This document shows, piece after piece, positions 1 to 64,000 of a stretch of 64,000 bases of DNA. The number at the start of each line of letters is the position of its first letter. The stretch's first letter is position 1. The stretch spans positions 1,178,001-1,242,000 of the forward strand of contig NC_007509.1 of NCBI RefSeq assembly GCF_000012945.1, written 5' to 3'. This DNA is from Burkholderia lata (lineage in GTDB: Bacteria; Pseudomonadota; Gammaproteobacteria; Burkholderiales; Burkholderiaceae). The notes beneath the pieces are model-generated. The model made no database searches. It had not been told where the DNA came from and worked only from the letters and a program-made list of their open reading frames with translations. Position numbers and translations under genes: made by a program.

Positions 1-645
1 GGCATCGGCGCCGACACGTTCAGCCAGCGCGCGGACGATCTCGCGTACTACGCGGGCCAGCACATGCTGCTGGTCGTCTATTCAATGGCGCTCGCGATCG
101 CCGTGGGCGTGCCGGCCGGCGTGCTGCTGAGCCGGCCGCGATTCCAGCATCAGGCCGAGCGCTTCATGCAGGTCTTCAACATCGGCAACACGATCCCGTC
201 GCTTGCCGTGCTCGCCATCGCGCTCGGCATCTTCGGCATCGGCAACGTGCCCGCGATCGTCGCGCTGTTCCTCGCGTCGCTGCTGCCCATCACGCGCAAT
301 ACCTACGAAGGCATGAAGAACGTGCCGGCCGCGCTGCGCGAAGCCGCGAAGGGCATCGGCATGACGGGCTGGCAATCGCTCGTGCGCGTGGAGTTGCCCG
401 ATGCGCTGCCGATCATCGTCGGCGGCGTGCGCACCGCGCTCGCAATCAACGTCGGGACGGCCCCGCTCGCGTACCTGATCGGCGCCGACAGTCTCGGCTC
501 GCTGATTTTCCCCGGCATCTATCTCGACAACCAGCCGCTGCTGCTGCTCGGCGCATCGCTCACCGCGATCCTCGCGCTCGTGCTGGACGGCATCGTCGCG
601 GCCGGCAGCCGCCATTGGCTCGCACGCCACGGAGGTGCGGCATGA
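1..645 (+). CDS. ABC transporter permease (osmoprotectant/betaine type), 5' end cut by window
   Basis: Inner-membrane permease of an OpuB/ProW-like importer (YehW/OsmW type). The frame is open from the first base, so the true start lies upstream. Several hydrophobic helices are visible, and the EAA-loop signature of binding-protein-dependent permeases appears as 'EAAKGIGMTGWQSLVRVELP'. The stop overlaps the ATG of the binding-protein gene (ATGA), so the two are translationally coupled. A second permease of the same family lies at 1564, which makes a heterodimeric channel likely. Family assignment is secure; the substrate (glycine betaine, choline or a related compound) is inferred from the family. 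Confidence 0.9.
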   Translation, partial: GIGADTFSQRADDLAYYAGQHMLLVVYSMALAIAVGVPAGVLLSRPRFQHQAERFMQVFNIGNTIPSLAVLAIALGIFGIGNVPAIVALFLASLLPITRNTYEGMKNVPAALREAAKGIGMTGWQSLVRVELPDALPIIVGGVRTALAINVGTAPLAYLIGADSLGSLIFPGIYLDNQPLLLLGASLTAILALVLDGIVAAGSRHWLARHGGAA

Positions 646-1553
646 CGCTCCATCGCACCATTCGATCGATCGCGCGCCTGTGTGCCGCAGCCGCGTTGTG
701 CATGGCGGCGAGCGCACCGGCATGCGCGACGAAGCTCGTGCTGGGCGCGAAGAACTTCACCGAGCAATACGTGCTGGCGGAAGTCACCGCGCAATACCTG
801 CGCTCGCGCGGCTACGACGTGGAAGTCCGTTCGGGTCTCGGCAGCACGCTCGCGCGCAGCGCACTGGAGAACGGCCAGTTCGATCTCATGTGGGATTACA
901 CGGGCACCGCCGCGCTCGTCTACAACAAGATCAACGACAAGCTGTCGCCCGAGGAGATGTACCGGCGCGTCAAGGCGCTCGACGTGCCGCGCGGGCTCGT
1001 CTGGCTCGACGCATCGCCGCTCAACGACACCTACGCGATCGGCCTGCCCAGCCCGCTCGCGCAGGCCACCGGCATCCGAACCGTCTCGCAGCTCGCCGAG
1101 CACCTGAAGACCGATCCGGCCGCGAAGCACTACGTGTTCGGGATGGACGCGGAATTCGCGAATCGCCCCGACGGGCTGAAGCCGCTGCTCGCCGCGTACG
1201 GCATGCAGTTCAGCCGCGCGCAGTTGAAGCAGATGGACCCGGGGCTCGTCTACACGGCGCTGCACAACAACCAGTTGAAGATCGGCCTCGTCTACACGAC
1301 CGACGGACGCGTGAAGGGTTTCGGCATCGTGCCGCTCGAGGACGACAAGCACTTCTTCCCGCCATACAACGCAACGCCCGTGGTGCGCAAGGACGCGCTC
1401 GAGCGCAATCCGAAGCTCGCGACGCAGCTCAATGCGCTGTCGGCCGCGCTCGACAACGACGGGATGCAGGCGATGGCCAAGGAGGTCGACCTCGACGGCA
1501 AGTCGCCGCGCGACGTCGCCGACGCGTTCCTGCGCACGCACAAGCTGCCTTGA
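642..1553 (+). CDS. Glycine betaine/osmoprotectant ABC transporter substrate-binding protein
   Basis: A 303-residue periplasmic protein of the OpuAC/OsmF (YehZ) family. I start at 642: GGAGGTG lies 4 bases upstream and the ATG overlaps the preceding stop. A signal peptide covers residues 1-29 (basic start, hydrophobic core, cleavage near 'ACA-TK'). The mature protein opens with 'LVLGAKNFTEQYVLAEV', the hallmark of this family, and contains 'DLMWDYTGTA', which supplies binding-pocket aromatics. It delivers ligand to the permeases on either side. The ligand may be betaine or another quaternary amine; YehZ-type proteins often bind betaine weakly, so osmoprotection is not assured. Confidence 0.9.
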   Translation: MTLHRTIRSIARLCAAAALCMAASAPACATKLVLGAKNFTEQYVLAEVTAQYLRSRGYDVEVRSGLGSTLARSALENGQFDLMWDYTGTAALVYNKINDKLSPEEMYRRVKALDVPRGLVWLDASPLNDTYAIGLPSPLAQATGIRTVSQLAEHLKTDPAAKHYVFGMDAEFANRPDGLKPLLAAYGMQFSRAQLKQMDPGLVYTALHNNQLKIGLVYTTDGRVKGFGIVPLEDDKHFFPPYNATPVVRKDALERNPKLATQLNALSAALDNDGMQAMAKEVDLDGKSPRDVADAFLRTHKLP

Positions 1554-1563
1554 AGGAGAAGCA

Positions 1564-2217
1564 ATGAGCGTATTCGACTATCTCGCGTCGAGCTGGCCCG
1601 AACTGCTGCAACTCACACTGCAGCACATCTGGCTGGTCGGCATCGCCGTGGGCTGCGCGATCGTGGCCGGCGTGCCGCTCGGCATCCTGATCAACCGCCA
1701 CGACTGGCTCGCCGGGCCGCTGCTCGGTATCGCGACCATCGTGCTCACGCTGCCGTCCATCGCGCTGTTCGGCCTGATGATCCCGTTCTTCTCGCGCTTC
1801 GGCCAGGGCATCGGCGCCGCCCCCGCGATCACGGCCGTGTTCCTGTACTCGCTGCTGCCGATCATGCGCAACACCTACCTGGCGCTGCACAACGTGGATG
1901 CGGGTATCAAGGAGGCCGGCACCGGCATCGGCATGACCTCATGGCAGCGCCTGCGGCTCGTCGACCTGCCGCTCGCGGTGCCCGTGATCCTCGCGGGCGT
2001 GCGTACCGCGGTCGTGATGAACATCGGCGTGATGACGATCGCCGCCGTGGTCGGCGCGGGCGGGCTCGGCACGCTGATCCTGCGCGCCATCGGCCAGAGC
2101 AGCATGATGAAACTGCTGGTGGGCGCGGTGCTCGTGAGCCTGCTCGCGATCGTCGCCGACCGGCTCCTGCAGATGCTGCAGCGTGCATTGACACCGAAGG
2201 GAGTGCAGAAGACATGA
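1564..2217 (+). CDS. ABC transporter permease (osmoprotectant/betaine type)
   Basis: A 217-residue inner-membrane permease (YehY/OsmY type). The start at 1564 is preceded by AAGGAGAA with good spacing; the open frame extends further upstream but overlaps the binding-protein gene. It has about five hydrophobic helices, an EAA loop ('KEAGTGIGMTSWQRLRLVDLP') and the conserved 'LPIMRNTYLAL' segment also present in the first permease. The stop overlaps the start of the ATPase gene. It probably pairs with the first permease to form the channel. Confidence 0.92.
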   Translation: MSVFDYLASSWPELLQLTLQHIWLVGIAVGCAIVAGVPLGILINRHDWLAGPLLGIATIVLTLPSIALFGLMIPFFSRFGQGIGAAPAITAVFLYSLLPIMRNTYLALHNVDAGIKEAGTGIGMTSWQRLRLVDLPLAVPVILAGVRTAVVMNIGVMTIAAVVGAGGLGTLILRAIGQSSMMKLLVGAVLVSLLAIVADRLLQMLQRALTPKGVQKT

Positions 2218-3389
2218 TCGAACTCGACAAACTGACCAAGACCTTCTCCCGCAAGGACGGCCAGGCCGTGCGCGCCGTCGACGCCGTGAGCCTGTCGGTG
2301 GCCGAGGGGGAAATCTGCGTGTTCCTCGGCCCGTCGGGCTGCGGCAAGACCACCACGCTCAAGATGATCAACCGGCTGATCGCCCCCACGTCCGGCCGCG
2401 TGCTGATCAACGGCGAGGATACGGCGCAGCTCGACGAGGTCGACCTGCGGCGCCACATCGGCTACGTGATCCAGCAGATCGGGTTGTTCCCGAACATGAC
2501 GATCGAGGAAAACATCACCGTCGTGCCGCGCCTGCTGGGCTGGGACAAGAAGCGCTGCGCCGAACGCGCGCGCGACCTGATGGCGATGGTCGCGCTCGAT
2601 CCGAAGCTGTACCTGAAACGCTATCCGCGCGAGCTCTCGGGCGGGCAGCAGCAGCGTATCGGCGTGATTCGCGCGCTGGCCGCCGATCCGCCGGTGCTGC
2701 TGATGGACGAGCCGTTCGGCGCGGTCGACCCGATCAATCGCGAATCGATCCAGAACGAGTTTTTCCAGATGCAGCGGCAACTGAACAAGACCGTGATCAT
2801 GGTGAGCCACGATATCGACGAAGCGATCAAGCTGGGCGATCGCATCGCCGTGTTCCGGCGCGGCCAGCTCGTGCAATACGATCACCCCGACACGCTGCTC
2901 GCACGCCCGCGCGACGAGTTCGTCGCGCAGTTCGTGGGCCAGGACAGCACGCTCAAGCGCCTGCTGCTCGTGAAGGCCGGTGACGCCGCCACGCAACCCG
3001 AAACGGCACGGGTCGATACGCCGCTCGCGCACGCGCTCGCCGTGATGGACGAAACCGACTGCCGCTACCTGACCGTGCTCGACGACGCGGGCCGCGCGCT
3101 CGGCTACGTGACGCGCCGCGCGGCGCGCTCCGACGGCGGCGTGTGCGGCGAGCGCGTGACGCCGTTCCCGGCCGGTGTCGCGGCGGACGACAACCTGCGC
3201 ATCGTGCTGTCGAAGATGTACCAGTACAGCGCGTCGTGGATGCCGGTGCTCGACCCCGACGGCGCATGGCTCGGCGAGATCACGCAGGACTCGATCGCCG
3301 CGTACCTCAGCTCGGGCCGCTCGCGCCGGCAGACGGGCCAGCCGCCCGGCAGCCCTGCCGAAGCGGTCGTGGCAACCGCCACGCACTGA
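2214..3389 (+). CDS. ABC transporter ATP-binding protein with C-terminal CBS domains (OpuCA/OsmV type)
   Basis: A 391-residue ATPase that energises the importer. It shows Walker A 'GPSGCGKTTT' (near residue 40), the ABC signature 'LSGGQQQR', Walker B 'VLLMDEPFGAVDP' and the switch histidine in 'VSHDIDEA'. Residues 265-380 look like a CBS pair ('CRYLTVLDDAGRALGYVT', 'SASWMPVLDPDGAWLGEIT'), the module that senses ionic strength or nucleotides in OpuA-type systems. It starts at the ATG overlapping the permease stop and is the last gene of the four-gene operon; a palindrome follows 12 bases after the stop. Confidence 0.93.
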   Translation: MIELDKLTKTFSRKDGQAVRAVDAVSLSVAEGEICVFLGPSGCGKTTTLKMINRLIAPTSGRVLINGEDTAQLDEVDLRRHIGYVIQQIGLFPNMTIEENITVVPRLLGWDKKRCAERARDLMAMVALDPKLYLKRYPRELSGGQQQRIGVIRALAADPPVLLMDEPFGAVDPINRESIQNEFFQMQRQLNKTVIMVSHDIDEAIKLGDRIAVFRRGQLVQYDHPDTLLARPRDEFVAQFVGQDSTLKRLLLVKAGDAATQPETARVDTPLAHALAVMDETDCRYLTVLDDAGRALGYVTRRAARSDGGVCGERVTPFPAGVAADDNLRIVLSKMYQYSASWMPVLDPDGAWLGEITQDSIAAYLSSGRSRRQTGQPPGSPAEAVVATATH

Positions 3390-3401
3390 TTCGTCTCCGG
3401 G

Positions 3402-3421
3402 CCGGTGCGACGTCGCACCGG
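3402..3421 (+). terminator. Perfect 20-base palindrome after the ABC operon, probable terminator
   Basis: CCGGTGCGACGTCGCACCGG is perfectly self-complementary and begins 12 bases after the ATPase stop. There is no T-tract, so it may act as a weak or Rho-assisted terminator, or as a 3' stabilising hairpin. Confidence 0.5.
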
Positions 3422-3460
3422 TCACACGCCGATTTCGACCCCGCGCGGTCTCTCAACCCG

Positions 3461-3780
3461 CTACCCGACAGCAACCGGGCTCGCTGCCACGACCTTGCTC
3501 GCGCGTCGCAGCAGCTGCCAGCCGAACCACAACATCCGCAACCGCAACACCAGGACGGCGACCATCTCGCACGCGGACGCGAACGCGAGTGCGTCGAGTT
3601 CCGGGAAAAGCCGAACAGGAAAAGCAGCGCGAACGCCCATGCGGCCATCTTCAACAGGAACGATCCTCTCCACCCCGCTTTCTTGAGCCGATTGGCGGCA
3701 ATCGGCGCCCAGAAGAACCCGGCAGGCCCCTCGATCCACCACAGTCCGTTCCGAGTCGCATTGGCGATGGTCGTCCATGC
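3461..3780 (-). pseudogene. Frameshifted small membrane-protein gene
   Basis: On the minus strand one frame reads 'ATRNGLWWIEGPAGFFWAPI' and 'FLLKMAAWAFALLFLFGF' until about 3604. The sense then continues in another frame from about 3601 ('LAFASACEMVAVLVLRLRML') to a stop at 3461. The two halves look like one protein with hydrophobic helices, broken by a single indel near 3600. No start codon or ribosome site is convincing and the 5' side runs into the pntA fragment. I do not recognise the protein family. Confidence 0.5.
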
Positions 3781-3793
3781 GGCGGCCGCAGCG

Positions 3794-4033
3794 GCTCGGT
3801 GGGCGCACCGTGAGGACGATATCGCTGCGGCCCCATAGATCAGCGGCCTTCGGCACGACGTCGGCGTCAGCCGTGCGATAGTCGTCATCGCTGAAATTCG
3901 CGCCAGTGCCGGCGCCGCTTTGCACGGCCACCGAGAACCCGAGCTTGATCAGCTTTTCGACGACGTCGGGAACGGTTGCTACGCGCCGCTCCTCGTGGGC
4001 CGCCTCCAGAGGGCCCCCAATCTGCAATGTCAT
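3794..4033 (-). pseudogene. pntA: 5' fragment of NAD(P) transhydrogenase alpha subunit gene
   Basis: About 80 codons from an ATG at 4033 match the N-terminus of PntA: 'EAAHEERRVATVPDVVEKLI', then 'GFSVAVQSGAG' and 'DIVLTVRPPS'. Homology then stops abruptly and the frame runs into unrelated sequence that contains the frameshifted membrane gene. The rest of pntA and pntB is absent from the window, so this is an orphan fragment, presumably left by a duplication or rearrangement. The intact operon would be expected elsewhere in the genome. Confidence 0.75.
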
Positions 4034-4305
4034 GTCCTGAACTGTCGGTAGTGGCCGTCGCGAGGCGTTACGGCCTGCGTTTCAGGTCACCCCATTCGAT
4101 CCATCCGTGTACGACTTTGCTTCGCGCGCAGCTCGGCACTGCCGCGCGGATTGCACAAACGGTCCATCCTCCAAACGATCGTCTGCGGCGGATGAACCGG
4201 TTCACTGTCTTGCCCGACCTTCCTGCCGAATATCCGACGCATGCTTCGATCGGGCCCGAACATTTGGCAGAATGGCGCATCAGTGAAACCGGAAATCGAC
4301 ACCCC

Positions 4306-5550
4306 ATGCTTCCTAAAGCGGAATCTGGACGGCAACCCAAGCAACATCGCTCGCACGTCACGCGGGAGCGGATCGCCCACGCCACCATTCAACTGCTGGG
4401 CGAAATCGGCGAAGCCGGCCTGACGCATCGTGACGTCGCCGCCCGCGCACAGGTACCGCTTGCAGCCACGACCTACCACTATGCGTCGAAGTTCGATCTG
4501 CTCGAACATGCGTCGTCGGTACTCCTCGATGATTACGTGACGCGCTTTCGCGGCTTCGTCTCGCGGCAGGCGGCACTGACGTCGGGTCGCGTCGCGTTCG
4601 ACCAGTTCCTGGTCGACCTGTTACGCAATGCCGTCGGACGGGAGCGGCTGCGATCGATTGCCTGGTGCGAAATCATGCTGATTTCCGCTCGCAACGACAG
4701 TTCCAGAACGCTGGCGACCGCCTGGTATGCCAAGCTCCGCGAAATCTGGACGGATATCGCCGCGCTTCTCGGTGCCGACAGCGAGCCGCTTTCCGTCCAG
4801 GCAACCATCGACCGGACCATCGGCTTGCTGTTCATCAGCCTGTCACTCGGCCTGACCCCGGATGAGGTGTCGGCCTGCCTTTCAACGGGCCTCGACATAC
4901 CGGCCGCCGTACCGCCGCCCGACGCCTCCACCGCGCCGGAGGAGGCCGCCAAGCGCAGCAAAGGGCGGGAGACCCGCGAGCACTTGCTGAACGCGGCCAT
5001 CCAGCTGATGGCTTCGCACGGTGCCGGTGCCGTCACAGGGCGCTCCGTCGCTTCGCAAGCCGGCGTCGCCCCCGCCGTTCCGTCGTACTACTTCAAGCCC
5101 GTCAGCACGCTGATCCACGCAGCGCGCGAACGCCTCTACGAAGCCGCGAAAGCACGCTACCGCGAAAGCGTGAGCGGAATCGATCTGGCAACCGCATCGC
5201 TGGATCAGATTGCCGACCTGACCACCGCGACCCTTACCCGGGAGATCACGCAGTTCAGCGATTTCAACCTGGCCACACTCGCCGTCGAAGTGGAAGCCGC
5301 ACGACAACCGATGCTCAGGCCCATGGTCGGTCAATGGATCAGCGACCGGAGCCGGGCCTGGCTGCGGCTGCTCGCCAAGTTCAATGCCGACGCTTCGACA
5401 GCAAACGGACTACTGATTTCCGGCCTCTTCACCGGCATGCAGATCCGCTTGCTGGCGACCGGCGCCGGCGTCGCGGCACTCAGCGAGCTTCGCCCCACGT
5501 TCATGGCGGCGTTCAACATGCTGGGGTATGCCGGACGACCTGCCGAGTAA
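4306..5550 (+). CDS. Double TetR-family regulator (two TetR proteins fused in tandem)
   Basis: A 414-residue protein made of two TetR units. The first helix-turn-helix spans about residues 18-66 ('HRDVAARAQVPLAATTYHYA') and is followed by a helical ligand domain to about 200. The second spans about 212-262 ('GRSVASQAGVAPAVPSYYFK'), with its own ligand domain to the end. I prefer the ATG at 4306, just ahead of the first DNA-binding domain; an in-frame ATG at 4192 would add 38 unremarkable residues. It lies upstream of, and in the same direction as, the acyl-CoA catabolism genes and probably represses them; palindromes between it and the SDR gene are candidate operators. Confidence 0.85.
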   Translation: MLPKAESGRQPKQHRSHVTRERIAHATIQLLGEIGEAGLTHRDVAARAQVPLAATTYHYASKFDLLEHASSVLLDDYVTRFRGFVSRQAALTSGRVAFDQFLVDLLRNAVGRERLRSIAWCEIMLISARNDSSRTLATAWYAKLREIWTDIAALLGADSEPLSVQATIDRTIGLLFISLSLGLTPDEVSACLSTGLDIPAAVPPPDASTAPEEAAKRSKGRETREHLLNAAIQLMASHGAGAVTGRSVASQAGVAPAVPSYYFKPVSTLIHAARERLYEAAKARYRESVSGIDLATASLDQIADLTTATLTREITQFSDFNLATLAVEVEAARQPMLRPMVGQWISDRSRAWLRLLAKFNADASTANGLLISGLFTGMQIRLLATGAGVAALSELRPTFMAAFNMLGYAGRPAE

Positions 5551-5567
5551 ATTTGTACAAGTGATCG
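5549..5567. promoter_or_regulatory. Candidate TetR operator 1
   Basis: TTGTACAA (5553-5560) is an 8-base palindrome set in AAATTTGTACAAGTGATCG, immediately after the regulator's stop. It shares the GTACAA core with the larger palindrome at 5656. Proposed as a second, weaker binding site; inferred from symmetry and position only. Confidence 0.35.
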
Positions 5568-5655
5568 AAAAACGATTGACGCAGTTCTTCACGCCTCCTA
5601 TCATGGGTTCAACTCGCTCCATTTGGCGTCTGGTCGACTGCATCTGGATCGAACC

Positions 5656-5678
5656 AAATTCGTACAAATGTACGATTT
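5656..5678. promoter_or_regulatory. Candidate TetR operator 2 upstream of the acyl-CoA degradation cluster
   Basis: The core CGTACAAATGTACG (5661-5674) has perfect 5-base arms around a 4-base spacer and is flanked by AAATT and ATTT, giving an extended near-palindrome of 23 bases. It lies about 145 bases before the SDR start and between the regulator and its probable targets, as expected for a TetR operator. Confidence 0.5.
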
Positions 5679-5821
5679 AAGATTTCCCTGCAATGTGCGG
5701 CGTCAGAGCCACCATCGCGGCTGGCACCGTTCCGCGGGAACGCGCCCGATCGCGCGTCGCCCCGGGATTCCACCGCGCACGTTCGCAGGCCACGACAAAA
5801 TCACCCTGAACGAGACAACCC

Positions 5822-6754
5822 ATGAAAATTGACCTGACCCATCGCGTTGCGATCGTGACCGGTGCCGGCGCCGGACTCGGGCGCGAGCATGCGCTGTTGC
5901 TCGCCCGGCTAGGGGCGAAGGTGGTGGTCAACGATCTGGGCAGCGATGTGAACGGCAGAGGGGGTTCCGCCACGGCTGCACAAAGCGTGGTCGACGAAAT
6001 CGTCGCCGCCGGTGGCGAAGCGATGGCGAACAGCGCATCGGTGACCGATGCCGAACAGGTTCAGCAGATGGTCGATCATGTGCTGTCGCGCTGGGGGCGC
6101 ATCGACATCCTGGTGAACAATGCCGGCATCCTGCGCGACAAGAGCTTCAGCAAGATGACGCTCGACGATTTTCGCGCGGTGATCGAAGTTCACCTGATGG
6201 GCGCGGTCAACTGCACGAAGGCCGTGTGGGAAACCATGCGGGAACAGCAGTACGGGCGCATCGTGATGACCACCTCGTCATCGGGCCTGTACGGCAATTT
6301 CGGGCAATCGAACTACGGCGCGGCGAAAATGGCGCTGGTTGGCCTGATGCAGACCCTCGCCATCGAGGGCGAGCGATACAACATTCGCGTGAACTGCCTG
6401 GCCCCGACGGCCGGTACGCGCATGCTCGAGGGCCTGATGTCGGCCGACGTGCTCGACGCGCTGTCGCCTGAGTCCGTCAGCCCAGCGGTCGCGGTACTTG
6501 CCGGCGAGGACGCACCGAATCGAATGGTGCTGTGCGCCGGCGCGGGAAGTTTCGAGGCCGCCCATATCACGTTGACGCCCGGCATCCATCTCGGAACCGG
6601 CGACCAGGTGCCTCACCAACTCGCCCAACGCCTGGACGAAGTGGCAGATCGAAGCGGCGAGACGGTTCCCGTATCCGGCGCTGCCCAGGGCGATATCGAA
6701 TTGAAGAAAGCCCGCCTCGCGTCGACAAACGCAACGGAACAGGCTCATGAATGA
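5822..6754 (+). CDS. SDR-family 3-hydroxyacyl-CoA dehydrogenase-like oxidoreductase
   Basis: A 310-residue short-chain dehydrogenase resembling the (3R)-hydroxyacyl-CoA dehydrogenase unit of type 2 multifunctional enzymes. The cofactor loop is 'TGAGAGLG' (near residue 14), with an acidic residue after strand 2 ('VVNDLG') that suggests NAD+. 'NNAG', a serine run and catalytic 'YGAAK' are present. The tail after residue 250 is longer than in simple SDRs. It should oxidise a 3-hydroxyacyl-CoA in a beta-oxidation-like path. Its stop overlaps the MaoC gene by 8 bases, so the two are co-translated. The exact substrate is unknown. Confidence 0.88.
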   Translation: MKIDLTHRVAIVTGAGAGLGREHALLLARLGAKVVVNDLGSDVNGRGGSATAAQSVVDEIVAAGGEAMANSASVTDAEQVQQMVDHVLSRWGRIDILVNNAGILRDKSFSKMTLDDFRAVIEVHLMGAVNCTKAVWETMREQQYGRIVMTTSSSGLYGNFGQSNYGAAKMALVGLMQTLAIEGERYNIRVNCLAPTAGTRMLEGLMSADVLDALSPESVSPAVAVLAGEDAPNRMVLCAGAGSFEAAHITLTPGIHLGTGDQVPHQLAQRLDEVADRSGETVPVSGAAQGDIELKKARLASTNATEQAHE

Positions 6755-7283
6755 CGCGTCGAACACGATATCAGGCGACGCACACTGCGATGCCGACGGC
6801 CATCAGGTGGACGATCGGCACAGTGCAGGCGTCTCGCCTGCCCTATCCCGGCTATCCACTCTGGTCGGCAAGGAACTCGGCGTATCCGAATGGTTTGCCA
6901 TCGAACAGAATTCGATCAATGCCTTTGCCGACGTCACCGGTGACTGGCAATCGATTCATGTCGACGAGGAACTTGCACGTTCGGGGCCATTCGGCCGCAC
7001 GATCGCGCACGGGTTTCTCACGCTTTCGCTGCTGTCCGCATGGGCTTTCAACATCCTCCCCGCGGTTGAAGGGCAACAGAATTCAGTGAACTACGGGTTG
7101 AACAGCGTGCGCTTCATTACCCCGGTTCGCTGTGGAGAACGCATTCGTGGACGCTTCACGTTGAAGCAAGTCACGCCGCGAAGCGCCACGAGCCTCCAGC
7201 TGACGTTGAGTGTCGTCGTGGAAATCGAGGATCACCCCAAACCCGCCCTTGTCGCGGAGTGGCTGACGCTGATCAACACATAG
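6747..7283 (+). CDS. MaoC-like hot-dog dehydratase (enoyl-CoA hydratase)
   Basis: A 178-residue protein with the MaoC hot-dog fold. The hydratase signature is visible as 'FADVTGDWQSIHVDEELA' followed by 'GRTIAHGFLTLSLL', which supplies the catalytic Asp and His. About 35 N-terminal residues are acidic and low in complexity and look dispensable. The start overlaps the SDR stop. It should hydrate an enoyl-CoA to the (3R)-hydroxyacyl-CoA that the SDR then oxidises, a pairing common in degradation of steroid side chains and branched or unusual acyl chains. Confidence 0.9.
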   Translation: MNDASNTISGDAHCDADGHQVDDRHSAGVSPALSRLSTLVGKELGVSEWFAIEQNSINAFADVTGDWQSIHVDEELARSGPFGRTIAHGFLTLSLLSAWAFNILPAVEGQQNSVNYGLNSVRFITPVRCGERIRGRFTLKQVTPRSATSLQLTLSVVVEIEDHPKPALVAEWLTLINT

Positions 7284-7399
7284 CATCCGGTGATGCCTTC
7301 CGGGATCCGTTGTTTCGATTTCATTCATATGGATTCCTCAATTTAAACCATGCTTCGCGACATCCGTGAAGGTCGCGGCACACTCATCCATTCGATTCC

Positions 7400-9223
7400 A
7401 TGACTAGCGAACTCACCCTCTCCCGTCGCGACGTGGAGTTCATCCTTTTCGACTGGCTGCAGGTCGAATCCCTTGCCGGCCGCCAACGGTTCGCCGGGCA
7501 GGATCGATTCGACTACACGTCCGTTCTGGATGTCTACGAATCGCTCGCCACGGATCTCTTCAACCCTCACAACAAGAAGAACGACAGCAACGAACCCGTA
7601 TTCGATGGTGAACGCGTCACCATCAACCCCGAGGTGGGTGTCGCATTGCGCGCATTTGCAGATGCCGGCCTGGTCAGCGCCGCGTTCCCTGCCGAGTGGG
7701 ACGGCATGAGCTTGCCGAGCACCGTGGAGCGGGCCGGCATGGCGTATTTGCTCGCGGCCAATCCGGGAACCGCAGGTTACCCGTTTCTCACCATCGCCAA
7801 TGCGAACCTGCTGATGGCTCACGGGGAACGGGCCCGGGTGGAGCACTACGTCAAGGCCATGTCGGAAGGGCGGTGCTTCGGCACGATGTGCCTGTCGGAG
7901 CCGCAAGCCGGGTCGAGCCTTGCCGATATCCGCACGCGCGCGGTCCCGGGTGTGGACGGTCGCTACCGGCTGTTCGGCAACAAGATGTGGATCTCCGGCG
8001 GCGATCACGAGATCGCCGAGAACATCGTGCACCTGGTGCTGGCGAAGATCCCGGACGAGAACGGCCAGCTTCCTCCGGGCATTCAGGGCATTTCACTTTT
8101 CACGGTTCCGCGCAAGCTGATCGACGCCAATGGACTGCCGGGTGAGCGCAATGATGTCGTCCTGGCCGGCATCAATCACAAGATGGGTTACCGCGGCACC
8201 GTCAATTGCCTGCTGAATTTCGGCGAGGGTCGCTTCCGCCCGGACGGCGAGGCAGGCGCGATCGGAGAAATCGTCGGCGAGCCCGGCAAAGGGCTCGCCT
8301 ACATGTTCCACATGATGAACGAGGCGCGAATCTCGGTCGGCCTCGGCGCTGCCGCGATCGGCTATACGGGCTACCTGCACGCGCTGGATTACGCAAAAAC
8401 GCGCCTGCAGGGACGGACACGCGGCGAACGTTCGCCGGCCGCCCCCCAGGCGCCCATCATTCGTCACGCCGATGTCCGGCGCATGCTGCTGGCGCAGAAG
8501 GCGTATGTCTCCGGCGCACTCGCGTTGTGCCTGTATGCGGCGCGTCTCAGCGACGACGTTCATTCGCTTGAAGGCACCCACACCCGCGAGGAGGCCCAGT
8601 GCCTGCTCGATCTGCTCACACCGGTCGTCAAGAGCTGGTCGTCTCAATGGGGTCTCGTCGCCAACGATCTCGCCATTCAGGTTCACGGCGGCTACGGGTA
8701 CACGCGCGAGTACAACGTCGAGCAGTTCTACCGTGACAACCGGCTCAATCCGATACACGAAGGCACGTTCGGCATCCAGGCGCTCGACTTGCTTGGCCGG
8801 AAGACGCGTGCGAACGGAAGTGCGGCCATGACGCTCCTCGACAGGAAAATCTCCGGCACGGTCTCCCGCGCGCGGTCGAACGATTCGCTCCAGCGCCATG
8901 CCAGCACGCTCGATTGCGCGTGGGAGCGCATCCGCATCGTCACCGACAAGTTGCACCGGCTCGACGACCCCGAGCTCCAGCTGGCGAATGCGGCCGCCTA
9001 TCTTGAAGCGTTTGGGCATGTCGTCGTCGGTTGGCTTTGGCTCGATCAGGCCATCGTCGCGCACACGCTCGAGAACGGCCCGACCGGGAGCGACTTCCAT
9101 CGCGGCAAGCTCGCCGCCTGCGACTATTTCTTCGGATGGGAAATGCCGAAAGTGGCTGGATGGCTGGCCGTCCTCAATCCGGTCGAGACAACGCCGCTGA
9201 ACATGCAGGAGCAGTGGTTCTGA
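7400..9223 (+). CDS. Acyl-CoA dehydrogenase, long DmdC-like form
   Basis: A 607-residue FAD-dependent acyl-CoA dehydrogenase that introduces the alpha-beta double bond. The family motifs 'GTMCLSEPQAGSSLADI' and 'GNKMWISGGDHE' lie in the middle domain. 'HGGYGYTREYNVEQFYRDNR' precedes 'IHEGTFGIQALDLLGRK', whose Glu is the catalytic base in this family. The roughly 600-residue length with an extra C-terminal helical domain is typical of the DmdC-like subgroup, which acts on short, methylated or thioether acyl-CoAs and on medium chains. It is third in the cluster, 116 bases after MaoC. Confidence 0.92.
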   Translation: MTSELTLSRRDVEFILFDWLQVESLAGRQRFAGQDRFDYTSVLDVYESLATDLFNPHNKKNDSNEPVFDGERVTINPEVGVALRAFADAGLVSAAFPAEWDGMSLPSTVERAGMAYLLAANPGTAGYPFLTIANANLLMAHGERARVEHYVKAMSEGRCFGTMCLSEPQAGSSLADIRTRAVPGVDGRYRLFGNKMWISGGDHEIAENIVHLVLAKIPDENGQLPPGIQGISLFTVPRKLIDANGLPGERNDVVLAGINHKMGYRGTVNCLLNFGEGRFRPDGEAGAIGEIVGEPGKGLAYMFHMMNEARISVGLGAAAIGYTGYLHALDYAKTRLQGRTRGERSPAAPQAPIIRHADVRRMLLAQKAYVSGALALCLYAARLSDDVHSLEGTHTREEAQCLLDLLTPVVKSWSSQWGLVANDLAIQVHGGYGYTREYNVEQFYRDNRLNPIHEGTFGIQALDLLGRKTRANGSAAMTLLDRKISGTVSRARSNDSLQRHASTLDCAWERIRIVTDKLHRLDDPELQLANAAAYLEAFGHVVVGWLWLDQAIVAHTLENGPTGSDFHRGKLAACDYFFGWEMPKVAGWLAVLNPVETTPLNMQEQWF

Positions 9224-9277
9224 GCGACACATCGCGATTCCATTTCATTTTCGCCATTCCATTCACAAGGAAGTCAA

Positions 9278-10462
9278 ATGACTGATGCCGTTATCGTTTC
9301 CACCGCGCGCACGCCGATCGGCAAGGCGTATCGCGGCGCATTCAACGCGACGCACTCGCCCACCCTCCTCGGCCATGCCATCCGGCATGCTGTCCTGCGC
9401 GCGGGCGTCGAGCCCGACCGTATCGAAGATGCCGTGATCGGATCGGTGCTCAACGCCGGAACGGCCAGCCTCAACATCGCCCGCAACGGCGTCCTGGCGG
9501 CCGGCTTGCCCCATTCAGTCGGCGCGCAAACGCTCGACCGTCAGTGCGCATCCGGCCTGATGGCAATCGCGACTGCCGCCAAGCAGATCATGGTTGACGG
9601 GATGGAAGTCGTCGTCGCGGGCGGACAGGAAAACATCTCTGCCGTACAGAATCGCTACTTCGAATGGATGCGTGCCGAGCAGGATCCCAATGTGCTGACC
9701 GCGCAGCCCACGGCTTACATGTCGATGCTCGAGACCGCCGAGTTCGTTTCCCGCAAGTACGGGATCTCACGGGAAGTACAGGATCAGTACGCGCTCGATT
9801 CGCAGCTTCGTACTGCCGCCGCGCAAGCGGAAGGCCGCTTTTCGGACGAGATCGTCCCGATCACCACGCAGATGCTGGTTGTCGACAAAGCCACCGGCCA
9901 GACGTCGCTGAAGGAAGTCACGCTCGCCCAGGATGAAGGGAACCGTCCCGGCACGACGCTTGAATCGCTCGGCGCCCTCGCGCCGGTGGTCGACGGCGGC
10001 GTCGTGACAGCCGGCAATGCCAGCCAGCTTTCGGATGGCGCCAGCGCCTGCGTGCTGATGAACGCGAAAACCGCGCAGCAACTCGGCGTGACACCGCTCG
10101 GCATCTATCGTGGCATGACCGTCGTCGGCAACGCGCCCGAAGAGATGGGCATCGGCCCCCTCTACGCGATTCCGAAGCTGCTGAAACTTCACGGACTGAC
10201 GATCGACGATATCGGCTTGTGGGAGCTGAACGAGGCATTTGCCTGCCAGGTACTGTACTGTCGCGACAAGCTCGGCATCGATCCGGCCCGGTACAACGTC
10301 AACGGTGGCGCCATTTCGATCGGGCATCCGTACGGGATGACCGGCGCGCGCCTGGTCGGCCATGCGCTGATCGAAGGCAAGCGACGTGGTGTGCGCTACG
10401 TGGTCGTCTCCATGTGCGTGGGAGGGGGAATGGGCGCAGCCGGTCTGTTTGAAGTCGCCTGA
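9278..10462 (+). CDS. Acetyl-CoA acyltransferase (thiolase)
   Basis: A 394-residue thiolase performing the final CoA-dependent cleavage. The nucleophilic Cys is in '[11 protein letters not shown]' (near residue 90). The second active-site block is '[19 protein letters not shown]', and the C-terminal Cys is in '[12 protein letters not shown]'. It completes a four-step beta-oxidation module (dehydrogenase, hydratase, 3-hydroxy dehydrogenase, thiolase). No acyl-CoA ligase or CoA transferase lies in the cluster, so the substrate must be activated by an enzyme encoded elsewhere. Confidence 0.93.
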
Positions 10463-10475
10463 CACGTCGCGCCAC

Positions 10476-10508
10476 GAGGCGGCGGTGCCATTCGCCCGAT
10501 ACCGCCTC
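10476..10508 (+). terminator. Probable terminator after the thiolase
   Basis: GAGGCGG (10476-10482) pairs with CCGCCTC (10502-10508), followed by a T-containing stretch (CTTGCTTTAT). It lies 14 bases after the thiolase stop. The loop is long (19 bases), so the call is tentative. Confidence 0.35.
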
Positions 10509-10886
10509 CTCTTGCTTTATCGATCAAGCGAGCGTCTGTCGAACTCCCAGCCGGCAAGCCCTCGCTTGTCACTCATCCCGCAGAAGTGCGCATTTCAATC
10601 CGGATCCCGATCCGGTCGCAACGCATCTCTTTCAATCGCCCCCCGGCATACGCATCGATCACGCATCTGACAATCCGCCACGCGGAATGAAGATCGCATG
10701 GAACCGACTCGCGTAGAATGCCCGCGACAATCAAGCATCAAGCCGAGCGGGGCCGCTTCGCCATTCCACTCGCACCGGCGCAACGCGAACAAGACAACAC
10801 GAACAAGACCCGTGGCATCCGCAAACGGCGCCGCGCCGCCTCGACCGCGCGCGCCATCGCGACGATCGCCCGCCGATGACGCTTCC
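10509..10886. other. Intergenic, no gene seen
   Basis: About 380 bases with no ORF of convincing composition on either strand. TAGAAT (about 10714) could be a -10 element for the following fusion gene; I see no clear -35 partner. Confidence 0.4.
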
Positions 10887-13322
10887 ATGAGCAAACCGAT
10901 CCTGTACCTCCTCGCCGGCAACGGCAGCGCGGCCGACTGGTGGGACGATGCACTGCCCCACTTCCGGCATTACCGGCCCGTGCCGCTGGAACTGCCGGGC
11001 TTCGGCGACAACCCCGCACCGCCCTGCGAAGATCTCGCCGCGTACGCGCAAGCGCTGCTGGACGCGACCGAGCCGGGCCACGCGATCATGGCGGTCGGCG
11101 TGAATGCGCTGCTGGTGCTGCACGCATTGCAGCGACGCCCCGGCCACTTCAGCCGCAGCGTGCTGCTCGCGCCCGTCGGCGCATTCCTGTGGGAACGGCG
11201 CCTGCCGAAACTGATGGCGCCGAAACCGCTGCGCAAGACGATCCACTGGCTGCTCGCGCACTACCCGACGCTGTTCGCCCGCAAGTTCTCGAACCTCACC
11301 TGGACACATGCGCAATACCGCCGCATGGGCGCCGGCTATGCGCGCTGCCGCGCGTTCCTGCCGCACTGGGATCTCGTGCGTGCCGATACCGCGCTGCCGC
11401 TGCTCGAGTGGGTCGCCGATCGGATCGAACTCGTGTGGGGCGACCAGGACAACGTGCTCGGCGTGCGCCAGGCCGCCGCGTGGTCGGCCATCCTCGCACG
11501 CGCCAACCTCACCGTCACGCTGCAGGCCGGCTGGGGACACTACCCGTGGATCGACGCACCGGCGGCATTCGTGCAATGGCTCGAAGCGGGCGATGCCGGC
11601 TTCGTCGCGCACACCAAGGGCGGGCGCCTCGCGCTGGCCACGATGGCCGGCCTGCCCGTGCCGCCCGCGCTGTCGCTGACCCGCGCGGACGATCCGCGCC
11701 TGCCCGGCTTTCTCGCGAGCCAGCCCGATGCCGAGTGGGCGATCCGCTCGTCGAGCCACGGTGAGGACCAGGCCGACGCGGCCAACGCCGGCCTGCACAC
11801 GACGTTCCTGCGCGTACCGGCAGCGCAGGCGGCCGCCCGCGTGGCCGAGCTGCTCGATGGCGGCCTCGAGGAAACGGTCGTGCAGCGCTTCATCACGCCG
11901 GTGCTGTCCGGCATTGCCTTCGTGCGGCATCTCGCGGTTGAGGTCGAGTGGGTGGAAGGCCACCTCGAAACGCTCGCCGACGGACAGGCCAGCCCGCAAC
12001 GCGCGATCCTGTCGCGGCTCGGCGAGCCCTGGCAGCGCGGCACGTTCCCGGCCGCGCACGGCCTGAGCGCGACGCAGCTGTGGGCCTTCCTGCAGCGCGT
12101 GCTGCGCGCGTTCCACTACGTGCCGGGCGACGTCGAATGGGCGTGGGACGGCCAGCAGCTGTGGCTGCTGCAGTACCGTCCGATCAGCAGCTACGGCTGG
12201 CATCGACACCTGACCGCCGCCAACATCGCCGAGATCCTGCCGCCGCAGCCGAGCCGGCTGGTCGAGTATGCGCAACGACGCGCGGCCGGCAGCATCCCCG
12301 CCATCATGGCGCGCTGGGATGCACGCGTACTGCAGGATAACGAACCATTCACCGCGCTCTATGGCGGTGCGTCGTACATCAACAACGACCTGTTCCTCGC
12401 CCGTCTCGCCGACTGGGGCGTGTCGGCCGGCAACTACAGCGGCGAGATCGGCGGCGCGACGCCGCCGTTGCGCTGGCGCCCGCTGCGGCTGCTGCGTTCG
12501 CTGCCGGTGTTCTGGCGCATGCTGCGCGTCGCGCGCGGACATCTGCCGACACTCGAGCGCGGCTTGCAGCGCTTCGACCAGGAACTCGCGACGCTCGTCG
12601 CGCAACGCGCCGACGGCCAGCAACTGGCCGACTGGTTCACGCGCTTCTACGTGTTCGTCGTGCAGGGCAACCTGTGCATCGCGTCATCGCTGGCCAGCAG
12701 CGGCGGCGCACTGTGGGGCCGGCCACCGACCGCATACGGCCAGCTCGACCACAGCCCGCATCGGCTGCCGTGGGAAACCGACCCGGGCACCGCACGGCCC
12801 GCACCCACCGACCTGCCGCTGCAGGCGTTTCCCGACTGGCCGCTGCCGGTCCGCATGCTCCACACGCTCGGCGCGCCCGGCATGCGCGGCTGGTATCTGC
12901 AGGTACGCGAGTGGTATCGCGACAACCTGATGCGTGTGTTCTTCCGCCTGCATCACGCGATGCCGGCTGCCGACCGCGACGCGTGGTTCGCGCCCCATCC
13001 CGATCGCCGCGAACGCAACGGCAGCTTCTGGCAGGACGGCAGCGAAGGCACCGACGAGGCAGCCGGCTTCATGATTTATCCGGGCCACACGCAAGGTGTG
13101 CTCGGCCACGACATCCTGCTGGAAGACACGCTCGATCCGGGCCGGCACGCGCAATACCAGGCCGCTCGCGCCGTGATTGCGCGCATGGGCGGCCGGCTGT
13201 CGCACGGCGCGACGCTGCTGCGCGAGCTGCGCAAGCCGTCAGCCGTGCTGCCGCGCGTCGATGCCGCGTGGATCGGGCGCGAGGTGCGGCTCAGCGACGG
13301 CCGGCTGACGCTGGTCGAATGA
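10887..13322 (+). CDS. Alpha/beta-hydrolase-like domain fused to PEP-synthase/rifampin-phosphotransferase-like module
   Basis: An 811-residue fusion. Residues 1-235 have an alpha/beta-hydrolase pattern, but the nucleophile elbow reads 'VGVNALLVLHA', with Asn73 in place of Ser. The acid ('VWGDQDNV') and His ('GWGHYPWID') positions persist. Residues about 245-435 resemble the ATP-grasp PPDK_N domain: 'TKGGRLALATMAGLPVPP', 'WAIRSSSHGED', then 'DVEWAWDG' and 'LLQYRPI'. A long central region follows. The C-terminus carries the phospho-swivel motif 'GGRLSHGATLLRELRKP', with candidate phospho-His773. The order ATP-grasp, middle domain, swivel is that of rifampin phosphotransferases and PEP synthases. 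I start at 10887, where hydrolase homology begins. The substrate is unknown. Confidence 0.8.
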   Translation: MSKPILYLLAGNGSAADWWDDALPHFRHYRPVPLELPGFGDNPAPPCEDLAAYAQALLDATEPGHAIMAVGVNALLVLHALQRRPGHFSRSVLLAPVGAFLWERRLPKLMAPKPLRKTIHWLLAHYPTLFARKFSNLTWTHAQYRRMGAGYARCRAFLPHWDLVRADTALPLLEWVADRIELVWGDQDNVLGVRQAAAWSAILARANLTVTLQAGWGHYPWIDAPAAFVQWLEAGDAGFVAHTKGGRLALATMAGLPVPPALSLTRADDPRLPGFLASQPDAEWAIRSSSHGEDQADAANAGLHTTFLRVPAAQAAARVAELLDGGLEETVVQRFITPVLSGIAFVRHLAVEVEWVEGHLETLADGQASPQRAILSRLGEPWQRGTFPAAHGLSATQLWAFLQRVLRAFHYVPGDVEWAWDGQQLWLLQYRPISSYGWHRHLTAANIAEILPPQPSRLVEYAQRRAAGSIPAIMARWDARVLQDNEPFTALYGGASYINNDLFLARLADWGVSAGNYSGEIGGATPPLRWRPLRLLRSLPVFWRMLRVARGHLPTLERGLQRFDQELATLVAQRADGQQLADWFTRFYVFVVQGNLCIASSLASSGGALWGRPPTAYGQLDHSPHRLPWETDPGTARPAPTDLPLQAFPDWPLPVRMLHTLGAPGMRGWYLQVREWYRDNLMRVFFRLHHAMPAADRDAWFAPHPDRRERNGSFWQDGSEGTDEAAGFMIYPGHTQGVLGHDILLEDTLDPGRHAQYQAARAVIARMGGRLSHGATLLRELRKPSAVLPRVDAAWIGREVRLSDGRLTLVE

Positions 13323-13327
13323 GCACG

Positions 13328-13342
13328 GCGCGGTTGCCGCGC
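13328..13342. terminator. Small GC-rich hairpin between convergent genes
   Basis: GCGCGG (13328-13333) and CCGCGC (13337-13342) pair around a 3-base loop, between the convergent ends of the fusion gene and the 124-residue secreted protein. No T-tract. Confidence 0.3.
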
Positions 13343-13362
13343 GCCTGGGACTGGACTGCTGC

Positions 13363-13737
13363 TCAGCGTACCGGCGTGCGGACGACTCCGTCGACCTTCA
13401 ACGTGCGCCGGTCGTGCGCGGCTTCGTATTCGACCGTTTGCGCGGGCGTGACGGCGCCGTACGAACGGCCGTTCACGTAGACGGTGCCGTCCCGCAGTTC
13501 GACCCGGTCGCCGTTGACTGTCGCGGTGGCCCGTTCGCCCTGCAGCACCGCGCCCGAGCAACCGGCGGTCGAAAAGCTGCGGACCGACGTGCCCGGCATC
13601 GCGGCGATCCCGCCCTGATCCGCCGCATGCGCCGCGCTGCAAGGCGGCGCATCCATGCTGCCGGCAGCGTAGGCCGCGCCGGCGCTGATGCCGCATCCGG
13701 CAAGCAACGCAATCGTGATCGGCTTCAGATGGTTCAT
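13363..13737 (-). CDS. Small exported protein of unknown function
   Basis: A 124-residue protein. I start at 13737, where GGAGCT sits just upstream on the minus strand, not at the more distant in-frame start at 13863 that precedes a basic, non-signal-like stretch. The N-terminus is a signal peptide ('MNHLKPITIALLAGCGISAG'). It contains both a lipobox-like LAGC and a later 'AYA-A' signal-peptidase I site, so lipoprotein or soluble periplasmic fates are both possible. The mature part has two Cys and a beta-rich segment ('VNGDRVELRDGTVYVNGRSY'). No family recognised. Confidence 0.65.
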   Translation of the reverse strand: MNHLKPITIALLAGCGISAGAAYAAGSMDAPPCSAAHAADQGGIAAMPGTSVRSFSTAGCSGAVLQGERATATVNGDRVELRDGTVYVNGRSYGAVTPAQTVEYEAAHDRRTLKVDGVVRTPVR

Positions 13738-13951
13738 GGTGAGCTCCATTGTCCGCGGCCGCGGATCGATGACCGGCCGACGCCCACGTTCGCATCGCAG
13801 GCCGTCCGGATACACCCAGTATGCGACCGGTTCGCGGCACTCCGCCATCCGCGCCAGTACCACTCGCCGCCGCGTCGCTTCACGCCGACTCCGGGCGCCG
13901 GAAACACCGCGCCCGGCACAACCCGTCCCCCTGAAAATCCGCCTTGATCAA

Positions 13952-13988
13952 GTTGCGACTCGCAACTATTATTGATTGCGATCCGCAA
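13952..13988. promoter_or_regulatory. Paired MarR-type operators
   Basis: GTTGCGACTCGCAAC (13952-13966) has perfect 6-base arms and TTGCGATCCGCAA (13976-13988) has perfect 5-base arms. They repeat the same half-site (TTGCG) with centres 23 bases apart, about two helical turns, and end 16 bases before the MarR-GNAT start. This strongly suggests autoregulation by the MarR domain. Confidence 0.65.
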
Positions 13989-14004
13989 CCTTTTCGGGCC
14001 AACC

Positions 14005-14985
14005 ATGGACCTCATCGACGCTCCCGCCAAGCCTCGCGAAGCCACCATCCTCGAGCTGCGCGACTTCTCCCGCAAACTGGTTCGCGAGCTCGGCTTCATG
14101 CGCGCGACGCTGGCCGACAGCGACTGGGCGCCTTCGGCGGTCCACGCGATCCTCGAGATCGGGATGGCGCCCGGCATCAACGCCCGCGATCTGGGCAACA
14201 TCCTGCGGCTGGACAAGTCGAACACGAGCCGGCAACTCGCCCGGCTCGAAGCGGCCGGGGTCGTGGAGCGGCGCGTGTCGAGCGACGATGCGCGCGCGAT
14301 CGAGCTGTACCTGACCGCCGACGGAAAAAAGCTCCAGAAGCGAATCGACACGTTCGCGACGGATCAGGTGTCGAATGCGCTGCGCCGCATGGTGCCCGCC
14401 GACCAGCAGGCACTGCTGCGCTCGCTCGCGCTGTACGCCGATGCACTCGCGCAGGACAACGCCGCCAAGGCGCCCGCCGCGGCACTCGATGCGCCATCGA
14501 TCCGCGAAGGCTACCAACCGGGCTGTATCGGCGATATCGCGGGCCTTCACGCGCGTTTTTATTCGGAACACTGGGGCTTCGGCGCCTTTTTCGAAAAGCG
14601 GGTGGCGACCGAGTTGGCCGAGTTCGCCGGTGCGCTGCCGGCCGACGGCAAGGCGCTTTGGCTATGCCAGGAAGACGGACGGACGCTCGCGTCGCTCGCG
14701 ATCAACGGTGACCCGGCAACGGGCGTCGCGCACCTGCGCTGGTTCATCGTGAACGATGCGCTGCGCGGGTCGGGCATCGGCCGCCGGCTCATGACGGAAG
14801 CCATGCGCTTCGTCGATGCGCAGCGGTTTCTCGAAACCTACCTGTGGACGTTCAAGGGGCTGGACTCGGCGCGCCATCTTTACGAGTCGTTCGGCTTCAC
14901 GCTGACCGACGAATCCGCGGGTACGCATTGGGGAACCGAGGTGGTCGAGCAGCGCTTCAGCCGGCCGGGGCCGTCGAGCGGTTGA
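14005..14985 (+). CDS. MarR-family regulator fused to GNAT acetyltransferase
   Basis: A 326-residue fusion. Residues about 25-150 form a MarR winged helix ('INARDLGNILRLDKSNTSRQ', 'RRVSSDDARAIELYLT'). Residues about 165-320 form a GNAT domain with the acetyl-CoA loop 'RGSGIGRRLM' and the C-terminal 'ARHLYESFGFTL'. I start at ATG 14005; an upstream TTG at 13972 lies inside the operator pair and is unlikely. This two-domain arrangement is a known family in proteobacteria. Here it probably represses its own promoter and acetylates an unknown small molecule or protein. Confidence 0.88.
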   Translation: MDLIDAPAKPREATILELRDFSRKLVRELGFMRATLADSDWAPSAVHAILEIGMAPGINARDLGNILRLDKSNTSRQLARLEAAGVVERRVSSDDARAIELYLTADGKKLQKRIDTFATDQVSNALRRMVPADQQALLRSLALYADALAQDNAAKAPAAALDAPSIREGYQPGCIGDIAGLHARFYSEHWGFGAFFEKRVATELAEFAGALPADGKALWLCQEDGRTLASLAINGDPATGVAHLRWFIVNDALRGSGIGRRLMTEAMRFVDAQRFLETYLWTFKGLDSARHLYESFGFTLTDESAGTHWGTEVVEQRFSRPGPSSG

Positions 14986-15127
14986 GGGTCGACGGGACGT
15001 TGCCGTTTTCGCTGCGCGTGCCCTTATGGTCTGTCGACACGACCGTCTCGCGCTGCCGGCAATCGGCCCACGATTTTCAATGGGCGCTGCGAAACGTGTA
15101 TGGCAACCCACCCACACGCTTGTCGCG

Positions 15128-15289
15128 CTACCCCATCCCGAAGAGCGAATCGGATACGTTCTTGATCCACGTCTTGACGTCACCCCAGGTGATTTGCTTC
15201 TTCCTGAATATTCTTGTCAGAAAAACGATCGACCACCCGACGACAAAGGTGATAGCGACACAAATGCTTAAAAATGAAAATGTACTCAT
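15128..15289 (-). CDS. Small single-pass membrane protein, 53 residues
   Basis: On the minus strand an ATG at 15289 opens a 53-codon frame ending at 15128. It begins 'MSTFSFLSICVAITFVVGWS' and continues 'IVFLTRIFRKK', a hydrophobic helix followed by a positive stop-transfer segment. A soluble amphipathic tail containing 'WGDVKTWIKNVSDSLFG' follows. The composition (K, I, F and few Ala/Arg) is unlike that of a shadow frame in this genome. The ribosome site is weak. It is downstream of, and on the same strand as, the larger membrane-anchored hypothetical protein, with a 146-base gap. Confidence 0.5.
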   Translation of the reverse strand: MSTFSFLSICVAITFVVGWSIVFLTRIFRKKQITWGDVKTWIKNVSDSLFGMG

Positions 15290-15435
15290 CGAAATCGTAC
15301 GGGCGGATCGGCTGCAATTAGGACGTCACTCCAGGATTTCATCGGGATTTGCGGCAGACGACGTCGTCGGAACAGGATGAACGCGTCGCGCTCGATGTAA
15401 AGGGCGAACGCATAACGCGACGCGCGGCAGACGCA

Positions 15436-16317
15436 TCACTTGACACGCTGCACGCGCACGATGCCCCAGACGAGCATTGCGGTCACGACGGCAGTCACCA
15501 CGATTGCGAGCCAGATCGACTTCGTCGTGATCCACGTTCCGATGAACGCGGCCGCAAACACGCAGGCCGCGCCCCATTCAAGCACGTTGTCCAGCCGGTT
15601 TCTCGGCCGATAGCGCGGCTTGTCTGCCACATCGTGCGGGATCGGCGCCGCCGACCTCGCGCGCGGCGCGCACGCAGGAAACGCATCGGCCAGCGCATGG
15701 CTCGGCCACGGGTGGACATCGGCGTGCGCGTCGCCCGATCCCGTCACCCGCCATACGGCGTCGGCATCCAGTGCACGACGCAGTTCCTGGATCTCGCGGG
15801 CCAGGCCCGCGTCCGGTTCCTTCTGCCGCTCCAGCATCGCGACCTGCGCGAGTTCGGTGGCGAATGCGTGCGTGTCGTCGTGCGCGATCGGCAATCCGCT
15901 CGTGCGAACCAGCACGAATTCCCCGAACGCGATCGCGACGTAGTCGACGAATGCGTCGTAGATCGAACGGTAGCGCTCACCGAGCAATTCGACGAGGTTG
16001 TCGCGGCGTGCGGCCGCACGCGCCAGCGCGCTCGCCTTCGTCGTGACCAGATACGGATAGCGCGCGTCGCGCTCCTCGGGCGTCGCGCCTTCCAGATATT
16101 CGTCGAGTTCGTCGGCCTGGTCTTCCGGATCGAAATCGTCGATGCGATAGGCGAAGCGCACGTCGTCGGGTCCGAACAGCACGCGCCAGAACAGCGGCAC
16201 GAACGCGTTCGCTTCGAGCGACGGGCCGCCCGCCGCGAAATAGGCGGGCAATTCGCCTTTGCGGCCTTCAGGCATGCGCGGCCACGGCGGGCTCTCCAGA
16301 AACACGGGATGGGACAT
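15436..16317 (-). CDS. Hypothetical protein with two C-terminal membrane helices
   Basis: A 293-residue protein of no family I can name. I start at the ATG at 16317 ('MSHPVFLESPPWPRMPEGRK'); the open frame extends 20 codons further but with poor composition. About 240 residues are soluble, acidic and helical ('DDFDPEDQADELDEYLEG'). Near the C-terminus are two hydrophobic spans ('WGAACVFAAAFIGTW', 'IWLAIVVTAVVTAMLVWGIV') joined by a short loop, so the large domain probably faces the cytoplasm. A small membrane protein follows on the same strand. Confidence 0.75.
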   Translation of the reverse strand: MSHPVFLESPPWPRMPEGRKGELPAYFAAGGPSLEANAFVPLFWRVLFGPDDVRFAYRIDDFDPEDQADELDEYLEGATPEERDARYPYLVTTKASALARAAARRDNLVELLGERYRSIYDAFVDYVAIAFGEFVLVRTSGLPIAHDDTHAFATELAQVAMLERQKEPDAGLAREIQELRRALDADAVWRVTGSGDAHADVHPWPSHALADAFPACAPRARSAAPIPHDVADKPRYRPRNRLDNVLEWGAACVFAAAFIGTWITTKSIWLAIVVTAVVTAMLVWGIVRVQRVK

Positions 16318-17265
16318 ATCGCGGGCCCCCAGTCGGGATGATCGGATGGTTGTTTTTTTCGGAACGACTTTCACCAACGCACGACAGGCCGACGCATTCT
16401 GTCCGACTTTACAAACCTTGTCATCAGGGTCTTTCGGCTGCCTTTCCGGCCATCGTCCGGTGCAATTCGCGCCGCAAGCCGTCGAATATTCTCATCACTT
16501 CGAGCGTATCCACACCGGCAAAGCCCCCTTCGCGAGCGCGGTTCGACCGGCATCGCCATCGCACCACGCGCCTTCCACGGCCTTCGAATGATTAGGGAAA
16601 ATCCTGAGACATCCTTACAGTGATTTACCTGATGATTCATGGAAGCGTCATTTTCAGGCGATTCAGGTGTCCGCCAAGCTTTCAATTCGCGTCGCAAAGC
16701 CGATGCCGCCGCGCGGCAAGTGCGATGACCGAAACCTGAAACGGCAGTCGCTGGCGAATCGCCAGGTGTTCAATACTTTCAACAACCCGGTCGAGAGTAA
16801 TCGTGAGATTCCGTGGCCCGCTGGTGCGGTGGAGACGAGGCGATGCGCGAAACCTGCGCGCGACGATCGCGTCCTCCGACGACAGTGACGGCTGGCAAAG
16901 CCCTCGCCTGTCTCTGTCGATCTACACCATCCTGTCCCGACGCTCCGTTCGCCGTCACAACGCCGTCGCCGCGCGTGCCTACGTCGCGATCCATACCGAC
17001 GACGTGGCATCGCTGCTGCCTTAGCGCCCCGCCCCTTTCCCCGACTCCGTTCGATCTGCTCGCCGCGTCATCCGACCGGTGACGGGAACGGCTCGCGCTT
17101 CGTTTTCGCGCGATCCGGATCGCAATCGAACGGACTCCTGATCGCCGTGCACCACGCTCGCACACCGCGAGCGGCGGTCGCGCACGCCCGCTTCATCCGA
17201 TGAACCGTCGCACAACGATCCGCCCCTCGCGGATCGACACGCGCACTGAAATGGAAGACTACGTC
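16318..17265. other. Long intergenic region without a convincing gene
   Basis: About 950 bases. Open frames on both strands have arginine-rich, low-quality translations typical of GC-rich noncoding DNA. A short minus-strand stretch near 16690-16800 reads 'VVESIEHLAIRQRLPFQ' before a stop and could be the tail of a decayed gene, but I cannot identify it. The last ~200 bases must contain the promoter of the polyamine-binding protein gene. Confidence 0.4.
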
Positions 17266-18375
17266 ATGCGAATCCGCACGCTTCGCCGCGCCATGGCAAC
17301 CGCCGCCATCCTGTCGGCCGCCGCGGCTGCCGGCACGACCGCCCACGCGGCCGGCGAACTGAACATCTACAACTGGTCCGACTACATCGCACCGGACACG
17401 ATCCCGACCTTCCAGAAGCAGACGGGCCTCCACGTCCGCTACGACAATTACGACAGCGACGACACGCTGCAGGCGAAACTGATGTCGGGGAATTCCGGCT
17501 ACGACATCGTCGTGCCGACGTCGAACTACATGGCCAAGCAGATCCAGGCCAGCGTCTACCAGCCGCTCGACAAGTCGAAGCTGCCGAACCTGTCGAACCT
17601 CGATCCGCTGCTGATGAAGATGGTCGCCGATGCCGATCCGGGCAACCAGTACGGCGTGCCGTGGGCCTACGGCACCGACGGCATCGGCTACAACGTGCAG
17701 GCCGTGAAGAAGGTGCTCGGCGACAAGGCGCCGGTCGACAGCTGGGCGCTGGTGTTCGATCCGGCCAACATGGCGAAGCTGAAAAGCTGCGGCGTGTCGT
17801 TCCTCGACCAGGCCGTCGACGTGTTCGCGGCCACGCTGCAGTACATGGGCAAGGATCCGAACAGCACGAACCCGGCCGACTATCGCGCGGCGTACGAGGT
17901 GCTGAAGAAGGTGCGCCCGTACATCACGCAGTTCAACTCGTCGGGCTACATCAACGATCTCGCGAACAACGATCTGTGCGTGGCGTTCGGCTATTCGGGC
18001 GACGTCGGCATCGCGCACCGTCGTACCGCCGAAGCGAAGCGCCCGTACGAGATCCGCTTCGCGAACCCGAAGGAAGGCGGGCTGCTGTGGTTCGACATGA
18101 TGGTGATCCCGAAGGACGCGCCGAACCGCGACGCCGCGCTGAAGTGGATCAACTACGTGCAGGATCCGAAGGTCAATGCCGGCATCACCAACGCGGTGTT
18201 CTATCCGACCGCGAACAAGGCCGCGCGCCAGTACGTGAAGCCCGCGATATCACGCGATCCGTCGGTGTATCCGGCCGACGAGGTGCTGAGCAAGATGACG
18301 CTGCTCAAGCCGATGCCGCCCGAGATTCGCCGGCTGCAGAACCGGCTGTGGGCGCAGTTGAAAACGGGCCGCTGA
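17266..18375 (+). CDS. PotF/SpuD-like polyamine ABC transporter substrate-binding protein
   Basis: A 369-residue periplasmic protein close in length to E. coli PotF. I start at 17266 because GGAAG lies 8 bases upstream; ATG 17251 has no such site. The signal peptide runs to about 'AHA-AGELN'. The mature N-terminus has the family hallmark 'LNIYNWSDYIAPDTIPTF', whose Trp and Asp/Tyr residues line the putrescine pocket in PotF, then 'GYDIVVPTSNYM' and 'WAYGTDGIGYN'. No permease or ATPase gene is adjacent, so it is an orphan that may feed a transporter encoded elsewhere. Confidence 0.92.
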   Translation: MRIRTLRRAMATAAILSAAAAAGTTAHAAGELNIYNWSDYIAPDTIPTFQKQTGLHVRYDNYDSDDTLQAKLMSGNSGYDIVVPTSNYMAKQIQASVYQPLDKSKLPNLSNLDPLLMKMVADADPGNQYGVPWAYGTDGIGYNVQAVKKVLGDKAPVDSWALVFDPANMAKLKSCGVSFLDQAVDVFAATLQYMGKDPNSTNPADYRAAYEVLKKVRPYITQFNSSGYINDLANNDLCVAFGYSGDVGIAHRRTAEAKRPYEIRFANPKEGGLLWFDMMVIPKDAPNRDAALKWINYVQDPKVNAGITNAVFYPTANKAARQYVKPAISRDPSVYPADEVLSKMTLLKPMPPEIRRLQNRLWAQLKTGR

Positions 18376-18403
18376 GCGCCATCGCATGAAGGGACGCGAC
18401 GCC

Positions 18404-18432
18404 GCGCCTCCGGCCGTCCAGGCCGGAGGCGC
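18404..18432. terminator. Bidirectional terminator hairpin between convergent genes
   Basis: GCGCCTCCGGCC (18404-18415) and GGCCGGAGGCGC (18421-18432) form a perfect 12-base-pair stem with a 5-base loop, midway between the convergent ends of the polyamine-binding protein and porin genes. There is no T-tract; the stem strength and position argue for termination in both directions. Confidence 0.7.
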
Positions 18433-18449
18433 GTACGGTCACGCTCGCA

Positions 18450-19667
18450 TCAGAACCGGTGGATGATCCCTGCGCCGAATCCGAACTGGTTGCCGGTCGA
18501 CGACGGCGCCGTGTTGAACCCGTCGCCCAGCGTCGCGGTCGCGTCGACGATGCTGCCCGCGCCGCTCGTGCCGAGCGTCTTGCCCTTCGCGTGCTGGTAC
18601 GCTTCGAGCAGGTACAGCCCCGTGCGCTTCGACAGCGAGTAGTACTGCGACAGGTTGAACTGGTGATACTGCGCGCTGTCGGTGATGCCGTTCGATTCCG
18701 TCGCACGCGTGTACGCATAGCCCGCGCCGAAATCCCAGACCGCCGACGGCTTCCAGTGCAGCACCGCGCCGGCCGTGTTGAAGACCGCGGTATTGAAGAA
18801 CTTCGACGCTGCACCCGGGATGTACTCGGTGTTGGTGTACGTCGCCGTCGCGTCCCACGCATCGCTGAACCGGTAGCTGAGGCCCACCGCGAACCGCTGC
18901 TGCGCCTTCGCGGTCTGGTAGCCGTTCGTGACCGCCGACACGCCGATCTGCGAACCGCCGTTCGACGTCGTCGAGTTCGCGCCCCACGCGCCGCCGGCCG
19001 TGTTCGCGTTGTTCACGCGCTCGAACGCGACGCCGGCGCCGAACGGGCCGGCCGCGTACTGGATGCCGGTTGCCCACGTCGAGCCGGCGTTCGTGCTGCC
19101 GGCTACGCCGCCGAGCGAGTAGGAACCGCTCAGCGTCACGCCGTACCATTTCGGCGACGTATACTCGATCGTGTTGTTCGCGCGGTAGATCGTGTCGAGC
19201 CCGTCGACGTCGCCCGGGTGCGCGCCGTAGTAGCCGGTGATCCACGTGGTCGGGCTGAACGGCGACATCGTCTGGTAATACGACGCATATTGCCGGCCGG
19301 CGGTCAGCGTGCCGTACGTGGTGTTGGTCAGCCCGACCCACGCCTGGCGCCCGAAGATCGCGTCGGTGTACTGCGCGGCGCCCGTCGCCGAATTGAAGCC
19401 CGATTCGAGCGTGAAGATCGCCTTCGTGCCGCCGCCGAGATCCTCGCTGCCCTTCAGCCCGAAGCGGCTGCCGGCCCACACGCCCTGGTTCATCCTGACG
19501 ACCGACTTCCCGCCGCTCGTCGAGCCGACCGTCGTCGCGTTGCTCTGGTAGCCGATGCCGTTGTCGACGATCCCGTACAGCGTGACGCTGCTCTGCGCGA
19601 ACGCCGGCGCGACAGCGGCCAGCGCGACGCCGGACGTCAGCGCCATCCGCAATGCCTGTTGCTTCAT
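18450..19667 (-). CDS. Outer-membrane porin, OmpC-like Burkholderia type
   Basis: A 405-residue general porin. The start at 19667 has a strong ribosome site (AAGGAGACAGATAC-ATG). The signal peptide ends '...APAFA-QSS', then the family N-terminus 'SVTLYGIVDNGIGYQSN'. 'GSRFGLKGSEDLGGGTKAIF' and the terminal 'GFGAGIIHRF', ending in Phe, are diagnostic of beta-barrel porins of Burkholderia. It lies just downstream of the tannase on the same strand and may aid entry of tannin hydrolysis products, though such porins are usually unspecific. Confidence 0.95.
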   Translation of the reverse strand: MKQQALRMALTSGVALAAVAPAFAQSSVTLYGIVDNGIGYQSNATTVGSTSGGKSVVRMNQGVWAGSRFGLKGSEDLGGGTKAIFTLESGFNSATGAAQYTDAIFGRQAWVGLTNTTYGTLTAGRQYASYYQTMSPFSPTTWITGYYGAHPGDVDGLDTIYRANNTIEYTSPKWYGVTLSGSYSLGGVAGSTNAGSTWATGIQYAAGPFGAGVAFERVNNANTAGGAWGANSTTSNGGSQIGVSAVTNGYQTAKAQQRFAVGLSYRFSDAWDATATYTNTEYIPGAASKFFNTAVFNTAGAVLHWKPSAVWDFGAGYAYTRATESNGITDSAQYHQFNLSQYYSLSKRTGLYLLEAYQHAKGKTLGTSGAGSIVDATATLGDGFNTAPSSTGNQFGFGAGIIHRF

Positions 19668-19733
19668 GTATCTGTCTCCTTCCTTGTCTTCTCGAGTGAA
19701 TGAATTGTCTTGATGGTTGCGTGCCGCCTGCTC

Positions 19734-19769
19734 ACGGACGTTACGGACGTTACGGACGTTACGGACGGT
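19734..19769. repeat. Four 9-base tandem repeats at the end of the tannase gene
   Basis: ACGGACGTT is repeated at 19734, 19743 and 19752, and a fourth unit ACGGACGGT starts at 19761. Read on the minus strand the units are in frame with the tannase and each of three carries TAA, so the natural stop is repeated two more times. Changes in copy number would not alter the protein. Confidence 0.85.
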
Positions 19770-21567
19770 ACGCACGCCAGCCGTTGCCGCCCGTGCAGAC
19801 GAGCTGCGAACCACTGACCCGGCACTGCGCCTCGTAGCCCGGCGAGTACAGCCATTCGCCGGCCCAGTGCAGGTCGACGTACGGGTCGGCCTTCGGCGTA
19901 TCGGCGACGAAGTTCGCCGCGTCGTCGGTGCTGCCGCTGCCCGTGTAGCGCGCGGTGGCCGGATACGGAAACACCGGACGCGTGCGCGTCGTGTTGCCGT
20001 TCGCATCGACGATCGACGCGACGATCTTGCCGGGCGTCGCGCCCGTCTCGGTCCACGCCATCAGCGGCGTGAGGACGTCGAACACGTCCGGCCCCTGCCC
20101 GCCGCCGCAGTGCGCGACGCCCGGGAACAGGTAGAAGCGTGCGAAGCGATCGACCTGCGCATCGCCCATGGTCTTCTTCATCGCTTCGTAATACGCGATG
20201 CTCGAACGCGGCGAGATGTGCTGATCCTCGAGCCCATGCCACAGCAGCAGCTTGCCGCCGCGGCCCGCGAAGTGGCCGAGATCCGGATCGGTCGCGGCCA
20301 GGTAGTTCGACACCGGCACCGTCTTCGCGAATGCGTCGAGCGTGAACTTCAGGTCGTCGATCGTCGCGGACGGGTACGACGCGTTGTAGTAGTCCAGATA
20401 GCGCAGGAACGGCAGCACGAAGCTGATCGTGCCGCTCGGCGCGGTGGCGGTTGCCGGCACGAACAGGCTCCAGTTCAGCTCCGAGCCCCATTCGCGCGAC
20501 ACGAGCGGTTCGAGACGCGTGCCGTTCGCCGTGGTCGCGCCGTCGTGGATGCGGCGCACGACGTCGGCTTCCTGCGGCGTCAGGCACGTCGCGGTCGATT
20601 GACCGGCCGCGCACACCAGCGTCGAGGGATCGAACCGGCACGCGCGCGGGTTGTCGATCACGCCGTCGACCACGCCATCGAGCCCGTCGCACGCCTTGAG
20701 CACCGCCGCATGCAGCATCGGCAGCTTGCCGGCGAGCAGGATCGCATTGCCCGTCTTCGGGTCCGTGTTGACCGCGGCCGGCCATGCGTGATGGAACGTG
20801 TTCTGCACGATCACGTCGTTCGCGGGCGCGCCGGCCGCGATGCCGTCGAAATCGTCGGGAAAGCGCTGCGCTTCCATCAGCGCTTCGCGGCCGCCGTCCG
20901 AGCAGCCGTCGAAGTACGCATAGCGCGCGGGCCGCGCGTAGAACTTGCCGATGATCGCCTTGGCCACCTGCGCGGTGGCATGCTCGGCGCGATACGCGAA
21001 GTCGAGCTTCGCCTTCGGGTCGAGCGCCCATGAACCATCGTTACCGCCTTCATGGCCCATGTCGGTCGCGGCCATCGCGATCGTCCCGTTGGTCACCGGC
21101 ACGCAGGTCGACGCCATCGGCGCGTTGACCGACAGGTTGCCGCACAGTCCGCCGCAGCCCGTCTGCAGATAGCGTTGTGTCCAGCCCTGCGTCGGCAGTT
21201 GCAGCTCGAACAGCGACGCGCCCGGCCCGATCGTGCCTTTCACGTCGCACACGGGTGCCGGCAGCGTGTTGTTGCCGACGACCGTGCCGGCCGGCAGCAG
21301 CACCGCCGACGTAATCGTGACGGTGCCGTCGGTCACGCCGCTCAGGTCGAGCGCCGCGACAGCCGGGCACGACATCGCGGGCATCACCGCCGGAAGATTC
21401 GCGAGGCCGCCGGCCGCGCTCGCGGCACTGGCAGCGCTCGCCGCGCTCGACCAGCCGGCCAACATCGCGCACAACGCCATCATGCCGATCGCCAGCATCC
21501 GGATCAGCGCATCGCGCCGCATGCCTGCCGCGCGCACGCTCCACCCTGCCCTGCAGTTCGTCTGCAT
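19759..21567 (-). CDS. Tannase/feruloyl esterase family hydrolase, exported
   Basis: A 602-residue enzyme that should hydrolyse galloyl (or feruloyl) esters outside the cytoplasm. The start at 21567 has AGGAGACAGG upstream. A signal peptide covers about residues 17-53 (hydrophobic core, then an Ala/Ser repeat). The serine elbow is 'FDGCSDGGREA' (Ser223) and the catalytic His is in 'GVAHCGGGQ'. Cys residues next to both Ser and His form the CS-D-HC disulfide motif of this family. Many further Cys suggest an oxidising compartment. Placed directly beside the gallate degradation genes, it most likely releases gallate from gallotannins. Confidence 0.92.
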   Translation of the reverse strand: MQTNCRAGWSVRAAGMRRDALIRMLAIGMMALCAMLAGWSSAASAASAASAAGGLANLPAVMPAMSCPAVAALDLSGVTDGTVTITSAVLLPAGTVVGNNTLPAPVCDVKGTIGPGASLFELQLPTQGWTQRYLQTGCGGLCGNLSVNAPMASTCVPVTNGTIAMAATDMGHEGGNDGSWALDPKAKLDFAYRAEHATAQVAKAIIGKFYARPARYAYFDGCSDGGREALMEAQRFPDDFDGIAAGAPANDVIVQNTFHHAWPAAVNTDPKTGNAILLAGKLPMLHAAVLKACDGLDGVVDGVIDNPRACRFDPSTLVCAAGQSTATCLTPQEADVVRRIHDGATTANGTRLEPLVSREWGSELNWSLFVPATATAPSGTISFVLPFLRYLDYYNASYPSATIDDLKFTLDAFAKTVPVSNYLAATDPDLGHFAGRGGKLLLWHGLEDQHISPRSSIAYYEAMKKTMGDAQVDRFARFYLFPGVAHCGGGQGPDVFDVLTPLMAWTETGATPGKIVASIVDANGNTTRTRPVFPYPATARYTGSGSTDDAANFVADTPKADPYVDLHWAGEWLYSPGYEAQCRVSGSQLVCTGGNGWRAYRP

Positions 21568-21793
21568 TCCTGTCTCCTGTCGTTCTGGTTGGCTTGCCGC
21601 ATCGTCGTCAGGTGGCGATGCGGCGATTTCACGAAACGTCTGCGATACCTCGAGTGAATCGAACCTTCATGCGACCGCCCTCTTCATCAGCATAACTAAG
21701 CTCACTGCGTACACGCGTTGCGAAGAAAACCGATTCCCATCTGATCCGTTTATCGATTCCGGCGCGCCGCCGCCGCGCCGGCACCGTTCCGCC

Positions 21794-22516
21794 CTACGCC
21801 GGCTCCATCCCGTGTTCGCGCTTGGCGCGATCGGCCTGCGGCGATGCCAGGTAAGCAAGAAACCGTGCGGCAGCCGCGCGATCGTGTGCCGTACGGCACA
21901 CCGCTGCGGAAAACACCGTGACGGCCTGAACGGCTTCCGGCAATACGCCGACGACGTCGAGGCCCGGCACATGCATCAGCTCGCTCAACTGCTGGAAGCC
22001 GAGATCGACCTCGCCCGCCGCGATCAGCTCGCCGACCGGCACGCCGGGCGGCGCCTGGACGATGCGCGGCGCAATCGCGTCCGCGATGCCCCAGCGTACG
22101 AACAGGCGATTCAGGTGCGCGCCGCTCGGCCCCGTCGAATAGCCGATCCGGTCCGCGCGCAGGATCGTGTCGCGCACCTCCGCTTCGGTGCCGATCTCCG
22201 GCCGCGCCGCGCCTGCCGCCACCGCGACCGCGATGCCGGAACGCGCAACATCCACCCGGGTGCTTCCGTCGACATGGCCATCGGCCGCAAGCCGCTCGAT
22301 CGCGTCGGCTGCAAGCACGACGAAATCGAACGGCTCACCGGCCCGCACGCGCCGCGTCGCGTCGACACCGCCGACGGATGTGATCGACACGCGGCACCCC
22401 GTTTCGTCCGCATGGGCGGCCGCCAGTCGTGCCAGCACCGGCCGCGTCGCCATCGACGAAATGCCGGCGACCGTTGTCGTCGCGCATGCAGTCCGCGTCA
22501 TCTCCGCCGCCCCCAT
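21794..22516 (-). CDS. ModA-like substrate-binding-fold protein without signal peptide
   Basis: A 240-residue protein with the periplasmic-binding-protein fold of the molybdate-binding family ('TVAGISSMATRPVLARLAAA', 'GEPFDFVVLAADAIERLAAD', 'GEVDLGFQQLSELM'). It lacks an export signal: the fold begins within 15 residues of the start. Its ATG overlaps the LigK stop (TGATG), so it is translationally coupled to the gallate pathway and probably cytosolic. Uptake of molybdate is unlikely in this context. Because the pathway needs isomerisation of 4-oxalomesaconate and no GalD- or LigU-like gene is present, I suggest it may be a pathway enzyme. That role is inference only. Confidence 0.8.
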   Translation of the reverse strand: MGAAEMTRTACATTTVAGISSMATRPVLARLAAAHADETGCRVSITSVGGVDATRRVRAGEPFDFVVLAADAIERLAADGHVDGSTRVDVARSGIAVAVAAGAARPEIGTEAEVRDTILRADRIGYSTGPSGAHLNRLFVRWGIADAIAPRIVQAPPGVPVGELIAAGEVDLGFQQLSELMHVPGLDVVGVLPEAVQAVTVFSAAVCRTAHDRAAAARFLAYLASPQADRAKREHGMEPA

Positions 22517-23199
22517 CAGTCGATATAGCGCAGGCCGGCCTGGCGCAGCGGCTCGCGCATGTCGTACATGTCGAGGCCCAGCACGCCCGACGCGAGCTTC
22601 GCGCGCTTCGCGGCTTCGTTCGTCTCGCGCGCGATCGCCTTGTCGAGCACGTCAGCGGCTCGCGCGGCAGGCACCGCCACCACCCCGTCGTCGTCCGCGA
22701 CGATCACGTCGCCGGGATGGACGAGCGCACCCGCGCACACGACCGGCACGTTCACCGAGCCGAGCGTCGCCTTGATCGTGCCTTTCGCGGAGATCGCCTT
22801 GCTCCACACCGGGAACTGCATCGCCTCGAGCACCGCGACGTCGCGCACGCCCGCGTCGATGATCAGCGCCTGCGCGCCGCGCGCCTTGAAGCTCGTTGCG
22901 AGCAGGTCGCCGAAATAGCCGTCGGTGCAGTCGGCGGTGATCGCCGCGACGACCACGTCGCCCGGCCTGATCTGCTCGGCCGCGACATGCATCATCCAGT
23001 TGTCGCCCGGATGCAGCAGCACGGTGACGGCCGTGCCGGACGCGAGCGCGCGCGGGTAGATCGGCCGCATGTATGGCTTCATCAGGCCGGTGCGGCCCAT
23101 CGCCTCGTGCACCGTCGCCGAGCCGAGCGCACCGAGCCGCGCGGCGACGTCCGCGTCCGCGCGGTGGATCGTGCGGTAAACCACGCCGAGTTCGTTCAT
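22516..23199 (-). CDS. ligK: 4-carboxy-4-hydroxy-2-oxoadipate aldolase (RraA-fold)
   Basis: A 227-residue class II aldolase of the LigK/GalC/ProA family. It cleaves 4-carboxy-4-hydroxy-2-oxoadipate to pyruvate and oxaloacetate, the last step of gallate degradation. Signatures are the Arg-Asp pair in '[11 protein letters not shown]', '[17 protein letters not shown]' near the N-terminus and '[15 protein letters not shown]'. Length and N-terminus match the family. The start lies 2 bases after the ligJ stop, and the stop overlaps the ModA-like gene. galC would be an equally fair name. Confidence 0.9.
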
Positions 23200-23201
23200 G
23201 A

Positions 23202-24227
23202 TCACTGCCCCTTCGCTTTCAGTTGTGCATCCAGGCGCGGATAGACGCGCCGTGCATTGCCTTCGTAGATCTTGTGGCGCGCGTGCGCATCGAGCGACGA
23301 CGCATCGATGTAGCGCTTCGTGTCGTCGTAATAGTGGCCGGTGTCGGGATCGATCCCGCGCACCGCGCCGATCATCTCGCTCGCGAACAGGATGTTGTCG
23401 ACCTGGATCACGCCGGTCAGCAAGTCGATGCCGGGCTGGTGATACACGCACGTGTCGAAGAACACGTTGTTCAGCAGGTGATCCTTCAGCAGCGGCTTCT
23501 TCAGCTCCTGTGCGAGCCCGCGAAACCGTCCCCAGTGATACGGCACCGCGCCGCCGCCGTGCGGAATCACGAAGCGCAGCGTCGGGAAATCGCGGAACAG
23601 GTCGGAAGTCAGGCACTGCATGAACGCCGTCGTATCGGCATTCAGGTAGTGCGCGCCCGTCGTATGGAAGCACGCGTTGCAGCTCGTGCTCACGTGGATC
23701 ATCGCGGGAATGTCGTACTCGACCATCTTCTCGTAGACCGGGTACCAGTAGCGGTCCGACAGCGGCGGGCTCGTCCAGTGGCCGCCGGACGGATCGGGAT
23801 TCAGGTTGATCGCGACGTTGCCGTATTCATCGACGCACCGGACCAGCTCCGGAATGCAGGTCGCGACATCCACGCCCGGGCTCTGCGGCAGCATCGCGGC
23901 CGGCACGAAGTGATCGGGAAACAGCTGGTGCACGCGGTGGCACAGCTCGTTGCACACGGCGGCCCACGTGCTCGACACGCTGAAATCGCCGATGTGATGC
24001 GCCATGAAGCTCGCGCGCGGGCTGAAGATCGTCAGGTCGAGGCCGCGCTCGCGCATCAGTCGGAGCTGGTTGAGCTCGATCGATTCGCGCAGCTCGTCGT
24101 CGCCGATGTGCAGCTCGGAGACTTTCGGCCGCTCCGACGGGCTGTTGATCGCCGCGACCTGGCGATTGCGCCACGCCTCCAGCGCCTTCGGCGCGGTGGT
24201 GTAGTGGCCGTGAATGTCGATGATCAT
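23202..24227 (-). CDS. ligJ: 4-oxalomesaconate hydratase, amidohydrolase type
   Basis: A 341-residue protein of the amidohydrolase superfamily matching LigJ. It opens with '[20 protein letters not shown]', where the HxH supplies metal ligands; later ligands are seen in '[11 protein letters not shown]' and '[20 protein letters not shown]'. It hydrates 4-oxalomesaconate to 4-carboxy-4-hydroxy-2-oxoadipate for the aldolase encoded 2 bases downstream. The ribosome site is AGGAGTTGCA-ATG. Pseudomonas putida uses an unrelated GalB at this step, so this cluster combines a Sphingobium-type hydratase with a one-component gallate dioxygenase. Confidence 0.92.
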
Positions 24228-24300
24228 TGCAACTCCTGCGTGTGAATACGTGTTCCGCCGCCTGCCGGCCGCCGCGCCGGTTCGGCGCGACGCGGCGCGC

Positions 24301-25653
24301 TCAGTGCGCCGGGTTTTCCAGTTCCTGCGGTTCGGGCGCGGGGGCGCGCTGCGACGTCATGATCGCGATCGCGGCCAGCGTGGCCGGCACCGCGAGCATC
24401 GACAGGATCGCGTCGAACTTCCAGCCGAGCCCCAGCAGCGCACCGCCGATCGCGGAGCCGAAGATGCTGCCGAAGCGCCCCATCCCGAGCATCCAGCTCA
24501 CGCCGGTGGCACGCGCAACCGTCGGGTAGCGTCCCGGCGCATAGGCGTTCAGCCCCGTCTGCGCGCCGCTCATGAAGAAGCCGGCCGCGAACACCAGCAG
24601 CGCGAGCGACGACGACAGCGCACCGGCCCATGCGAGCACGGCCACGCACAGCCCGCCGCCGAGATACGCGGCGCCGATCACCGGCGCCGGCCGCACCTTG
24701 TCCATCAGCCAGCCGACGCCGATCGCGCCGATCGTGCCGCCGATCTGGAACATCGCGGTCACGTTCGCGGCTGTGCTGACGGACAGGCCCGCATCCTTGA
24801 TCAGCGTCGGCAGCCAGCCCGTCAGCAGGTAGATCACGAGCAGGCCCATGAAATACGTGATCCACAGCGACACGGTGACGAACCCGTAGCCTTGCGAAAA
24901 CAGCACGCCGATCGGCCTGCGCGTCGGCAGCGGCGGTTCGTTCGACACGAATGTTTCGTTGCCGGCGAACTGCCCGCCGCACACGCGGTTCAGCAACGCG
25001 GCGATGCGCTGCGACGGCGCGCCGCGCACGGCCAGCAGCCGGGCCGATTCGGGCAACAGCCACAGCTGCAGCGGAATCAGCAGCAGCGGCAGCGTGCCGC
25101 CGAACAGCAGCACCGCGCGCCAGCCGTGCAACGGAATCAGCCAGCCCGCGACGAACCCGATCAGCGCCGAGCCGAGATTGAAGCCCGTGAACATCACGGT
25201 GATCATCAGCGCGCGCATCCGCTTCGGCGCGTACTCCGACAGCAGCGTCGTCGTGTTCGGCATCGCCGCGCCGAGGCCGATACCTGTCAGCAGCCGCAGC
25301 ATCGCCATCTCGAACGGCGTGTGTGCCTGGGCGGTCACGATCGTGAACACGCCGAACAGGAACACCGACGCGATCAGCACGCGCTTGCGCCCGAACCGGT
25401 CCGCGCTCGGGCCGGCCACCAGCGCGCCGATCACCAGGCCGATCGGCGCCGCGCTCATCACGAGCCCGAACTCGGGCCGCGAGATCGCCCAGTCATGGAT
25501 GATCGACGGCGCGACGAAGCCCATGATCGCGACGTCCATCCCGTCGGCGATCACGACGAGGCAGCACAGCACGACCAGCAGCCACTGATAGCGTGTCACC
25601 GGCCGGTCGTCGATGAACGACTTGATGTCGATTACCCTTCCGTTTCCCATCAT
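24301..25653 (-). CDS. Aromatic acid:H+ symporter (MFS, AAHS family), probable gallate transporter
   Basis: A 450-residue 12-helix transporter. I start at the first of two adjacent ATGs (25653), preceded by a GGAG-rich site. AAHS hallmarks are the Asp in helix 1 ('VVIADGMDVAIMGFVAPSI') and the loop 2-3 motif 'GPSADRFGRKRVL'. The length matches GalT and PcaK. Lying between the gallate dioxygenase and hydratase genes on the same strand, it most likely imports gallate. Annotating it galT is reasonable but untested. Confidence 0.9.
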   Translation of the reverse strand: MMGNGRVIDIKSFIDDRPVTRYQWLLVVLCCLVVIADGMDVAIMGFVAPSIIHDWAISRPEFGLVMSAAPIGLVIGALVAGPSADRFGRKRVLIASVFLFGVFTIVTAQAHTPFEMAMLRLLTGIGLGAAMPNTTTLLSEYAPKRMRALMITVMFTGFNLGSALIGFVAGWLIPLHGWRAVLLFGGTLPLLLIPLQLWLLPESARLLAVRGAPSQRIAALLNRVCGGQFAGNETFVSNEPPLPTRRPIGVLFSQGYGFVTVSLWITYFMGLLVIYLLTGWLPTLIKDAGLSVSTAANVTAMFQIGGTIGAIGVGWLMDKVRPAPVIGAAYLGGGLCVAVLAWAGALSSSLALLVFAAGFFMSGAQTGLNAYAPGRYPTVARATGVSWMLGMGRFGSIFGSAIGGALLGLGWKFDAILSMLAVPATLAAIAIMTSQRAPAPEPQELENPAH

Positions 25654-25778
25654 GTCTCTCCTGTCTCCTTGGCGACGATCGATCATTTCGATTCGTCATC
25701 CTATTTATATGACTTGATACGGCGCCGAATTCGCGAGACGAAGGCGCATAGCCACGCGCCTTCGTCACCCGTCACCCG

Positions 25779-27083
25779 TCACGTGTTGTGCGGCTGCTCC
25801 GCACCATCCCAGCCGAGCGGCCCCGCGCTCTTGCCCGCGACCGAGTACAGCGCGCCGGGCGCGTTCCGGGTGCGCTGGAACGCCTCCAGCGATTCGCCGC
25901 GCATCGCCGCGTAGATGTGCAGGTTCGAAACGCCCGTCACCGCGCCGAGCTTTTCCAGCAGGAAGAAGATCACGCCGTAACGCAGCAGGCCCGGCCAGTC
26001 GCGCCGGCGGATCAGGTCGCGCTCCTGTTCGCTGAGGCCGGCCGCGTCGAAACTCGCTTCGGGGTCGCTCAGAAACAGCGCGCGATGCGCGGGCTCGATC
26101 ATCCGGTGCAGGTAGTTGTTGATCCGGTACGCGTCGACGGCCTTCGCGATCGTGAACGGATAGGTACCCGGCAACTGCTCGACGCCGGCGAGCTCGGCCG
26201 CGATCCGCTGCCGGTGCCGTTCGGCCGCCGCCGTGTCGATGTCGGTATCCGCCGGCTCGTAGACGGCCGTCGCGATGCCCGTCATCGACGGCAGGTAATA
26301 GCTGCGATGCCGGCACACGACACCGGCCGGCAACGCGCCGCGCATCGTGAGCCACATCACGACCTCGGCGCCTTCGTAGCCGCCGAGCGTCGCGTATTCG
26401 GCGAGCGGCATGCCGGCGAGACGTTCAGGATCGCGCTCGAGCAGGTCGAGAAAGCGGGCGTCCCATTCGGGATGGTTGAAGCCGGCGCGTTCGCCGTGCA
26501 CCTGGTGCGACAGCCCGCCCGTTGCGACGATCGCGACGCGCAGATCTTCCGGATAGCTTTCGATCGCGCGGCGCAGCGCCTGGCCGAGCCGGTAGAAGCG
26601 GCGCGCGGACGGCACCGGCAACTGCAGCACGCCCATCTGCAGCGGCACCAGTCGCACCGGCCAGTCGGGCTGGTGCGGGCACAGCACCGACAGCGGCGAG
26701 AAGCAGCCGTGATCGAGCGGCTTGTTCTGGAAGAACGACATGTCGAACTCGTCGGCCATCAGCGACTGGCCGATGTGCGCGGCAAACGCCGGGTGCCCGG
26801 CGATCGGCGGCAGGTCGCGCGCGCCGCCGCCTTCGTCGGCCGGATGCCACTGCGGCCCGACGCCAAGGGCGAACGCCGAGTAGTGATCGAAGAAGAACGA
26901 CGTGACGTGGTCGTTGTAGATGAACAGCAGCACGTCGGGGCGCCGGTCGGCGAGCCACGCGGCCAGCGGCGCGAAGTTCTCGAAGATCGGTGCCCACACG
27001 GGGTCGTCGCGCTTGTTCTTGTCGAACGCGAACCCGATCGTGGGCGTGTGGGAGGCCGCGATGCCCCCGATGATGCGTGCCAT
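25779..27083 (-). CDS. galA: Gallate dioxygenase (fused LigB- and LigA-like domains)
   Basis: A 434-residue extradiol ring-cleavage enzyme that opens gallate to 4-oxalomesaconate using Fe(II). Residues 1-280 are LigB-like with probable iron ligands in 'IAASHTPTIGF' (His12) and 'YNDHVTSFFFDHYSAF', plus 'GGLSHQVHGERAGF'. Residues about 310-400 are LigA-like ('YRINNYLHRMIEPAHRALFL'). This single-chain order is that of GalA/DesB, not of the two-subunit protocatechuate 4,5-dioxygenase. The ribosome site AAGGAG lies upstream of 27083. It is the first catabolic enzyme of the minus-strand operon, after a small membrane protein. Confidence 0.94.
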   Translation of the reverse strand: MARIIGGIAASHTPTIGFAFDKNKRDDPVWAPIFENFAPLAAWLADRRPDVLLFIYNDHVTSFFFDHYSAFALGVGPQWHPADEGGGARDLPPIAGHPAFAAHIGQSLMADEFDMSFFQNKPLDHGCFSPLSVLCPHQPDWPVRLVPLQMGVLQLPVPSARRFYRLGQALRRAIESYPEDLRVAIVATGGLSHQVHGERAGFNHPEWDARFLDLLERDPERLAGMPLAEYATLGGYEGAEVVMWLTMRGALPAGVVCRHRSYYLPSMTGIATAVYEPADTDIDTAAAERHRQRIAAELAGVEQLPGTYPFTIAKAVDAYRINNYLHRMIEPAHRALFLSDPEASFDAAGLSEQERDLIRRRDWPGLLRYGVIFFLLEKLGAVTGVSNLHIYAAMRGESLEAFQRTRNAPGALYSVAGKSAGPLGWDGAEQPHNT

Positions 27084-27164
27084 GCCAATGCTCCTTCGTG
27101 ATGCTCGATTGCGGCCCGGCCCGCCTGGCCGTCCGCGACAGAATGAATGGTGCGCGCCCGTGGC

Positions 27165-27719
27165 TTACGCGTAGCCGCGCGGTTGCGGCGCGAGGCTGCG
27201 CTTGACGACCAGCGCGAGCGGGACGGTGAAGACAAAGTGCGACATGAACCCGCCGATGATCACGTTCGGGTCGAAGTAGTTCGGGTGGTTGCTCGACGCG
27301 ATCATGATCATCACGTGCATCACGATCCACGCGACGATGGCAAAGAACAGCGCGACGAACGTCGCTTCGAAGCCGCGCCGGCGGAACCACGGCCAGATCG
27401 CCGCGAACACGATGCCCCACGCCATCGCGAACGCGAAATGAATCGCGGTGCCGATGAAATACGACCCGATGCCGAGCGCGTCCTGCACGCCCTTGCCGAA
27501 CACGAGCCCCGTCGCGTTGCGCGGGATGCCGGCCAGCGGCATCAGGTGCTGCGCGCCGACCCAGACCAGCGCCTCGTAAACCCAGATCAGCACCGCGCCG
27601 GCCAGGCCGCCGCGAACGCCCGCGCGCACCGTATCCGCCCACACGGCCCGGTCCGGCGATACATCGGCGTGCATGCCGCCCGCCGGCTTTCCGGCTCCCA
27701 ACGTCTGCTGTCGTCCCAT
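27165..27719 (-). CDS. Four-helix membrane protein at the head of the gallate operon
   Basis: A 184-residue integral membrane protein of unknown function. I start at ATG 27719 (GAGG upstream). It has four hydrophobic spans ('GGLAGAVLIWVYEALVWVGA', 'GIGSYFIGTAIHFAFAMAWG', 'FVALFFAIVAWIVMHVMIMI', 'MSHFVFTVPLALVV'), with conserved-looking His and Trp residues in helices 2 and 3. It is first in the minus-strand operon, 81 bases before galA, so it is expected to be co-induced by gallate. It could have a transport or heme/quinone-related role; nothing in the sequence decides this. Confidence 0.75.
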   Translation of the reverse strand: MGRQQTLGAGKPAGGMHADVSPDRAVWADTVRAGVRGGLAGAVLIWVYEALVWVGAQHLMPLAGIPRNATGLVFGKGVQDALGIGSYFIGTAIHFAFAMAWGIVFAAIWPWFRRRGFEATFVALFFAIVAWIVMHVMIMIASSNHPNYFDPNVIIGGFMSHFVFTVPLALVVKRSLAPQPRGYA

Positions 27720-28171
27720 TGCACTGCCTCGCTCGTCAGATGGGCGCATCGCTCGCGGAACGCCCGGGGTGGTCGGACAAACAATGAATCAGATGGCGGT
27801 CCGCTACGCCGGCAACTGCGCCGATGCGGCTGCCGGGATCGAAAGTACGCAACCGCCGATCGCACCACGTAGTCGGGGGAAACCCTTAAATTTCGTCGAA
27901 TTGGCATGACGTCTGCGCCGTTCGGCACGACGCCATTCATCCGACGGATCGCCGGAACGCCCGCCGGATATGGCGCCCGCGCCCGGGCTCGCACCGGGCC
28001 GCCGGCCCCGCCATCGGCCCCCGCTCGCCGAACCCGATAAACAAAACAGATAGGCCGATAAGCACGATGCAAGCTGCTGCGCCGCCGTTCCGGTAAAGTC
28101 GTTCGACATCTGCCGCCGGTGCATTGCGCCCCCACCGGCATGCCACGCGGCCCGTCCGCACCCGACCGCCC
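27720..28171. promoter_or_regulatory. Divergent control region between gallate operon and LysR regulator
   Basis: About 450 bases separate the divergently transcribed gallate operon and the double-HTH LysR gene, a classic LysR arrangement. AT-richer patches (GGGAAACCCTTAAATTTCG near 27877-27895 and CCGATAAACAAAACAGATAG near 28034-28053) are the best candidates for promoters or LysR boxes. I cannot fix exact sites. Confidence 0.45.
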
Positions 28172-29425
28172 ATGGACGACACCGAACTCCCGAACCTCGC
28201 CTGCCTGTACGCGGTGCAGCGTGTAGCCGACACCGGCAGCGTGAGCCGCGCGGCCGCGACGCTGTTTCGTGCGCAATCGGCCGTCACGCGCGCCGTGCAG
28301 GAAATCGAAACGGCGCTCGGCGAGCCGCTGTTCGACCGCAAACCGTCGGGCATGCTCGCGACGCCGGTCGGACGCGCGGTGTTGAAGCGCGGCGAGCGCG
28401 TGTTCGCCGAACTCGGCGAGCTGGCGAACTGGTGCGCGCTGCGCCAGTCGCGCCGGCGGGCCTCGGCCGAGGGCGGGCTGCCCGCCTACCTGCTCAACAC
28501 GCGGCGGCTTCAACTGTTCTCGACGCTCGCGCGGCACCGGCACATGCCGAGCGCCGCACGCACGCTCGGCGTCACGCAGCCGGCCGTCAGCAGCGCGATC
28601 CGGATTCTCGAAAGCGGCGCGGGATTCGCGCTGTTCCATCGCCATCCGCGCGGCCTGCTGCTGACGACCGACGGCGAAACGTTCCTGCTGCACGTGCGGC
28701 GCGCGCTGAACGAATTGCGGCATGTCGCCGACGACGTCGCGGCGCTGCACGGCAGCATCCAGGGCGTCGTGACCGTCGGCGCGCTGCCGCTCGGCCGCAC
28801 GCTGATGCTGCCCGAGGCCGTCGCACGCGTCGTCACGCGCTTCCCGAAGGTGCGCGTGATCACCGACGAAAGCGCATACGAAGCGCTCGTCGCGGGCGTG
28901 CGCGCGGGCGATATCGACTTCATCCTCGGCGCGCTGCGCGCGAGCGACCCGACGAACGACCTCGGAAACGAACGGTTGATGTCGGAGAGCCTCGTCGTGC
29001 TGGCGCGGCGCGATCATCCGCTCGCCAGCGTGCGCAACCTCGGCATCAAGAGCCTCGCCAGTGCGCAATGGATCCTGCCGCGCATTCATTCGCCCGCACG
29101 CGGCCTGTTCGAAGCGCTGTTCCGACGGATGAAGCTCAGGCCGCCGATGCCGACGGTCGAGACGGCCGACCTCGCGGTGATCCGCGGCCTGCTGCTGCAC
29201 ACCGACATGCTCGCGGTGCTGTCCGCTCAGCAGCTGCGTTACGAGTGCGATTCGGGCTTGCTGGCCGTGCTCGACGTCCCGCCGATGCGCGAGACGACGC
29301 GCGATATCGGGTTGATGACGCGCACCGGCAGCCCGCCGTCACCGGCCGCCCGCGCGTTGATCGACGCGATCCGCATCGTGGCGACCGAGGTGGCGCGCGC
29401 GCCGCATGCTGCCGTCGGGCGATAA
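28172..29425 (+). CDS. LysR-type regulator with two N-terminal helix-turn-helix domains, probable gallate regulator
   Basis: A 417-residue protein, about 110 longer than a usual LysR. The first winged helix is residues about 6-66 ('SVSRAAATLFRAQSAVTRAV') and the second about 102-162 ('MPSAARTLGVTQPAVSSAIR'). One effector domain follows from about 190 ('GVVTVGALPLGRTLML'), ending near 400. The start at 28172 gives a normal LysR N-terminus, so the extra domain is not an artefact of start choice. Divergent from the gallate operon, it is the likely gallate-responsive activator, analogous to GalR. Confidence 0.88.
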   Translation: MDDTELPNLACLYAVQRVADTGSVSRAAATLFRAQSAVTRAVQEIETALGEPLFDRKPSGMLATPVGRAVLKRGERVFAELGELANWCALRQSRRRASAEGGLPAYLLNTRRLQLFSTLARHRHMPSAARTLGVTQPAVSSAIRILESGAGFALFHRHPRGLLLTTDGETFLLHVRRALNELRHVADDVAALHGSIQGVVTVGALPLGRTLMLPEAVARVVTRFPKVRVITDESAYEALVAGVRAGDIDFILGALRASDPTNDLGNERLMSESLVVLARRDHPLASVRNLGIKSLASAQWILPRIHSPARGLFEALFRRMKLRPPMPTVETADLAVIRGLLLHTDMLAVLSAQQLRYECDSGLLAVLDVPPMRETTRDIGLMTRTGSPPSPAARALIDAIRIVATEVARAPHAAVGR

Positions 29426-29596
29426 GGAAAGCGCATGGCTGTCGCGGCGGGTTCGCATTGCATGCGCTTCTGCGACGAACCGACAATATCCCGCAGTGGC
29501 CGGTCGGCGCGGCATCGATTCGCGGCGCCGTCATAAGCGCGCCGGATACCGTCCGTCGTGACGGCCGCTATCCCCAATCGTGAAGGAGCGACACGC

Positions 29597-30493
29597 ATGA
29601 ACGATTCGACGATCGCATTCATCGGATTCGGCGAAGCCGGCGGCCTGCTGGGCGGCGCACTGGCCGCGCGAAACGTGCGCGTGACGATGTACGACCGGCT
29701 GCTCGACGACGCGCACGCCGCGCCGGCGATGCGCAACAGGGCCGCGCGCCTGAACGTGCGGGTCGCACCCACCCTCGCCGATGCAGTCCGCGATGTGCGG
29801 TGGATCGTCTCCGCCGTCACGGCGTCGTCCGATGCCGACGTCGCCGACGCCGTGGCCGCGTGCATCCGGCCGGGCCAGACTTTCATCGACATCAACTCGG
29901 TATCGCCGGCGATGAAACAGCACGGCCAGCAACGGATCGAAGCCGCCGGCGGCCACTATGTCGAAGCAGCCGTGATGGCGCCCGTGCCGCCGTACGGGCT
30001 CGCCGTGCCGATGCTGCTGGGCGGTCCGCAGGCCGAAGCGATTGCATACGAGCTGAAGGCGCTCGGCTTCAATGCCCGGGCCGTGTCGGCTCGGGTCGGC
30101 GTCGCGTCGGCGGCCAAGATGTGCCGCAGCGTGATGATCAAGGGCATCGAAGCGCTGACCGTCGAATGCCTGAGCGCCGCTCGCGCGTACGGCGCCGACG
30201 CGCTCGTGCTCGCGTCGTTGCGGCAGACATTCGACCAGTTCGCGACGTCGCCCGACCTGCCCGGCTACCTGATCGGCCGCGTCGCCGAACACGGCCGCCG
30301 GCGCGCGGCGGAGATGCGCGAAGTGTGCGAGACGTTGCGCGAAGGCGGCATCGCGCCGGAGATGAGCGCGGCATGCGTGCGTGTGCAGGATCGCTTCGTC
30401 GACAGGATGGCCGAGCGCGGGCTCGACTACGACGCGCTGCTGCCGTTCGACTGGGCGCAGACGCTCGACCTGCTGGACGGCCGGCAACGGTAG
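29597..30493 (+). CDS. NAD(P)-dependent oxidoreductase of the 6-phosphogluconate/3-hydroxyisobutyrate dehydrogenase superfamily (DUF1932 type)
   Basis: A 298-residue enzyme. The start at 29597 is preceded by AAGGAGCGACACGC. The Rossmann loop is 'IAFIGFGEAGGLLGGALAAR' (residues 6-25). The middle has 'FIDINSVSPAMKQ' and the family catalytic Lys region 'ASAAKMCRSVMIKGIEAL'. The C-terminal helical half resembles DUF1932. It follows the LysR gene on the same strand after 171 bases and may serve the gallate pathway or an unrelated 2-hydroxyacid; the substrate cannot be read from the sequence. Confidence 0.82.
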   Translation: MNDSTIAFIGFGEAGGLLGGALAARNVRVTMYDRLLDDAHAAPAMRNRAARLNVRVAPTLADAVRDVRWIVSAVTASSDADVADAVAACIRPGQTFIDINSVSPAMKQHGQQRIEAAGGHYVEAAVMAPVPPYGLAVPMLLGGPQAEAIAYELKALGFNARAVSARVGVASAAKMCRSVMIKGIEALTVECLSAARAYGADALVLASLRQTFDQFATSPDLPGYLIGRVAEHGRRRAAEMREVCETLREGGIAPEMSAACVRVQDRFVDRMAERGLDYDALLPFDWAQTLDLLDGRQR

Positions 30494-30552
30494 AAACCGG
30501 CCACGCCGCCGCGCCGACATCGCGACGAACGCGGTCGACGCCGTTCAATCCG

Positions 30553-31104
30553 CTAGCGAAGCGCCTGCTCCGCCGAAAACGCGTGTTCCACGAAGCGGAT
30601 CACGTCGTCGAGCGACGACGTGCAGGGGGCCCCCACCGCGAGCTCGCGAAACGCACCGTCCGGCCCGAAGCAGATGAGCGGCTTGCCCCAGCGCTGCGCG
30701 AGCGCAATCTCCTCGGCCGTGCCATGCCCACCCGGCAGCGCAACGATCAGGTCGCTGCTCAGCACGTTCACGTAGTTGCGGTTGATCGTATCCGGGGCGG
30801 CGTCCGGCTCGCGGCGCGGCAGCGGCGTGAGGATCGGGATGTCGACGAACGGATGCGGATAGCCGTCGAGCGGCACGAAACCCGCGAGCGGATCGGCGTG
30901 CGTCGGCAGGATGCCGATCGAGCGGCCGGCCCGCCCCGGCACGCCGGCGAACGCGCGTGCGACCGCCAGCATCACGCCCTGCCCGCCGCCGGTCAGCAGG
31001 TTGAAACCGGCCTGCGCGAGCCAGGCGCCGAGCGGCTCCGAAAACGCGAGCCACGGCTCCTTGCCCGAGCCCATCACGCCGATCGTCCTGTTCTGCTGTT
31101 GCAT
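30553..31104 (-). CDS. LOG-family protein (TIGR00725-like nucleotide-binding or lysine-decarboxylase-like fold)
   Basis: A 183-residue Rossmann-like protein with 'TIGVMGSGKEPW' at the N-terminus, 'LTGGGQGVMLAVARAF' and the LOG motif 'ALPGGHGTAEEIALAQRWGK'. The motif PGGxGTxxE binds nucleotide phosphate in cytokinin-activating LOG enzymes. I use the ATG at 31104; an alternative ATG at 31152 overlaps the MFS stop (ATGA) and would add 16 residues and couple the two genes. The function is probably a nucleotide phosphoribohydrolase, unproven here. Confidence 0.82.
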   Translation of the reverse strand: MQQQNRTIGVMGSGKEPWLAFSEPLGAWLAQAGFNLLTGGGQGVMLAVARAFAGVPGRAGRSIGILPTHADPLAGFVPLDGYPHPFVDIPILTPLPRREPDAAPDTINRNYVNVLSSDLIVALPGGHGTAEEIALAQRWGKPLICFGPDGAFRELAVGAPCTSSLDDVIRFVEHAFSAEQALR

Positions 31105-31148
31105 CGTGGTTTCCGGTGAAGTCGTTGGGTGACGCGCGATCGCCGCAC

Positions 31149-32396
31149 TCATTCGAGTTCGACGCCCTTGAGCTCGGGAATCAGGAACAGCGTCGCGACC
31201 ATGTCGAGCACGTAGAGGCCGGCGAGCAGCGCGATGGCCGTCTGGAACGAGTAGTGCGCGGCCAGCGCGCCGACCGCAACCGGGCCAAAGCCGCCGACCG
31301 CGCGGCCGATGTTCCACAGCACGTTCTGCGCGGTGGCGCGTGCGGCCGTCGGATAGCCTTCCGACATCAGCGTCCCGTAGCCGCCGACCATCCCGTTGAC
31401 GAACATGCCCATCAGCGCACCGGCCCACAGCATCGCGGTCGGGTCAGACAGCTGCGCATACGCGATGACCGTCACGACCGCGCCGAGCTGGTACAGCAGG
31501 AACGTCGGCTTGCGCCCGATGCGGTCGGCCAGCTGCCCGAACACCCAGACGCCGATCATCATCCCGACGACCGTCGCCGCCGTCCACAGCCCCGACTTCG
31601 TCAGCGAGAAGCCCATCTGTTTCGACAGGAAGGTCGGCAGCCAGATCATGATCCCGTAGTAGCCGAAGTTCTGGACCGAACACAGAATCACGATGCCGAG
31701 GCTCGTGCGCGCGGTGCGGCCGTCCGCGACGAGCAGGCGGAACGCGTTGGGCTTCGGCTGCGCTGCGCGCTGCACGAACGCTTCAGGCTCGTGCAGCTTG
31801 TTGCGCATCGCCCAGGCGAGCAGCGCGGGCAGCACGCCGACCACGAACATCCCGCGCCAGCCGATGTGCATCAGCAGGAACGGCGTCAGCAGGGCGGCCA
31901 GCAGTACGCCGGCCTGCCAGCCGAGCGCGACGTAGCACGACACGCGTGCGCGCTTGCTGGCCGGCCACGCTTCCGCCGCGAGCGCCATGCCGATCCCGAA
32001 CTCGCCGCCCAGCCCGATGCCCGCGATGGTGCGGTACACCAGCAGATCCTCGAAACCCTGCGCGAACGCGCACAGCCCGGTGAAGATCGCGAACAGCAGG
32101 ATCGTCCAGGTCAGCACGCGCACACGCCCGTAACGGTCGCTCAGTGCACCGAACAGGATGCCGCCCGCGACGGCGCCGATCAGCGTCCACGTGACCAGCG
32201 CGCCGCCCTGCCCGGGCGTCAGGTGCAGCGCCGCCGTGATCGCCGGCAGCATGAAGCCGAGGATCAGCAGGTCGAAGCCGTCCATCGCATAGCCGATCGC
32301 CGATCCGGCCAGCGCTTTCCACGCGTACGCGCCGACCTGCTCCACGCGCGGGGCCGACGGGCCGCCGAGCGACGAAGATTTCATGTTTGCTGCCAT
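31149..32396 (-). CDS. MFS transporter, metabolite:H+ or aromatic-acid type
   Basis: A 415-residue 12-helix major-facilitator protein. The N-terminal signature 'AMDGFDLLILGFMLPAI' and the loop 2-3 motif 'GALSDRYGRVRVL' match the AAHS/sialate-type branch, as does 'GIGLGGEFGIGMALAAE'. The stop overlaps a potential start of the LOG gene, so the pair may be an operon. It is near the gallate cluster but separated by a convergent oxidoreductase gene. The substrate is presumably an organic acid. Confidence 0.85.
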   Translation of the reverse strand: MAANMKSSSLGGPSAPRVEQVGAYAWKALAGSAIGYAMDGFDLLILGFMLPAITAALHLTPGQGGALVTWTLIGAVAGGILFGALSDRYGRVRVLTWTILLFAIFTGLCAFAQGFEDLLVYRTIAGIGLGGEFGIGMALAAEAWPASKRARVSCYVALGWQAGVLLAALLTPFLLMHIGWRGMFVVGVLPALLAWAMRNKLHEPEAFVQRAAQPKPNAFRLLVADGRTARTSLGIVILCSVQNFGYYGIMIWLPTFLSKQMGFSLTKSGLWTAATVVGMMIGVWVFGQLADRIGRKPTFLLYQLGAVVTVIAYAQLSDPTAMLWAGALMGMFVNGMVGGYGTLMSEGYPTAARATAQNVLWNIGRAVGGFGPVAVGALAAHYSFQTAIALLAGLYVLDMVATLFLIPELKGVELE

Positions 32397-32540
32397 GGTG
32401 TCCTGCCACGATTGTCCGGCGACATTCTAAGGCCTGTGCCGGTGCCCGACGGGCCGGCGGGCCAGCCCGCGGCAAGGGTCCGCGCGCGCGTCGACACCCG
32501 CTTGCGGGACGGCGAGCGGGAATCTGCGGGTCATGAACGG

Positions 32541-32608
32541 GAGGGAAAAACGGCGATCCGGTGTCGGCGGCAAGGCCGGCGATGTCGCGGTCAGGCCCGA
32601 CACCGGAT
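32541..32608 (-). terminator. Rho-independent terminator downstream of the H-NS-like gene
   Basis: ATCCGGTGTCGG (32556-32567) and CCGACACCGGAT (32597-32608) form a perfect 12-base-pair stem. On the minus strand the stem is followed by CGCCGTTTTTCCC, a U5 tract. It lies about 87 bases after the H-NS-like stop. The 29-base loop contains further GC-rich pairing potential. Confidence 0.6.
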
Positions 32609-32694
32609 GAAAAACAGCATGCTGCCGGAGTGTTACCGGCCGGCCCGCTTGTGCGAACCGGACGGCGCCGGTTGGCCTCGCGGCCCGGCCGGCT

Positions 32695-33024
32695 TCAGCC
32701 CTGATCGTCTCCGGGCCACCAGGTCTTGGCCTCGCGGTCGACGGCGAGCGTATCGAGATCCTTGCCTTCGAGCCATTTCGGCCGCGGGCCGCGGCCCGAC
32801 CATGAGCGGCCGGTCGTCGGATCGTAGAATTTGGCAGGTGCCTTGCGTTTTCGCTGGACGATATAGCCAAGCGCGCTCAGCACTTCCTGCTGCGAAATTC
32901 CCAAAAGCTCGACCTGTTCCTTGAATGCCGCGAGCGCGGCTTGCTTCTCCTTCTGCTTCGCATCCGACAGCTTGATATTCAGGTCCCGAAGTTGTGCTTC
33001 GAGTTCCTGCAGGGCCTGGGTCAT
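32695..33024 (-). CDS. H-NS-family nucleoid-associated protein
   Basis: A 109-residue protein. I start at 33024, where GAGGATGAATAC precedes the ATG. Residues 1-50 form a charged coiled-coil for oligomerisation ('LEAQLRDLNIKLSDAKQKEK'). The C-terminus carries the DNA-binding motif of the beta-proteobacterial family: 'YDPTTGRSWSGRGPRPKWLE', with the GRGPRP minor-groove hook. Such proteins silence AT-rich foreign DNA. It sits beside an AT-rich stretch and a retron-like locus, which fits a small island with its own silencer. Paralogues are common in Burkholderia. Confidence 0.93.
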   Translation of the reverse strand: MTQALQELEAQLRDLNIKLSDAKQKEKQAALAAFKEQVELLGISQQEVLSALGYIVQRKRKAPAKFYDPTTGRSWSGRGPRPKWLEGKDLDTLAVDREAKTWWPGDDQG

Positions 33025-33066
33025 GTATTCATCCTCTTTGGGCATGTTTTCGCAAAAAGCTCCGAT

Positions 33067-33092
33067 GGCGGAACCTACCACGAAGTTCCGCC
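33067..33092. promoter_or_regulatory. Inverted repeat in the H-NS-like gene leader
   Basis: GGCGGAAC (33067-33074) and GTTCCGCC (33085-33092) are perfect 8-base arms around 10 bases, about 45-70 bases before the H-NS-like start. A TTGACA on the minus strand (33102-33107) just upstream could be a -35 box. This may be an operator or an RNA hairpin in the leader. Confidence 0.4.
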
Positions 33093-33350
33093 GATGGGGG
33101 CTGTCAAATGTGTGAATCGTTTGTTTGAGCCGGCATGGCTTGCGCGATACGCACTAAACGACGTCGCGCGTCAATCAATGACAGACAGGACCGGGCCGGC
33201 AACGCGCAGCTCACCATGTACGAAAGCACGGCGAACGGCTGCGGAAAATAAGCGCCGCCCCTGGCACGGGCGCGGCATGGCGCGAATGATAGCAGTGCTC
33301 GGCGTCGTGTTGCAGAAGACGGCGGCCGGCGTCGATGCGGATACGTCCGA

Positions 33351-34700
33351 TTACTGGCCGACGTCGCAGGCGTCCCACGCGATCCGGTCGAACAGCGCGC
33401 GCAGCTTCGCGCCGCGCGCCGCGTTCAGCGCGGCCGCATGCGCGACGCGCCCGGCGAGATGCGCGCGGAAGTCCGGATGCGCATCGCGATTCTGCGACGC
33501 CGGCCCGCTCCGGATGCAGTTGGTCAGGATGGCCTTCAGGAGATCGAACTCATCGCGCGCCAGATTCGGATGACGATTGACGACCACGCCGGCCAGTTGC
33601 TGCCGCATGCCGCGCCGCATCACGCGTGTCTTGCGCAGTTGCAGCGCAAAACCCTCGTCGAGCGCGATCGCGGCAACCCGGACCTGCAGCCGCTCGACGT
33701 CGCGTGCCAGCGCGCCGCCGCCGGAAAAGGCGAGATCGTCGGCATAGCGCGTGTAGGTGGCACCGAGCGAACGCGCGAGCGCGGCGAGCCGCATGTCGAA
33801 CCGGAACGCGCTCAGGTTCGCCAGCGCCGGCGACGTCGGCGCGCCTTGCGGCAGGTGCCGCTCGCGATAGCGCTGGCGAGCAATCCAGTCGAACCGGTCG
33901 CGCAGGTCCGGCGCGAGCAGCCGCGCGGACGGCACGCGATTGGTGCACAGCCCGGTGAGCGTGCGCGCGACTTCGACCGGGTACCCGAGCGTGACGAACA
34001 GCGCGTGCACGCGCGCGGCGCGTATCGATACGAAGAAATCCGCCAGATCGAAACGGACGACGACATCGCGATCCGCATGCGGCGCCGCGAACGACACGAT
34101 GCCGTGCCCCTTGCGAAAACCGTGCACCGCACCGTGCGGCGCGATGCGATCGAGCAGCCCGTGCAGGATGCGGCGCTGCGCTTCGCGCAGCCGGCCTTTC
34201 GGGATTTCGACGAGGCGGCTGCCGCCGCTGCGCTTGTCGTGCGCCACATAGGTGTAGTGATGCAACGGCGTGGCGCTGCTGCGTGCGTCGACGCGCCAGT
34301 GGTCGGACAGCCAGTCGAGTTCCGCCGCGCTCACGCCGAGCCAGGCGGCAAGATCGCCGGGCGTCGCCCATTGCGGCACGTCGCAGCCGGCGAGCGGCGC
34401 CGGCAACGGCTGCTGGACGAGTGGGCGTCGCACGACGCGGATCGCGGCGGGCCGATCGCTGCCGTACCAGGCGAGCACGAAAGCCGGCGCATCGGCGAGG
34501 TCCGCCGCAAGCGTCTCGATGTCGACGTCGGCCCAGCGCGCACCGAAGCGTGCGAGCGCGGCATCCGCGACTTCGTGCGTCCACGGTGGCGCGCCGCCGA
34601 GCACGGCCGCCATCCGGGCCAGGACGCCGGGGCGTTCAGGTTCGCCGGCCAGCATCGCTTCGGCAATCGTGCGGGTGGTGTCGAACAGGGAGCCGGACAT
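33351..34700 (-). CDS. Retron-type reverse transcriptase, related to myxobacterial Mx162 type
   Basis: A 449-residue reverse transcriptase starting at ATG 34700. Motifs in order: 'RFDLADFFVSI' (metal Asp218), 'LPQGAPTSPALANL' (283-296), 'YTRYADDLAFSG' (YADD, 319-322), 'LQLRKTRVMRRG' and 'RQQLAGVVVN'. As in Mx162/Sa163-type retrons, about 180 N-terminal residues precede the palm; 'HGAVHGF' and the segment before it resemble Mx162 as I recall it. Two retron signatures are altered: NAxxH reads FAAPH (204-208) and VTG reads LAG (369-371). A candidate msr-msd RNA lies just upstream. There is no group II intron maturase domain. Confidence 0.88.
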   Translation of the reverse strand: MSGSLFDTTRTIAEAMLAGEPERPGVLARMAAVLGGAPPWTHEVADAALARFGARWADVDIETLAADLADAPAFVLAWYGSDRPAAIRVVRRPLVQQPLPAPLAGCDVPQWATPGDLAAWLGVSAAELDWLSDHWRVDARSSATPLHHYTYVAHDKRSGGSRLVEIPKGRLREAQRRILHGLLDRIAPHGAVHGFRKGHGIVSFAAPHADRDVVVRFDLADFFVSIRAARVHALFVTLGYPVEVARTLTGLCTNRVPSARLLAPDLRDRFDWIARQRYRERHLPQGAPTSPALANLSAFRFDMRLAALARSLGATYTRYADDLAFSGGGALARDVERLQVRVAAIALDEGFALQLRKTRVMRRGMRQQLAGVVVNRHPNLARDEFDLLKAILTNCIRSGPASQNRDAHPDFRAHLAGRVAHAAALNAARGAKLRALFDRIAWDACDVGQ

Positions 34701-34713
34701 GGGAATCGATGGG

Positions 34714-34877
34714 CGGGACGATGAGCCAACGTGACTGGTGCTGCGAGGAGTCGCGTTGCGCAACGCGCAACCGTGCTCCTTGCGACGCATCGGGGTGTCG
34801 ATCTGATCCACGGGGTAGCCCCGTAGTCCTGGAACATCGGCTGCCTGTTCCGGGCGTGTGCTTGACCCACCGGCCCG
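34714..34877 (-). ncRNA. Candidate retron msr-msd RNA
   Basis: Read on the minus strand. The 5' end CGGGCCGGTGGGTCAA (a1, 34877-34862) pairs over 16 positions (12 Watson-Crick, 3 G-U, 1 mismatch) with TTGGCTCATCGTCCCG at the 3' end (a2, 34729-34714). The last base of a1 and the next two read AGC, the usual context of the branching guanosine. Two small hairpins follow: GGAACA/TGTTCC (34851-34831) and ACGGGG-CTA-CCCCGT (34824-34810). A longer imperfect stem (about 34790-34740) is capped by the palindrome CGCGTTGCGCAACGCG (34767-34752). The RT begins 14 bases after a2. This is the order a1, msr, msd, a2, RT. Inferred by eye; not folded or searched. Confidence 0.55.
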
Positions 34878-34965
34878 CGATGCGACTTTAATGGCCGCGA
34901 ACGCGGCGTGTCAAACCAGGTGGCGATCCGGCGCCGCCGCGGCAGGCCGGATCGCGACGCGCGCC

Positions 34966-35538
34966 CTACGCGTGCCGGGAGAACAGTTCGCGGTACGCGA
35001 TCGGCGCAACGCCGACGCCGGCCATGTTGTTCAGCATCGTGGCCCAGGTCGCGTTGTCGACGCTGACCGGAAACGACCGCACGCGGTTGGCGAGCAGCCA
35101 GAAGGTGCGCGTCATGCCGTTGCTCATCGCGACTTCGTACCCGCTTCCCTCGAGCCAGTAGCCGACCGGCGGCAGTGCCACCGGTTCGAGGCGGCCGGCC
35201 CGGAACGCGGCGGCGGCCGACGCGTACTTGCCGTCGAGCGGCATGACGCGGCGCGGCACGCAGTCCTGCGAGTTCAGTTGCGGAAACGTCGGGCTCGTGC
35301 CGAGCCAGAGGCCGTAGAAGGTCTGCGCGTCGAGATGGACGACGTAGCGCTCCGTCTCGGCGGGCGTCGCCGCCATGTAGCAGTCGGCCTGGCCCGGCAC
35401 GGCAACGCGCCACATCGCGCGCTTCGCGCTCAGGTCGACCAGCTCGCTCGCCTGCGGCCGCGGCTGGATGGGAGACGGACGTCCCGCTTCGCGCAGGTCG
35501 CGCGCGCGATCGAGTCCGATACGAAGACGTGTCAGCAT
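34966..35538 (-). CDS. Unknown 190-residue protein upstream of the retron-like locus
   Basis: The start at 35538 follows a purine-rich AGAGAGGG site. The protein is soluble, without signal peptide or membrane span. It contains 'WRVAVPGQADCYMAATPAET', 'YVVHLDAQTFYGLWLGTSPT', 'GYWLEGSGYEVAMSNGMTRT' and 'YRELFSRHA'. It may belong to the family loosely named plasmid fertility-inhibition factors, but I hold that weakly. It ends 88 bases before the candidate msr-msd RNA on the same strand, so it is a candidate partner of the reverse transcriptase, or an unrelated accessory gene. Confidence 0.7.
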   Translation of the reverse strand: MLTRLRIGLDRARDLREAGRPSPIQPRPQASELVDLSAKRAMWRVAVPGQADCYMAATPAETERYVVHLDAQTFYGLWLGTSPTFPQLNSQDCVPRRVMPLDGKYASAAAAFRAGRLEPVALPPVGYWLEGSGYEVAMSNGMTRTFWLLANRVRSFPVSVDNATWATMLNNMAGVGVAPIAYRELFSRHA

Positions 35539-36096
35539 GGGCCCTCTCTTTCTCTCGTCACTTGTTCGAATGAGTCAGGGGACGGGCAATCACATCGTCA
35601 CACGTTTGCAATATGCGGGCCCGCTGTCCTGACGCTCCCTGCATGGTCGGGAACTCGCGCAGTGTAGCGTCTTTCCGGGCCGGGGCGAGCCGACCTGACC
35701 CGCCACACCATCAACCATCGAATCAATATTCGTCGTCGATTATTTAAATATCGAAATAATCAAAAAACAAAAACAACAGTCCGCAGAATTCAAGAAAATC
35801 ACATTCAAACAAAAATTATCAAATCTTATTAACGATAAATTAATACGATTGGCGCCCTCAAATTCAAATAAATAGTCTGTGTTGTGCGCCGCAACACCGT
35901 GATTCAAAAATCAACGAGATACGGAGGCGCAGCACGAATCATTGCATTCGTGCTTTGTCGCAAAGTTTCCACCTTGTCAGGCCACCGTTGATTTCCAGAC
36001 ACTTGTGAATCGGCAATCCGGAAAGACAGACACGTCTTCCCGGGCGTGACCAACGTCGTCCGTTCGCTTTAATTCATTCAATATCAAAGGAAAGTC
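35539..36096. other. AT-rich intergenic region with two perfect hairpins
   Basis: About 560 bases without a gene. Composition drops sharply in G+C from about 35700 to 35880, unlike the rest of the window. GATTATTT/AAATAATC (35738-35745 and 35754-35761) and AGCACGAAT/ATTCGTGCT (35931-35939 and 35946-35954, 6-base loop) are perfect inverted repeats. The second lies in the probable 5' leader of the gene at 36097 and could be a terminator or regulatory hairpin. The AT-rich part is a likely H-NS-bound promoter region. Confidence 0.6.
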
Positions 36097-36369
36097 ATGA
36101 AGAAGATTGCAACCGTGCTGTTTTCAGCACTGATGCTCGCCTCCACGTGCGCGTCCGCCCAGGCGCTTTGCAAGGCCGGCAAGATCGACAAGATCGAAAC
36201 CGACACCACCGGCAACTTGCTGGTGACCATTAACGACGGCATCTACTCGTTCAGTGCCAAGGAAGTTTATTCAATTATTTACCAGGCGTATTCGGAAAAC
36301 AGGAATCTGTTTATCTATGGGAATAATTGCTCGAATGGTTCGCCGGCAGCCCGCTTTGCCATTCGCTAA
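36097..36369 (+). CDS. Small secreted protein of unknown function, 90 residues
   Basis: The start at 36097 has AAAGGAAAGTC upstream. The signal peptide is residues 1-22 ('MKKIATVLFSALMLASTCAS' then AQA). The mature part of about 68 residues has two Cys ('ALCKAGKI', 'YGNNCSNGS'), probably a disulfide, and alternating beta-like segments rich in Asn, Tyr, Ile and Ser. Codon use is AT-richer than the surroundings, and the gene lies next to the AT-rich stretch, which suggests acquisition. No family recognised; small secreted beta proteins of this sort are often toxin-, inhibitor- or adhesion-related, but nothing decides it. Confidence 0.75.
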   Translation: MKKIATVLFSALMLASTCASAQALCKAGKIDKIETDTTGNLLVTINDGIYSFSAKEVYSIIYQAYSENRNLFIYGNNCSNGSPAARFAIR

Positions 36370-36636
36370 TCGACATTGAAACGCTCGACGATTATCAATA
36401 CGTGGAGCCCGGGGCTGGATTGACATGCTGGATCCAGCGCCATCGCGGGCTGCGGTGTCGGCGCTGCGCATCACGACACCTGAAGGCCCGCTGCCTGGTC
36501 AACCGTCTGTCAGGTCCACCCCGGCACCAATAAAGCGGGCCATGCTTACCATGACGGGACAGGCGCCCAACACTTCGTCGCCCGTTGACCTCATGCTAAT
36601 GTGCTCGTCACTGTCACCGTGCATGAGCGAAAGGAA

Positions 36637-36780
36637 ATGGGAAAGTGGCTTGCAATTGGCATGGCTGTCGGCGCTGCGGTTGGCGCAGCAACTGAAAGCA
36701 TGGGCCTGTGGTTGAGCTTGGGAACGGCAATGGGCTGTGCAATCGGAGCCGGCGCCGGCGCCAAAAGGCCGCGCCGGTAG
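36637..36780 (+). CDS. Glycine-zipper small membrane protein, 47 residues
   Basis: ATG 36637 opens 47 codons to TAG at 36780. The protein starts 'MGKWLAIGMAVGAAVGAATE' and continues 'MGLWLSLGTAMGCAIGAGAG', two short Gly/Ala-rich helices with GxxxG spacing and a basic tail (KRPRR). This repeated pattern is typical of small glycine-zipper membrane proteins in bacteria. The ribosome site AAGGA is only 2 bases away, so an in-frame GTG at 36619 is possible. An out-of-frame ATG at 36623 starts 'MSERKW', which looks like a usual N-terminus for this family and may point to a frameshift. Confidence 0.55.
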   Translation: MGKWLAIGMAVGAAVGAATESMGLWLSLGTAMGCAIGAGAGAKRPRR

Positions 36781-36957
36781 TCACGCGTCGATCGCGCAGC
36801 CGTTCGGCGCACATTTGCCCGGAGAGTCGAAGACCGCCTTGCAGCGCCGTATCAAGCGGCCCCGTCACCGGCCGCCTGCGCCCAGGCACGACGCCCGGGC
36901 GCAGCCTGCCTGACGGCACCTTCTTCGCGCCGCAGCACTTTCACGCCAGATTGCCCC

Positions 36958-38199
36958 CTACGACCGCGTGAAAGGACAGCCCCCACCCGCGACTTCCCTG
37001 CCCGCTGCCGCGGCCAGCTCCGGCCTCAGGACGAAAGGCAACGACACGATATGCCGCCGCACCGTCGCTTCATCGACGATCGGCGGATGGTCGCGATCCA
37101 GATCAACCCCCAGTTCGAGCAACGCATGGGTGATCATGTGAAGCGTGCCGAATTCGGTATCCTCGTTGTCCGCGTTCTCCGCCGTGATCGGCACCCCCGC
37201 CGCCAGCACCCGGCCCACACACGCATGCGGCCCCGCTCCGAAAGAAAGCCCGGGGGCGGCAATCCGGCCGGGCGGCACGCGATACGGATTGAACGTGTCC
37301 GCGTCCGGCCCGAAGATGTCCGGGTTGCGGTTGGCAGTCGCCATGTCAAACTCGATCACGTCGCCCGCGGCCACCTCGCCGCCGTCCGGGATATGCATCG
37401 GACAGGACGCCCGGCGCAACGAGACAACCTGCGGCGGATGAAGCCGTATCGCTTCCCAGATGAATTTCTGCAGCGTGGCGGGTTCGGCCAGCAGCGTCTC
37501 TCGCGTGCCGGGATGATCGCGACACCACGTCAGGATGTCGAGCATGATGAAGCACAGCGTATTCGCCTGTGTGGCCGCGCTGGCCAGCAGAAACAGCGCG
37601 GCATCCTTGACCATGACGTCGTGAGGCAGTTCGCCGTTCGGGTAGTTGACCAGCATCACGGTCATCACGTCTTTCGGCAGTTCCGCACCCTGATCGATCA
37701 ATGCCTGCCGACGCCTGGCCGACGGGACATAGAAATCGCGCTCGAACTCCACGAGCGCTTCCCGGATTTTCCGGTTCGCGTCGTCCACGCTCCCGGACAA
37801 TAATTGTTCGACGGTCGATACGTGGGCCAATCCGCGAATGATCTTGAGGATGCGGTTCGTCTCCTCCTCGGTGCCGACCCGGTCGATACCGGTGACGTCG
37901 GAGGTCAGATTGACCAGCGCCTGAAACGCCAGGATGGCCACGTCGCCCCGCCCTTCGGCGACGACGGGCTTCAGCACCTGATCGAGCGCGGCGGGCAACA
38001 CACGGTTCTGGTAGTCGCGAAAGAATTCACGGGTGAACAGGCTGTTGAGCGCCTGGCGCTTTCTCAGGTGCGCGTCGCCGTGAAGGTTGACGACCGTATC
38101 CTTCATGAAGAACAAGGCCGGGTCGTACATGGCCTGTCGAAGGGTCTTGTCCTTCATCGTCTTTTCCGCATCGCGATAGGTATCGATTCTATGTTTCAT
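36958..38199 (-). CDS. Cytochrome P450
   Basis: A 413-residue soluble bacterial P450. The heme-thiolate loop is 'SFGAGPHACVGR' with Cys327. The K-helix ExxR is 'WEAIRLHPP' (Glu249, Arg252). The I-helix reads 'LLASAATQAN' in place of the usual AGxDTT, so oxygen-activation residues are atypical. A good ribosome site (GGAGTGAGAGAAAGTC) precedes 38199. It follows the ferredoxin-reductase gene on the same strand after 78 bases; that protein should supply electrons. Likely a hydroxylase or demethylase in a catabolic pathway controlled by the divergent double IclR regulator; substrate unknown. Confidence 0.93.
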   Translation of the reverse strand: MKHRIDTYRDAEKTMKDKTLRQAMYDPALFFMKDTVVNLHGDAHLRKRQALNSLFTREFFRDYQNRVLPAALDQVLKPVVAEGRGDVAILAFQALVNLTSDVTGIDRVGTEEETNRILKIIRGLAHVSTVEQLLSGSVDDANRKIREALVEFERDFYVPSARRRQALIDQGAELPKDVMTVMLVNYPNGELPHDVMVKDAALFLLASAATQANTLCFIMLDILTWCRDHPGTRETLLAEPATLQKFIWEAIRLHPPQVVSLRRASCPMHIPDGGEVAAGDVIEFDMATANRNPDIFGPDADTFNPYRVPPGRIAAPGLSFGAGPHACVGRVLAAGVPITAENADNEDTEFGTLHMITHALLELGVDLDRDHPPIVDEATVRRHIVSLPFVLRPELAAAAGREVAGGGCPFTRS

Positions 38200-38277
38200 G
38201 ACTTTCTCTCACTCCCTATAATTTCGTTGTCCGAATACTTTCTGAACCGGGCATCCGCATGAACACCCCTCATCCTG

Positions 38278-39249
38278 CTACTCCAGACCGATAACGATCA
38301 TGTCGTCGGCTGCCCTCGAACAGCACGGGATGAACGACTTGTTCGCCACGCGTTCCGCGGCGGTCAAATATTGATCCCGGTGATCGATGGCGCCCGACAC
38401 GACCATCGTCTGGCAGGTTCCGCAGTTGCCGGCCTCGCAGGAACTCGGAATGTCGATGCCGGCCTCGACGAGGGCATTCAACGCGGTCTGGTCTTTCCCG
38501 ACATGGATGATTTGCCCCGTTTCAGCGATCTCGACGTCGAACGCCCGGTCGCCGTCCTGCACCTCGACGGCGGTACCCGTAAAGGATTCCGAATGGACGT
38601 GCGTATCCGGCCATCCCGATTGCGTCGCGGCCTGCTTCACCCATGTCACGAAGCCCGACGGGCCACACACGTACAGGTGCGTTCCTGCGGCCGGACTCGA
38701 CAACACGGCGTTCAGGTCCAGGCGTCGATCGTCAGGCGCGTCGTCGAAATAGAGGTGCGCATTCTGCCGCCATCCGGACTGCCCGATTCTCGTCTGGAAA
38801 GCCATGCGCTCCGCGCTTCGCGTGCAGTAATGGAAATCAAAGCTGGCGCTGCGCGACGCCAGCGCTTCCGCCATCGCCAGGACCGGCGTGACCCCGATCC
38901 CGCCAGCCAGAAGAAGACTGTGCGTTGCGCCTTCCGCCAGCGGGAAATGGTTTTTCGGCGGGGAAATATCGAGGGTGTGGCCCACCTCGACCGTCTGGTG
39001 AATCGCGCGCGATACGCCACGCGATTCCGGTTCGAGGAAGATACCCAACTGATAGCAGTCGGTTGGGCCGGGCGTGTTGCACAACGAATACTGTCGCGAC
39101 GGCAATCCACGCAAATGGACTTCGACGTGCGCGCCGGCCTCAAAGGCCGGGAGTTTCTGGTCTTCGCGAACGGCGTGCAATTCCAGCACGCAAATGTCCG
39201 GCGTTTCATTCCACTTCCGCGTGACTTTCACTGCAAAGGTAGCTGGCAT
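38278..39249 (-). CDS. Phthalate-dioxygenase-reductase-like oxidoreductase (FNR domain plus 2Fe-2S ferredoxin)
   Basis: A 323-residue electron-transfer protein of the PDR/VanB family. The N-terminal flavin domain has 'SRQYSLCNTPG', the NAD-binding part has 'LLLAGGIGVTPVLAMAEAL' and 'HLYVCGPSGFVTWV'. The C-terminal plant-type ferredoxin has 'SSCEAGNCGTCQTMV' plus the distal Cys in 'IPCCSRA', binding a 2Fe-2S cluster. GGGGAGACG precedes the ATG. Co-transcribed with the P450 gene downstream, it should pass electrons from NAD(P)H to it, an arrangement more often seen with Rieske oxygenases than with P450s. Confidence 0.93.
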   Translation of the reverse strand: MPATFAVKVTRKWNETPDICVLELHAVREDQKLPAFEAGAHVEVHLRGLPSRQYSLCNTPGPTDCYQLGIFLEPESRGVSRAIHQTVEVGHTLDISPPKNHFPLAEGATHSLLLAGGIGVTPVLAMAEALASRSASFDFHYCTRSAERMAFQTRIGQSGWRQNAHLYFDDAPDDRRLDLNAVLSSPAAGTHLYVCGPSGFVTWVKQAATQSGWPDTHVHSESFTGTAVEVQDGDRAFDVEIAETGQIIHVGKDQTALNALVEAGIDIPSSCEAGNCGTCQTMVVSGAIDHRDQYLTAAERVANKSFIPCCSRAADDMIVIGLE

Positions 39250-39706
39250 TTCAACGTCTCCCCATTCCTGTTCGATACACGGCCGTCAGGCCGGCGATGC
39301 ATGTTCGACTCTCCGATGGTTTGCCTTTCGTCGGGACCCATTGAAGCGCCGCGCGCAAGTTCCGGGCAAACCTGTCGCTCGGGCCTCCTCGTACTTTGGA
39401 ATCGAAACAGGGTTTCCCCGAACCGCCGCAGGGTCGCAACAAGCGCAGCGCTCGCCACGCATCATCCGGCGGAACATGCGCCGGATTGCGCGCTTGCCAT
39501 GCATGCGGATTCGGCGCCGAGGCTAGTCGCGTTCCGGAATTTGACAAGACGCATGACGTCTCGTCGCAACGCGCATGACTGCGCTTTAAAGGGATTTCCC
39601 CGGCGCGTCCGCAAGCCGCTTGTTGCTACACTGAAAAACGCAGCCAGCAGCGCAATGCGACGGACCGCGGATACCGTCCGACAGGCGCGCGGCCAACGGA
39701 GACACG
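39250..39706. promoter_or_regulatory. Divergent control region between P450 operon and double IclR gene
   Basis: About 457 bases between divergent genes, with no coding signal. TTGACA at 39541-39546 is a possible -35 element for the IclR gene, without a clear -10 partner. IclR operators presumably lie here; I cannot define them. Confidence 0.4.
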
Positions 39707-41410
39707 ATGCAGCCCGGAAAACTTTCCTCCTCGCCTGTCCGTACGCGATGTCGCAACGGTCCATCCGGCATCGATACCGTGTGGCCCAAACCGCAGCAGG
39801 GGGAACGGATCGCAAACAAGGCCATGATGACGCCGCTCGCGCGCGGCCTGTCGATCCTGTCGGCCTTCGATGGCCGCACACCGTCGCTGAGCAACCTCGA
39901 CATCGCACACGCGACCGGCCTGCCGGCGCCAACCGTGCTGCGGCTGTCGCGCTCGCTCGTGACGCTCGGTTATCTCAACCACGATGAAGCCACCCGCAGG
40001 TATTCGCTTGCGCCAGGCTCGCTGGCACTCGGCTATGCCGCGATTTCCGACGCGGACATCCAGCGCGTCGCCAGTGCGGAAATGCGCAAGTTCGCCGAAG
40101 AGACCCACACGCTCGTATTACTCGGTACGCGGGATCGGCTCGAAGTGATCGTCCTCGATGCCCAGCGAAGCAGCGAGGCGATCTTCGATCTGCAACTGAC
40201 GGCGGGAATGCGCGTCCAGATCGCGTATTCGCTGATGGGCTGGACCTTGATGGCCGTTCTTCCCGAAGCCGAACGCACCTATTTGCACAGGAAAGTGGAA
40301 CGGCGGGCGGGCCAGCTATGGGCGCCGATCCGGCAACGCATGCTCGAGAAAATCGATCAGGTCCGGGACCTGGGCTTTGCGACCTTGCACGGACACTGGG
40401 AACCGGAAATCGCGGGCGTCGCCGCGCCGATCCTGCTACCCGGCCGGCCGCCGGTCGTCCTCGCCTGCGTCAGCCGCGCGGGCGCGCAGTCGAAGGTTCA
40501 GGTCGAACGGGAACTCGGCCAGCGGCTCGCCGCGCTCGCGCGCACGCTCGAAGCGGTGTGCCGGACGGCGACCGATTCGAACCACGGCGAGATGCCGCCC
40601 GAGCATCCATCGCTTCATCTCGAGGCCGCGACGCGTCGCCCGGCTCAAATCACGATGACACTGGATCGCGGGCTGCAACTCCTGCGCGCGTTTCATGCCG
40701 AGCGAGCACCCCGAACGATCCGGGAGCTCGAATGCGAGACCGGGATGTCGAGATCGGCCGCCGCACGCCTGACGTCGACACTCGTTCACCTGGGCTTCCT
40801 CCGCCGCATCGCGGGCAGCCCGCATCTCGAACTGGCGAGCGGCGTATTCTCGATCGGCCAGGCGTTCGTCGAAACGAATGCGGTCAGACGGCTCGCCGGC
40901 CCGGTTCTTCAACGGCTGGCCGATCGGCTCGGCGTCTGCGTTGCGCTCGCCGTGCCCGACCGGCTCGACATGCTGTATGTCGCGCATCGCACCAGCAGCC
41001 GGATTTCGACGTTGCGGCTGGGCGTCGGCTCGCTGGTGCCGATGAGCACCACGGCGATCGGGCGAGCCTGGCTGTGGGCGCTGCCGGATCACGAACGCGC
41101 ACGCTACATGATGCCGTTGCTGGAGAAGGCTGGTGCGCAAGCCGTCGAGATCCGGAACCGCATCGAACGCGCATTCGACGAATTGCGCTCCACCGGCGTA
41201 TGTACGTCGGTCGGCGAGTATCAGCGGCACTCGTACGGGATCGCACTGCCCATTCGCGTCGGCCGCTCGGCCACGCCGATGTCGCTCGCTTGCAGCGCGG
41301 TCGACGTCGATCCCGATATCGAGGCGATCAGGCGCCGGATCGCGCCGGAGCTCAGGCGCGCGGCGCTCGAGCTGACGGCCGTGCTCAACCACGCGCACTC
41401 GGCACCGTAA
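39707..41410 (+). CDS. Double IclR-family regulator (two complete IclR proteins in one chain)
   Basis: A 567-residue protein, twice the usual IclR length. Unit 1: winged helix at about 40-100 ('NLDIAHATGLPAPTVLRLSR') and effector domain to about 285 ('HGHWEPEIAGVAAPILLPGR'). Unit 2: winged helix at about 320-380 ('ELECETGMSRSAAARLTSTL') and effector domain to about 560 ('SVGEYQRHSYGIALPI'). The two units are diverged, so the fusion is not recent. GGAG lies upstream of 39707. Divergent from the P450-reductase operon and upstream of the amidohydrolase cluster, it likely controls both. Confidence 0.9.
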   Translation: MQPGKLSSSPVRTRCRNGPSGIDTVWPKPQQGERIANKAMMTPLARGLSILSAFDGRTPSLSNLDIAHATGLPAPTVLRLSRSLVTLGYLNHDEATRRYSLAPGSLALGYAAISDADIQRVASAEMRKFAEETHTLVLLGTRDRLEVIVLDAQRSSEAIFDLQLTAGMRVQIAYSLMGWTLMAVLPEAERTYLHRKVERRAGQLWAPIRQRMLEKIDQVRDLGFATLHGHWEPEIAGVAAPILLPGRPPVVLACVSRAGAQSKVQVERELGQRLAALARTLEAVCRTATDSNHGEMPPEHPSLHLEAATRRPAQITMTLDRGLQLLRAFHAERAPRTIRELECETGMSRSAAARLTSTLVHLGFLRRIAGSPHLELASGVFSIGQAFVETNAVRRLAGPVLQRLADRLGVCVALAVPDRLDMLYVAHRTSSRISTLRLGVGSLVPMSTTAIGRAWLWALPDHERARYMMPLLEKAGAQAVEIRNRIERAFDELRSTGVCTSVGEYQRHSYGIALPIRVGRSATPMSLACSAVDVDPDIEAIRRRIAPELRRAALELTAVLNHAHSAP

Positions 41411-41755
41411 CGATGCCGATCGCGGTTGCGCGACGCAACATGCCGTGTCACGCCGTTACGGCGCTGAGTACGCAACAAAACTGACAGCCGTCATCGCAAC
41501 GCCGTAGCATCTCCTTGCCTTGCTTCGGTCAATCATTCAGATTCGTAGTCCTCATATTCCTCTCGCCTGCCCCTTCCAGTGCCTCGCCGGTTCGCGATGC
41601 GCCGCGCCGCATGTGTGCCCGACATCGAATATCCCGTGCTCAACGCCTGCACGAGTCCAATGTACGGAAAGCCTTCATCGAATCCGTTGACGCTCGCGCA
41701 ATGTGCTTCGAAGATCGACCGGCACTTCAGGGTAATAAAACAGGAGACAGATCCA
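41411..41755. other. Intergenic, no gene seen
   Basis: About 345 bases between the IclR and amidohydrolase genes. The amidohydrolase frame is open back to 41579, but those codons give an unfolded-looking, Cys/Arg-rich stretch, and the good ribosome site (CAGGAGACAG) is at 41741-41750. It probably holds the promoter of the amidohydrolase operon. Confidence 0.4.
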
Positions 41756-43501
41756 ATGAGCATACCTGCCCGCAGCAAGTTGCAAGCCGCCGATTTTGAC
41801 GTCGTGATCCGGTCGGGCACGATCGTCGACGGCAGCGGTGGACCATCCTACGTCGCCGATCTCGCGATACGCGACGGCAAGATAGTCCGGATCGGCCGGA
41901 TCGCCGAGCGCGGTGTCGAGGAAATCGATGCGACCGGCCAGATCGTGACGCCCGGCTTCGTCGATATCCATACGCACTACGATGGCCAGGTCACGTGGGA
42001 AACCCGGCTGTCGCCCTCCTCGAACCACGGTGTGACGACGGTCCTGACCGGCAACTGCGGCGTCGGTTTCGCGCCATGCCGGTCGACCCAGCGCGACACG
42101 CTCGTCAAGGTGATGGAAGGTGTCGAGGACATTCCCGAGATCGTGATGACGGAGGGCATCCCGTGGAACTGGGAGACCTTCCCCGAGTATCTGGATACGC
42201 TGAAGGCACGCCGATACGACATCGATTTCGCGACCCAGGTGCCGCACAGCGCGATCCGCGTGTATGTGATGAACGATGGCGACGGGCCGCCTGACGCGGC
42301 CCAGCTGCGGCAGATGACCGAGATCGTGCGCGACGCGATCCGGGCGGGCGCGTTCGGCGTCAGCAGCTCGCAGCATGCGGGGCATCGTACGGTCGAAGGC
42401 GATCTCGCCCCGAGCGTGAAGGCCGCGACAGACGAACTGTTCGCCCTTGCGGAGGGCCTGAAGGAGGCCGACGGCGGGGTCTTTCAGGTCATCACCGACG
42501 GCTACAGCGCGAAGTCCGACGCGGCGAAACAAATGGCCCTGATCCGCAGGATCGCGGAAATCTCTGGCCGCCCGGTCAGTTACTCGCTCCTGCAGAAGGA
42601 CCACTGCGTCGACCTGCCGGAAGCGATGCTCGCGCTCAACCGCCACGCACAAGCCGACGGGCTCCCTATCCGGGCCCAGGTTTTTCCGCGTCCCGTCGGG
42701 CTGATGTTCGGTCTCGGCCTGTCGTTCCATCCGTTTCGATTCCGCCCGAGTTACGAAGCCATTCACGCGCTGCCGCTCGACCAGCGTGTCGCCGCGATGC
42801 GCGACCCGGCCCGCCGGCGGGCGATCCTGTCGGAAACGCCGGCGCATCCCAATCCGGTGTTCGTCAACATCGTGAAGGACTTCGAGGATTCGTTCGTGCT
42901 GGGCGACCCGCCCAACTACGAACCCACGCCCGACCAGTCGATCCGGGCACAGGCACGGCGCACCGGCACCCCACCCGCCGAACTCGTGTATGACCTGCTG
43001 CTCGAACGCGACGGAACCGCGATCCTGCTCGCCCCGTCTTCCAATTATTCGGAGGGCGACCTCGAGGCCGTGCGTCGCATGATGGTCGACGACAACACGC
43101 TACTCGCGCTCGGCGACGGCGGCGCGCACTACGGAATGATCTGCGACTCGAGCTATCCGACGACAGTGCTGTCGTACTGGACGCGCGACCGGCCCGAAGG
43201 CCGCGTGTCGCTCGAATGGGCAGTCAACAAGCTGTCGCGCCGCAACGCGCTGGCGATCGGCCTGACCGATCGCGGCCTGCTCGCCGAAGGGATGAAGGCC
43301 GACATCAACGTGATCGACTACGCGAACCTGACGCTGCACGCGCCGCACCCCGTTCACGATCTCCCTGCCGGCGGTCGGCGGCTCGTCCAGTCCGCGGACG
43401 GCTACACCGCGACGCTCGTGAACGGCGTCATCACCTACCGCGACGGCCAGCCGACCGGCGCGCTCCCCGGCCGCCTGCTGAGGAGCGGCGACTATGCGTG
43501 A
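41756..43501 (+). CDS. Amidohydrolase family 3 protein, D-aminoacylase-like
   Basis: A 581-residue metal-dependent hydrolase of the N-acyl-D-amino-acid deacylase family. The N-terminal beta-sandwich reads 'FDVVIRSGTIVDGSGGPSYV' and the metal-binding HxH is in 'GFVDIHTHYDGQVTW'. 'TVLTGNCGVGFAP' carries the family Cys ligand, and 'LALGDGGAHYGMICDSS' holds the catalytic Asp region. The C-terminus returns to the sandwich ('ATLVNGVITYRDGQPTGALP'). It should open an amide or related bond in the pathway served by the neighbouring SDR and MFS genes. The SDR start overlaps its stop. Confidence 0.88.
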   Translation: MSIPARSKLQAADFDVVIRSGTIVDGSGGPSYVADLAIRDGKIVRIGRIAERGVEEIDATGQIVTPGFVDIHTHYDGQVTWETRLSPSSNHGVTTVLTGNCGVGFAPCRSTQRDTLVKVMEGVEDIPEIVMTEGIPWNWETFPEYLDTLKARRYDIDFATQVPHSAIRVYVMNDGDGPPDAAQLRQMTEIVRDAIRAGAFGVSSSQHAGHRTVEGDLAPSVKAATDELFALAEGLKEADGGVFQVITDGYSAKSDAAKQMALIRRIAEISGRPVSYSLLQKDHCVDLPEAMLALNRHAQADGLPIRAQVFPRPVGLMFGLGLSFHPFRFRPSYEAIHALPLDQRVAAMRDPARRRAILSETPAHPNPVFVNIVKDFEDSFVLGDPPNYEPTPDQSIRAQARRTGTPPAELVYDLLLERDGTAILLAPSSNYSEGDLEAVRRMMVDDNTLLALGDGGAHYGMICDSSYPTTVLSYWTRDRPEGRVSLEWAVNKLSRRNALAIGLTDRGLLAEGMKADINVIDYANLTLHAPHPVHDLPAGGRRLVQSADGYTATLVNGVITYRDGQPTGALPGRLLRSGDYA

Positions 43502-44219
43502 TGCCACGATCGATCAACGCAGCACTATGCGCCTGGACGGCAAGGTCATCGTGGTGACGGGCGCGTTCGGGCAACTGGGACGCGCGGTCACCGACGCACT
43601 GCTGCACCTGCACACCAGGGTGGCCATGCTCGACGTTCACGACGGCCGCGCGCCGGACGGCGCGCACGCATGGCGCGTGGACCTCGCGTCGCTGGACGAC
43701 ACGCGCACCGCGATGAACGAGATCGCTGCACAGTGCGGCCGCATCGACGGCCTCGTGAACATCGCGGGCGGCTTCACGTGGACAACACTCGAAGACAGCG
43801 ACGACCTGTCGGAATGGAAGCGAATGGTCGCGATCAATGCGCTGACCTGCGTGACCGCATCAAAGGCCGCGCTACCGCATCTCGTGCAAAGCGGCGGCGC
43901 GCGCATCGTCAACATCGGCGCGGCGAGCGCCGTGCGCGCGACCGCCGGCATGGGCGCCTACGCGGCCGCGAAATCGGCCGTCGCCCGCTTCACCGAAGCG
44001 CTGTCGGAGGAACTCAAGGTCCGCAACATCACGGTCAATGCGGTGTTGCCCGGCATCATCGATACCCCGACGAACCGCCAGGACATGCCGGATGCCGACT
44101 TCGACGCGTGGGTGACGCCGCGGGACGTCGCAGGCGTGATCGCGTTTCTGTTGTCCGATGCGGCGCGGCCGATCACGGGTGCATTGCTGCCGGTAACGGG
44201 AGGATTGATGCGCACCTGA
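43494..44219 (+). CDS. SDR-family oxidoreductase
   Basis: A 241-residue classical short-chain dehydrogenase. The cofactor loop 'VTGAFGQLGRAVTDALL' has Ala-Phe within the usual TGxxxGxG, then 'NIAGGFTW', a Ser region ('NIGAASAVRATAGMG') and catalytic 'YAAAK'. The ATG at 43494 lies inside the last codons of the amidohydrolase gene (8-base overlap), so the two are coupled; an internal ATG at 43527 would give a more typical N-terminus. It acts on an alcohol or ketone in the same unknown pathway. Confidence 0.87.
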   Translation: MRDATIDQRSTMRLDGKVIVVTGAFGQLGRAVTDALLHLHTRVAMLDVHDGRAPDGAHAWRVDLASLDDTRTAMNEIAAQCGRIDGLVNIAGGFTWTTLEDSDDLSEWKRMVAINALTCVTASKAALPHLVQSGGARIVNIGAASAVRATAGMGAYAAAKSAVARFTEALSEELKVRNITVNAVLPGIIDTPTNRQDMPDADFDAWVTPRDVAGVIAFLLSDAARPITGALLPVTGGLMRT

Positions 44220-44223
44220 CGCC

Positions 44224-44258
44224 GCCGGCCTCCGGCCGCCATGCGGCTGGAGGCCGGC
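44224..44258 (+). terminator. Strong hairpin terminator after the SDR gene
   Basis: GCCGGCCTCC (44224-44233) pairs perfectly with GGAGGCCGGC (44249-44258); one G-U pair and GCCGC/GCGGC extend the stem to 16 pairs around a CAT loop. It begins 4 bases after the SDR stop. There is no long T-tract. Confidence 0.65.
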
Positions 44259-44402
44259 ATTACGCTCGCTTGCAATAATTAGCCATACGAATCAATCAAC
44301 ACACGAAAGGAATCGACCATTCAGCCGCCGCTCACCGGCTCGGTCATGCCGGGCGACGGCGCGCGCCCACGGAACGACGTCCGTGACGACCAGGAGGAGA
44401 TC

Positions 44403-45818
44403 ATGAAACATCCGACGCAGAACGCCATCCCCGAACCCGGCCCGCTCGACGGCCCGATTGCTCACGCGCCTTCCCGGCATGCAGTGCTCGACAGCCCCTA
44501 CGCCTGGTATGCACTGATCGTCATGACGGGAACCTGTGCGCTGTCGTACATCGACCGGCAGTTGCTGAACCTGCTCGTCGACCCGGTCCGCCATTCGCTG
44601 CGGATCAGCGATACGCAATTGAGCCTGGTGCAAGGGGCGGCGTTCGTGGCTGCCTACCTGATCGCCGTCCCGCTCTTCGGGCGGCTTGCCGATACCGCGA
44701 ATCGCCGCAACGTGCTGGTCGCGGGGATTGGGGCGTGGAGCCTGTTCACCGCACTGTGCGGGCTGGCCGACAGCTACGAAAAGCTGTTCGCCCTGCGCTT
44801 TTGCGTCGGGGCCAGCGAAGCGTGCGTCATCCCGGTCTGCTACTCGCTGATCGCCGATCACTTCTCGACCCGACACATTCAGCGCGCCGTCAGCATCTTT
44901 CATGTGGCACCGCTGTTCGGCAGCGGATTCTCGCTCCTCGCGGGCGGCGCGGTCTTCATGCTGGCCGGCGAGATGCGCACGTGGCTGCCGATCCTGAACC
45001 CGCTCGCCACGTGGCAGATGGCGTTCGTGCTGGTCGGGTTGCCCGGCCTGCTCGTCGCCGCCATCGTCGCCCTCACGGTGCGCGAGCCCTCGCGCCAGCA
45101 GGTGCGCCATTCGGCTGCCGGCGACCGGACCTATTCGCTGCGCGAAACGACGGCGTTCATCTGGCTGCATCGCGGCTTCTACGTCCGCATCTATCTCGGC
45201 ATCGGCATGCTCGCGATGATGGTGCTCGGCATGCCCGCGTGGCTGCCGACGTTCCTGGTGCGCGTCCACGGCGCCGCGCGCGCGACGGTCGGGTTCAACT
45301 TCGGCCTCGTGGTGATCGTCTTTGCGACGGTCGGCACGCTGATCGGCCCCTGGGTCAGTGCCGCCGTATTCGAAAAGCGCGGGTACGCGGACGCGCCGCT
45401 GCGCACGGCTGCCTGGTCGATCGTCGGCGCCGTGTTCTGCTGCGCGGCGATACCGTTCATGCCGGACATGCGCGGCACGCTCGCGATCACGGCGGCCGCC
45501 GTGTTCTTCTACAGCCTGCCGACGGGCGTGATGGCGGCGACACTGCAACTCGGCACGCCAGGGCGCATGCGCGGCACGATCGGCGCGCTGTACAGCCTCT
45601 GCGGGCAGTTGATCGGCTTCGGACTGGGCCCGACCACCATCGCGCTCGTCACGGACAAGGTCTTCAAGGATCCGAACAGCGTCGGCTATTCGATCGCGAT
45701 CGTCTGCCCGATCGCGTCGATCGTCGCATCGTGGCTGCTGTTCACCGCGCTGCGCCACTACCGGGCGCTGCTTCAGGCCACGCGGCAGCACGGCGGCGAA
45801 CCGCACCGCCGCACCTGA
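44403..45818 (+). CDS. MFS transporter
   Basis: A 471-residue 12-helix major-facilitator transporter. I start at 44403, preceded by GGAGGAG. The N-terminal helix has 'ALSYIDRQLLNLLVDPVR', typical of the anion/hexuronate-like MFS branch, and the loop 2-3 motif is 'GRLADTANRRNVL'. Placed after the amidohydrolase-SDR pair but separated by a strong hairpin, it has its own promoter or is read through. It probably imports the substrate of the cluster. Confidence 0.88.
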   Translation: MKHPTQNAIPEPGPLDGPIAHAPSRHAVLDSPYAWYALIVMTGTCALSYIDRQLLNLLVDPVRHSLRISDTQLSLVQGAAFVAAYLIAVPLFGRLADTANRRNVLVAGIGAWSLFTALCGLADSYEKLFALRFCVGASEACVIPVCYSLIADHFSTRHIQRAVSIFHVAPLFGSGFSLLAGGAVFMLAGEMRTWLPILNPLATWQMAFVLVGLPGLLVAAIVALTVREPSRQQVRHSAAGDRTYSLRETTAFIWLHRGFYVRIYLGIGMLAMMVLGMPAWLPTFLVRVHGAARATVGFNFGLVVIVFATVGTLIGPWVSAAVFEKRGYADAPLRTAAWSIVGAVFCCAAIPFMPDMRGTLAITAAAVFFYSLPTGVMAATLQLGTPGRMRGTIGALYSLCGQLIGFGLGPTTIALVTDKVFKDPNSVGYSIAIVCPIASIVASWLLFTALRHYRALLQATRQHGGEPHRRT

Positions 45819-45832
45819 CCGAGCGAGGCCGC

Positions 45833-45860
45833 TCCGCCGGTCATCCAGACGACCGGCGGA
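45833..45860. terminator. Hairpin between convergent MFS and SDR genes
   Basis: TCCGCCGGTC (45833-45842) and GACCGGCGGA (45851-45860) form a perfect 10-base-pair stem with an 8-base loop, between convergent genes. Likely a bidirectional terminator. Confidence 0.6.
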
Positions 45861-45898
45861 CGGCCCCGCATTCGCCCACGCGAAAAGCGACGGCCCGC

Positions 45899-46675
45899 TC
45901 AGCCCTTGCCGATCGCCGCGCGCGTGCCGCCATCGACGGGCAACACGGCGCCGTTGACGTATCGCGCAGCATCGCTGACGAAATAGAGGACGGCACCGGC
46001 CACGTCATCCGGCTGCGCGATGCGTCCGAGCGGCGACGCACCGTACGGCCGGTAGCCCGACGCGGCGGTCGCACCGAGCACCTGCCCGAGCATCGGCGTC
46101 TCGACCGTGCCCGGCGCGACCACGTTGAACGTCACGCCGCCCGGCGCCAGCTCGACCGCAAAGGCGCCCGACATCACGTGCAGCGCCGCCTTGGTCGCGC
46201 CGTAGAAACCCGAGCCGGCCTTCGGGCTCATCCCGGCCACCGAGCCGACAAACACGACGCGCGACGGATCCGCCACGCTCGCGCCTCGCCGCAACCCCGG
46301 CAACGCCGCGCGCACGCAAAGCCACGGCCCCATCACGTTGACGCCGAACATCAGCTGCAACGCGTCAGGCGCATGATCGGCGAGCGGGCCCGGCCGGATC
46401 ACGCCGGCAGAACAGATCAGCGCGTCGATGCGCACACCGTCGCGCAGGATGGCGGCAAACGCCTCGTCCACGCTGGCCGGGTCGGACACATCGCAAACGG
46501 CATGCCGGAAACGATCGCCGGCCCCGAAGGCCTGCGCCTGTTCCCGCAACCCGTCGGGCGACAGGTCGAGTCCCCATACGTGCCATCCCTGCGCGAGCAA
46601 CTGCGCCACCGTGCAGCGCCCGATGCCCGACGCGGCACCGGTCACGACGGCAAGTTTTCCGATCGATTGGGTCAT
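45899..46675 (-). CDS. SDR-family oxidoreductase
   Basis: A 258-residue classical SDR: 'VVTGAASGIGRCTVAQLLAQ' at the N-terminus, 'DLS' after strand 2 (acidic, NAD+-preferring), 'CSAGVIRPGPLADH', 'FVGSVAGMSPKAGSGFYGATK' with catalytic Ser, Tyr and Lys, and the C-terminal 'YVNGAVLPVDGGTRAA'. It starts 6 bases after the stop of a 24-codon ORF whose last codons contain the GGAG used here. The substrate is unknown. Confidence 0.9.
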   Translation of the reverse strand: MTQSIGKLAVVTGAASGIGRCTVAQLLAQGWHVWGLDLSPDGLREQAQAFGAGDRFRHAVCDVSDPASVDEAFAAILRDGVRIDALICSAGVIRPGPLADHAPDALQLMFGVNVMGPWLCVRAALPGLRRGASVADPSRVVFVGSVAGMSPKAGSGFYGATKAALHVMSGAFAVELAPGGVTFNVVAPGTVETPMLGQVLGATAASGYRPYGASPLGRIAQPDDVAGAVLYFVSDAARYVNGAVLPVDGGTRAAIGKG

Positions 46676-46681
46676 GTGCGG

Positions 46682-46756
46682 TCACTCCATGCTCGTCGAA
46701 CCGGTTGCATACGGTCCGCCGCAGCCGGCGCGCAGCACATCGAGGGTTCGGTTCAT
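46682..46756 (-). CDS. 24-codon leader-like ORF directly upstream of the SDR gene
   Basis: On the minus strand ATG 46756 is preceded by GGGAGACAAGCCGA and opens 24 codons ('MNRTLDVLRAGCGGPYATGS' then TSME) ending 6 bases before the SDR start. The spacing and the embedded ribosome site suggest translational coupling. It could be a leader peptide, a short functional peptide with a single Cys, or chance. I do not recognise the sequence. Confidence 0.4.
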   Translation of the reverse strand: MNRTLDVLRAGCGGPYATGSTSME

Positions 46757-46917
46757 TCGGCTTGTCTCCCGGAAATTGAAGGGTTTTTCTCGGGAGACAT
46801 TGAATATCCGCGTGCAGGCTTGCATCAACGGCGACGGCAACGTGTTGCCGTACATTGAAATCGGCGCGGCCTGCTCGTGCACGCTGCGGCCATCAGCTAC
46901 GCCGCAGCCACGCCGCA

Positions 46918-47850
46918 TCAATGCCCCGCGTCGGCAGCGACCTGAGACTGACGCCGATATTGCGTCGGCGAGCACGACATGATTCGCTTGAACGCAGCAC
47001 TGAACGAGCTTTCCGACTTGTAGCCCAGCGAGAATGCAATCGACGCCACGTTCTCGCTGCCGTCGCGCAGTCGCCCCGCCGCCATCAGCATGCGCCAGCG
47101 CGCCAGGTAGTCCATCGCCGTGCTGCCCACCAATGCCTTGAAGCGCTGCGCAAACACGGTGCGCGAAATGAGTGCGACCTCGGCGAGTTCTTCCAGCGTC
47201 CACGCACGGTCGGGCTGCGCGTGCATCGCGCCGATCGCGAGGCTGATGTGTCGATCGGTCAGTGCGAGAAACCATCCCTTCGGCAGCGCGTTCGATGTGC
47301 CGAGAAACAGCCGCAGCACCTGCACGAGCATCACGTGCGCGAGGTAGGTGGACATCAGCACGCCACCCGGCTGCGGCGTGTGCAATTCGGCGACCAGTTG
47401 ATCCAGCGACCAGCGCAACACCTCCGCCTGGCTCGATGCCCGCGGGATGTTGATGATGTGCGGCAGCGCATCGAACAGAACGGCGGCATGGTTGCCGGAG
47501 AACACGAAGTGTCCGCAGACGAGCAGCACCTCGCCGCCGCCGTTGTGCAACGCCACCTGGTTATGGGTGATCGCGTCCATGAGGTGTTCCGCGTTCTGCG
47601 GCGGCAACGCCGGATCGGACGACAGGACGAAGCGGCTCCCGCGGTTCAGCAGGAAGCAGTCGCCCTCGTCGAAGCGGATCGGGTGTTCGAGATCGTCCGA
47701 CACACCCCAGCACGTGCCGCGCATCAGCGCGGCAAATTTGACGCCCTCGTGCGGCGGAAAGTCGAACGACCACGCGCCGGCGGCATCCAGGCCCGCGTAG
47801 TACTGGCTCCGGGGCTGGAGCAGCGAGAGCACGTCTGAAAGGGGATCCAT
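46918..47850 (-). CDS. AraC-family transcriptional regulator
   Basis: A 310-residue regulator with an N-terminal cupin-like sensor ('FPPHEGVKFAALMRGTCWGV', 'RFDEGDCFLLNRG') and a C-terminal double helix-turn-helix ('TLEELAEVALISRTVFAQRF' and 'VASIAFSLGYKSESSFSAAF', ending 'CSPTQYRRQ'). A GTG lies directly before the ATG used. It is divergent from the alpha/beta-hydrolase gene at 47968 and upstream of the SDR on its own strand; it probably controls one or both. Confidence 0.9.
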   Translation of the reverse strand: MDPLSDVLSLLQPRSQYYAGLDAAGAWSFDFPPHEGVKFAALMRGTCWGVSDDLEHPIRFDEGDCFLLNRGSRFVLSSDPALPPQNAEHLMDAITHNQVALHNGGGEVLLVCGHFVFSGNHAAVLFDALPHIINIPRASSQAEVLRWSLDQLVAELHTPQPGGVLMSTYLAHVMLVQVLRLFLGTSNALPKGWFLALTDRHISLAIGAMHAQPDRAWTLEELAEVALISRTVFAQRFKALVGSTAMDYLARWRMLMAAGRLRDGSENVASIAFSLGYKSESSFSAAFKRIMSCSPTQYRRQSQVAADAGH

Positions 47851-47967
47851 CACGAAATCCGTACGATCGAATAAGAATTAGGTACTTTAAAGCATGGTTC
47901 GTACGCATCTCAAGGACTAACATGCCGCTATCGATTCACGATCGAATCACCGCAGAGGACCCCGAAC

Positions 47968-48873
47968 ATGAAATCCGTGACGTTCAAGAACAGCTCGATC
48001 GACATGGCCGCGACCCTGTATTTCCCCGCCGGCTTCGACGAGAACCACACGTATCCCGCCATCGTCGTCACCCATCCGGCGGGCGGCGTGAAAGAGCAAA
48101 CGGCAGCCATCTACGCGGGCAAGCTCGCGCCCGAAGGCTTCGTCACCCTCGCCTTCGACGCGTCCTTTCAGGGCGAGAGCGGCGGCGAGCCGCGCCAGCT
48201 CGAAAACCCGCATGCGCGTGTCGAGGACATCAGCGCGGCCGTCGACTACCTCACGACGCTGCCCTATGTCGATCGGGAGCGCATCGGCGCGATGGGCATC
48301 TGTGCGGGCGGCGCCTATACGGTGACCGCGGCGCTGTCCGATCGCCGCATCAAGGCCGTGGGCGCCGTCAGCGCGACCAACTACGGCGCGATCCTGCGCA
48401 ATGGCTGGGAAGGCCGCAGCGACCTGAGCGGTGCGTTCGCGATACTGGAGAACGCCGCGAAAACCCGTACCGACGAAGCGAACGGCATCGACACCGTCTA
48501 CTACCCGATCGTGCCGACGACCGCGGCAGATGCACCGAATGCGGACCTGGCCGAAGCGGTCGAGTATTACCGCACGCCGCGCGCGCAGTGCGCCACGTCG
48601 CCGAGCACCGCGCCGGTGCGCAGCCTGATGCAACTCGTGACGTTCGACGCGTTCCACCTGGTCGAACTGTTCCTGACCCAGCCGATCCAGCTCGTCGCCG
48701 GCGAGGAAGCGGGCACGCGCTGGATCAGCGAAGACCTGTTCCGTCGCGCCGCGAGCAAGGACAAGCATCTGCACATCGTTCCGGGCGCATCGCACGTCGG
48801 CCTGTATGACAAGCCGGACTGGGTCGGCGAAGCGATGTCGAAGCTCGGCCCGTTCTTCAAGGCCAGGCTCTGA
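47968..48873 (+). CDS. Alpha/beta hydrolase, dienelactone-hydrolase-like with Cys nucleophile
   Basis: A 301-residue hydrolase. The nucleophile elbow reads 'GAMGICAGGAY', so the nucleophile is Cys, as in dienelactone hydrolases and some YcjY-like proteins. 'VVTHPAGGVKEQTA' forms the oxyanion region, and the late 'VPGASHVGLYDKPDW' supplies His. An insertion after about residue 150 with an Asp/Ala-rich loop distinguishes it from canonical dienelactone hydrolase. No signal peptide. Divergent from the AraC regulator, 117 bases away. Confidence 0.87.
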   Translation: MKSVTFKNSSIDMAATLYFPAGFDENHTYPAIVVTHPAGGVKEQTAAIYAGKLAPEGFVTLAFDASFQGESGGEPRQLENPHARVEDISAAVDYLTTLPYVDRERIGAMGICAGGAYTVTAALSDRRIKAVGAVSATNYGAILRNGWEGRSDLSGAFAILENAAKTRTDEANGIDTVYYPIVPTTAADAPNADLAEAVEYYRTPRAQCATSPSTAPVRSLMQLVTFDAFHLVELFLTQPIQLVAGEEAGTRWISEDLFRRAASKDKHLHIVPGASHVGLYDKPDWVGEAMSKLGPFFKARL

Positions 48874-49018
48874 GCACACGCGCCGTCCGGACAATCGACG
48901 CCGGGCGGAGTCACGTATGGACCCGGCTGGATCAGCCGGCACGCCGGAGCCCCGAAGGCCCGGGCATGACGCATCCCTCCAGCCTCCATTCATCGCCAAC
49001 CATCTGGATACCAAAGCA

Positions 49019-49405
49019 ATGTTCAGCCATGTCAACCTGGGCAGCAACGACCTTGCACGATCGCGGAAGTTCTATGACGCCGTGCTCGCCGTCGTCGGTG
49101 CGCCGCCGGGCGCCGATATCGATTTCAACTCGCCGCGCATCGTGTACCAGCACGACAATTGCCTGCTGGTCATCACGTCGCCGATCGACGGCAAGCCGGC
49201 CTCGATCGCCAATGGCGGAACCATCGGGTTTGCGATCGGCAGCATCGAGCAGGTCGAGGCCTTTCACGCCGCCGCCCTGGCGCACGGCGGCAGCACCTGC
49301 GAAGATCCGCCGGGCGAACGGAGCACGCCGTTCGGCGCGTTTTACCTCGCCTACGTGCGCGATCCGGACGGCAACAAGCTTTGCGCGTTCCACAAACCTG
49401 CGTGA
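49019..49405 (+). CDS. VOC (glyoxalase/bleomycin-resistance) family protein
   Basis: A 128-residue protein with the paired beta-alpha-beta-beta-beta modules of the vicinal-oxygen-chelate fold: 'MFSHVNLGSNDLARSRKFYD' (His4 a metal ligand), 'GGTIGFAIGSIEQVEAFHAA' and the C-terminal 'YVRDPDGNKLCAFHKP'. I start at 49019, where the fold begins; upstream codons overlap noncoding sequence. It follows the hydrolase by 145 bases on the same strand. Possible roles include an isomerase, a glutathione-dependent enzyme or small-molecule binding. Confidence 0.88.
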   Translation: MFSHVNLGSNDLARSRKFYDAVLAVVGAPPGADIDFNSPRIVYQHDNCLLVITSPIDGKPASIANGGTIGFAIGSIEQVEAFHAAALAHGGSTCEDPPGERSTPFGAFYLAYVRDPDGNKLCAFHKPA

Positions 49406-49556
49406 GCAGGCGGGATTCGGGCTGCCGGCGTTGACAGGCGGCACGATCGCCGTCGCATGACGGCCGATCCGGCTGCCGCCCGAGCCGCTCCGAGCCCGAT
49501 CCGTTCCGCCGGCCGCACGCCGCACGCCGCTCACCGTGAGTGGCGCGCACCGCCGG

Positions 49557-50279
49557 CTACATCCCCATGTACGCCCGCCGTACGTCGTCGTTCGCCGCGA
49601 GGTCCGGTGCCGGCCCGTGCGCCACCACCATGCCGCCTTCGAGCACGTAGCCGTAGTCCGCGATGCCGAGCGCGATCTCCGCGTTCTGTTCGACCAGCAG
49701 CACGTCGACGCCGTCCCGGCTGACTTCGCGCACCACCCGTGCGATGTGGTCGACGACGGCCGGCGCGAGCCCGATCGTCGGCTCGTCCAGCAGCAGCAGC
49801 TTCGGTTCGGCCATCAGCGCACGCGCCACCGCCACCATCTGCTGCTGGCCGCCGCTCAGCGAGCCGGCCGGCTTGTCGAGCTTCGCGGTCAGGTCCGGCA
49901 GCAACGACAGGCAGCGCGCCATGCTGCGTGCGATGCCCGCGGTGTCGCGTCGGCTGTACGCACCGAGTTCGAGGTTCTCGCGCACGGTCATCGGACCGAA
50001 CAGCCGGCGCCCTTCGGGCACCATCGCCAGGCCATGCCCGACGAGTGCGTTCGGTGGCAGCCCGCCCACCGGCCGGCCGAACAGGCGAACCGCGTCGCGC
50101 GTCGCGGGCAACAATCCGCTCACGCATTTCAACAGCGTGGATTTACCGGCGCCATTCGCGCCGATCAGCGTGACGACCTGTCCGCGCATCACGCGCAGGC
50201 TCACGCCATGCAACGCGGGCACGACGCCGTACGCCGCGTTCAGGTGGGTCACCTCGAGGGTGGGCGCGTCAGTCGACAT
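49557..50279 (-). CDS. livF: Branched-chain amino acid-type ABC transporter ATP-binding protein LivF
   Basis: A 240-residue ATPase: Walker A 'IGANGAGKSTLL', signature 'SLSGGQQQMVAVARAL', Walker B 'LLLLDEPTIGLAP'. It is last in a five-gene minus-strand operon (binding protein, LivH, LivM, LivG, LivF), and its start overlaps the livG stop. The HAAT-family importer could carry amino acids, but in catabolic regions of Burkholderia such systems also carry aromatic acids, amides or urea. Confidence 0.93.
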   Translation of the reverse strand: MSTDAPTLEVTHLNAAYGVVPALHGVSLRVMRGQVVTLIGANGAGKSTLLKCVSGLLPATRDAVRLFGRPVGGLPPNALVGHGLAMVPEGRRLFGPMTVRENLELGAYSRRDTAGIARSMARCLSLLPDLTAKLDKPAGSLSGGQQQMVAVARALMAEPKLLLLDEPTIGLAPAVVDHIARVVREVSRDGVDVLLVEQNAEIALGIADYGYVLEGGMVVAHGPAPDLAANDDVRRAYMGM

Positions 50280-51021
50280 TCACGTTCCCCAGATAGGCGG
50301 CCAGCACTTGGGGATCCTCGCGGATCTCGGCCGGCGTGCCGGTGGCCAGCAACTGACCGTGATGCAGCACGTAAAGCCGGTCGCAGGTTCGCATCACGGC
50401 TTTCATGTTGTGTTCGACGAGCAGGATCGACGTGTCGAAGCGATCGCGAATCGTGCGGAACGTCTCAAGCACCGCGGCCACCTCGGTCTGGTTCAGGCCC
50501 GTCAGCGGCTCGTCGAGGCACAGCAGCCGCGGTCGCGGCGCGAACGCGATCGCGATGCTCACCAACCGCTGCAGCCCGTGCGGCAAGTCGCCGGCGGTGT
50601 CGCCGAGCACCTGCTGCAGCCCCACCAGCTCGGCCGTTTCCCGCACGCGCCGCGCGCGTTCGCGGTGACTCGTCCCGCGCATGCCGCCGATCGCGCCGAT
50701 CAGGATGTTGTCCTCGACCGTCATCGTGCGCATCAGGCTGCCGTGCTGGAAGGTCCGCACGAGCCCGTGCCGGCTGATCGTCTCCGGGGAGCGGCCCGTC
50801 ATGTCGTGCCCGCCGATTTCCAGCCGGCCGCCGCTCGGCACGAGAAAGCCGCTGAGCAGGTTGAACGTCGTGCTCTTGCCCGCGCCGTTCGGGCCGATCA
50901 GCCCGAGAATCTCGCGCTCGCGAATTTCGAGGCTCAGGTCCGACACGGCCAGCAGCCCGCCGAAGCGTCGCGACAGGCCCTCCGCACGCAGCCGGACCGA
51001 CGGCGTGTTCATCGTGGTCAT
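50269..51021 (-). CDS. livG: Branched-chain amino acid-type ABC transporter ATP-binding protein LivG
   Basis: A 250-residue ATPase with Walker A 'IGPNGAGKSTTF', Walker B 'PRLLCLDEPLTGLN' and the C-terminal 'GTPAEIREDPQVLAAYLG' typical of LivG. The signature loop reads 'LPHGLQRLVSIA', not the usual LSYGQQR, so the LSGGQ-equivalent Ser is replaced by Pro-His; it may be a sequence-specific variant that relies on LivF. The ATG at 51021 overlaps the livM stop. Confidence 0.92.
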   Translation of the reverse strand: MTTMNTPSVRLRAEGLSRRFGGLLAVSDLSLEIREREILGLIGPNGAGKSTTFNLLSGFLVPSGGRLEIGGHDMTGRSPETISRHGLVRTFQHGSLMRTMTVEDNILIGAIGGMRGTSHRERARRVRETAELVGLQQVLGDTAGDLPHGLQRLVSIAIAFAPRPRLLCLDEPLTGLNQTEVAAVLETFRTIRDRFDTSILLVEHNMKAVMRTCDRLYVLHHGQLLATGTPAEIREDPQVLAAYLGNVNVD

Positions 51022-51965
51022 CGCACGTCTCCCGTCACCGACGGCAGCGCCGTCTTCACGCGCACGGTGCGGCGGCGCGCCAGCCATCCCGTCACGCCAT
51101 CGGGCATGAACAGCACGCCGAACACGATCGCCGCACCGTAGAAGATCTGCTCGCCGCCGCCGAAGCGCTGCGCGACGCTCGCGAGCAGCACGAGCAGCAC
51201 CGCGCCGACCACCGGGCCGAGCGCGTGCCGTTCGCCGCCGACCTTCAGGTACGCGAGCGCGAACGTCGACAGCATGAAGCCGAAGTCGAGCGGGCTGATC
51301 ACGTTGTTCGAAAACGCCTGCAGTGCGCCCGCCATGCCGGTGACGAACGACGCGATGCAGAAACACAGCACCTTCATCGCATGCACCGGAATGCCGACCG
51401 AGCGCACGACGTTGTCGTTGTCCCGAATCGCGACGAACACGCGCCCGACGTGCGAGTGCTCGATCCACGCGAGCAGCAGGATCAGCACGCCCGCCACCGC
51501 CACCACGAAGGTCGGGAAGCAGTCGCCGAGCAGCGCCGGCGGAAAGATGCCCACCATCCCCGAGTTGCCGCCCAGCCATTCGGACCGCGTATACAGGATG
51601 CGCAGCGCCTCGGTGAACGCGAACCCGATCAGCAGGAAGTACGGGCCCTTGACGCGCAGCGTCACGTAGCCGAATACGGCGCTGACCAGCAGCGCGACGA
51701 CCCCGCTCGCGAGCAGCGCGATCGCGAACGGCAGTTGCCACAGCGTCGTCGCGGCGCCGCTCGCATACGCGCCGAGGCCGAAGAACGCGGCGACCGCGAA
51801 ATTGAGCTCGCCGATCAGCAGCACGAAGCGCAGGCTGCTCGCCATCATCGCCGCGATCGCGATCCAGATCACGAGGTTCCCCGCGTAGCCGGAGCCCGCG
51901 GCGACGCTCAGCACTGTGGCCAGCACGACGGCCGGCAAGCCGAAACGAAAGCAACGATCATTCAT
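51018..51965 (-). CDS. livM: Branched-chain amino acid-type ABC transporter permease LivM
   Basis: A 315-residue permease with about nine hydrophobic helices. 'LLIGELNFAVAAFFGLGAYA' and 'GRVFVAIRDNDNVVRSVGIP', the cytoplasmic coupling loop of LivM/LivH permeases, are diagnostic. It overlaps livH by 8 bases and livG by 4, so the whole set is tightly coupled. Confidence 0.93.
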   Translation of the reverse strand: MNDRCFRFGLPAVVLATVLSVAAGSGYAGNLVIWIAIAAMMASSLRFVLLIGELNFAVAAFFGLGAYASGAATTLWQLPFAIALLASGVVALLVSAVFGYVTLRVKGPYFLLIGFAFTEALRILYTRSEWLGGNSGMVGIFPPALLGDCFPTFVVAVAGVLILLLAWIEHSHVGRVFVAIRDNDNVVRSVGIPVHAMKVLCFCIASFVTGMAGALQAFSNNVISPLDFGFMLSTFALAYLKVGGERHALGPVVGAVLLVLLASVAQRFGGGEQIFYGAAIVFGVLFMPDGVTGWLARRRTVRVKTALPSVTGDVR

Positions 51966-52833
51966 GGCCGAGCAGCCCCTTCGGTCGAACCAGCAGCACC
52001 GCCATCACGAGGACGAAGATCGCGAGGCTCGCGACCGACGGATCGAAATAAAAGCCGACGAAACTCTCGACGACCGCGATGAACAGGCTGCCGAGGATCG
52101 CGCCGGCCACGCTGCCCATCCCGCCGATGACGACGGCAATGAAGCCCTTGACCAGGTACGCGTCGCCGAGCGTCGGCGTAACCGCGGCCACCGGCGCGAT
52201 CAGTGCGCCCGCGACCGCGCCGATCGCGGTGGCCGCGACGAAGCCGCGAAACGCGATGCGCCGGTACGGAATGCCTTGCAGCATCGCAGCCTCGTGGTCG
52301 ATCGACACCGCGCGCAATGCCTTGCCGAAGCGCGTGCCGCCGAGCGCCAGCGTCACAAGCAGCGTGAGCGCCGCGGCCACGCCGCACAGCACGAGGCGCT
52401 GCGCGGCGATGCTGACGCCGAGCACGTCGACGTTGCCGTCGATCAGCGGCGGCACCGGGCGCACGCCGCCGCCGAACAGCTTCATGAAGCCGCCCTCGAC
52501 CATCAGCACGAGCCCGGCCGACAGGATGAACGAGCCCGTCATGTCGCGCTCGACGCGCTTGAAGCCGGCCTCGTAGACGAGCGCGCCGAATGCCGACGTG
52601 ACGATCACGCCGAGCGCGCAGGCGATCGCGTACGCGAGCCACACGGGCCGGCCGCCGCTCGCGAACCACGGCACCGTCACCGACACGACCAGCGCCGACA
52701 GCGTGAAGAACTGGCCGTGCGCGAAATTGACGATGCGCAGCACGCCGAAGATCAGCGTCAGCCCGAGCGCGAACAGAATGTAGACCGCGCCGATCTGCAG
52801 CGCGGTGAAGATCAACTGGAGAAGCGTCTGCAT
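51958..52833 (-). CDS. livH: Branched-chain amino acid-type ABC transporter permease LivH
   Basis: A 291-residue permease with the family N-terminus 'QIGAVYILFALGLTLIFGVL', then 'RIVNFAHGQFFTLSA' and the coupling loop 'GKALRAVSIDHEAAMLQGIP'. 'GGMGSVAGAILGSLFIAVVE' lies in the C-terminal part. It follows the binding-protein gene by 37 bases and overlaps livM. Confidence 0.93.
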   Translation of the reverse strand: MQTLLQLIFTALQIGAVYILFALGLTLIFGVLRIVNFAHGQFFTLSALVVSVTVPWFASGGRPVWLAYAIACALGVIVTSAFGALVYEAGFKRVERDMTGSFILSAGLVLMVEGGFMKLFGGGVRPVPPLIDGNVDVLGVSIAAQRLVLCGVAAALTLLVTLALGGTRFGKALRAVSIDHEAAMLQGIPYRRIAFRGFVAATAIGAVAGALIAPVAAVTPTLGDAYLVKGFIAVVIGGMGSVAGAILGSLFIAVVESFVGFYFDPSVASLAIFVLVMAVLLVRPKGLLGHE

Positions 52834-52870
52834 GAAACCGCCCGCATCGAAAGGTTGGGTGCGGCGACGC

Positions 52871-54058
52871 TCAGCGCAGCTCGCCGGACGCGATGCGCGT
52901 GACTTCCACGAGCTTGCCGTCCTTGAGCTGCGTGACGATCACCGGCAACAGCATCTGCTGCGGCGAGCCGTACACCGCCTTGCCGCCGAATCCCGACTGG
53001 CTGCCGTAGAACGACGTGAACGTCACGCCGCCCATCGCCTTCGCGACGTCGGCCGGTGCGGTGCTCTGCGCCTTCTCCATCGCCGCCTTCAGCGCATAGA
53101 CCGCGTCGTAGATGCCGATCTGCACCGCGTTGATGGAATCGCCGGTCGCCTTGCGCACGCCGTCGTCGAGCGCGCGCTGATGCGCGGTCGCGGATGCCCC
53201 GTCGAGGCTCACCGCCGCGCCCAGGTAGACGCCCTGCACCGCGCTGCCGCCCGTCGCGATCAACCCGCTCGCGCCGGTGCCCACCTCGACGATCTTCACG
53301 CCGTTCCAGCCGAGGCCGCCCAGCTCCTTGAACACGATTCCCGCATCGGCCGGCGGCGTCGAGCACAGATCGATGCCGTCCGGCTTGAGCGCGCTCAGCT
53401 TCGCCGCGACCGGCTGGAATTCGCTGCTGCCGCGCTCGTACCAGTCGCTCGACACCACCTTGACACCCACCGCCTCCCACGCCTTGCGCGCGATCTTCTC
53501 GGTTTCCTGCCCCGTCGCGTCATTCGGGTTCAGCAACGCGACGGTCTTGATCGGGTGCGTCTTCGCGATGAAGCCGGTCAGCGGCCGCGCGATCTCGAGC
53601 GTGGTGTTCATCTGCGTGAACGTCAGCGGATAGCTCGGCCCCTTGATGCTCGCGCCCCATGCGGTCGTGAACAACAGCACGCCCTTGCGCTCGGTCAGCG
53701 ACTGCAGTGCGCGCACCGGCGCCGTGCCGATGCTGCCGGCGACGAACTTCACGTCGTCCTTGTTGACCAGCGCCTGCGCGACCTTGGCGCCGTCCGCCGC
53801 GTTGTACTTGTTGTCGTAGGTCACGCACTCGAAGTTGACCGTCTGACCCTTGACCCGCACGCCGCCCGACGCCGCGATCTCGGCGGCCGCCTTGCGGCAC
53901 AGCCAGTCCGCGCCGACGCCCCACGGCGCACCGGAGCCGGACAGCGGCACCGACAGCCCGAGCTTGATCGTCTCGCCCGCCGTCGAGAATGGAACATGCG
54001 CGCAACAGGCGATGGCGATCGAAGTGCGCAGCAGGCGGCGAATGGTCGGGTGCAACAT
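52871..54058 (-). CDS. Branched-chain amino acid-type ABC transporter substrate-binding protein
   Basis: A 395-residue periplasmic protein of the LivJ/Peripla_BP_6 family. A signal peptide covers about residues 1-27, ending near 'PFSTAG-ETIKLG'. The mature start 'IKLGLSVPLSGSGAPWGVG' and 'VKFVAGSIGTAPVRALQSLT' are the ligand-lip segments. Its divergence from true LivJ and the neighbourhood leave the ligand open (amino acid, amide or aromatic acid). It is first in its operon. Confidence 0.9.
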   Translation of the reverse strand: MLHPTIRRLLRTSIAIACCAHVPFSTAGETIKLGLSVPLSGSGAPWGVGADWLCRKAAAEIAASGGVRVKGQTVNFECVTYDNKYNAADGAKVAQALVNKDDVKFVAGSIGTAPVRALQSLTERKGVLLFTTAWGASIKGPSYPLTFTQMNTTLEIARPLTGFIAKTHPIKTVALLNPNDATGQETEKIARKAWEAVGVKVVSSDWYERGSSEFQPVAAKLSALKPDGIDLCSTPPADAGIVFKELGGLGWNGVKIVEVGTGASGLIATGGSAVQGVYLGAAVSLDGASATAHQRALDDGVRKATGDSINAVQIGIYDAVYALKAAMEKAQSTAPADVAKAMGGVTFTSFYGSQSGFGGKAVYGSPQQMLLPVIVTQLKDGKLVEVTRIASGELR

Positions 54059-54589
54059 GGCGGTCTCCTCCGTGAATGGGGCTGTTTGTGGAAAGCATTA
54101 GATTCGCCCTCCGAAGGAAGAACAACGCGCATGCCGGAACGGTTCCGTACATCAAAAGCGAAGGACGCGAAACGATCTGGACAATCAGGGGAAATCCCGA
54201 CGAACGGCGCACCGGGCGACGGCTTCTCAGCGCTCCATCGGGAACACGTGCAGACGGATGACGATTCGCCGTGCGGTGCCCGCTGCCCTTTTCCGTACGC
54301 GGCACGCGGTGCGTCACGGCATGCCACCTTTGCAGTCCGAACCAGCCGTCCCGTTCGCCGACGACAACGCATCGTCGCACCGTCGGCGCCAATGTACGGA
54401 ACGCGCAACCGCTCGCGATTGACCGCTCGACGTGGCGCTCAGTAGCATCGGCCGCGCTGCGTATCGCCGCATTCGGGTTTCGGTCATGCCCTTCCGCCGC
54501 CGCCGCGACGAACGCGCATCGCATGCAACCGGACGGGTCGGGGCCCGTGACGACCGGTACATCGACAACAACGAGGAGATCTCACGACA
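54059..54589. other. Divergent intergenic region between the ABC operon and chemoreceptor
   Basis: About 530 bases with no credible gene on either strand. CGGAACGGTTCCG (54136-54148) is a short palindrome. Promoters for both divergent transcripts must lie here; none can be assigned by eye. Confidence 0.4.
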
Positions 54590-56248
54590 ATGAAGCTGTC
54601 ATTCAAGCAGCGACTTGCGTTGCCGCTGGTGCTGAGCCTGCTTTGCCTGGTCCTGCTGTCCGTCACCGATGCGTACCGGAGCCGCGAAATGCGCCTCGAA
54701 GAACGCAAGCTCGATCTCGTTCATGCCACGCAGATCGCGCTCGCGACGGTCGACACGTTCGCGAAGCGGGCCGCCTCGGGCGCGCTGAGCGTCGACGACG
54801 CGCAACGGCAGGCAATGGACGTCATCCGGGGCATGCGCTACGGCGAAGCGGGCTACGGCTACTTCTCGATCGTGAATTCGAAGGGCGTGGTGCTGATGTA
54901 TCCGTTCGACGCGTCGCTCCAGAACAAGTCGCTGAACGAACTGAGCCCGAAGGTCGCGTCGATCATCCAGGCGCAGATCGACGCGACGCGCCAGACCGGC
55001 AGCGCCTTCCAGCGCTTCGATTATCCGAAGGAAACCTCCGGGGTCACGACGGACGCTGTACGGGTCGCGTTCATCGACACCTATCGGCCGTGGGACTGGA
55101 TCATCAACACCAGCCTGTTCGTCGACGACATCGATGCCGCGTTCTACGCGAGCCTGGCGAAAAGCCTCAGCATTTGCGCGGCCATCGCGCTGGTGATGGG
55201 CAGCATCGTCATGGTGATCAATCGCGGCATCGTCCGCACCATGGGCGGCGAGCCCGGCTATGCGGTCGAGATTGCCGGCCGCATCGCGGCGAACGACCTG
55301 ACGGCCGCCATCGTGACGGCGCCGCACGATCGCGGCAGCGTGCTCTATTCGATGAAGCGGATGCAGGCGAATCTGTCCGGCGCGATCAACGGCATCAAGA
55401 CGAGCGCCGATTCGATCGCGTCGGCGGCCGCGCAGATTTCGGCCGGCGATCTCGATCTGTCGCGGCGCACCGAGCAACAGGCGGCGTCGCTCGAGGAAAC
55501 GGCGGCGAGCATGGCGGAACTCTCGTCGCGGGTCAACCAGAACACCGACAACGTGCGCCAGGCGAGCCAGGTCGCGGTGCAGGCCGTGCAGGTGGCCGAG
55601 CGCTGCAACGGGGTCGTCTCGCAGGTCGTCGACGCGATGGGCAGCATCGACGCCAGCTCCGGCCGGATCGCCGAAATCGTCGGCATCATCGAAAGCATCG
55701 CGTTCCAGACCAATATCCTCGCGCTCAATGCCGCGGTGGAAGCGGCGCGGGCGGGCGAACAGGGGCGCGGGTTCGCGGTCGTCGCGTCGGAGGTGCGTTC
55801 GCTCGCGCAGCGTTCGTCGGCGGCGTCGAAGGAGATCCGCGGCCTGATTCACGAATCCGTGGATCGTGTGCGGGGCGGCGTGGCGCTCGTGAACGCGGCG
55901 GGCACGTCGATGGCCGAAATCATGCAGGCGATCTCGCGCGTGACCGACCTGATGGAGGAAATCGCGGCCGCTTCGACCGAGCAGGGCCACGGCATCGACC
56001 AGGTCAATCAGGCCGTGTCGGAGATGGATCGCGCGACGCAGCACAACGCCGCCTATGTCGAAGAAGTAGCCGCCGCCGCGCAGTCGCTGGACGACCAGAG
56101 CAGGCAGCTCGTCGCGATGATCTCGACGTTCATCGTCCGCGACGACGACGACGCGCCGCCGCAACTGGAAGCGCTCGATGCACGCCCGCCTGCCGCGTCC
56201 GCGTTCGGGAAGCACGCCGCACCGGTGCGCGAATCGTATGCGGTGTAG
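54590..56248 (+). CDS. Methyl-accepting chemotaxis protein with periplasmic sCache domain
   Basis: A 552-residue chemoreceptor. Helix 1 is residues 8-27; the periplasmic part (28-185) has the single-Cache signature '[20 protein letters not shown]' and '[18 protein letters not shown]'. Helix 2 is about 188-210 ('[17 protein letters not shown]'), then HAMP ('[20 protein letters not shown]'). The signalling hairpin tip reads '[20 protein letters not shown]'. No NWETF-type tail for CheR/CheB is present. sCache receptors often sense organic acids or small amines; the divergent ABC importer may share its ligand. Confidence 0.94.
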
Positions 56249-56320
56249 CGCGCGACCCATCGGCTGAGCGAGACCGCGCGGGCCGGATCGCGGAGGACCG
56301 GCGGCCCGCCGCAGGCGGTA

Positions 56321-57304
56321 TCAGCGATCCAGCAATCGCCCCAGCCGCATCATCGTGACGTTCACGCCGAGATGGCGCATCGACGGTTGCACGATCACGC
56401 AGTTGTCGTACGGCGTGACGATCACGTCGTCGCCGTCGCGCGCGATCTCGGTGCCGGCTTTCTCGATCACTTCGAGCCCCGTGAACGGCTGCGAGAACCG
56501 GAACGCCATCGATCGCGCGATGACCGGCTCCGTGATCTCGACGAACTTCTGCCGCACCGGCGCGGCTTGCGTAAGAAACGTCGCGACGTCTTCGCGTGTG
56601 ACGACGCCTGCATGCAGCAGGAAACGCGCCGCGCTGTCGAGCGCGACATCGCGTGCGCTCGCGGCGAAGTGCTGGCCCGTCTCGATCAACAGCGCATTCT
56701 TCGCGCTCGCCGGATCGCCGAAGCCGCCGTAGTCGCGCAGCCGCGTGCCGTTCGCATGGCCGCGATCGATGATCACGTGCTCCGGCGTGCCGATTGCGGC
56801 CGCCAGCGCGATCGCCTTCTCGAGCGGCCCGGTCATCATCAACGGCGCGGACGCTTCGTGCATCGAATGAATGTCAAGCAGCAGGTCGACCGTATCGAGC
56901 AGCGGACGCATCGCGCGCGCACGCGCAAGCTCGCGGCTGTCGCGCGCGCCGTCGAGCGCGGCCGGCGTCCACACGCGATTCATGTCTTCGTCGAGGTAGC
57001 GCGTCGCATCGGCGTTCTCCGCACTGAAGTGCTCGTACGCGCCGACGTTGCCGAAGCCGAGCGACAGGCGGCCCGCAACCGGGCGCAAACCCGCGGCCAG
57101 CAACGTGTCCACCGCGATCGCGCCGCTGACTTCGTTGCCGTGCGTCAGCGCGAGGATCATCACGTGCTTGCCGGGCCGGCCGCTGTCGAACGTGTGCAGA
57201 TAGTCGATGCCCGTATTGCCCGCGCGCCAGCGCGAGATGTCGGGGAAGGCCACTTCGATCGGATAGGCCGGCAATGCGGCGCGGATGGCTTCAAGCGTGG
57301 TCAT
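56321..57304 (-). CDS. Succinylglutamate desuccinylase/aspartoacylase family zinc hydrolase
   Basis: A 327-residue protein of the M14-like aspartoacylase family. Zinc ligands are the His and Glu of 'LTHGNEVSGAIAVD', with a third His in 'LLLDIHSMHE'; the catalytic Glu is in 'NALLIETGQHFAAS'. I use ATG 57304; the frame also opens at a TTG 15 bases upstream. It lies 81 bases after the MFS gene on the same strand, so it probably deacylates a compound imported by that transporter. It is not in an arginine-succinyltransferase (ast) operon, so AstE itself is unlikely. Confidence 0.87.
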   Translation of the reverse strand: MTTLEAIRAALPAYPIEVAFPDISRWRAGNTGIDYLHTFDSGRPGKHVMILALTHGNEVSGAIAVDTLLAAGLRPVAGRLSLGFGNVGAYEHFSAENADATRYLDEDMNRVWTPAALDGARDSRELARARAMRPLLDTVDLLLDIHSMHEASAPLMMTGPLEKAIALAAAIGTPEHVIIDRGHANGTRLRDYGGFGDPASAKNALLIETGQHFAASARDVALDSAARFLLHAGVVTREDVATFLTQAAPVRQKFVEITEPVIARSMAFRFSQPFTGLEVIEKAGTEIARDGDDVIVTPYDNCVIVQPSMRHLGVNVTMMRLGRLLDR

Positions 57305-57385
57305 GTCGGAAAGGCTCAACAGGGTTCGGGAAAGGCGCAGCCGGCGTGGGCCGGTTGCGCCGGATTCGGGCCAGGGGCCGGCGCG

Positions 57386-58714
57386 TCACGCCTCGGTCGC
57401 GCGAGTCGACGGCGCGGTAGCGGCGGCCGCACCGCGCATCCGGCGGCCGAGCGAGATCACCGACGTGATCCCGAGCACGGCTGTGGCCATCACGTAGAAA
57501 CTCGGCGCCAGCTTGTTGTGCGTCGCGTCGATCAGCCAGGTCACGATCAGCGGCGCGAAGCCGCCGAACAGCGTCACCGAGAAGTTGTACGACAGCGCGA
57601 GGCCCGTGCCGCGCGTGCTCGTCGGGAAGATGTCGGCGAGCAGCGCCGGCAACGGCGCGAGACTCACCGCGATCAGCAGGCCGACCAGCGCCTGCACCGC
57701 GAGCAGCGTCTCGACCGTCGGATAGCGGTTCAACATCACGAACAGCGGCCACGTCGTGACGCCGACCAGGATCAGCGCGATCAGCATCACGCGGATGCGG
57801 CCGAAACGATCCGACAGGTGCCCGACGACCGGCGCGGCGACCATCAGCATCGCGCCCGTGACGACCGCGCCGAGATACGACGACGTGGCCGGGATATGCA
57901 GCTGCTTGACCGCGTAGGTCGGCATGTACAGCTTGTGCACGTAGTTGAACGCCGTGGCCGTCGCGACGACGCCCGCGCCGAGCAGCAGGTTCGCGCGATC
58001 GCGGGCGAACACGTCGCGCAGCGGCGACTTCGCGCGCCCCTTCTCGCCGAGCCGACGGAAATCGGCCGGTTCGTCGATGTTGCGGCGGATGTAGAGCCCG
58101 ACCGGGCCGATCAGCAGCCCGACCGAGAACGCGACGCGCCAGCCCCATGCATGCAGCTGGTCGGTCGTCAGCAGCAGGCTCAGCAGCGCGGACACGCCGG
58201 CCGCGAGCACCGTCGCGAGCCCCTGCGTCGACATCTGCCAGCTCGCGAAGAAGCCGCGCCGTTTCGCATCGGCCTGCTCGACCATGAAAGCGGTCGCCGC
58301 GCCGAATTCGCCGCCGGTCGAGAAGCCCTGCAGCATCCGCGCGACGATGATCAGCAGCGGCGACGCGATGCCGATCTGCGCATACGTCGGCGCGAACGCG
58401 ATCATCGCGGTGCCGAGCATCATCAGCCCGATCGACATCGTCAGCGATGCCTTGCGGCCCGCGCGGTCCGCATAGCTGCCGAGCACGATCGAGCCGAGCG
58501 GGCGCGTGACGAACGAAATGCCGAATGTGCCCACCGACAGCAGCAGCGAAGTCGCCGCGTCGTGCGTAGGGAAAAACAGCTGGCCGATCACGATCGCGAA
58601 ATAGCCGTAAATCAGCAGATCGTAGAACTCCAGCGCGTTGCCAATGCTCGCGGCGCAGATCTCGCGCCACGGGTTGTGCGGGGCCGGCGTCGCGGCGTGC
58701 GTGTTGCGGGTCAT
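57386..58714 (-). CDS. MFS transporter, metabolite:H+ symporter (ProP/KgtP-like)
   Basis: A 442-residue 12-helix transporter of the MHS family. Start 58714 follows GGAGGAGCACAAGGG. Signatures are 'ASIGNALEFYDLLIYGYFAI', 'GSYADRAGRKASL' (loop 2-3) and 'RMLQGFSTGGEFGAATAFMV'. MHS members carry dicarboxylates, shikimate, proline or betaine. It is co-oriented with the downstream hydrolase and the upstream LysR regulator. Confidence 0.92.
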   Translation of the reverse strand: MTRNTHAATPAPHNPWREICAASIGNALEFYDLLIYGYFAIVIGQLFFPTHDAATSLLLSVGTFGISFVTRPLGSIVLGSYADRAGRKASLTMSIGLMMLGTAMIAFAPTYAQIGIASPLLIIVARMLQGFSTGGEFGAATAFMVEQADAKRRGFFASWQMSTQGLATVLAAGVSALLSLLLTTDQLHAWGWRVAFSVGLLIGPVGLYIRRNIDEPADFRRLGEKGRAKSPLRDVFARDRANLLLGAGVVATATAFNYVHKLYMPTYAVKQLHIPATSSYLGAVVTGAMLMVAAPVVGHLSDRFGRIRVMLIALILVGVTTWPLFVMLNRYPTVETLLAVQALVGLLIAVSLAPLPALLADIFPTSTRGTGLALSYNFSVTLFGGFAPLIVTWLIDATHNKLAPSFYVMATAVLGITSVISLGRRMRGAAAATAPSTRATEA

Positions 58715-58894
58715 CCCTTGTGCTCCTCCGGTAATGCTGGCCGTCAGGATTTTGAAAGACGGCGCGCGGCGTGGCCGGCGGCCGTTCGGGCCAGTCAAGC
58801 GCGGAGTGTAGGCAACGCGGGGCGGGCGTTCGTGCCGTTTCGGCACGCAATCGTGCCGATCGGCGCGCGGCCCCGCCGCCGCTGCCTGCGGAGG

Positions 58895-59803
58895 CTATGC
58901 CTCGCCGTCTTCGCGTGACGGCGCGGTGCGCCAGATCGCATCCAGTACCGGGTGCGGATCGTTCCGGCGCCGGTACAGCGCGATGTCGAAGCCGATCTGC
59001 CAGTCGGCGCCGCCGACGATCGCAAGCTCGCCGCGCCGCACGTCGTCGGCGACGAGCCGCTGCGGCAACCACGCGAGGCCGAGCCCGCGACGCGCCATCG
59101 CGAGGATTGCTTCGTACGAATCGGCCTGGTACACGGGGCGCAACGTCGGGCGGTTCGGCATTTCGGCCAGATGGCGCGCCAGCACCGCGCGCAGCGTCAG
59201 CATGCGCGCGAACGCGAGCCACGGCACCGGCGCCTGCCCGGCCGGCAGCCGGTAGCGCACGCTGCCGCGCGCGTCGAATGCGCTGACCGGCACCAGCACC
59301 TCGCGCGCGACGGACAGCCAGTCGAAGCGGTCGCGATCGATCAGCAGCCGCGTATGCGGGCTCGAATAGACGATCAGCATGTCGGCATCGCCGGCCGTGA
59401 GCTGCAGGATTGCTTCCTCCGCGCTGCCGGTCGATATGGTCGCCGTGAAGAAGCCTGCGCGCGCAACCGTTTCGTCGTACCAGTCGGGGAAGAAGGTGGC
59501 CGAGAGCGTGCGGCCGGTCGCGATCCGGAGATTGTTCTCCAGCACCGGCGCCGCTTCCTGAAGTTGCGTGCGGGCGCCGTGCAGGATGTCGAGCGCGTTC
59601 GACGCCGCATCGAGGAACACGGTGCCGGCCGCCGTCAGTTCGAGCGGCTTCGTGCGTGCGATCAGGCGCGTGCCGACCCATTCCTCGAGTGACCGGATGC
59701 GGCGGCCGAACGCCGGGTGCGTGACGAAGCGGTTCTCGGCTGCGCGCGTGAAGCTGCGCGTGCGCGCGAGTTCGACGAAGTCTTCGAGCCATTTCAGTTG
59801 CAT
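58895..59803 (-). CDS. LysR-family transcriptional regulator
   Basis: A 302-residue LysR protein of normal length: winged helix at residues 3-62 ('WLEDFVELARTRSFTRAAEN', 'GTRLIARTKPLELTAAG'), effector domain from about 90 ('LRIATGRTLSATFFPDWYDE', 'ILAMARRGLGLAWLPQRLV'). It lies upstream of, and on the same strand as, the MFS-hydrolase pair with a 180-base gap, so it may regulate that pair although it is not divergent from it. Confidence 0.92.
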   Translation of the reverse strand: MQLKWLEDFVELARTRSFTRAAENRFVTHPAFGRRIRSLEEWVGTRLIARTKPLELTAAGTVFLDAASNALDILHGARTQLQEAAPVLENNLRIATGRTLSATFFPDWYDETVARAGFFTATISTGSAEEAILQLTAGDADMLIVYSSPHTRLLIDRDRFDWLSVAREVLVPVSAFDARGSVRYRLPAGQAPVPWLAFARMLTLRAVLARHLAEMPNRPTLRPVYQADSYEAILAMARRGLGLAWLPQRLVADDVRRGELAIVGGADWQIGFDIALYRRRNDPHPVLDAIWRTAPSREDGEA

Positions 59804-59899
59804 GGCTGGGCTCCTGGGTGGGCGATGAGGTGCGGGTCGGGCTCGCTCGCGAACGGCATGCGTGACGCGAGCGGCGCGGGCCGCGAGTGGCGCCCGATC

Positions 59900-60844
59900 C
59901 TACAGCACCTGCGGTGCATCGCGCAGCACGGCGCGCAGCGCGGTATCGAACGGCGTCGCGTGATCGATCCCGGCCGAGCGCACGCGCGATGCGTCAAGGT
60001 GGCAATCGTAGGGGCGCGGCGTCGCGTCGGTCGGCTGGTCGATCCGCTTGAGCGCGGCGTCGATGCCGAGCGCGGCCGCGATCCGCTGCGCGATGTCGTA
60101 CTTCGTCATCGGCGCCTCGCCCGACCAGTGACGGAGGCCCGTGATCGACGCCCCCGCGAGATGGCGCAGCGTCAGGTCGCGGATGACGTCCGCGACGTCC
60201 GGCGTATAGGTCGGGTAACGAATCGCCCATGCGTCCATGCCGACCGCGTCGGCGCCCGGCCGGGCGGAGGCGACGATCGCCGGCACGAGGCTCGTGACCG
60301 CCGATTCACTCCAGTCGACGATCGGGCCGAAGAGCAGCGGCAGGCGCAGCACGCACGACAGCGGCGACGCGGCGAGCAGTGCCGCCTCGCCTTCCAGCTT
60401 CGTGCGGCCGTAGATGTTCAGCGGATTCGGGGCGGCGTCCTCGCGGTACGGGGCCGCCTTGCCGTCGAAGACGTAGTCGGTGGAGATGCCGAGCGTCCAT
60501 GCGCCGTAGCGCGCGGCGAGCGCGCCGATGCGGGCCTGGGCGGTGACGTTTATAGCGCGGGCGCCGGCAGGGTCGCGTTCGCAGACGTCCGGGCGGCGTT
60601 CGGCCGCGCAGATGATCACGGCAGCCGGTTGGCGGGTGGCGAAGAGGTGTTCGAGGGCCGGCTCGTCGAGGACGTCGAGTTCAGCGAGGTTCTCCGGGGG
60701 CAGTGCGAGGCGTTTTGCGCCTGCGCCTTGCGGGTTCCGGATCGTTGCGACGAGGTTCAGCGACGATTCGCGGGCCAGGGATGCGGCAACCGCGCGGCCG
60801 AGGAGGCCGGCTGCGCCGATGAGGAGGATGGTCGGGTGCGGCAC
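59900..60844 (-). CDS. RmlD-like NAD(P)-dependent sugar-nucleotide reductase (extended SDR)
   Basis: A 314-residue protein of the dTDP-4-dehydrorhamnose reductase-like branch. It shows the N-terminal 'ILLIGAAGLLGRAVAASLAR', 'VIICAAERRPDVCERDP' (typical of RmlD and MAT2B relatives), 'GISTDYVFDG' and catalytic 'YGRTKLEGEAALL'. No other rhamnose genes are near, so a housekeeping or unknown substrate is more likely than rhamnose synthesis. Confidence 0.85.
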   Translation of the reverse strand: MPHPTILLIGAAGLLGRAVAASLARESSLNLVATIRNPQGAGAKRLALPPENLAELDVLDEPALEHLFATRQPAAVIICAAERRPDVCERDPAGARAINVTAQARIGALAARYGAWTLGISTDYVFDGKAAPYREDAAPNPLNIYGRTKLEGEAALLAASPLSCVLRLPLLFGPIVDWSESAVTSLVPAIVASARPGADAVGMDAWAIRYPTYTPDVADVIRDLTLRHLAGASITGLRHWSGEAPMTKYDIAQRIAAALGIDAALKRIDQPTDATPRPYDCHLDASRVRSAGIDHATPFDTALRAVLRDAPQVL

Positions 60845-60917
60845 GGTAGCTATCTATGAAAGGGGAACGGGGATCCCCAATCTATACAAGAACGGGCAAC
60901 TGATGTCGACTCCCCTG

Positions 60918-61042
60918 CCAGGTCGGCTGCGTTTTATCGAGTCGGTTGCAAGCATGTCGACCGTCGGCGTCCACGGATCCTTTGGAGGCAAGCCGGTCAC
61001 TACTTCGCGTCAATAGGCATTTGCCGACGCGTCGTCGCTCGT
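60918..61042 (-). pseudogene. Decayed fourth copy of the membrane-protein array (N-terminal remnant)
   Basis: The sequence matches the first 45 or so codons of the adjacent array genes. The start codon is ACG in place of ATG (61042-61040), about 30 bases are missing between two TA(C/T)TGG repeats, and the codon after the deletion is TGA. 'REVVTGLPPKDPWTPTVDML' is still readable, then the frame shifts and homology ends near 60918. The usual intergenic spacer follows the next copy. It shows that the array was longer. Confidence 0.8.
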
Positions 61043-61099
61043 CGCGGTGCCCGCGTTTTTATCCGCTCGATCAACGACGCCTCTCGGGGTTCAGAACCT

Positions 61100-62188
61100 T
61101 CAGGTAAAAAGACGATCGATTTCGAACACGCGCGTGAACAACAACCAGAACAACACGACGTCCAGCGCCAGCATCACCACGACACCCATCGCGACGCCCA
61201 CGCTGTTGTCGGTCGCTTTCTTCTTGGGTTGTACAGTTGCATCATCCGGTGACACCCGACATTGCGCCTCCACCTCCGCCGGCCAGCGCGGCAAGCTGCT
61301 CATTCGTATGGCCAGCCAGCGGAACAGGCCCGCGAGCGTCGTGACCGGTGCGAACAACACCGCGAACGGGCCAAACATCTGCCATAGGCGGTACACACCG
61401 TAAAGAAACGGTTCACGGCGGTTTTCGATGGGCAACAACAGATCCGGCACCGGCACACTCGTCGCCCCTTCCTCCATGTAACGACGGATGTATTCCCAGT
61501 GTGCAAGCAATGGTTCGTCCGGCCCGATACCCTTCGGATGAACCGGCATGACGGCGCCCAGGTAAAACGCATGCGTCACTTGCCCGTTTGCGTCGGGCAA
61601 ATAGCCGAGCACGCCCCAGTTCAATCCGCCCTTCTTCAGGCAGAACACCAGTTTGTCCCAGTCGAGTGACCACACCCCGTCGGGGCCGTTGTGCTGGAAC
61701 ACATGAACCTTGCGTGTGGCGCGCACCAGCCGGATCGGCTTGTAGGTATAGCCCAGCATGTCCTGCTTCCACTGATAACCCATCAGGATAACCAAAGGTG
61801 TCCCGATCGCGCCCGCAAAAATTGCAGCCGATACTGCCGCCACCAAATTATCGATAGTCTTGAAGTTGAGAATTACATCAATCAATGCAGCATATGAAAT
61901 AACCAGGATCGGCAACGCCATCAGCGTATAAACCATCCCGCCAAAGCCACGCCGCATATAGCTACCGTCTGCCACTTCCATATAGGTGTCATTGCGAGCC
62001 ACTACCATCTCCAGCGATACCGGTTCACCTTCGATGGACGTCGGCCGCGTTTTATCGAGTCGGTACGCAAGCATGTCGACTGTCGGCGCCCACGGATCCT
62101 TTGGAGGCAATCCGATCACTACTTCGCGCCAATAGCGCTTGCTGAACAATTGGCTCCAGTAGGCCTTTGCCGACGTGTCGTCGCTCAT
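61100..62188 (-). CDS. Array membrane protein copy A (362 residues, possible immunity protein)
   Basis: A protein with four predicted helices: two at about 80-135 ('YTLMALPILVISYAALIDVI', 'AVSAAIFAGAIGTPLVILMG'), one near 285 ('FGPFAVLFAPVTTLAGLF') and one at the C-terminus ('MGVVVMLALDVVLFWLLFTR'). Soluble parts include 'RYWREVVIGLPPKDPWAPT', 'DGVWSLDWDKLVFCLKKGGL' and 'LLPIENRREPFLYGVYRLWQ'. It resembles what is called DUF6708 in some annotations, which I hold loosely. Tandem paralogues with a 57-base spacer suggest an array of immunity proteins against a contact-delivered toxin; no effector gene is within the window. Confidence 0.8.
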   Translation of the reverse strand: MSDDTSAKAYWSQLFSKRYWREVVIGLPPKDPWAPTVDMLAYRLDKTRPTSIEGEPVSLEMVVARNDTYMEVADGSYMRRGFGGMVYTLMALPILVISYAALIDVILNFKTIDNLVAAVSAAIFAGAIGTPLVILMGYQWKQDMLGYTYKPIRLVRATRKVHVFQHNGPDGVWSLDWDKLVFCLKKGGLNWGVLGYLPDANGQVTHAFYLGAVMPVHPKGIGPDEPLLAHWEYIRRYMEEGATSVPVPDLLLPIENRREPFLYGVYRLWQMFGPFAVLFAPVTTLAGLFRWLAIRMSSLPRWPAEVEAQCRVSPDDATVQPKKKATDNSVGVAMGVVVMLALDVVLFWLLFTRVFEIDRLFT

Positions 62189-62245
62189 CTCGGTACTCGC
62201 GTTGTTATCCGCTTGATCAACGACGCCTCTCGGGGTTCAGGACCT

Positions 62246-63322
62246 TCAGGTAAAAAGACGATCGATTTCGAACACACGCGTGAACAGCAACCAGAACAAC
62301 ACGACGTCCAACGCCAGCATCACCACGACTCCCATCGCGACGCCCATGCTGTTGTCCGTCGCTTTCTTCCTGGGTTGCACGGTTGCATCATCCGGGGACA
62401 CCTGACATTGCGCGGCCACTTCCGCCGGCCAGCATGGCAGGCTGCTCATTCGCATGGCCAACCAGCGAAACAGGCCCGCCAGCGTCGTGAGCGGAGCAAA
62501 CAAAATCGCGAACGGGCCGAACATCTGCCACAGTCGCCGCACGCCATAAAGGAACGGCTCGCGACGATTCTCGATAGGCAGCAGAAATTCCGGAACAGGC
62601 ATGCCCGCCGGACCTTCTTCCATGTAACGACGAAAGTATTCCCAGTGTGCAAGCAACGGCTCATCCGACCGCATACCGCCCGGGTGGACCGGCATGACGT
62701 TGCCGAGATAGAAAGCCTTCGTCACCTGACCGTTCTCGTCAGGCAAATAACCTAGCGCCCCCCAGTTCAGCCCGCTCTTCTTCAAGCAGAACACCAACTT
62801 GTCCCAATCGAGCGACCAGGTGCCGCCGGGGCCGCTGTGCTGGAACACGTGAACCGTGCGTGTCGAGCGCACCAGCCGAATCGGTTTGCAGGTATAGCCC
62901 AACATGTCCAGCTTCCACTGGTATCCCACCCAAACAAACAAAGGGATGAACATTAGAAAAATCAGCAAGGAAGCGAAAACCAGAGGGAGTGTCACTCCGT
63001 AATTTGAAAAACCATAAAAAGGGATAGCCAAGAAGGCAATAATCGGCAATTCAAACAATGAAAACACCATTCCACCGAATCCACGCCGCGCATACTGGCT
63101 GTCGGCTACTTCCATGTAGGTTTCGTTGCGTACGACTACCATGTCCAGCGAAGCCGGTTGGCAATCTACTTTCGCTGGCTTTGCTTTACTGAGGACGTAA
63201 GCAAGCATCTCCCCCGTCGGCGCCCAAGGCTCCTTCGGAGGCAATCCAATCACCACCTCGCGCCAATAGCGCTCGCTGAACAGTTGTCCCCAATAGGCCT
63301 TCGCCGACGCGTCGTCGCTCAT
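62246..63322 (-). CDS. Array membrane protein copy B (358 residues, possible immunity protein)
   Basis: Paralogue of copy A with the same start ('MSDDASAKAYWGQLFSERYW') and an identical tail ('LFTRVFEIDRLFT'). The soluble domains are about 80-90% identical by eye. The first two helices (about 80-130, 'FSLFELPIIAFLAIPFYGFS', 'PLVFASLLIFLMFIPLFVW') are unrelated to those of copy A and are encoded by visibly AT-richer DNA (62940-63060). It is separated from copies A and C by nearly identical 57-base spacers. Confidence 0.8.
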   Translation of the reverse strand: MSDDASAKAYWGQLFSERYWREVVIGLPPKEPWAPTGEMLAYVLSKAKPAKVDCQPASLDMVVVRNETYMEVADSQYARRGFGGMVFSLFELPIIAFLAIPFYGFSNYGVTLPLVFASLLIFLMFIPLFVWVGYQWKLDMLGYTCKPIRLVRSTRTVHVFQHSGPGGTWSLDWDKLVFCLKKSGLNWGALGYLPDENGQVTKAFYLGNVMPVHPGGMRSDEPLLAHWEYFRRYMEEGPAGMPVPEFLLPIENRREPFLYGVRRLWQMFGPFAILFAPLTTLAGLFRWLAMRMSSLPCWPAEVAAQCQVSPDDATVQPRKKATDNSMGVAMGVVVMLALDVVLFWLLFTRVFEIDRLFT

Positions 63323-63379
63323 CTCGGCATCCGCGTTGTTATCCGCTTGATCAACGACGCCTCTCGGGGTTCAGGACCT

Positions 63380-64000
63380 TCAGGTAAAAAGACGATCGAT
63401 TTCGAACACGCGCGTGAACAGCAACCAGAACAACACGACATCCAGCGCCAGCATCACCACGACACCCATCGCGACGCCCACGCTGTTGTCCGTCGCCTTC
63501 TTCTTGGGTTGCACGGTGGCATCGTCCGGGGACACCTGACATTGCGCGGCCACTTCCGCCGGCCAGCGCGGCAGGCGGCTCATTCGCATCCCGATCCAGC
63601 GAAACACGCCTGCCAGCGTCGTGACCGGCGCGAACAGCACTGCGAACGGGCCGAACATCTGCCATAGGCGGTACACCCCATAAAGAAACGGTTCACGGCG
63701 GTTTTCGATGGGCAGAAGCAGATCCGGAGCAGGCACGCTCGCCGGGCCTTCCTCCATGTAACGCCGGAAGTATTCCCAGTGCGCAAGCAACGGCTCGTCC
63801 GGCCCGATACCCTTCGGGTGAACCGGCATGACTGCGCCCAGGTAAAACGCATGCGTCGCCTGGCCGCTCGCGTCAGGCAGATAGCCCAATATGCCCCAGT
63901 TCAATCCACCCTTCTTCAGGCAGAACACCAGTTTGTCCCAGTCCAGCGACCACACCCCGTCGGGGCCGTTGTGCTGGAACACGTGAACCTTGCGCGTGGA
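63380..64000 (-). CDS. Array membrane protein copy C, 5' part beyond window
   Basis: The last 206 residues of a third paralogue; the frame is open to the window edge and begins inside the conserved 'KVHVFQHNGPDGVWSLDWDK' segment, equivalent to about residue 160 of copy A. The rest matches copy A closely ('LLPIENRREPFLYGVYRLWQ', the same final helix and tail), with small changes such as 'FRWIGMRMSRLPRW'. The array therefore continues upstream, where an effector gene might be found. Confidence 0.8.
   Translation of the reverse strand, partial: STRKVHVFQHNGPDGVWSLDWDKLVFCLKKGGLNWGILGYLPDASGQATHAFYLGAVMPVHPKGIGPDEPLLAHWEYFRRYMEEGPASVPAPDLLLPIENRREPFLYGVYRLWQMFGPFAVLFAPVTTLAGVFRWIGMRMSRLPRWPAEVAAQCQVSPDDATVQPKKKATDNSVGVAMGVVVMLALDVVLFWLLFTRVFEIDRLFT

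Follow-up and report, generated by a model that had tools for sequence, protein, structure and literature searches.

The window, by which we mean the whole 64,000-nucleotide stretch of Burkholderia lata DNA analysed here, carries a reverse transcriptase (RT) of retron lineage preceded by a structured RNA, and the pair very probably constitutes a working stand-alone retron (RT and ncRNA) of a lineage distinct from Mx162 (type XIII). What the present comparison shows is the structured RNA and its linkage with the RT, the separate lineage, the synteny of the locus and the selection acting on it; the best account of these is a retron lineage in which no neighbouring effector has been kept.

Layout of the locus

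The features of the locus are as follows.

34966-35538, minus strand: gene of the PFIN (plasmid fertility-inhibition) family, just upstream of the retron (Pfam PFIN, 1e-16)
34909-34914, minus strand: -35 box (TTGACA) of the putative retron promoter; TTGACA is seen in 42 of the 43 upstream regions aligned
34886-34891, minus strand: -10 element TTAAAG (TTAAAGT in 22 of 43 regions, variants in the others)
34708-34882, minus strand: ncRNA (msr-msd) of 175 nt, in the extent of covariance model R1 (199 bits, E 5e-40; a score by construction, the same sequence being in the model)
34862-34878, minus strand: a1 arm, 16 of 17 positions pairing with a2 (98.7% of cells paired)
34860-34862, minus strand: AGC with the predicted 2'-5' branch G at 34861 (TCAAGC in 43 of 43)
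34831-34851, minus strand: msr hairpin 1, GGAACA...TGTTCC in the window fold (4 consensus pairs, 96.4% of cells paired)
34808-34826, minus strand: msr hairpin 2, an 8-bp stem with a 3-nt loop, CTACGGGG-CTA-CCCCGTGG (100% of cells paired, 43 rows)
34743-34783, minus strand: msd hairpin of two stacked stems, with double changes in alignment columns 108/139, 109/138 and 110/137
34713-34729, minus strand: a2 arm from the comparative fold, the first templated base being predicted at 34730
33351-34700, minus strand: retron-lineage RT of 449 aa (Pfam RVT_1, 2e-16)
34404-34700, minus strand: N-terminal part of the RT, residues 1-99, with five helices and a linker in the predicted fold

The -35 and -10 columns are 17 bases apart in all 43 aligned upstream regions, and the transcription start predicted from the -10 element would fall at the 5' end of a1. 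The ncRNA sits immediately 5' of the RT and reads a1-msr-msd-a2, with 12 bases separating the end of a2 (34713) from the RT ATG (34700). An earlier note, made from the letters of the window, had described paired ends, an AGC at the a1 end, two short hairpins, a long stem and an RT start just 3' of a2; all of these were recovered, the arms covering 17 positions of which 16 pair, with coordinates at most one base from those given before. Folding of the minus strand reproduced this layout but lent it little strength, as the single-sequence fold has a z of -2.52 (2 of 200 shuffles as good) and the a1/a2 duplex, at -27.8 against a shuffle mean of -24.7, is equalled by 107 of 500 shuffles. Evidence for the RNA from the window by itself is thus weak to modest and not convincing while the comparative tests are strong, so that it is the comparison which decides, and it argues strongly that the RNA is real. 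A search of the window RNA against Rfam 15 gave no match above threshold, and identity with the radC RNA (RF01754) was rejected at 19.6 bits against a gathering cut-off of 40.

The RT was confirmed as a 449-residue protein read from 34700 to 33351 on the minus strand, with the palm motifs of retron RTs and YADD at residues 319-322. The altered signatures reported previously are also present: FAAPH (residues 204-208) stands in region X in place of the customary literal NAxxH, and LAG (residues 369-371) stands in region Y in place of VTG. Both forms are kept in Burkholderiaceae: each of the 34 motif rows (the window and 33 of 120 listed homologues) has F/Y-A-x-x-H and LAG, which supports the suggestion of a divergent subtype. 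Six sister-lineage rows vary at both motifs, one retaining the N and one retaining VTG, and each of the eight extended RTs on the Mx162 side has both motifs in literal form. Going by the available text of PMC6868368, neither motif is invariant, since 2 of 16 validated retrons (Ec48 and Mx65) are without the N of NAxxH and 2 of 16 deviate from VTG; the changed N is therefore not new.

The predicted structure of the RT (mean pLDDT 91.8) has solved retron RTs as its best structural matches, the top 14 entries all being retron RTs, and its PADLOC profile scores are 480 bits for RT_other, 456 for RT_outgroup and 304 for RT_XIII. On these retron families and structural matches the protein is assigned to the retron lineage. 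Its N-terminal part has a mean pLDDT of 89.1 when residues 1-110 are modelled alone, and it found no match at E<=5 in Pfam or at E<=0.001 in the PDB. As the match to Retron Eco1 (Ec86) begins at model residue 92, this domain has no counterpart in Ec86, the structure of which was, by the title of entry 7v9x, solved together with its effector.

Covariation and matches beyond the training set

The alignment started from 66 loci, of which 59 had an RT start (the other seven lacked an RT match in the first 10 residues), and yielded 43 distinct upstream regions once 16 identical ones were set aside. RNAalifold on these 43 Burkholderiaceae sequences returned 16 pairs between a1 and a2, two hairpins in the msr and an msd stem in two parts, with 98.6% of 1758 cells paired. 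Changes on both sides are seen in 13 of 41 pairs, where shuffling gives 4.2 on average and sliding the structure gives 2-4, and none of 500 shuffles reaches any of the five measures used; the structure, being derived from the same alignment, is favoured over its slid versions, and the shuffles do not preserve relatedness. Four of the 16 a1/a2 pairs show double changes, complementarity being kept by compensatory change, and msd stem columns 108/139, 109/138 and 110/137 show 17, 5 and 15 respectively. The alignment of homologues proposed in the earlier note hence bears out compensation in both a1/a2 and the msd stem. The AGC carrying the predicted branch G lies inside TCAAGC in 43 of 43 sequences, and some sister loci, judged by eye, have AGA, AGG or AGT instead. 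At one locus (L049:1317-1490) the msd stem has a GGAGC half of one type facing an AGCTC half of the other type; the two do not match, as recombination might produce.

Covariance model R1, built from the 43 sequences, was run with default filters on 28 loci outside it. In nine sister-lineage loci it matched over its full length, immediately 5' of the RT and on the same strand, with E-values that are rough by the tool's own statement: L071 5e-14, L070 2e-11, L068 2e-11, L069 1e-8, Dietzia L084 6e-4, L073 0.0016, L079 0.0019, L074 0.0022 and Tsukamurella L082 0.06. The other 19 loci, comprising eight on the Mx162 side (L072, L075-L078, L083, L122 and L123), nine more RTs and the near-identical pair L120/L121, had no match up to E 1. 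That pair, which the second tree described below places in the sister clade, did give full-length matches immediately 5' of the RT once filters were switched off (26.7 bits for L120, 26.8 bits for L121), so that the RNA is carried by 11 of 11 sister loci beyond Burkholderiaceae, though with very unequal strength. A Burkholderiaceae locus outside R1 (L056) scored 158.5 bits. The a1 and a2 sequences of the nine sister loci differ and still pair, eight of nine beating single-base shuffles (z -3.4 to -4.8; -1.9 for L069), where the pairing is favoured by the windows having been taken from R1 matches. A hairpin resembling msr hairpin 2 is also present in sister loci.

No full-length R1 match was obtained at the eight Mx162-side loci, filters on or off. 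With filters off, seven of the eight (not L075) gave short matches only, of 51-82 bases and 11.4-18.8 bits, from which the L082 match at 17.5 bits is not separable by score. Of these, the ones at L076 and at L077 (in both cases on the strand opposite to the RT), at L072 (on both strands) and at L122 are located 5' of the RT, and they could be hairpins belonging to the RNAs of those loci, perhaps msd. The regions L076:1159-1240, L077:1191-1272 and L072:3062-3143 are short palindromes that weakly match part of R1.

Lineage, distribution and inheritance

A first tree of 45 rows groups the window RT with Burkholderiaceae, other Burkholderiales and two Actinomycetota (support 100/99), and sets Mx162, five other myxobacterial RTs and C-terminally extended RTs apart (100/100). 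The second tree, of 35 rows, agrees, with L071, L120 and L121 joining the window side (97/97) and L122 and L123 the Mx162 side (99/96). The outgroup does not form one side of a branch in either tree, so that both trees bear on the split between these two groups and not on the deeper branching order. The Mx162 cluster P0241 scores 512 bits for RT_XIII and 302 for RT_other in PADLOC, the reverse of the preference of the window RT. Placement of the RT in a tree, as the earlier note had suggested, thus upheld its retron character and not the label Mx162-type; likewise a long N-terminal extension is present (about 99 residues), but as the RT lies outside the Mx162 clade its likeness to that of Mx162 needs correction. 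Type XIII membership was rejected, having failed on both clade and PADLOC profile. The claim of a retron with an msr-msd RNA is supported by conservation, covariation, model matches beyond the training set, fold and tree.

On these sequence comparisons the window retron is assigned to a lineage without an assigned type, distinct from Mx162/type XIII. Its best PADLOC-DB profiles, RT_other (PDLC02949) and RT_outgroup (PDLC03740), are also the best for Tsukamurella L082, Dietzia L084, L068, L074 and L120; they give no type, RNA or effector, and the RNA and its cross-phylum conservation were worked out here. Retron Mxa1 (Mx162) is alike in its N-terminal extension, AGC priming site (CAGC in Mx162) and vertical inheritance within its host group, as far as the available text of PMC6868368 goes, and its side of the tree is unlike in its separate RT clade, its literal NAxxH and VTG and its want of a full-length R1 match. 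Retron Mxa2 (Mx65), compared by description only, is alike in its extended N-terminus and missing N of NAxxH (same paper, in part). Among Mx162-side RTs, L072, L076, L078 and L083, from Burkholderiales and Methylobacterium, have long C-terminal extensions ending in hydrophobic stretches.

The host genome measures 8.68 Mb in three contigs, with the locus on the 1.395-Mb contig. All 23 relatives in genomes with species names are Burkholderia, most of them species of the cepacia complex. The RNA is present in 43 of 65 Burkholderia genomes, always as one copy per genome, and the 41 genomes covered by both scans divide into 28 with RT and RNA, 11 with neither and two with a partial RT and no RNA. 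At 24 Burkholderia loci, window included, an H-NS gene is found nearby in 23, an MFS gene in 22 and PFIN in 15. Median dN/dS is 0.217 for the RT (23 comparisons), 0.142 for MFS (20) and 0.065 for H-NS (22), and RT distances correlate with those of MFS (r 0.89, 20 loci, p 0.001). In Burkholderia the locus keeps its synteny, evolves under purifying selection and has been inherited vertically; the RNA and catalytic site are intact in most Burkholderia copies, and RTs are interrupted or truncated in several relatives. In one B. pyrrocinia plasmid record, other genes lie between RT and H-NS. At L062/L112 (G293:C3) the RT is reduced to a C-terminal remnant (about residues 348-445) that has H-NS and MFS genes nearby and no RNA match; this is probably a degenerate copy of the locus.

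Effector, mechanism and alternative explanations

Retrons are now mainly viewed as effector-carrying phage-defence systems. In the present set no neighbour accompanies the RT across genera, judging from the 25 largest neighbour clusters and the adjacent genes of 11 loci. Among the 25 largest clusters printed, only that formed by the RT and the frames antisense to it spans the set; homologues of transporters, LysR and SDR turn up repeatedly in varying places, and four loci of one other genus have in common a frame lying 2-4 kb upstream. Genes adjoining the RT in the 11 loci do not repeat, these calls following a GC3 rule and being approximate. No adjacent or fused effector kept across genera, of the kind that marks a tripartite retron defence system, was found. 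Retrons with no evident neighbouring effector are already in print in the accessible part of PMC8867640, so that the trait is not new in itself, and Retron-Bth1 is listed among retrons without a clear neighbouring effector in that of PMC12548924. An effector role for a distant partner or for the RT N-terminal domain is possible.

A single transcript is predicted to start at a1 and to carry the ncRNA followed by the RT message. a1 would pair with a2, the 8-bp msr hairpin would be recognised by the RT, and the enzyme would prime on the 2'-OH of G34861, the putative 2'-5' branch site by analogy with known retrons (PMC6868368, available text). Copying would run from 34730 through the msd hairpin to give an msDNA of roughly 55-75 nt. 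The RT-msDNA complex may sense or guard some process of the host, perhaps phage infection, and would then act either by way of the N-terminal helical domain of the RT itself or with a partner whose gene lies elsewhere; a putative defence role has at best about an even chance. Rather tentatively, we propose a lineage independent of any dedicated neighbouring effector, at a fixed site in the B. cepacia group and in unrelated settings elsewhere (other Burkholderiales families and Actinomycetota), whose msDNA complex would work via the N-terminal helical domain or a host partner, perhaps in housekeeping rather than abortive infection.

The locus could instead be a conventional tripartite defence retron with the PFIN protein (34966-35538) or another neighbour as effector. 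PFIN indeed lies on the same strand just upstream, with a Pfam assignment and presence at 15 of 24 Burkholderia loci; however, it was not found at the other nine (at one of which, L019, the contig ends at the RT), is not common to other genera, is separated from the ncRNA by a predicted promoter and has no PADLOC match, which makes the arrangement improbable. We likewise give little credence to a decaying selfish element devoid of present function: the interrupted or truncated RTs and the higher RT dN/dS would suit it, but not the purifying selection, the preservation of RNA and catalytic site in the majority of Burkholderia copies, the single RNA copy per genome or the stable position.

A retron of Mx162 type would explain the N-terminal extensions of both RTs, the AGC within the Mx162 priming site and the short weak R1 matches upstream of some Mx162-side RTs, but separate clades in both trees, differing best PADLOC families and the failure of full-length RNA matches on that side render it very unlikely. 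It is scarcely credible, too, that the conserved RNA acts in cis as a regulatory leader for an RT outside the retrons instead of serving as a template, for although it sits in the RT leader and draws a radC score, that score is far under cut-off, the RNA has a retron layout and the RT a retron family and fold. The stand-alone retron therefore stays the preferred reading, and a strongly constrained RNA, vertical inheritance and the absence of a kept neighbour make the role of effector-less retrons directly testable here. A covariance model now exists for this RNA, which has no match in Rfam, and the compact ncRNA (~175 nt) is a candidate for RT-DNA production.

Among the literature matches listed, no paper on this locus was found; the main retron census papers lie outside that scope, and an earlier description of the RNA is possible there. 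The locus is not mentioned in the available portions of PMC4603805, PMC10175445 and PMC5688073 (expression), strain J2315 being one that may lack the retron, and the scope also took in parts of PMC9252829, PMC8934634 and PMC12262390. The RT in the accessible text of PMC3091744 is a different one, prophage-borne, of a Burkholderia phage. Other RTs were also seen in the genomes surveyed: L064 (G118:C27) is a second, distant RT of about 31% identity in a genome that also holds the main retron, and in the window's own genome a second RVT_1 match of 35 bits (L125, G000:C3:3113478-3113921) lies inside a 1324-codon open frame.
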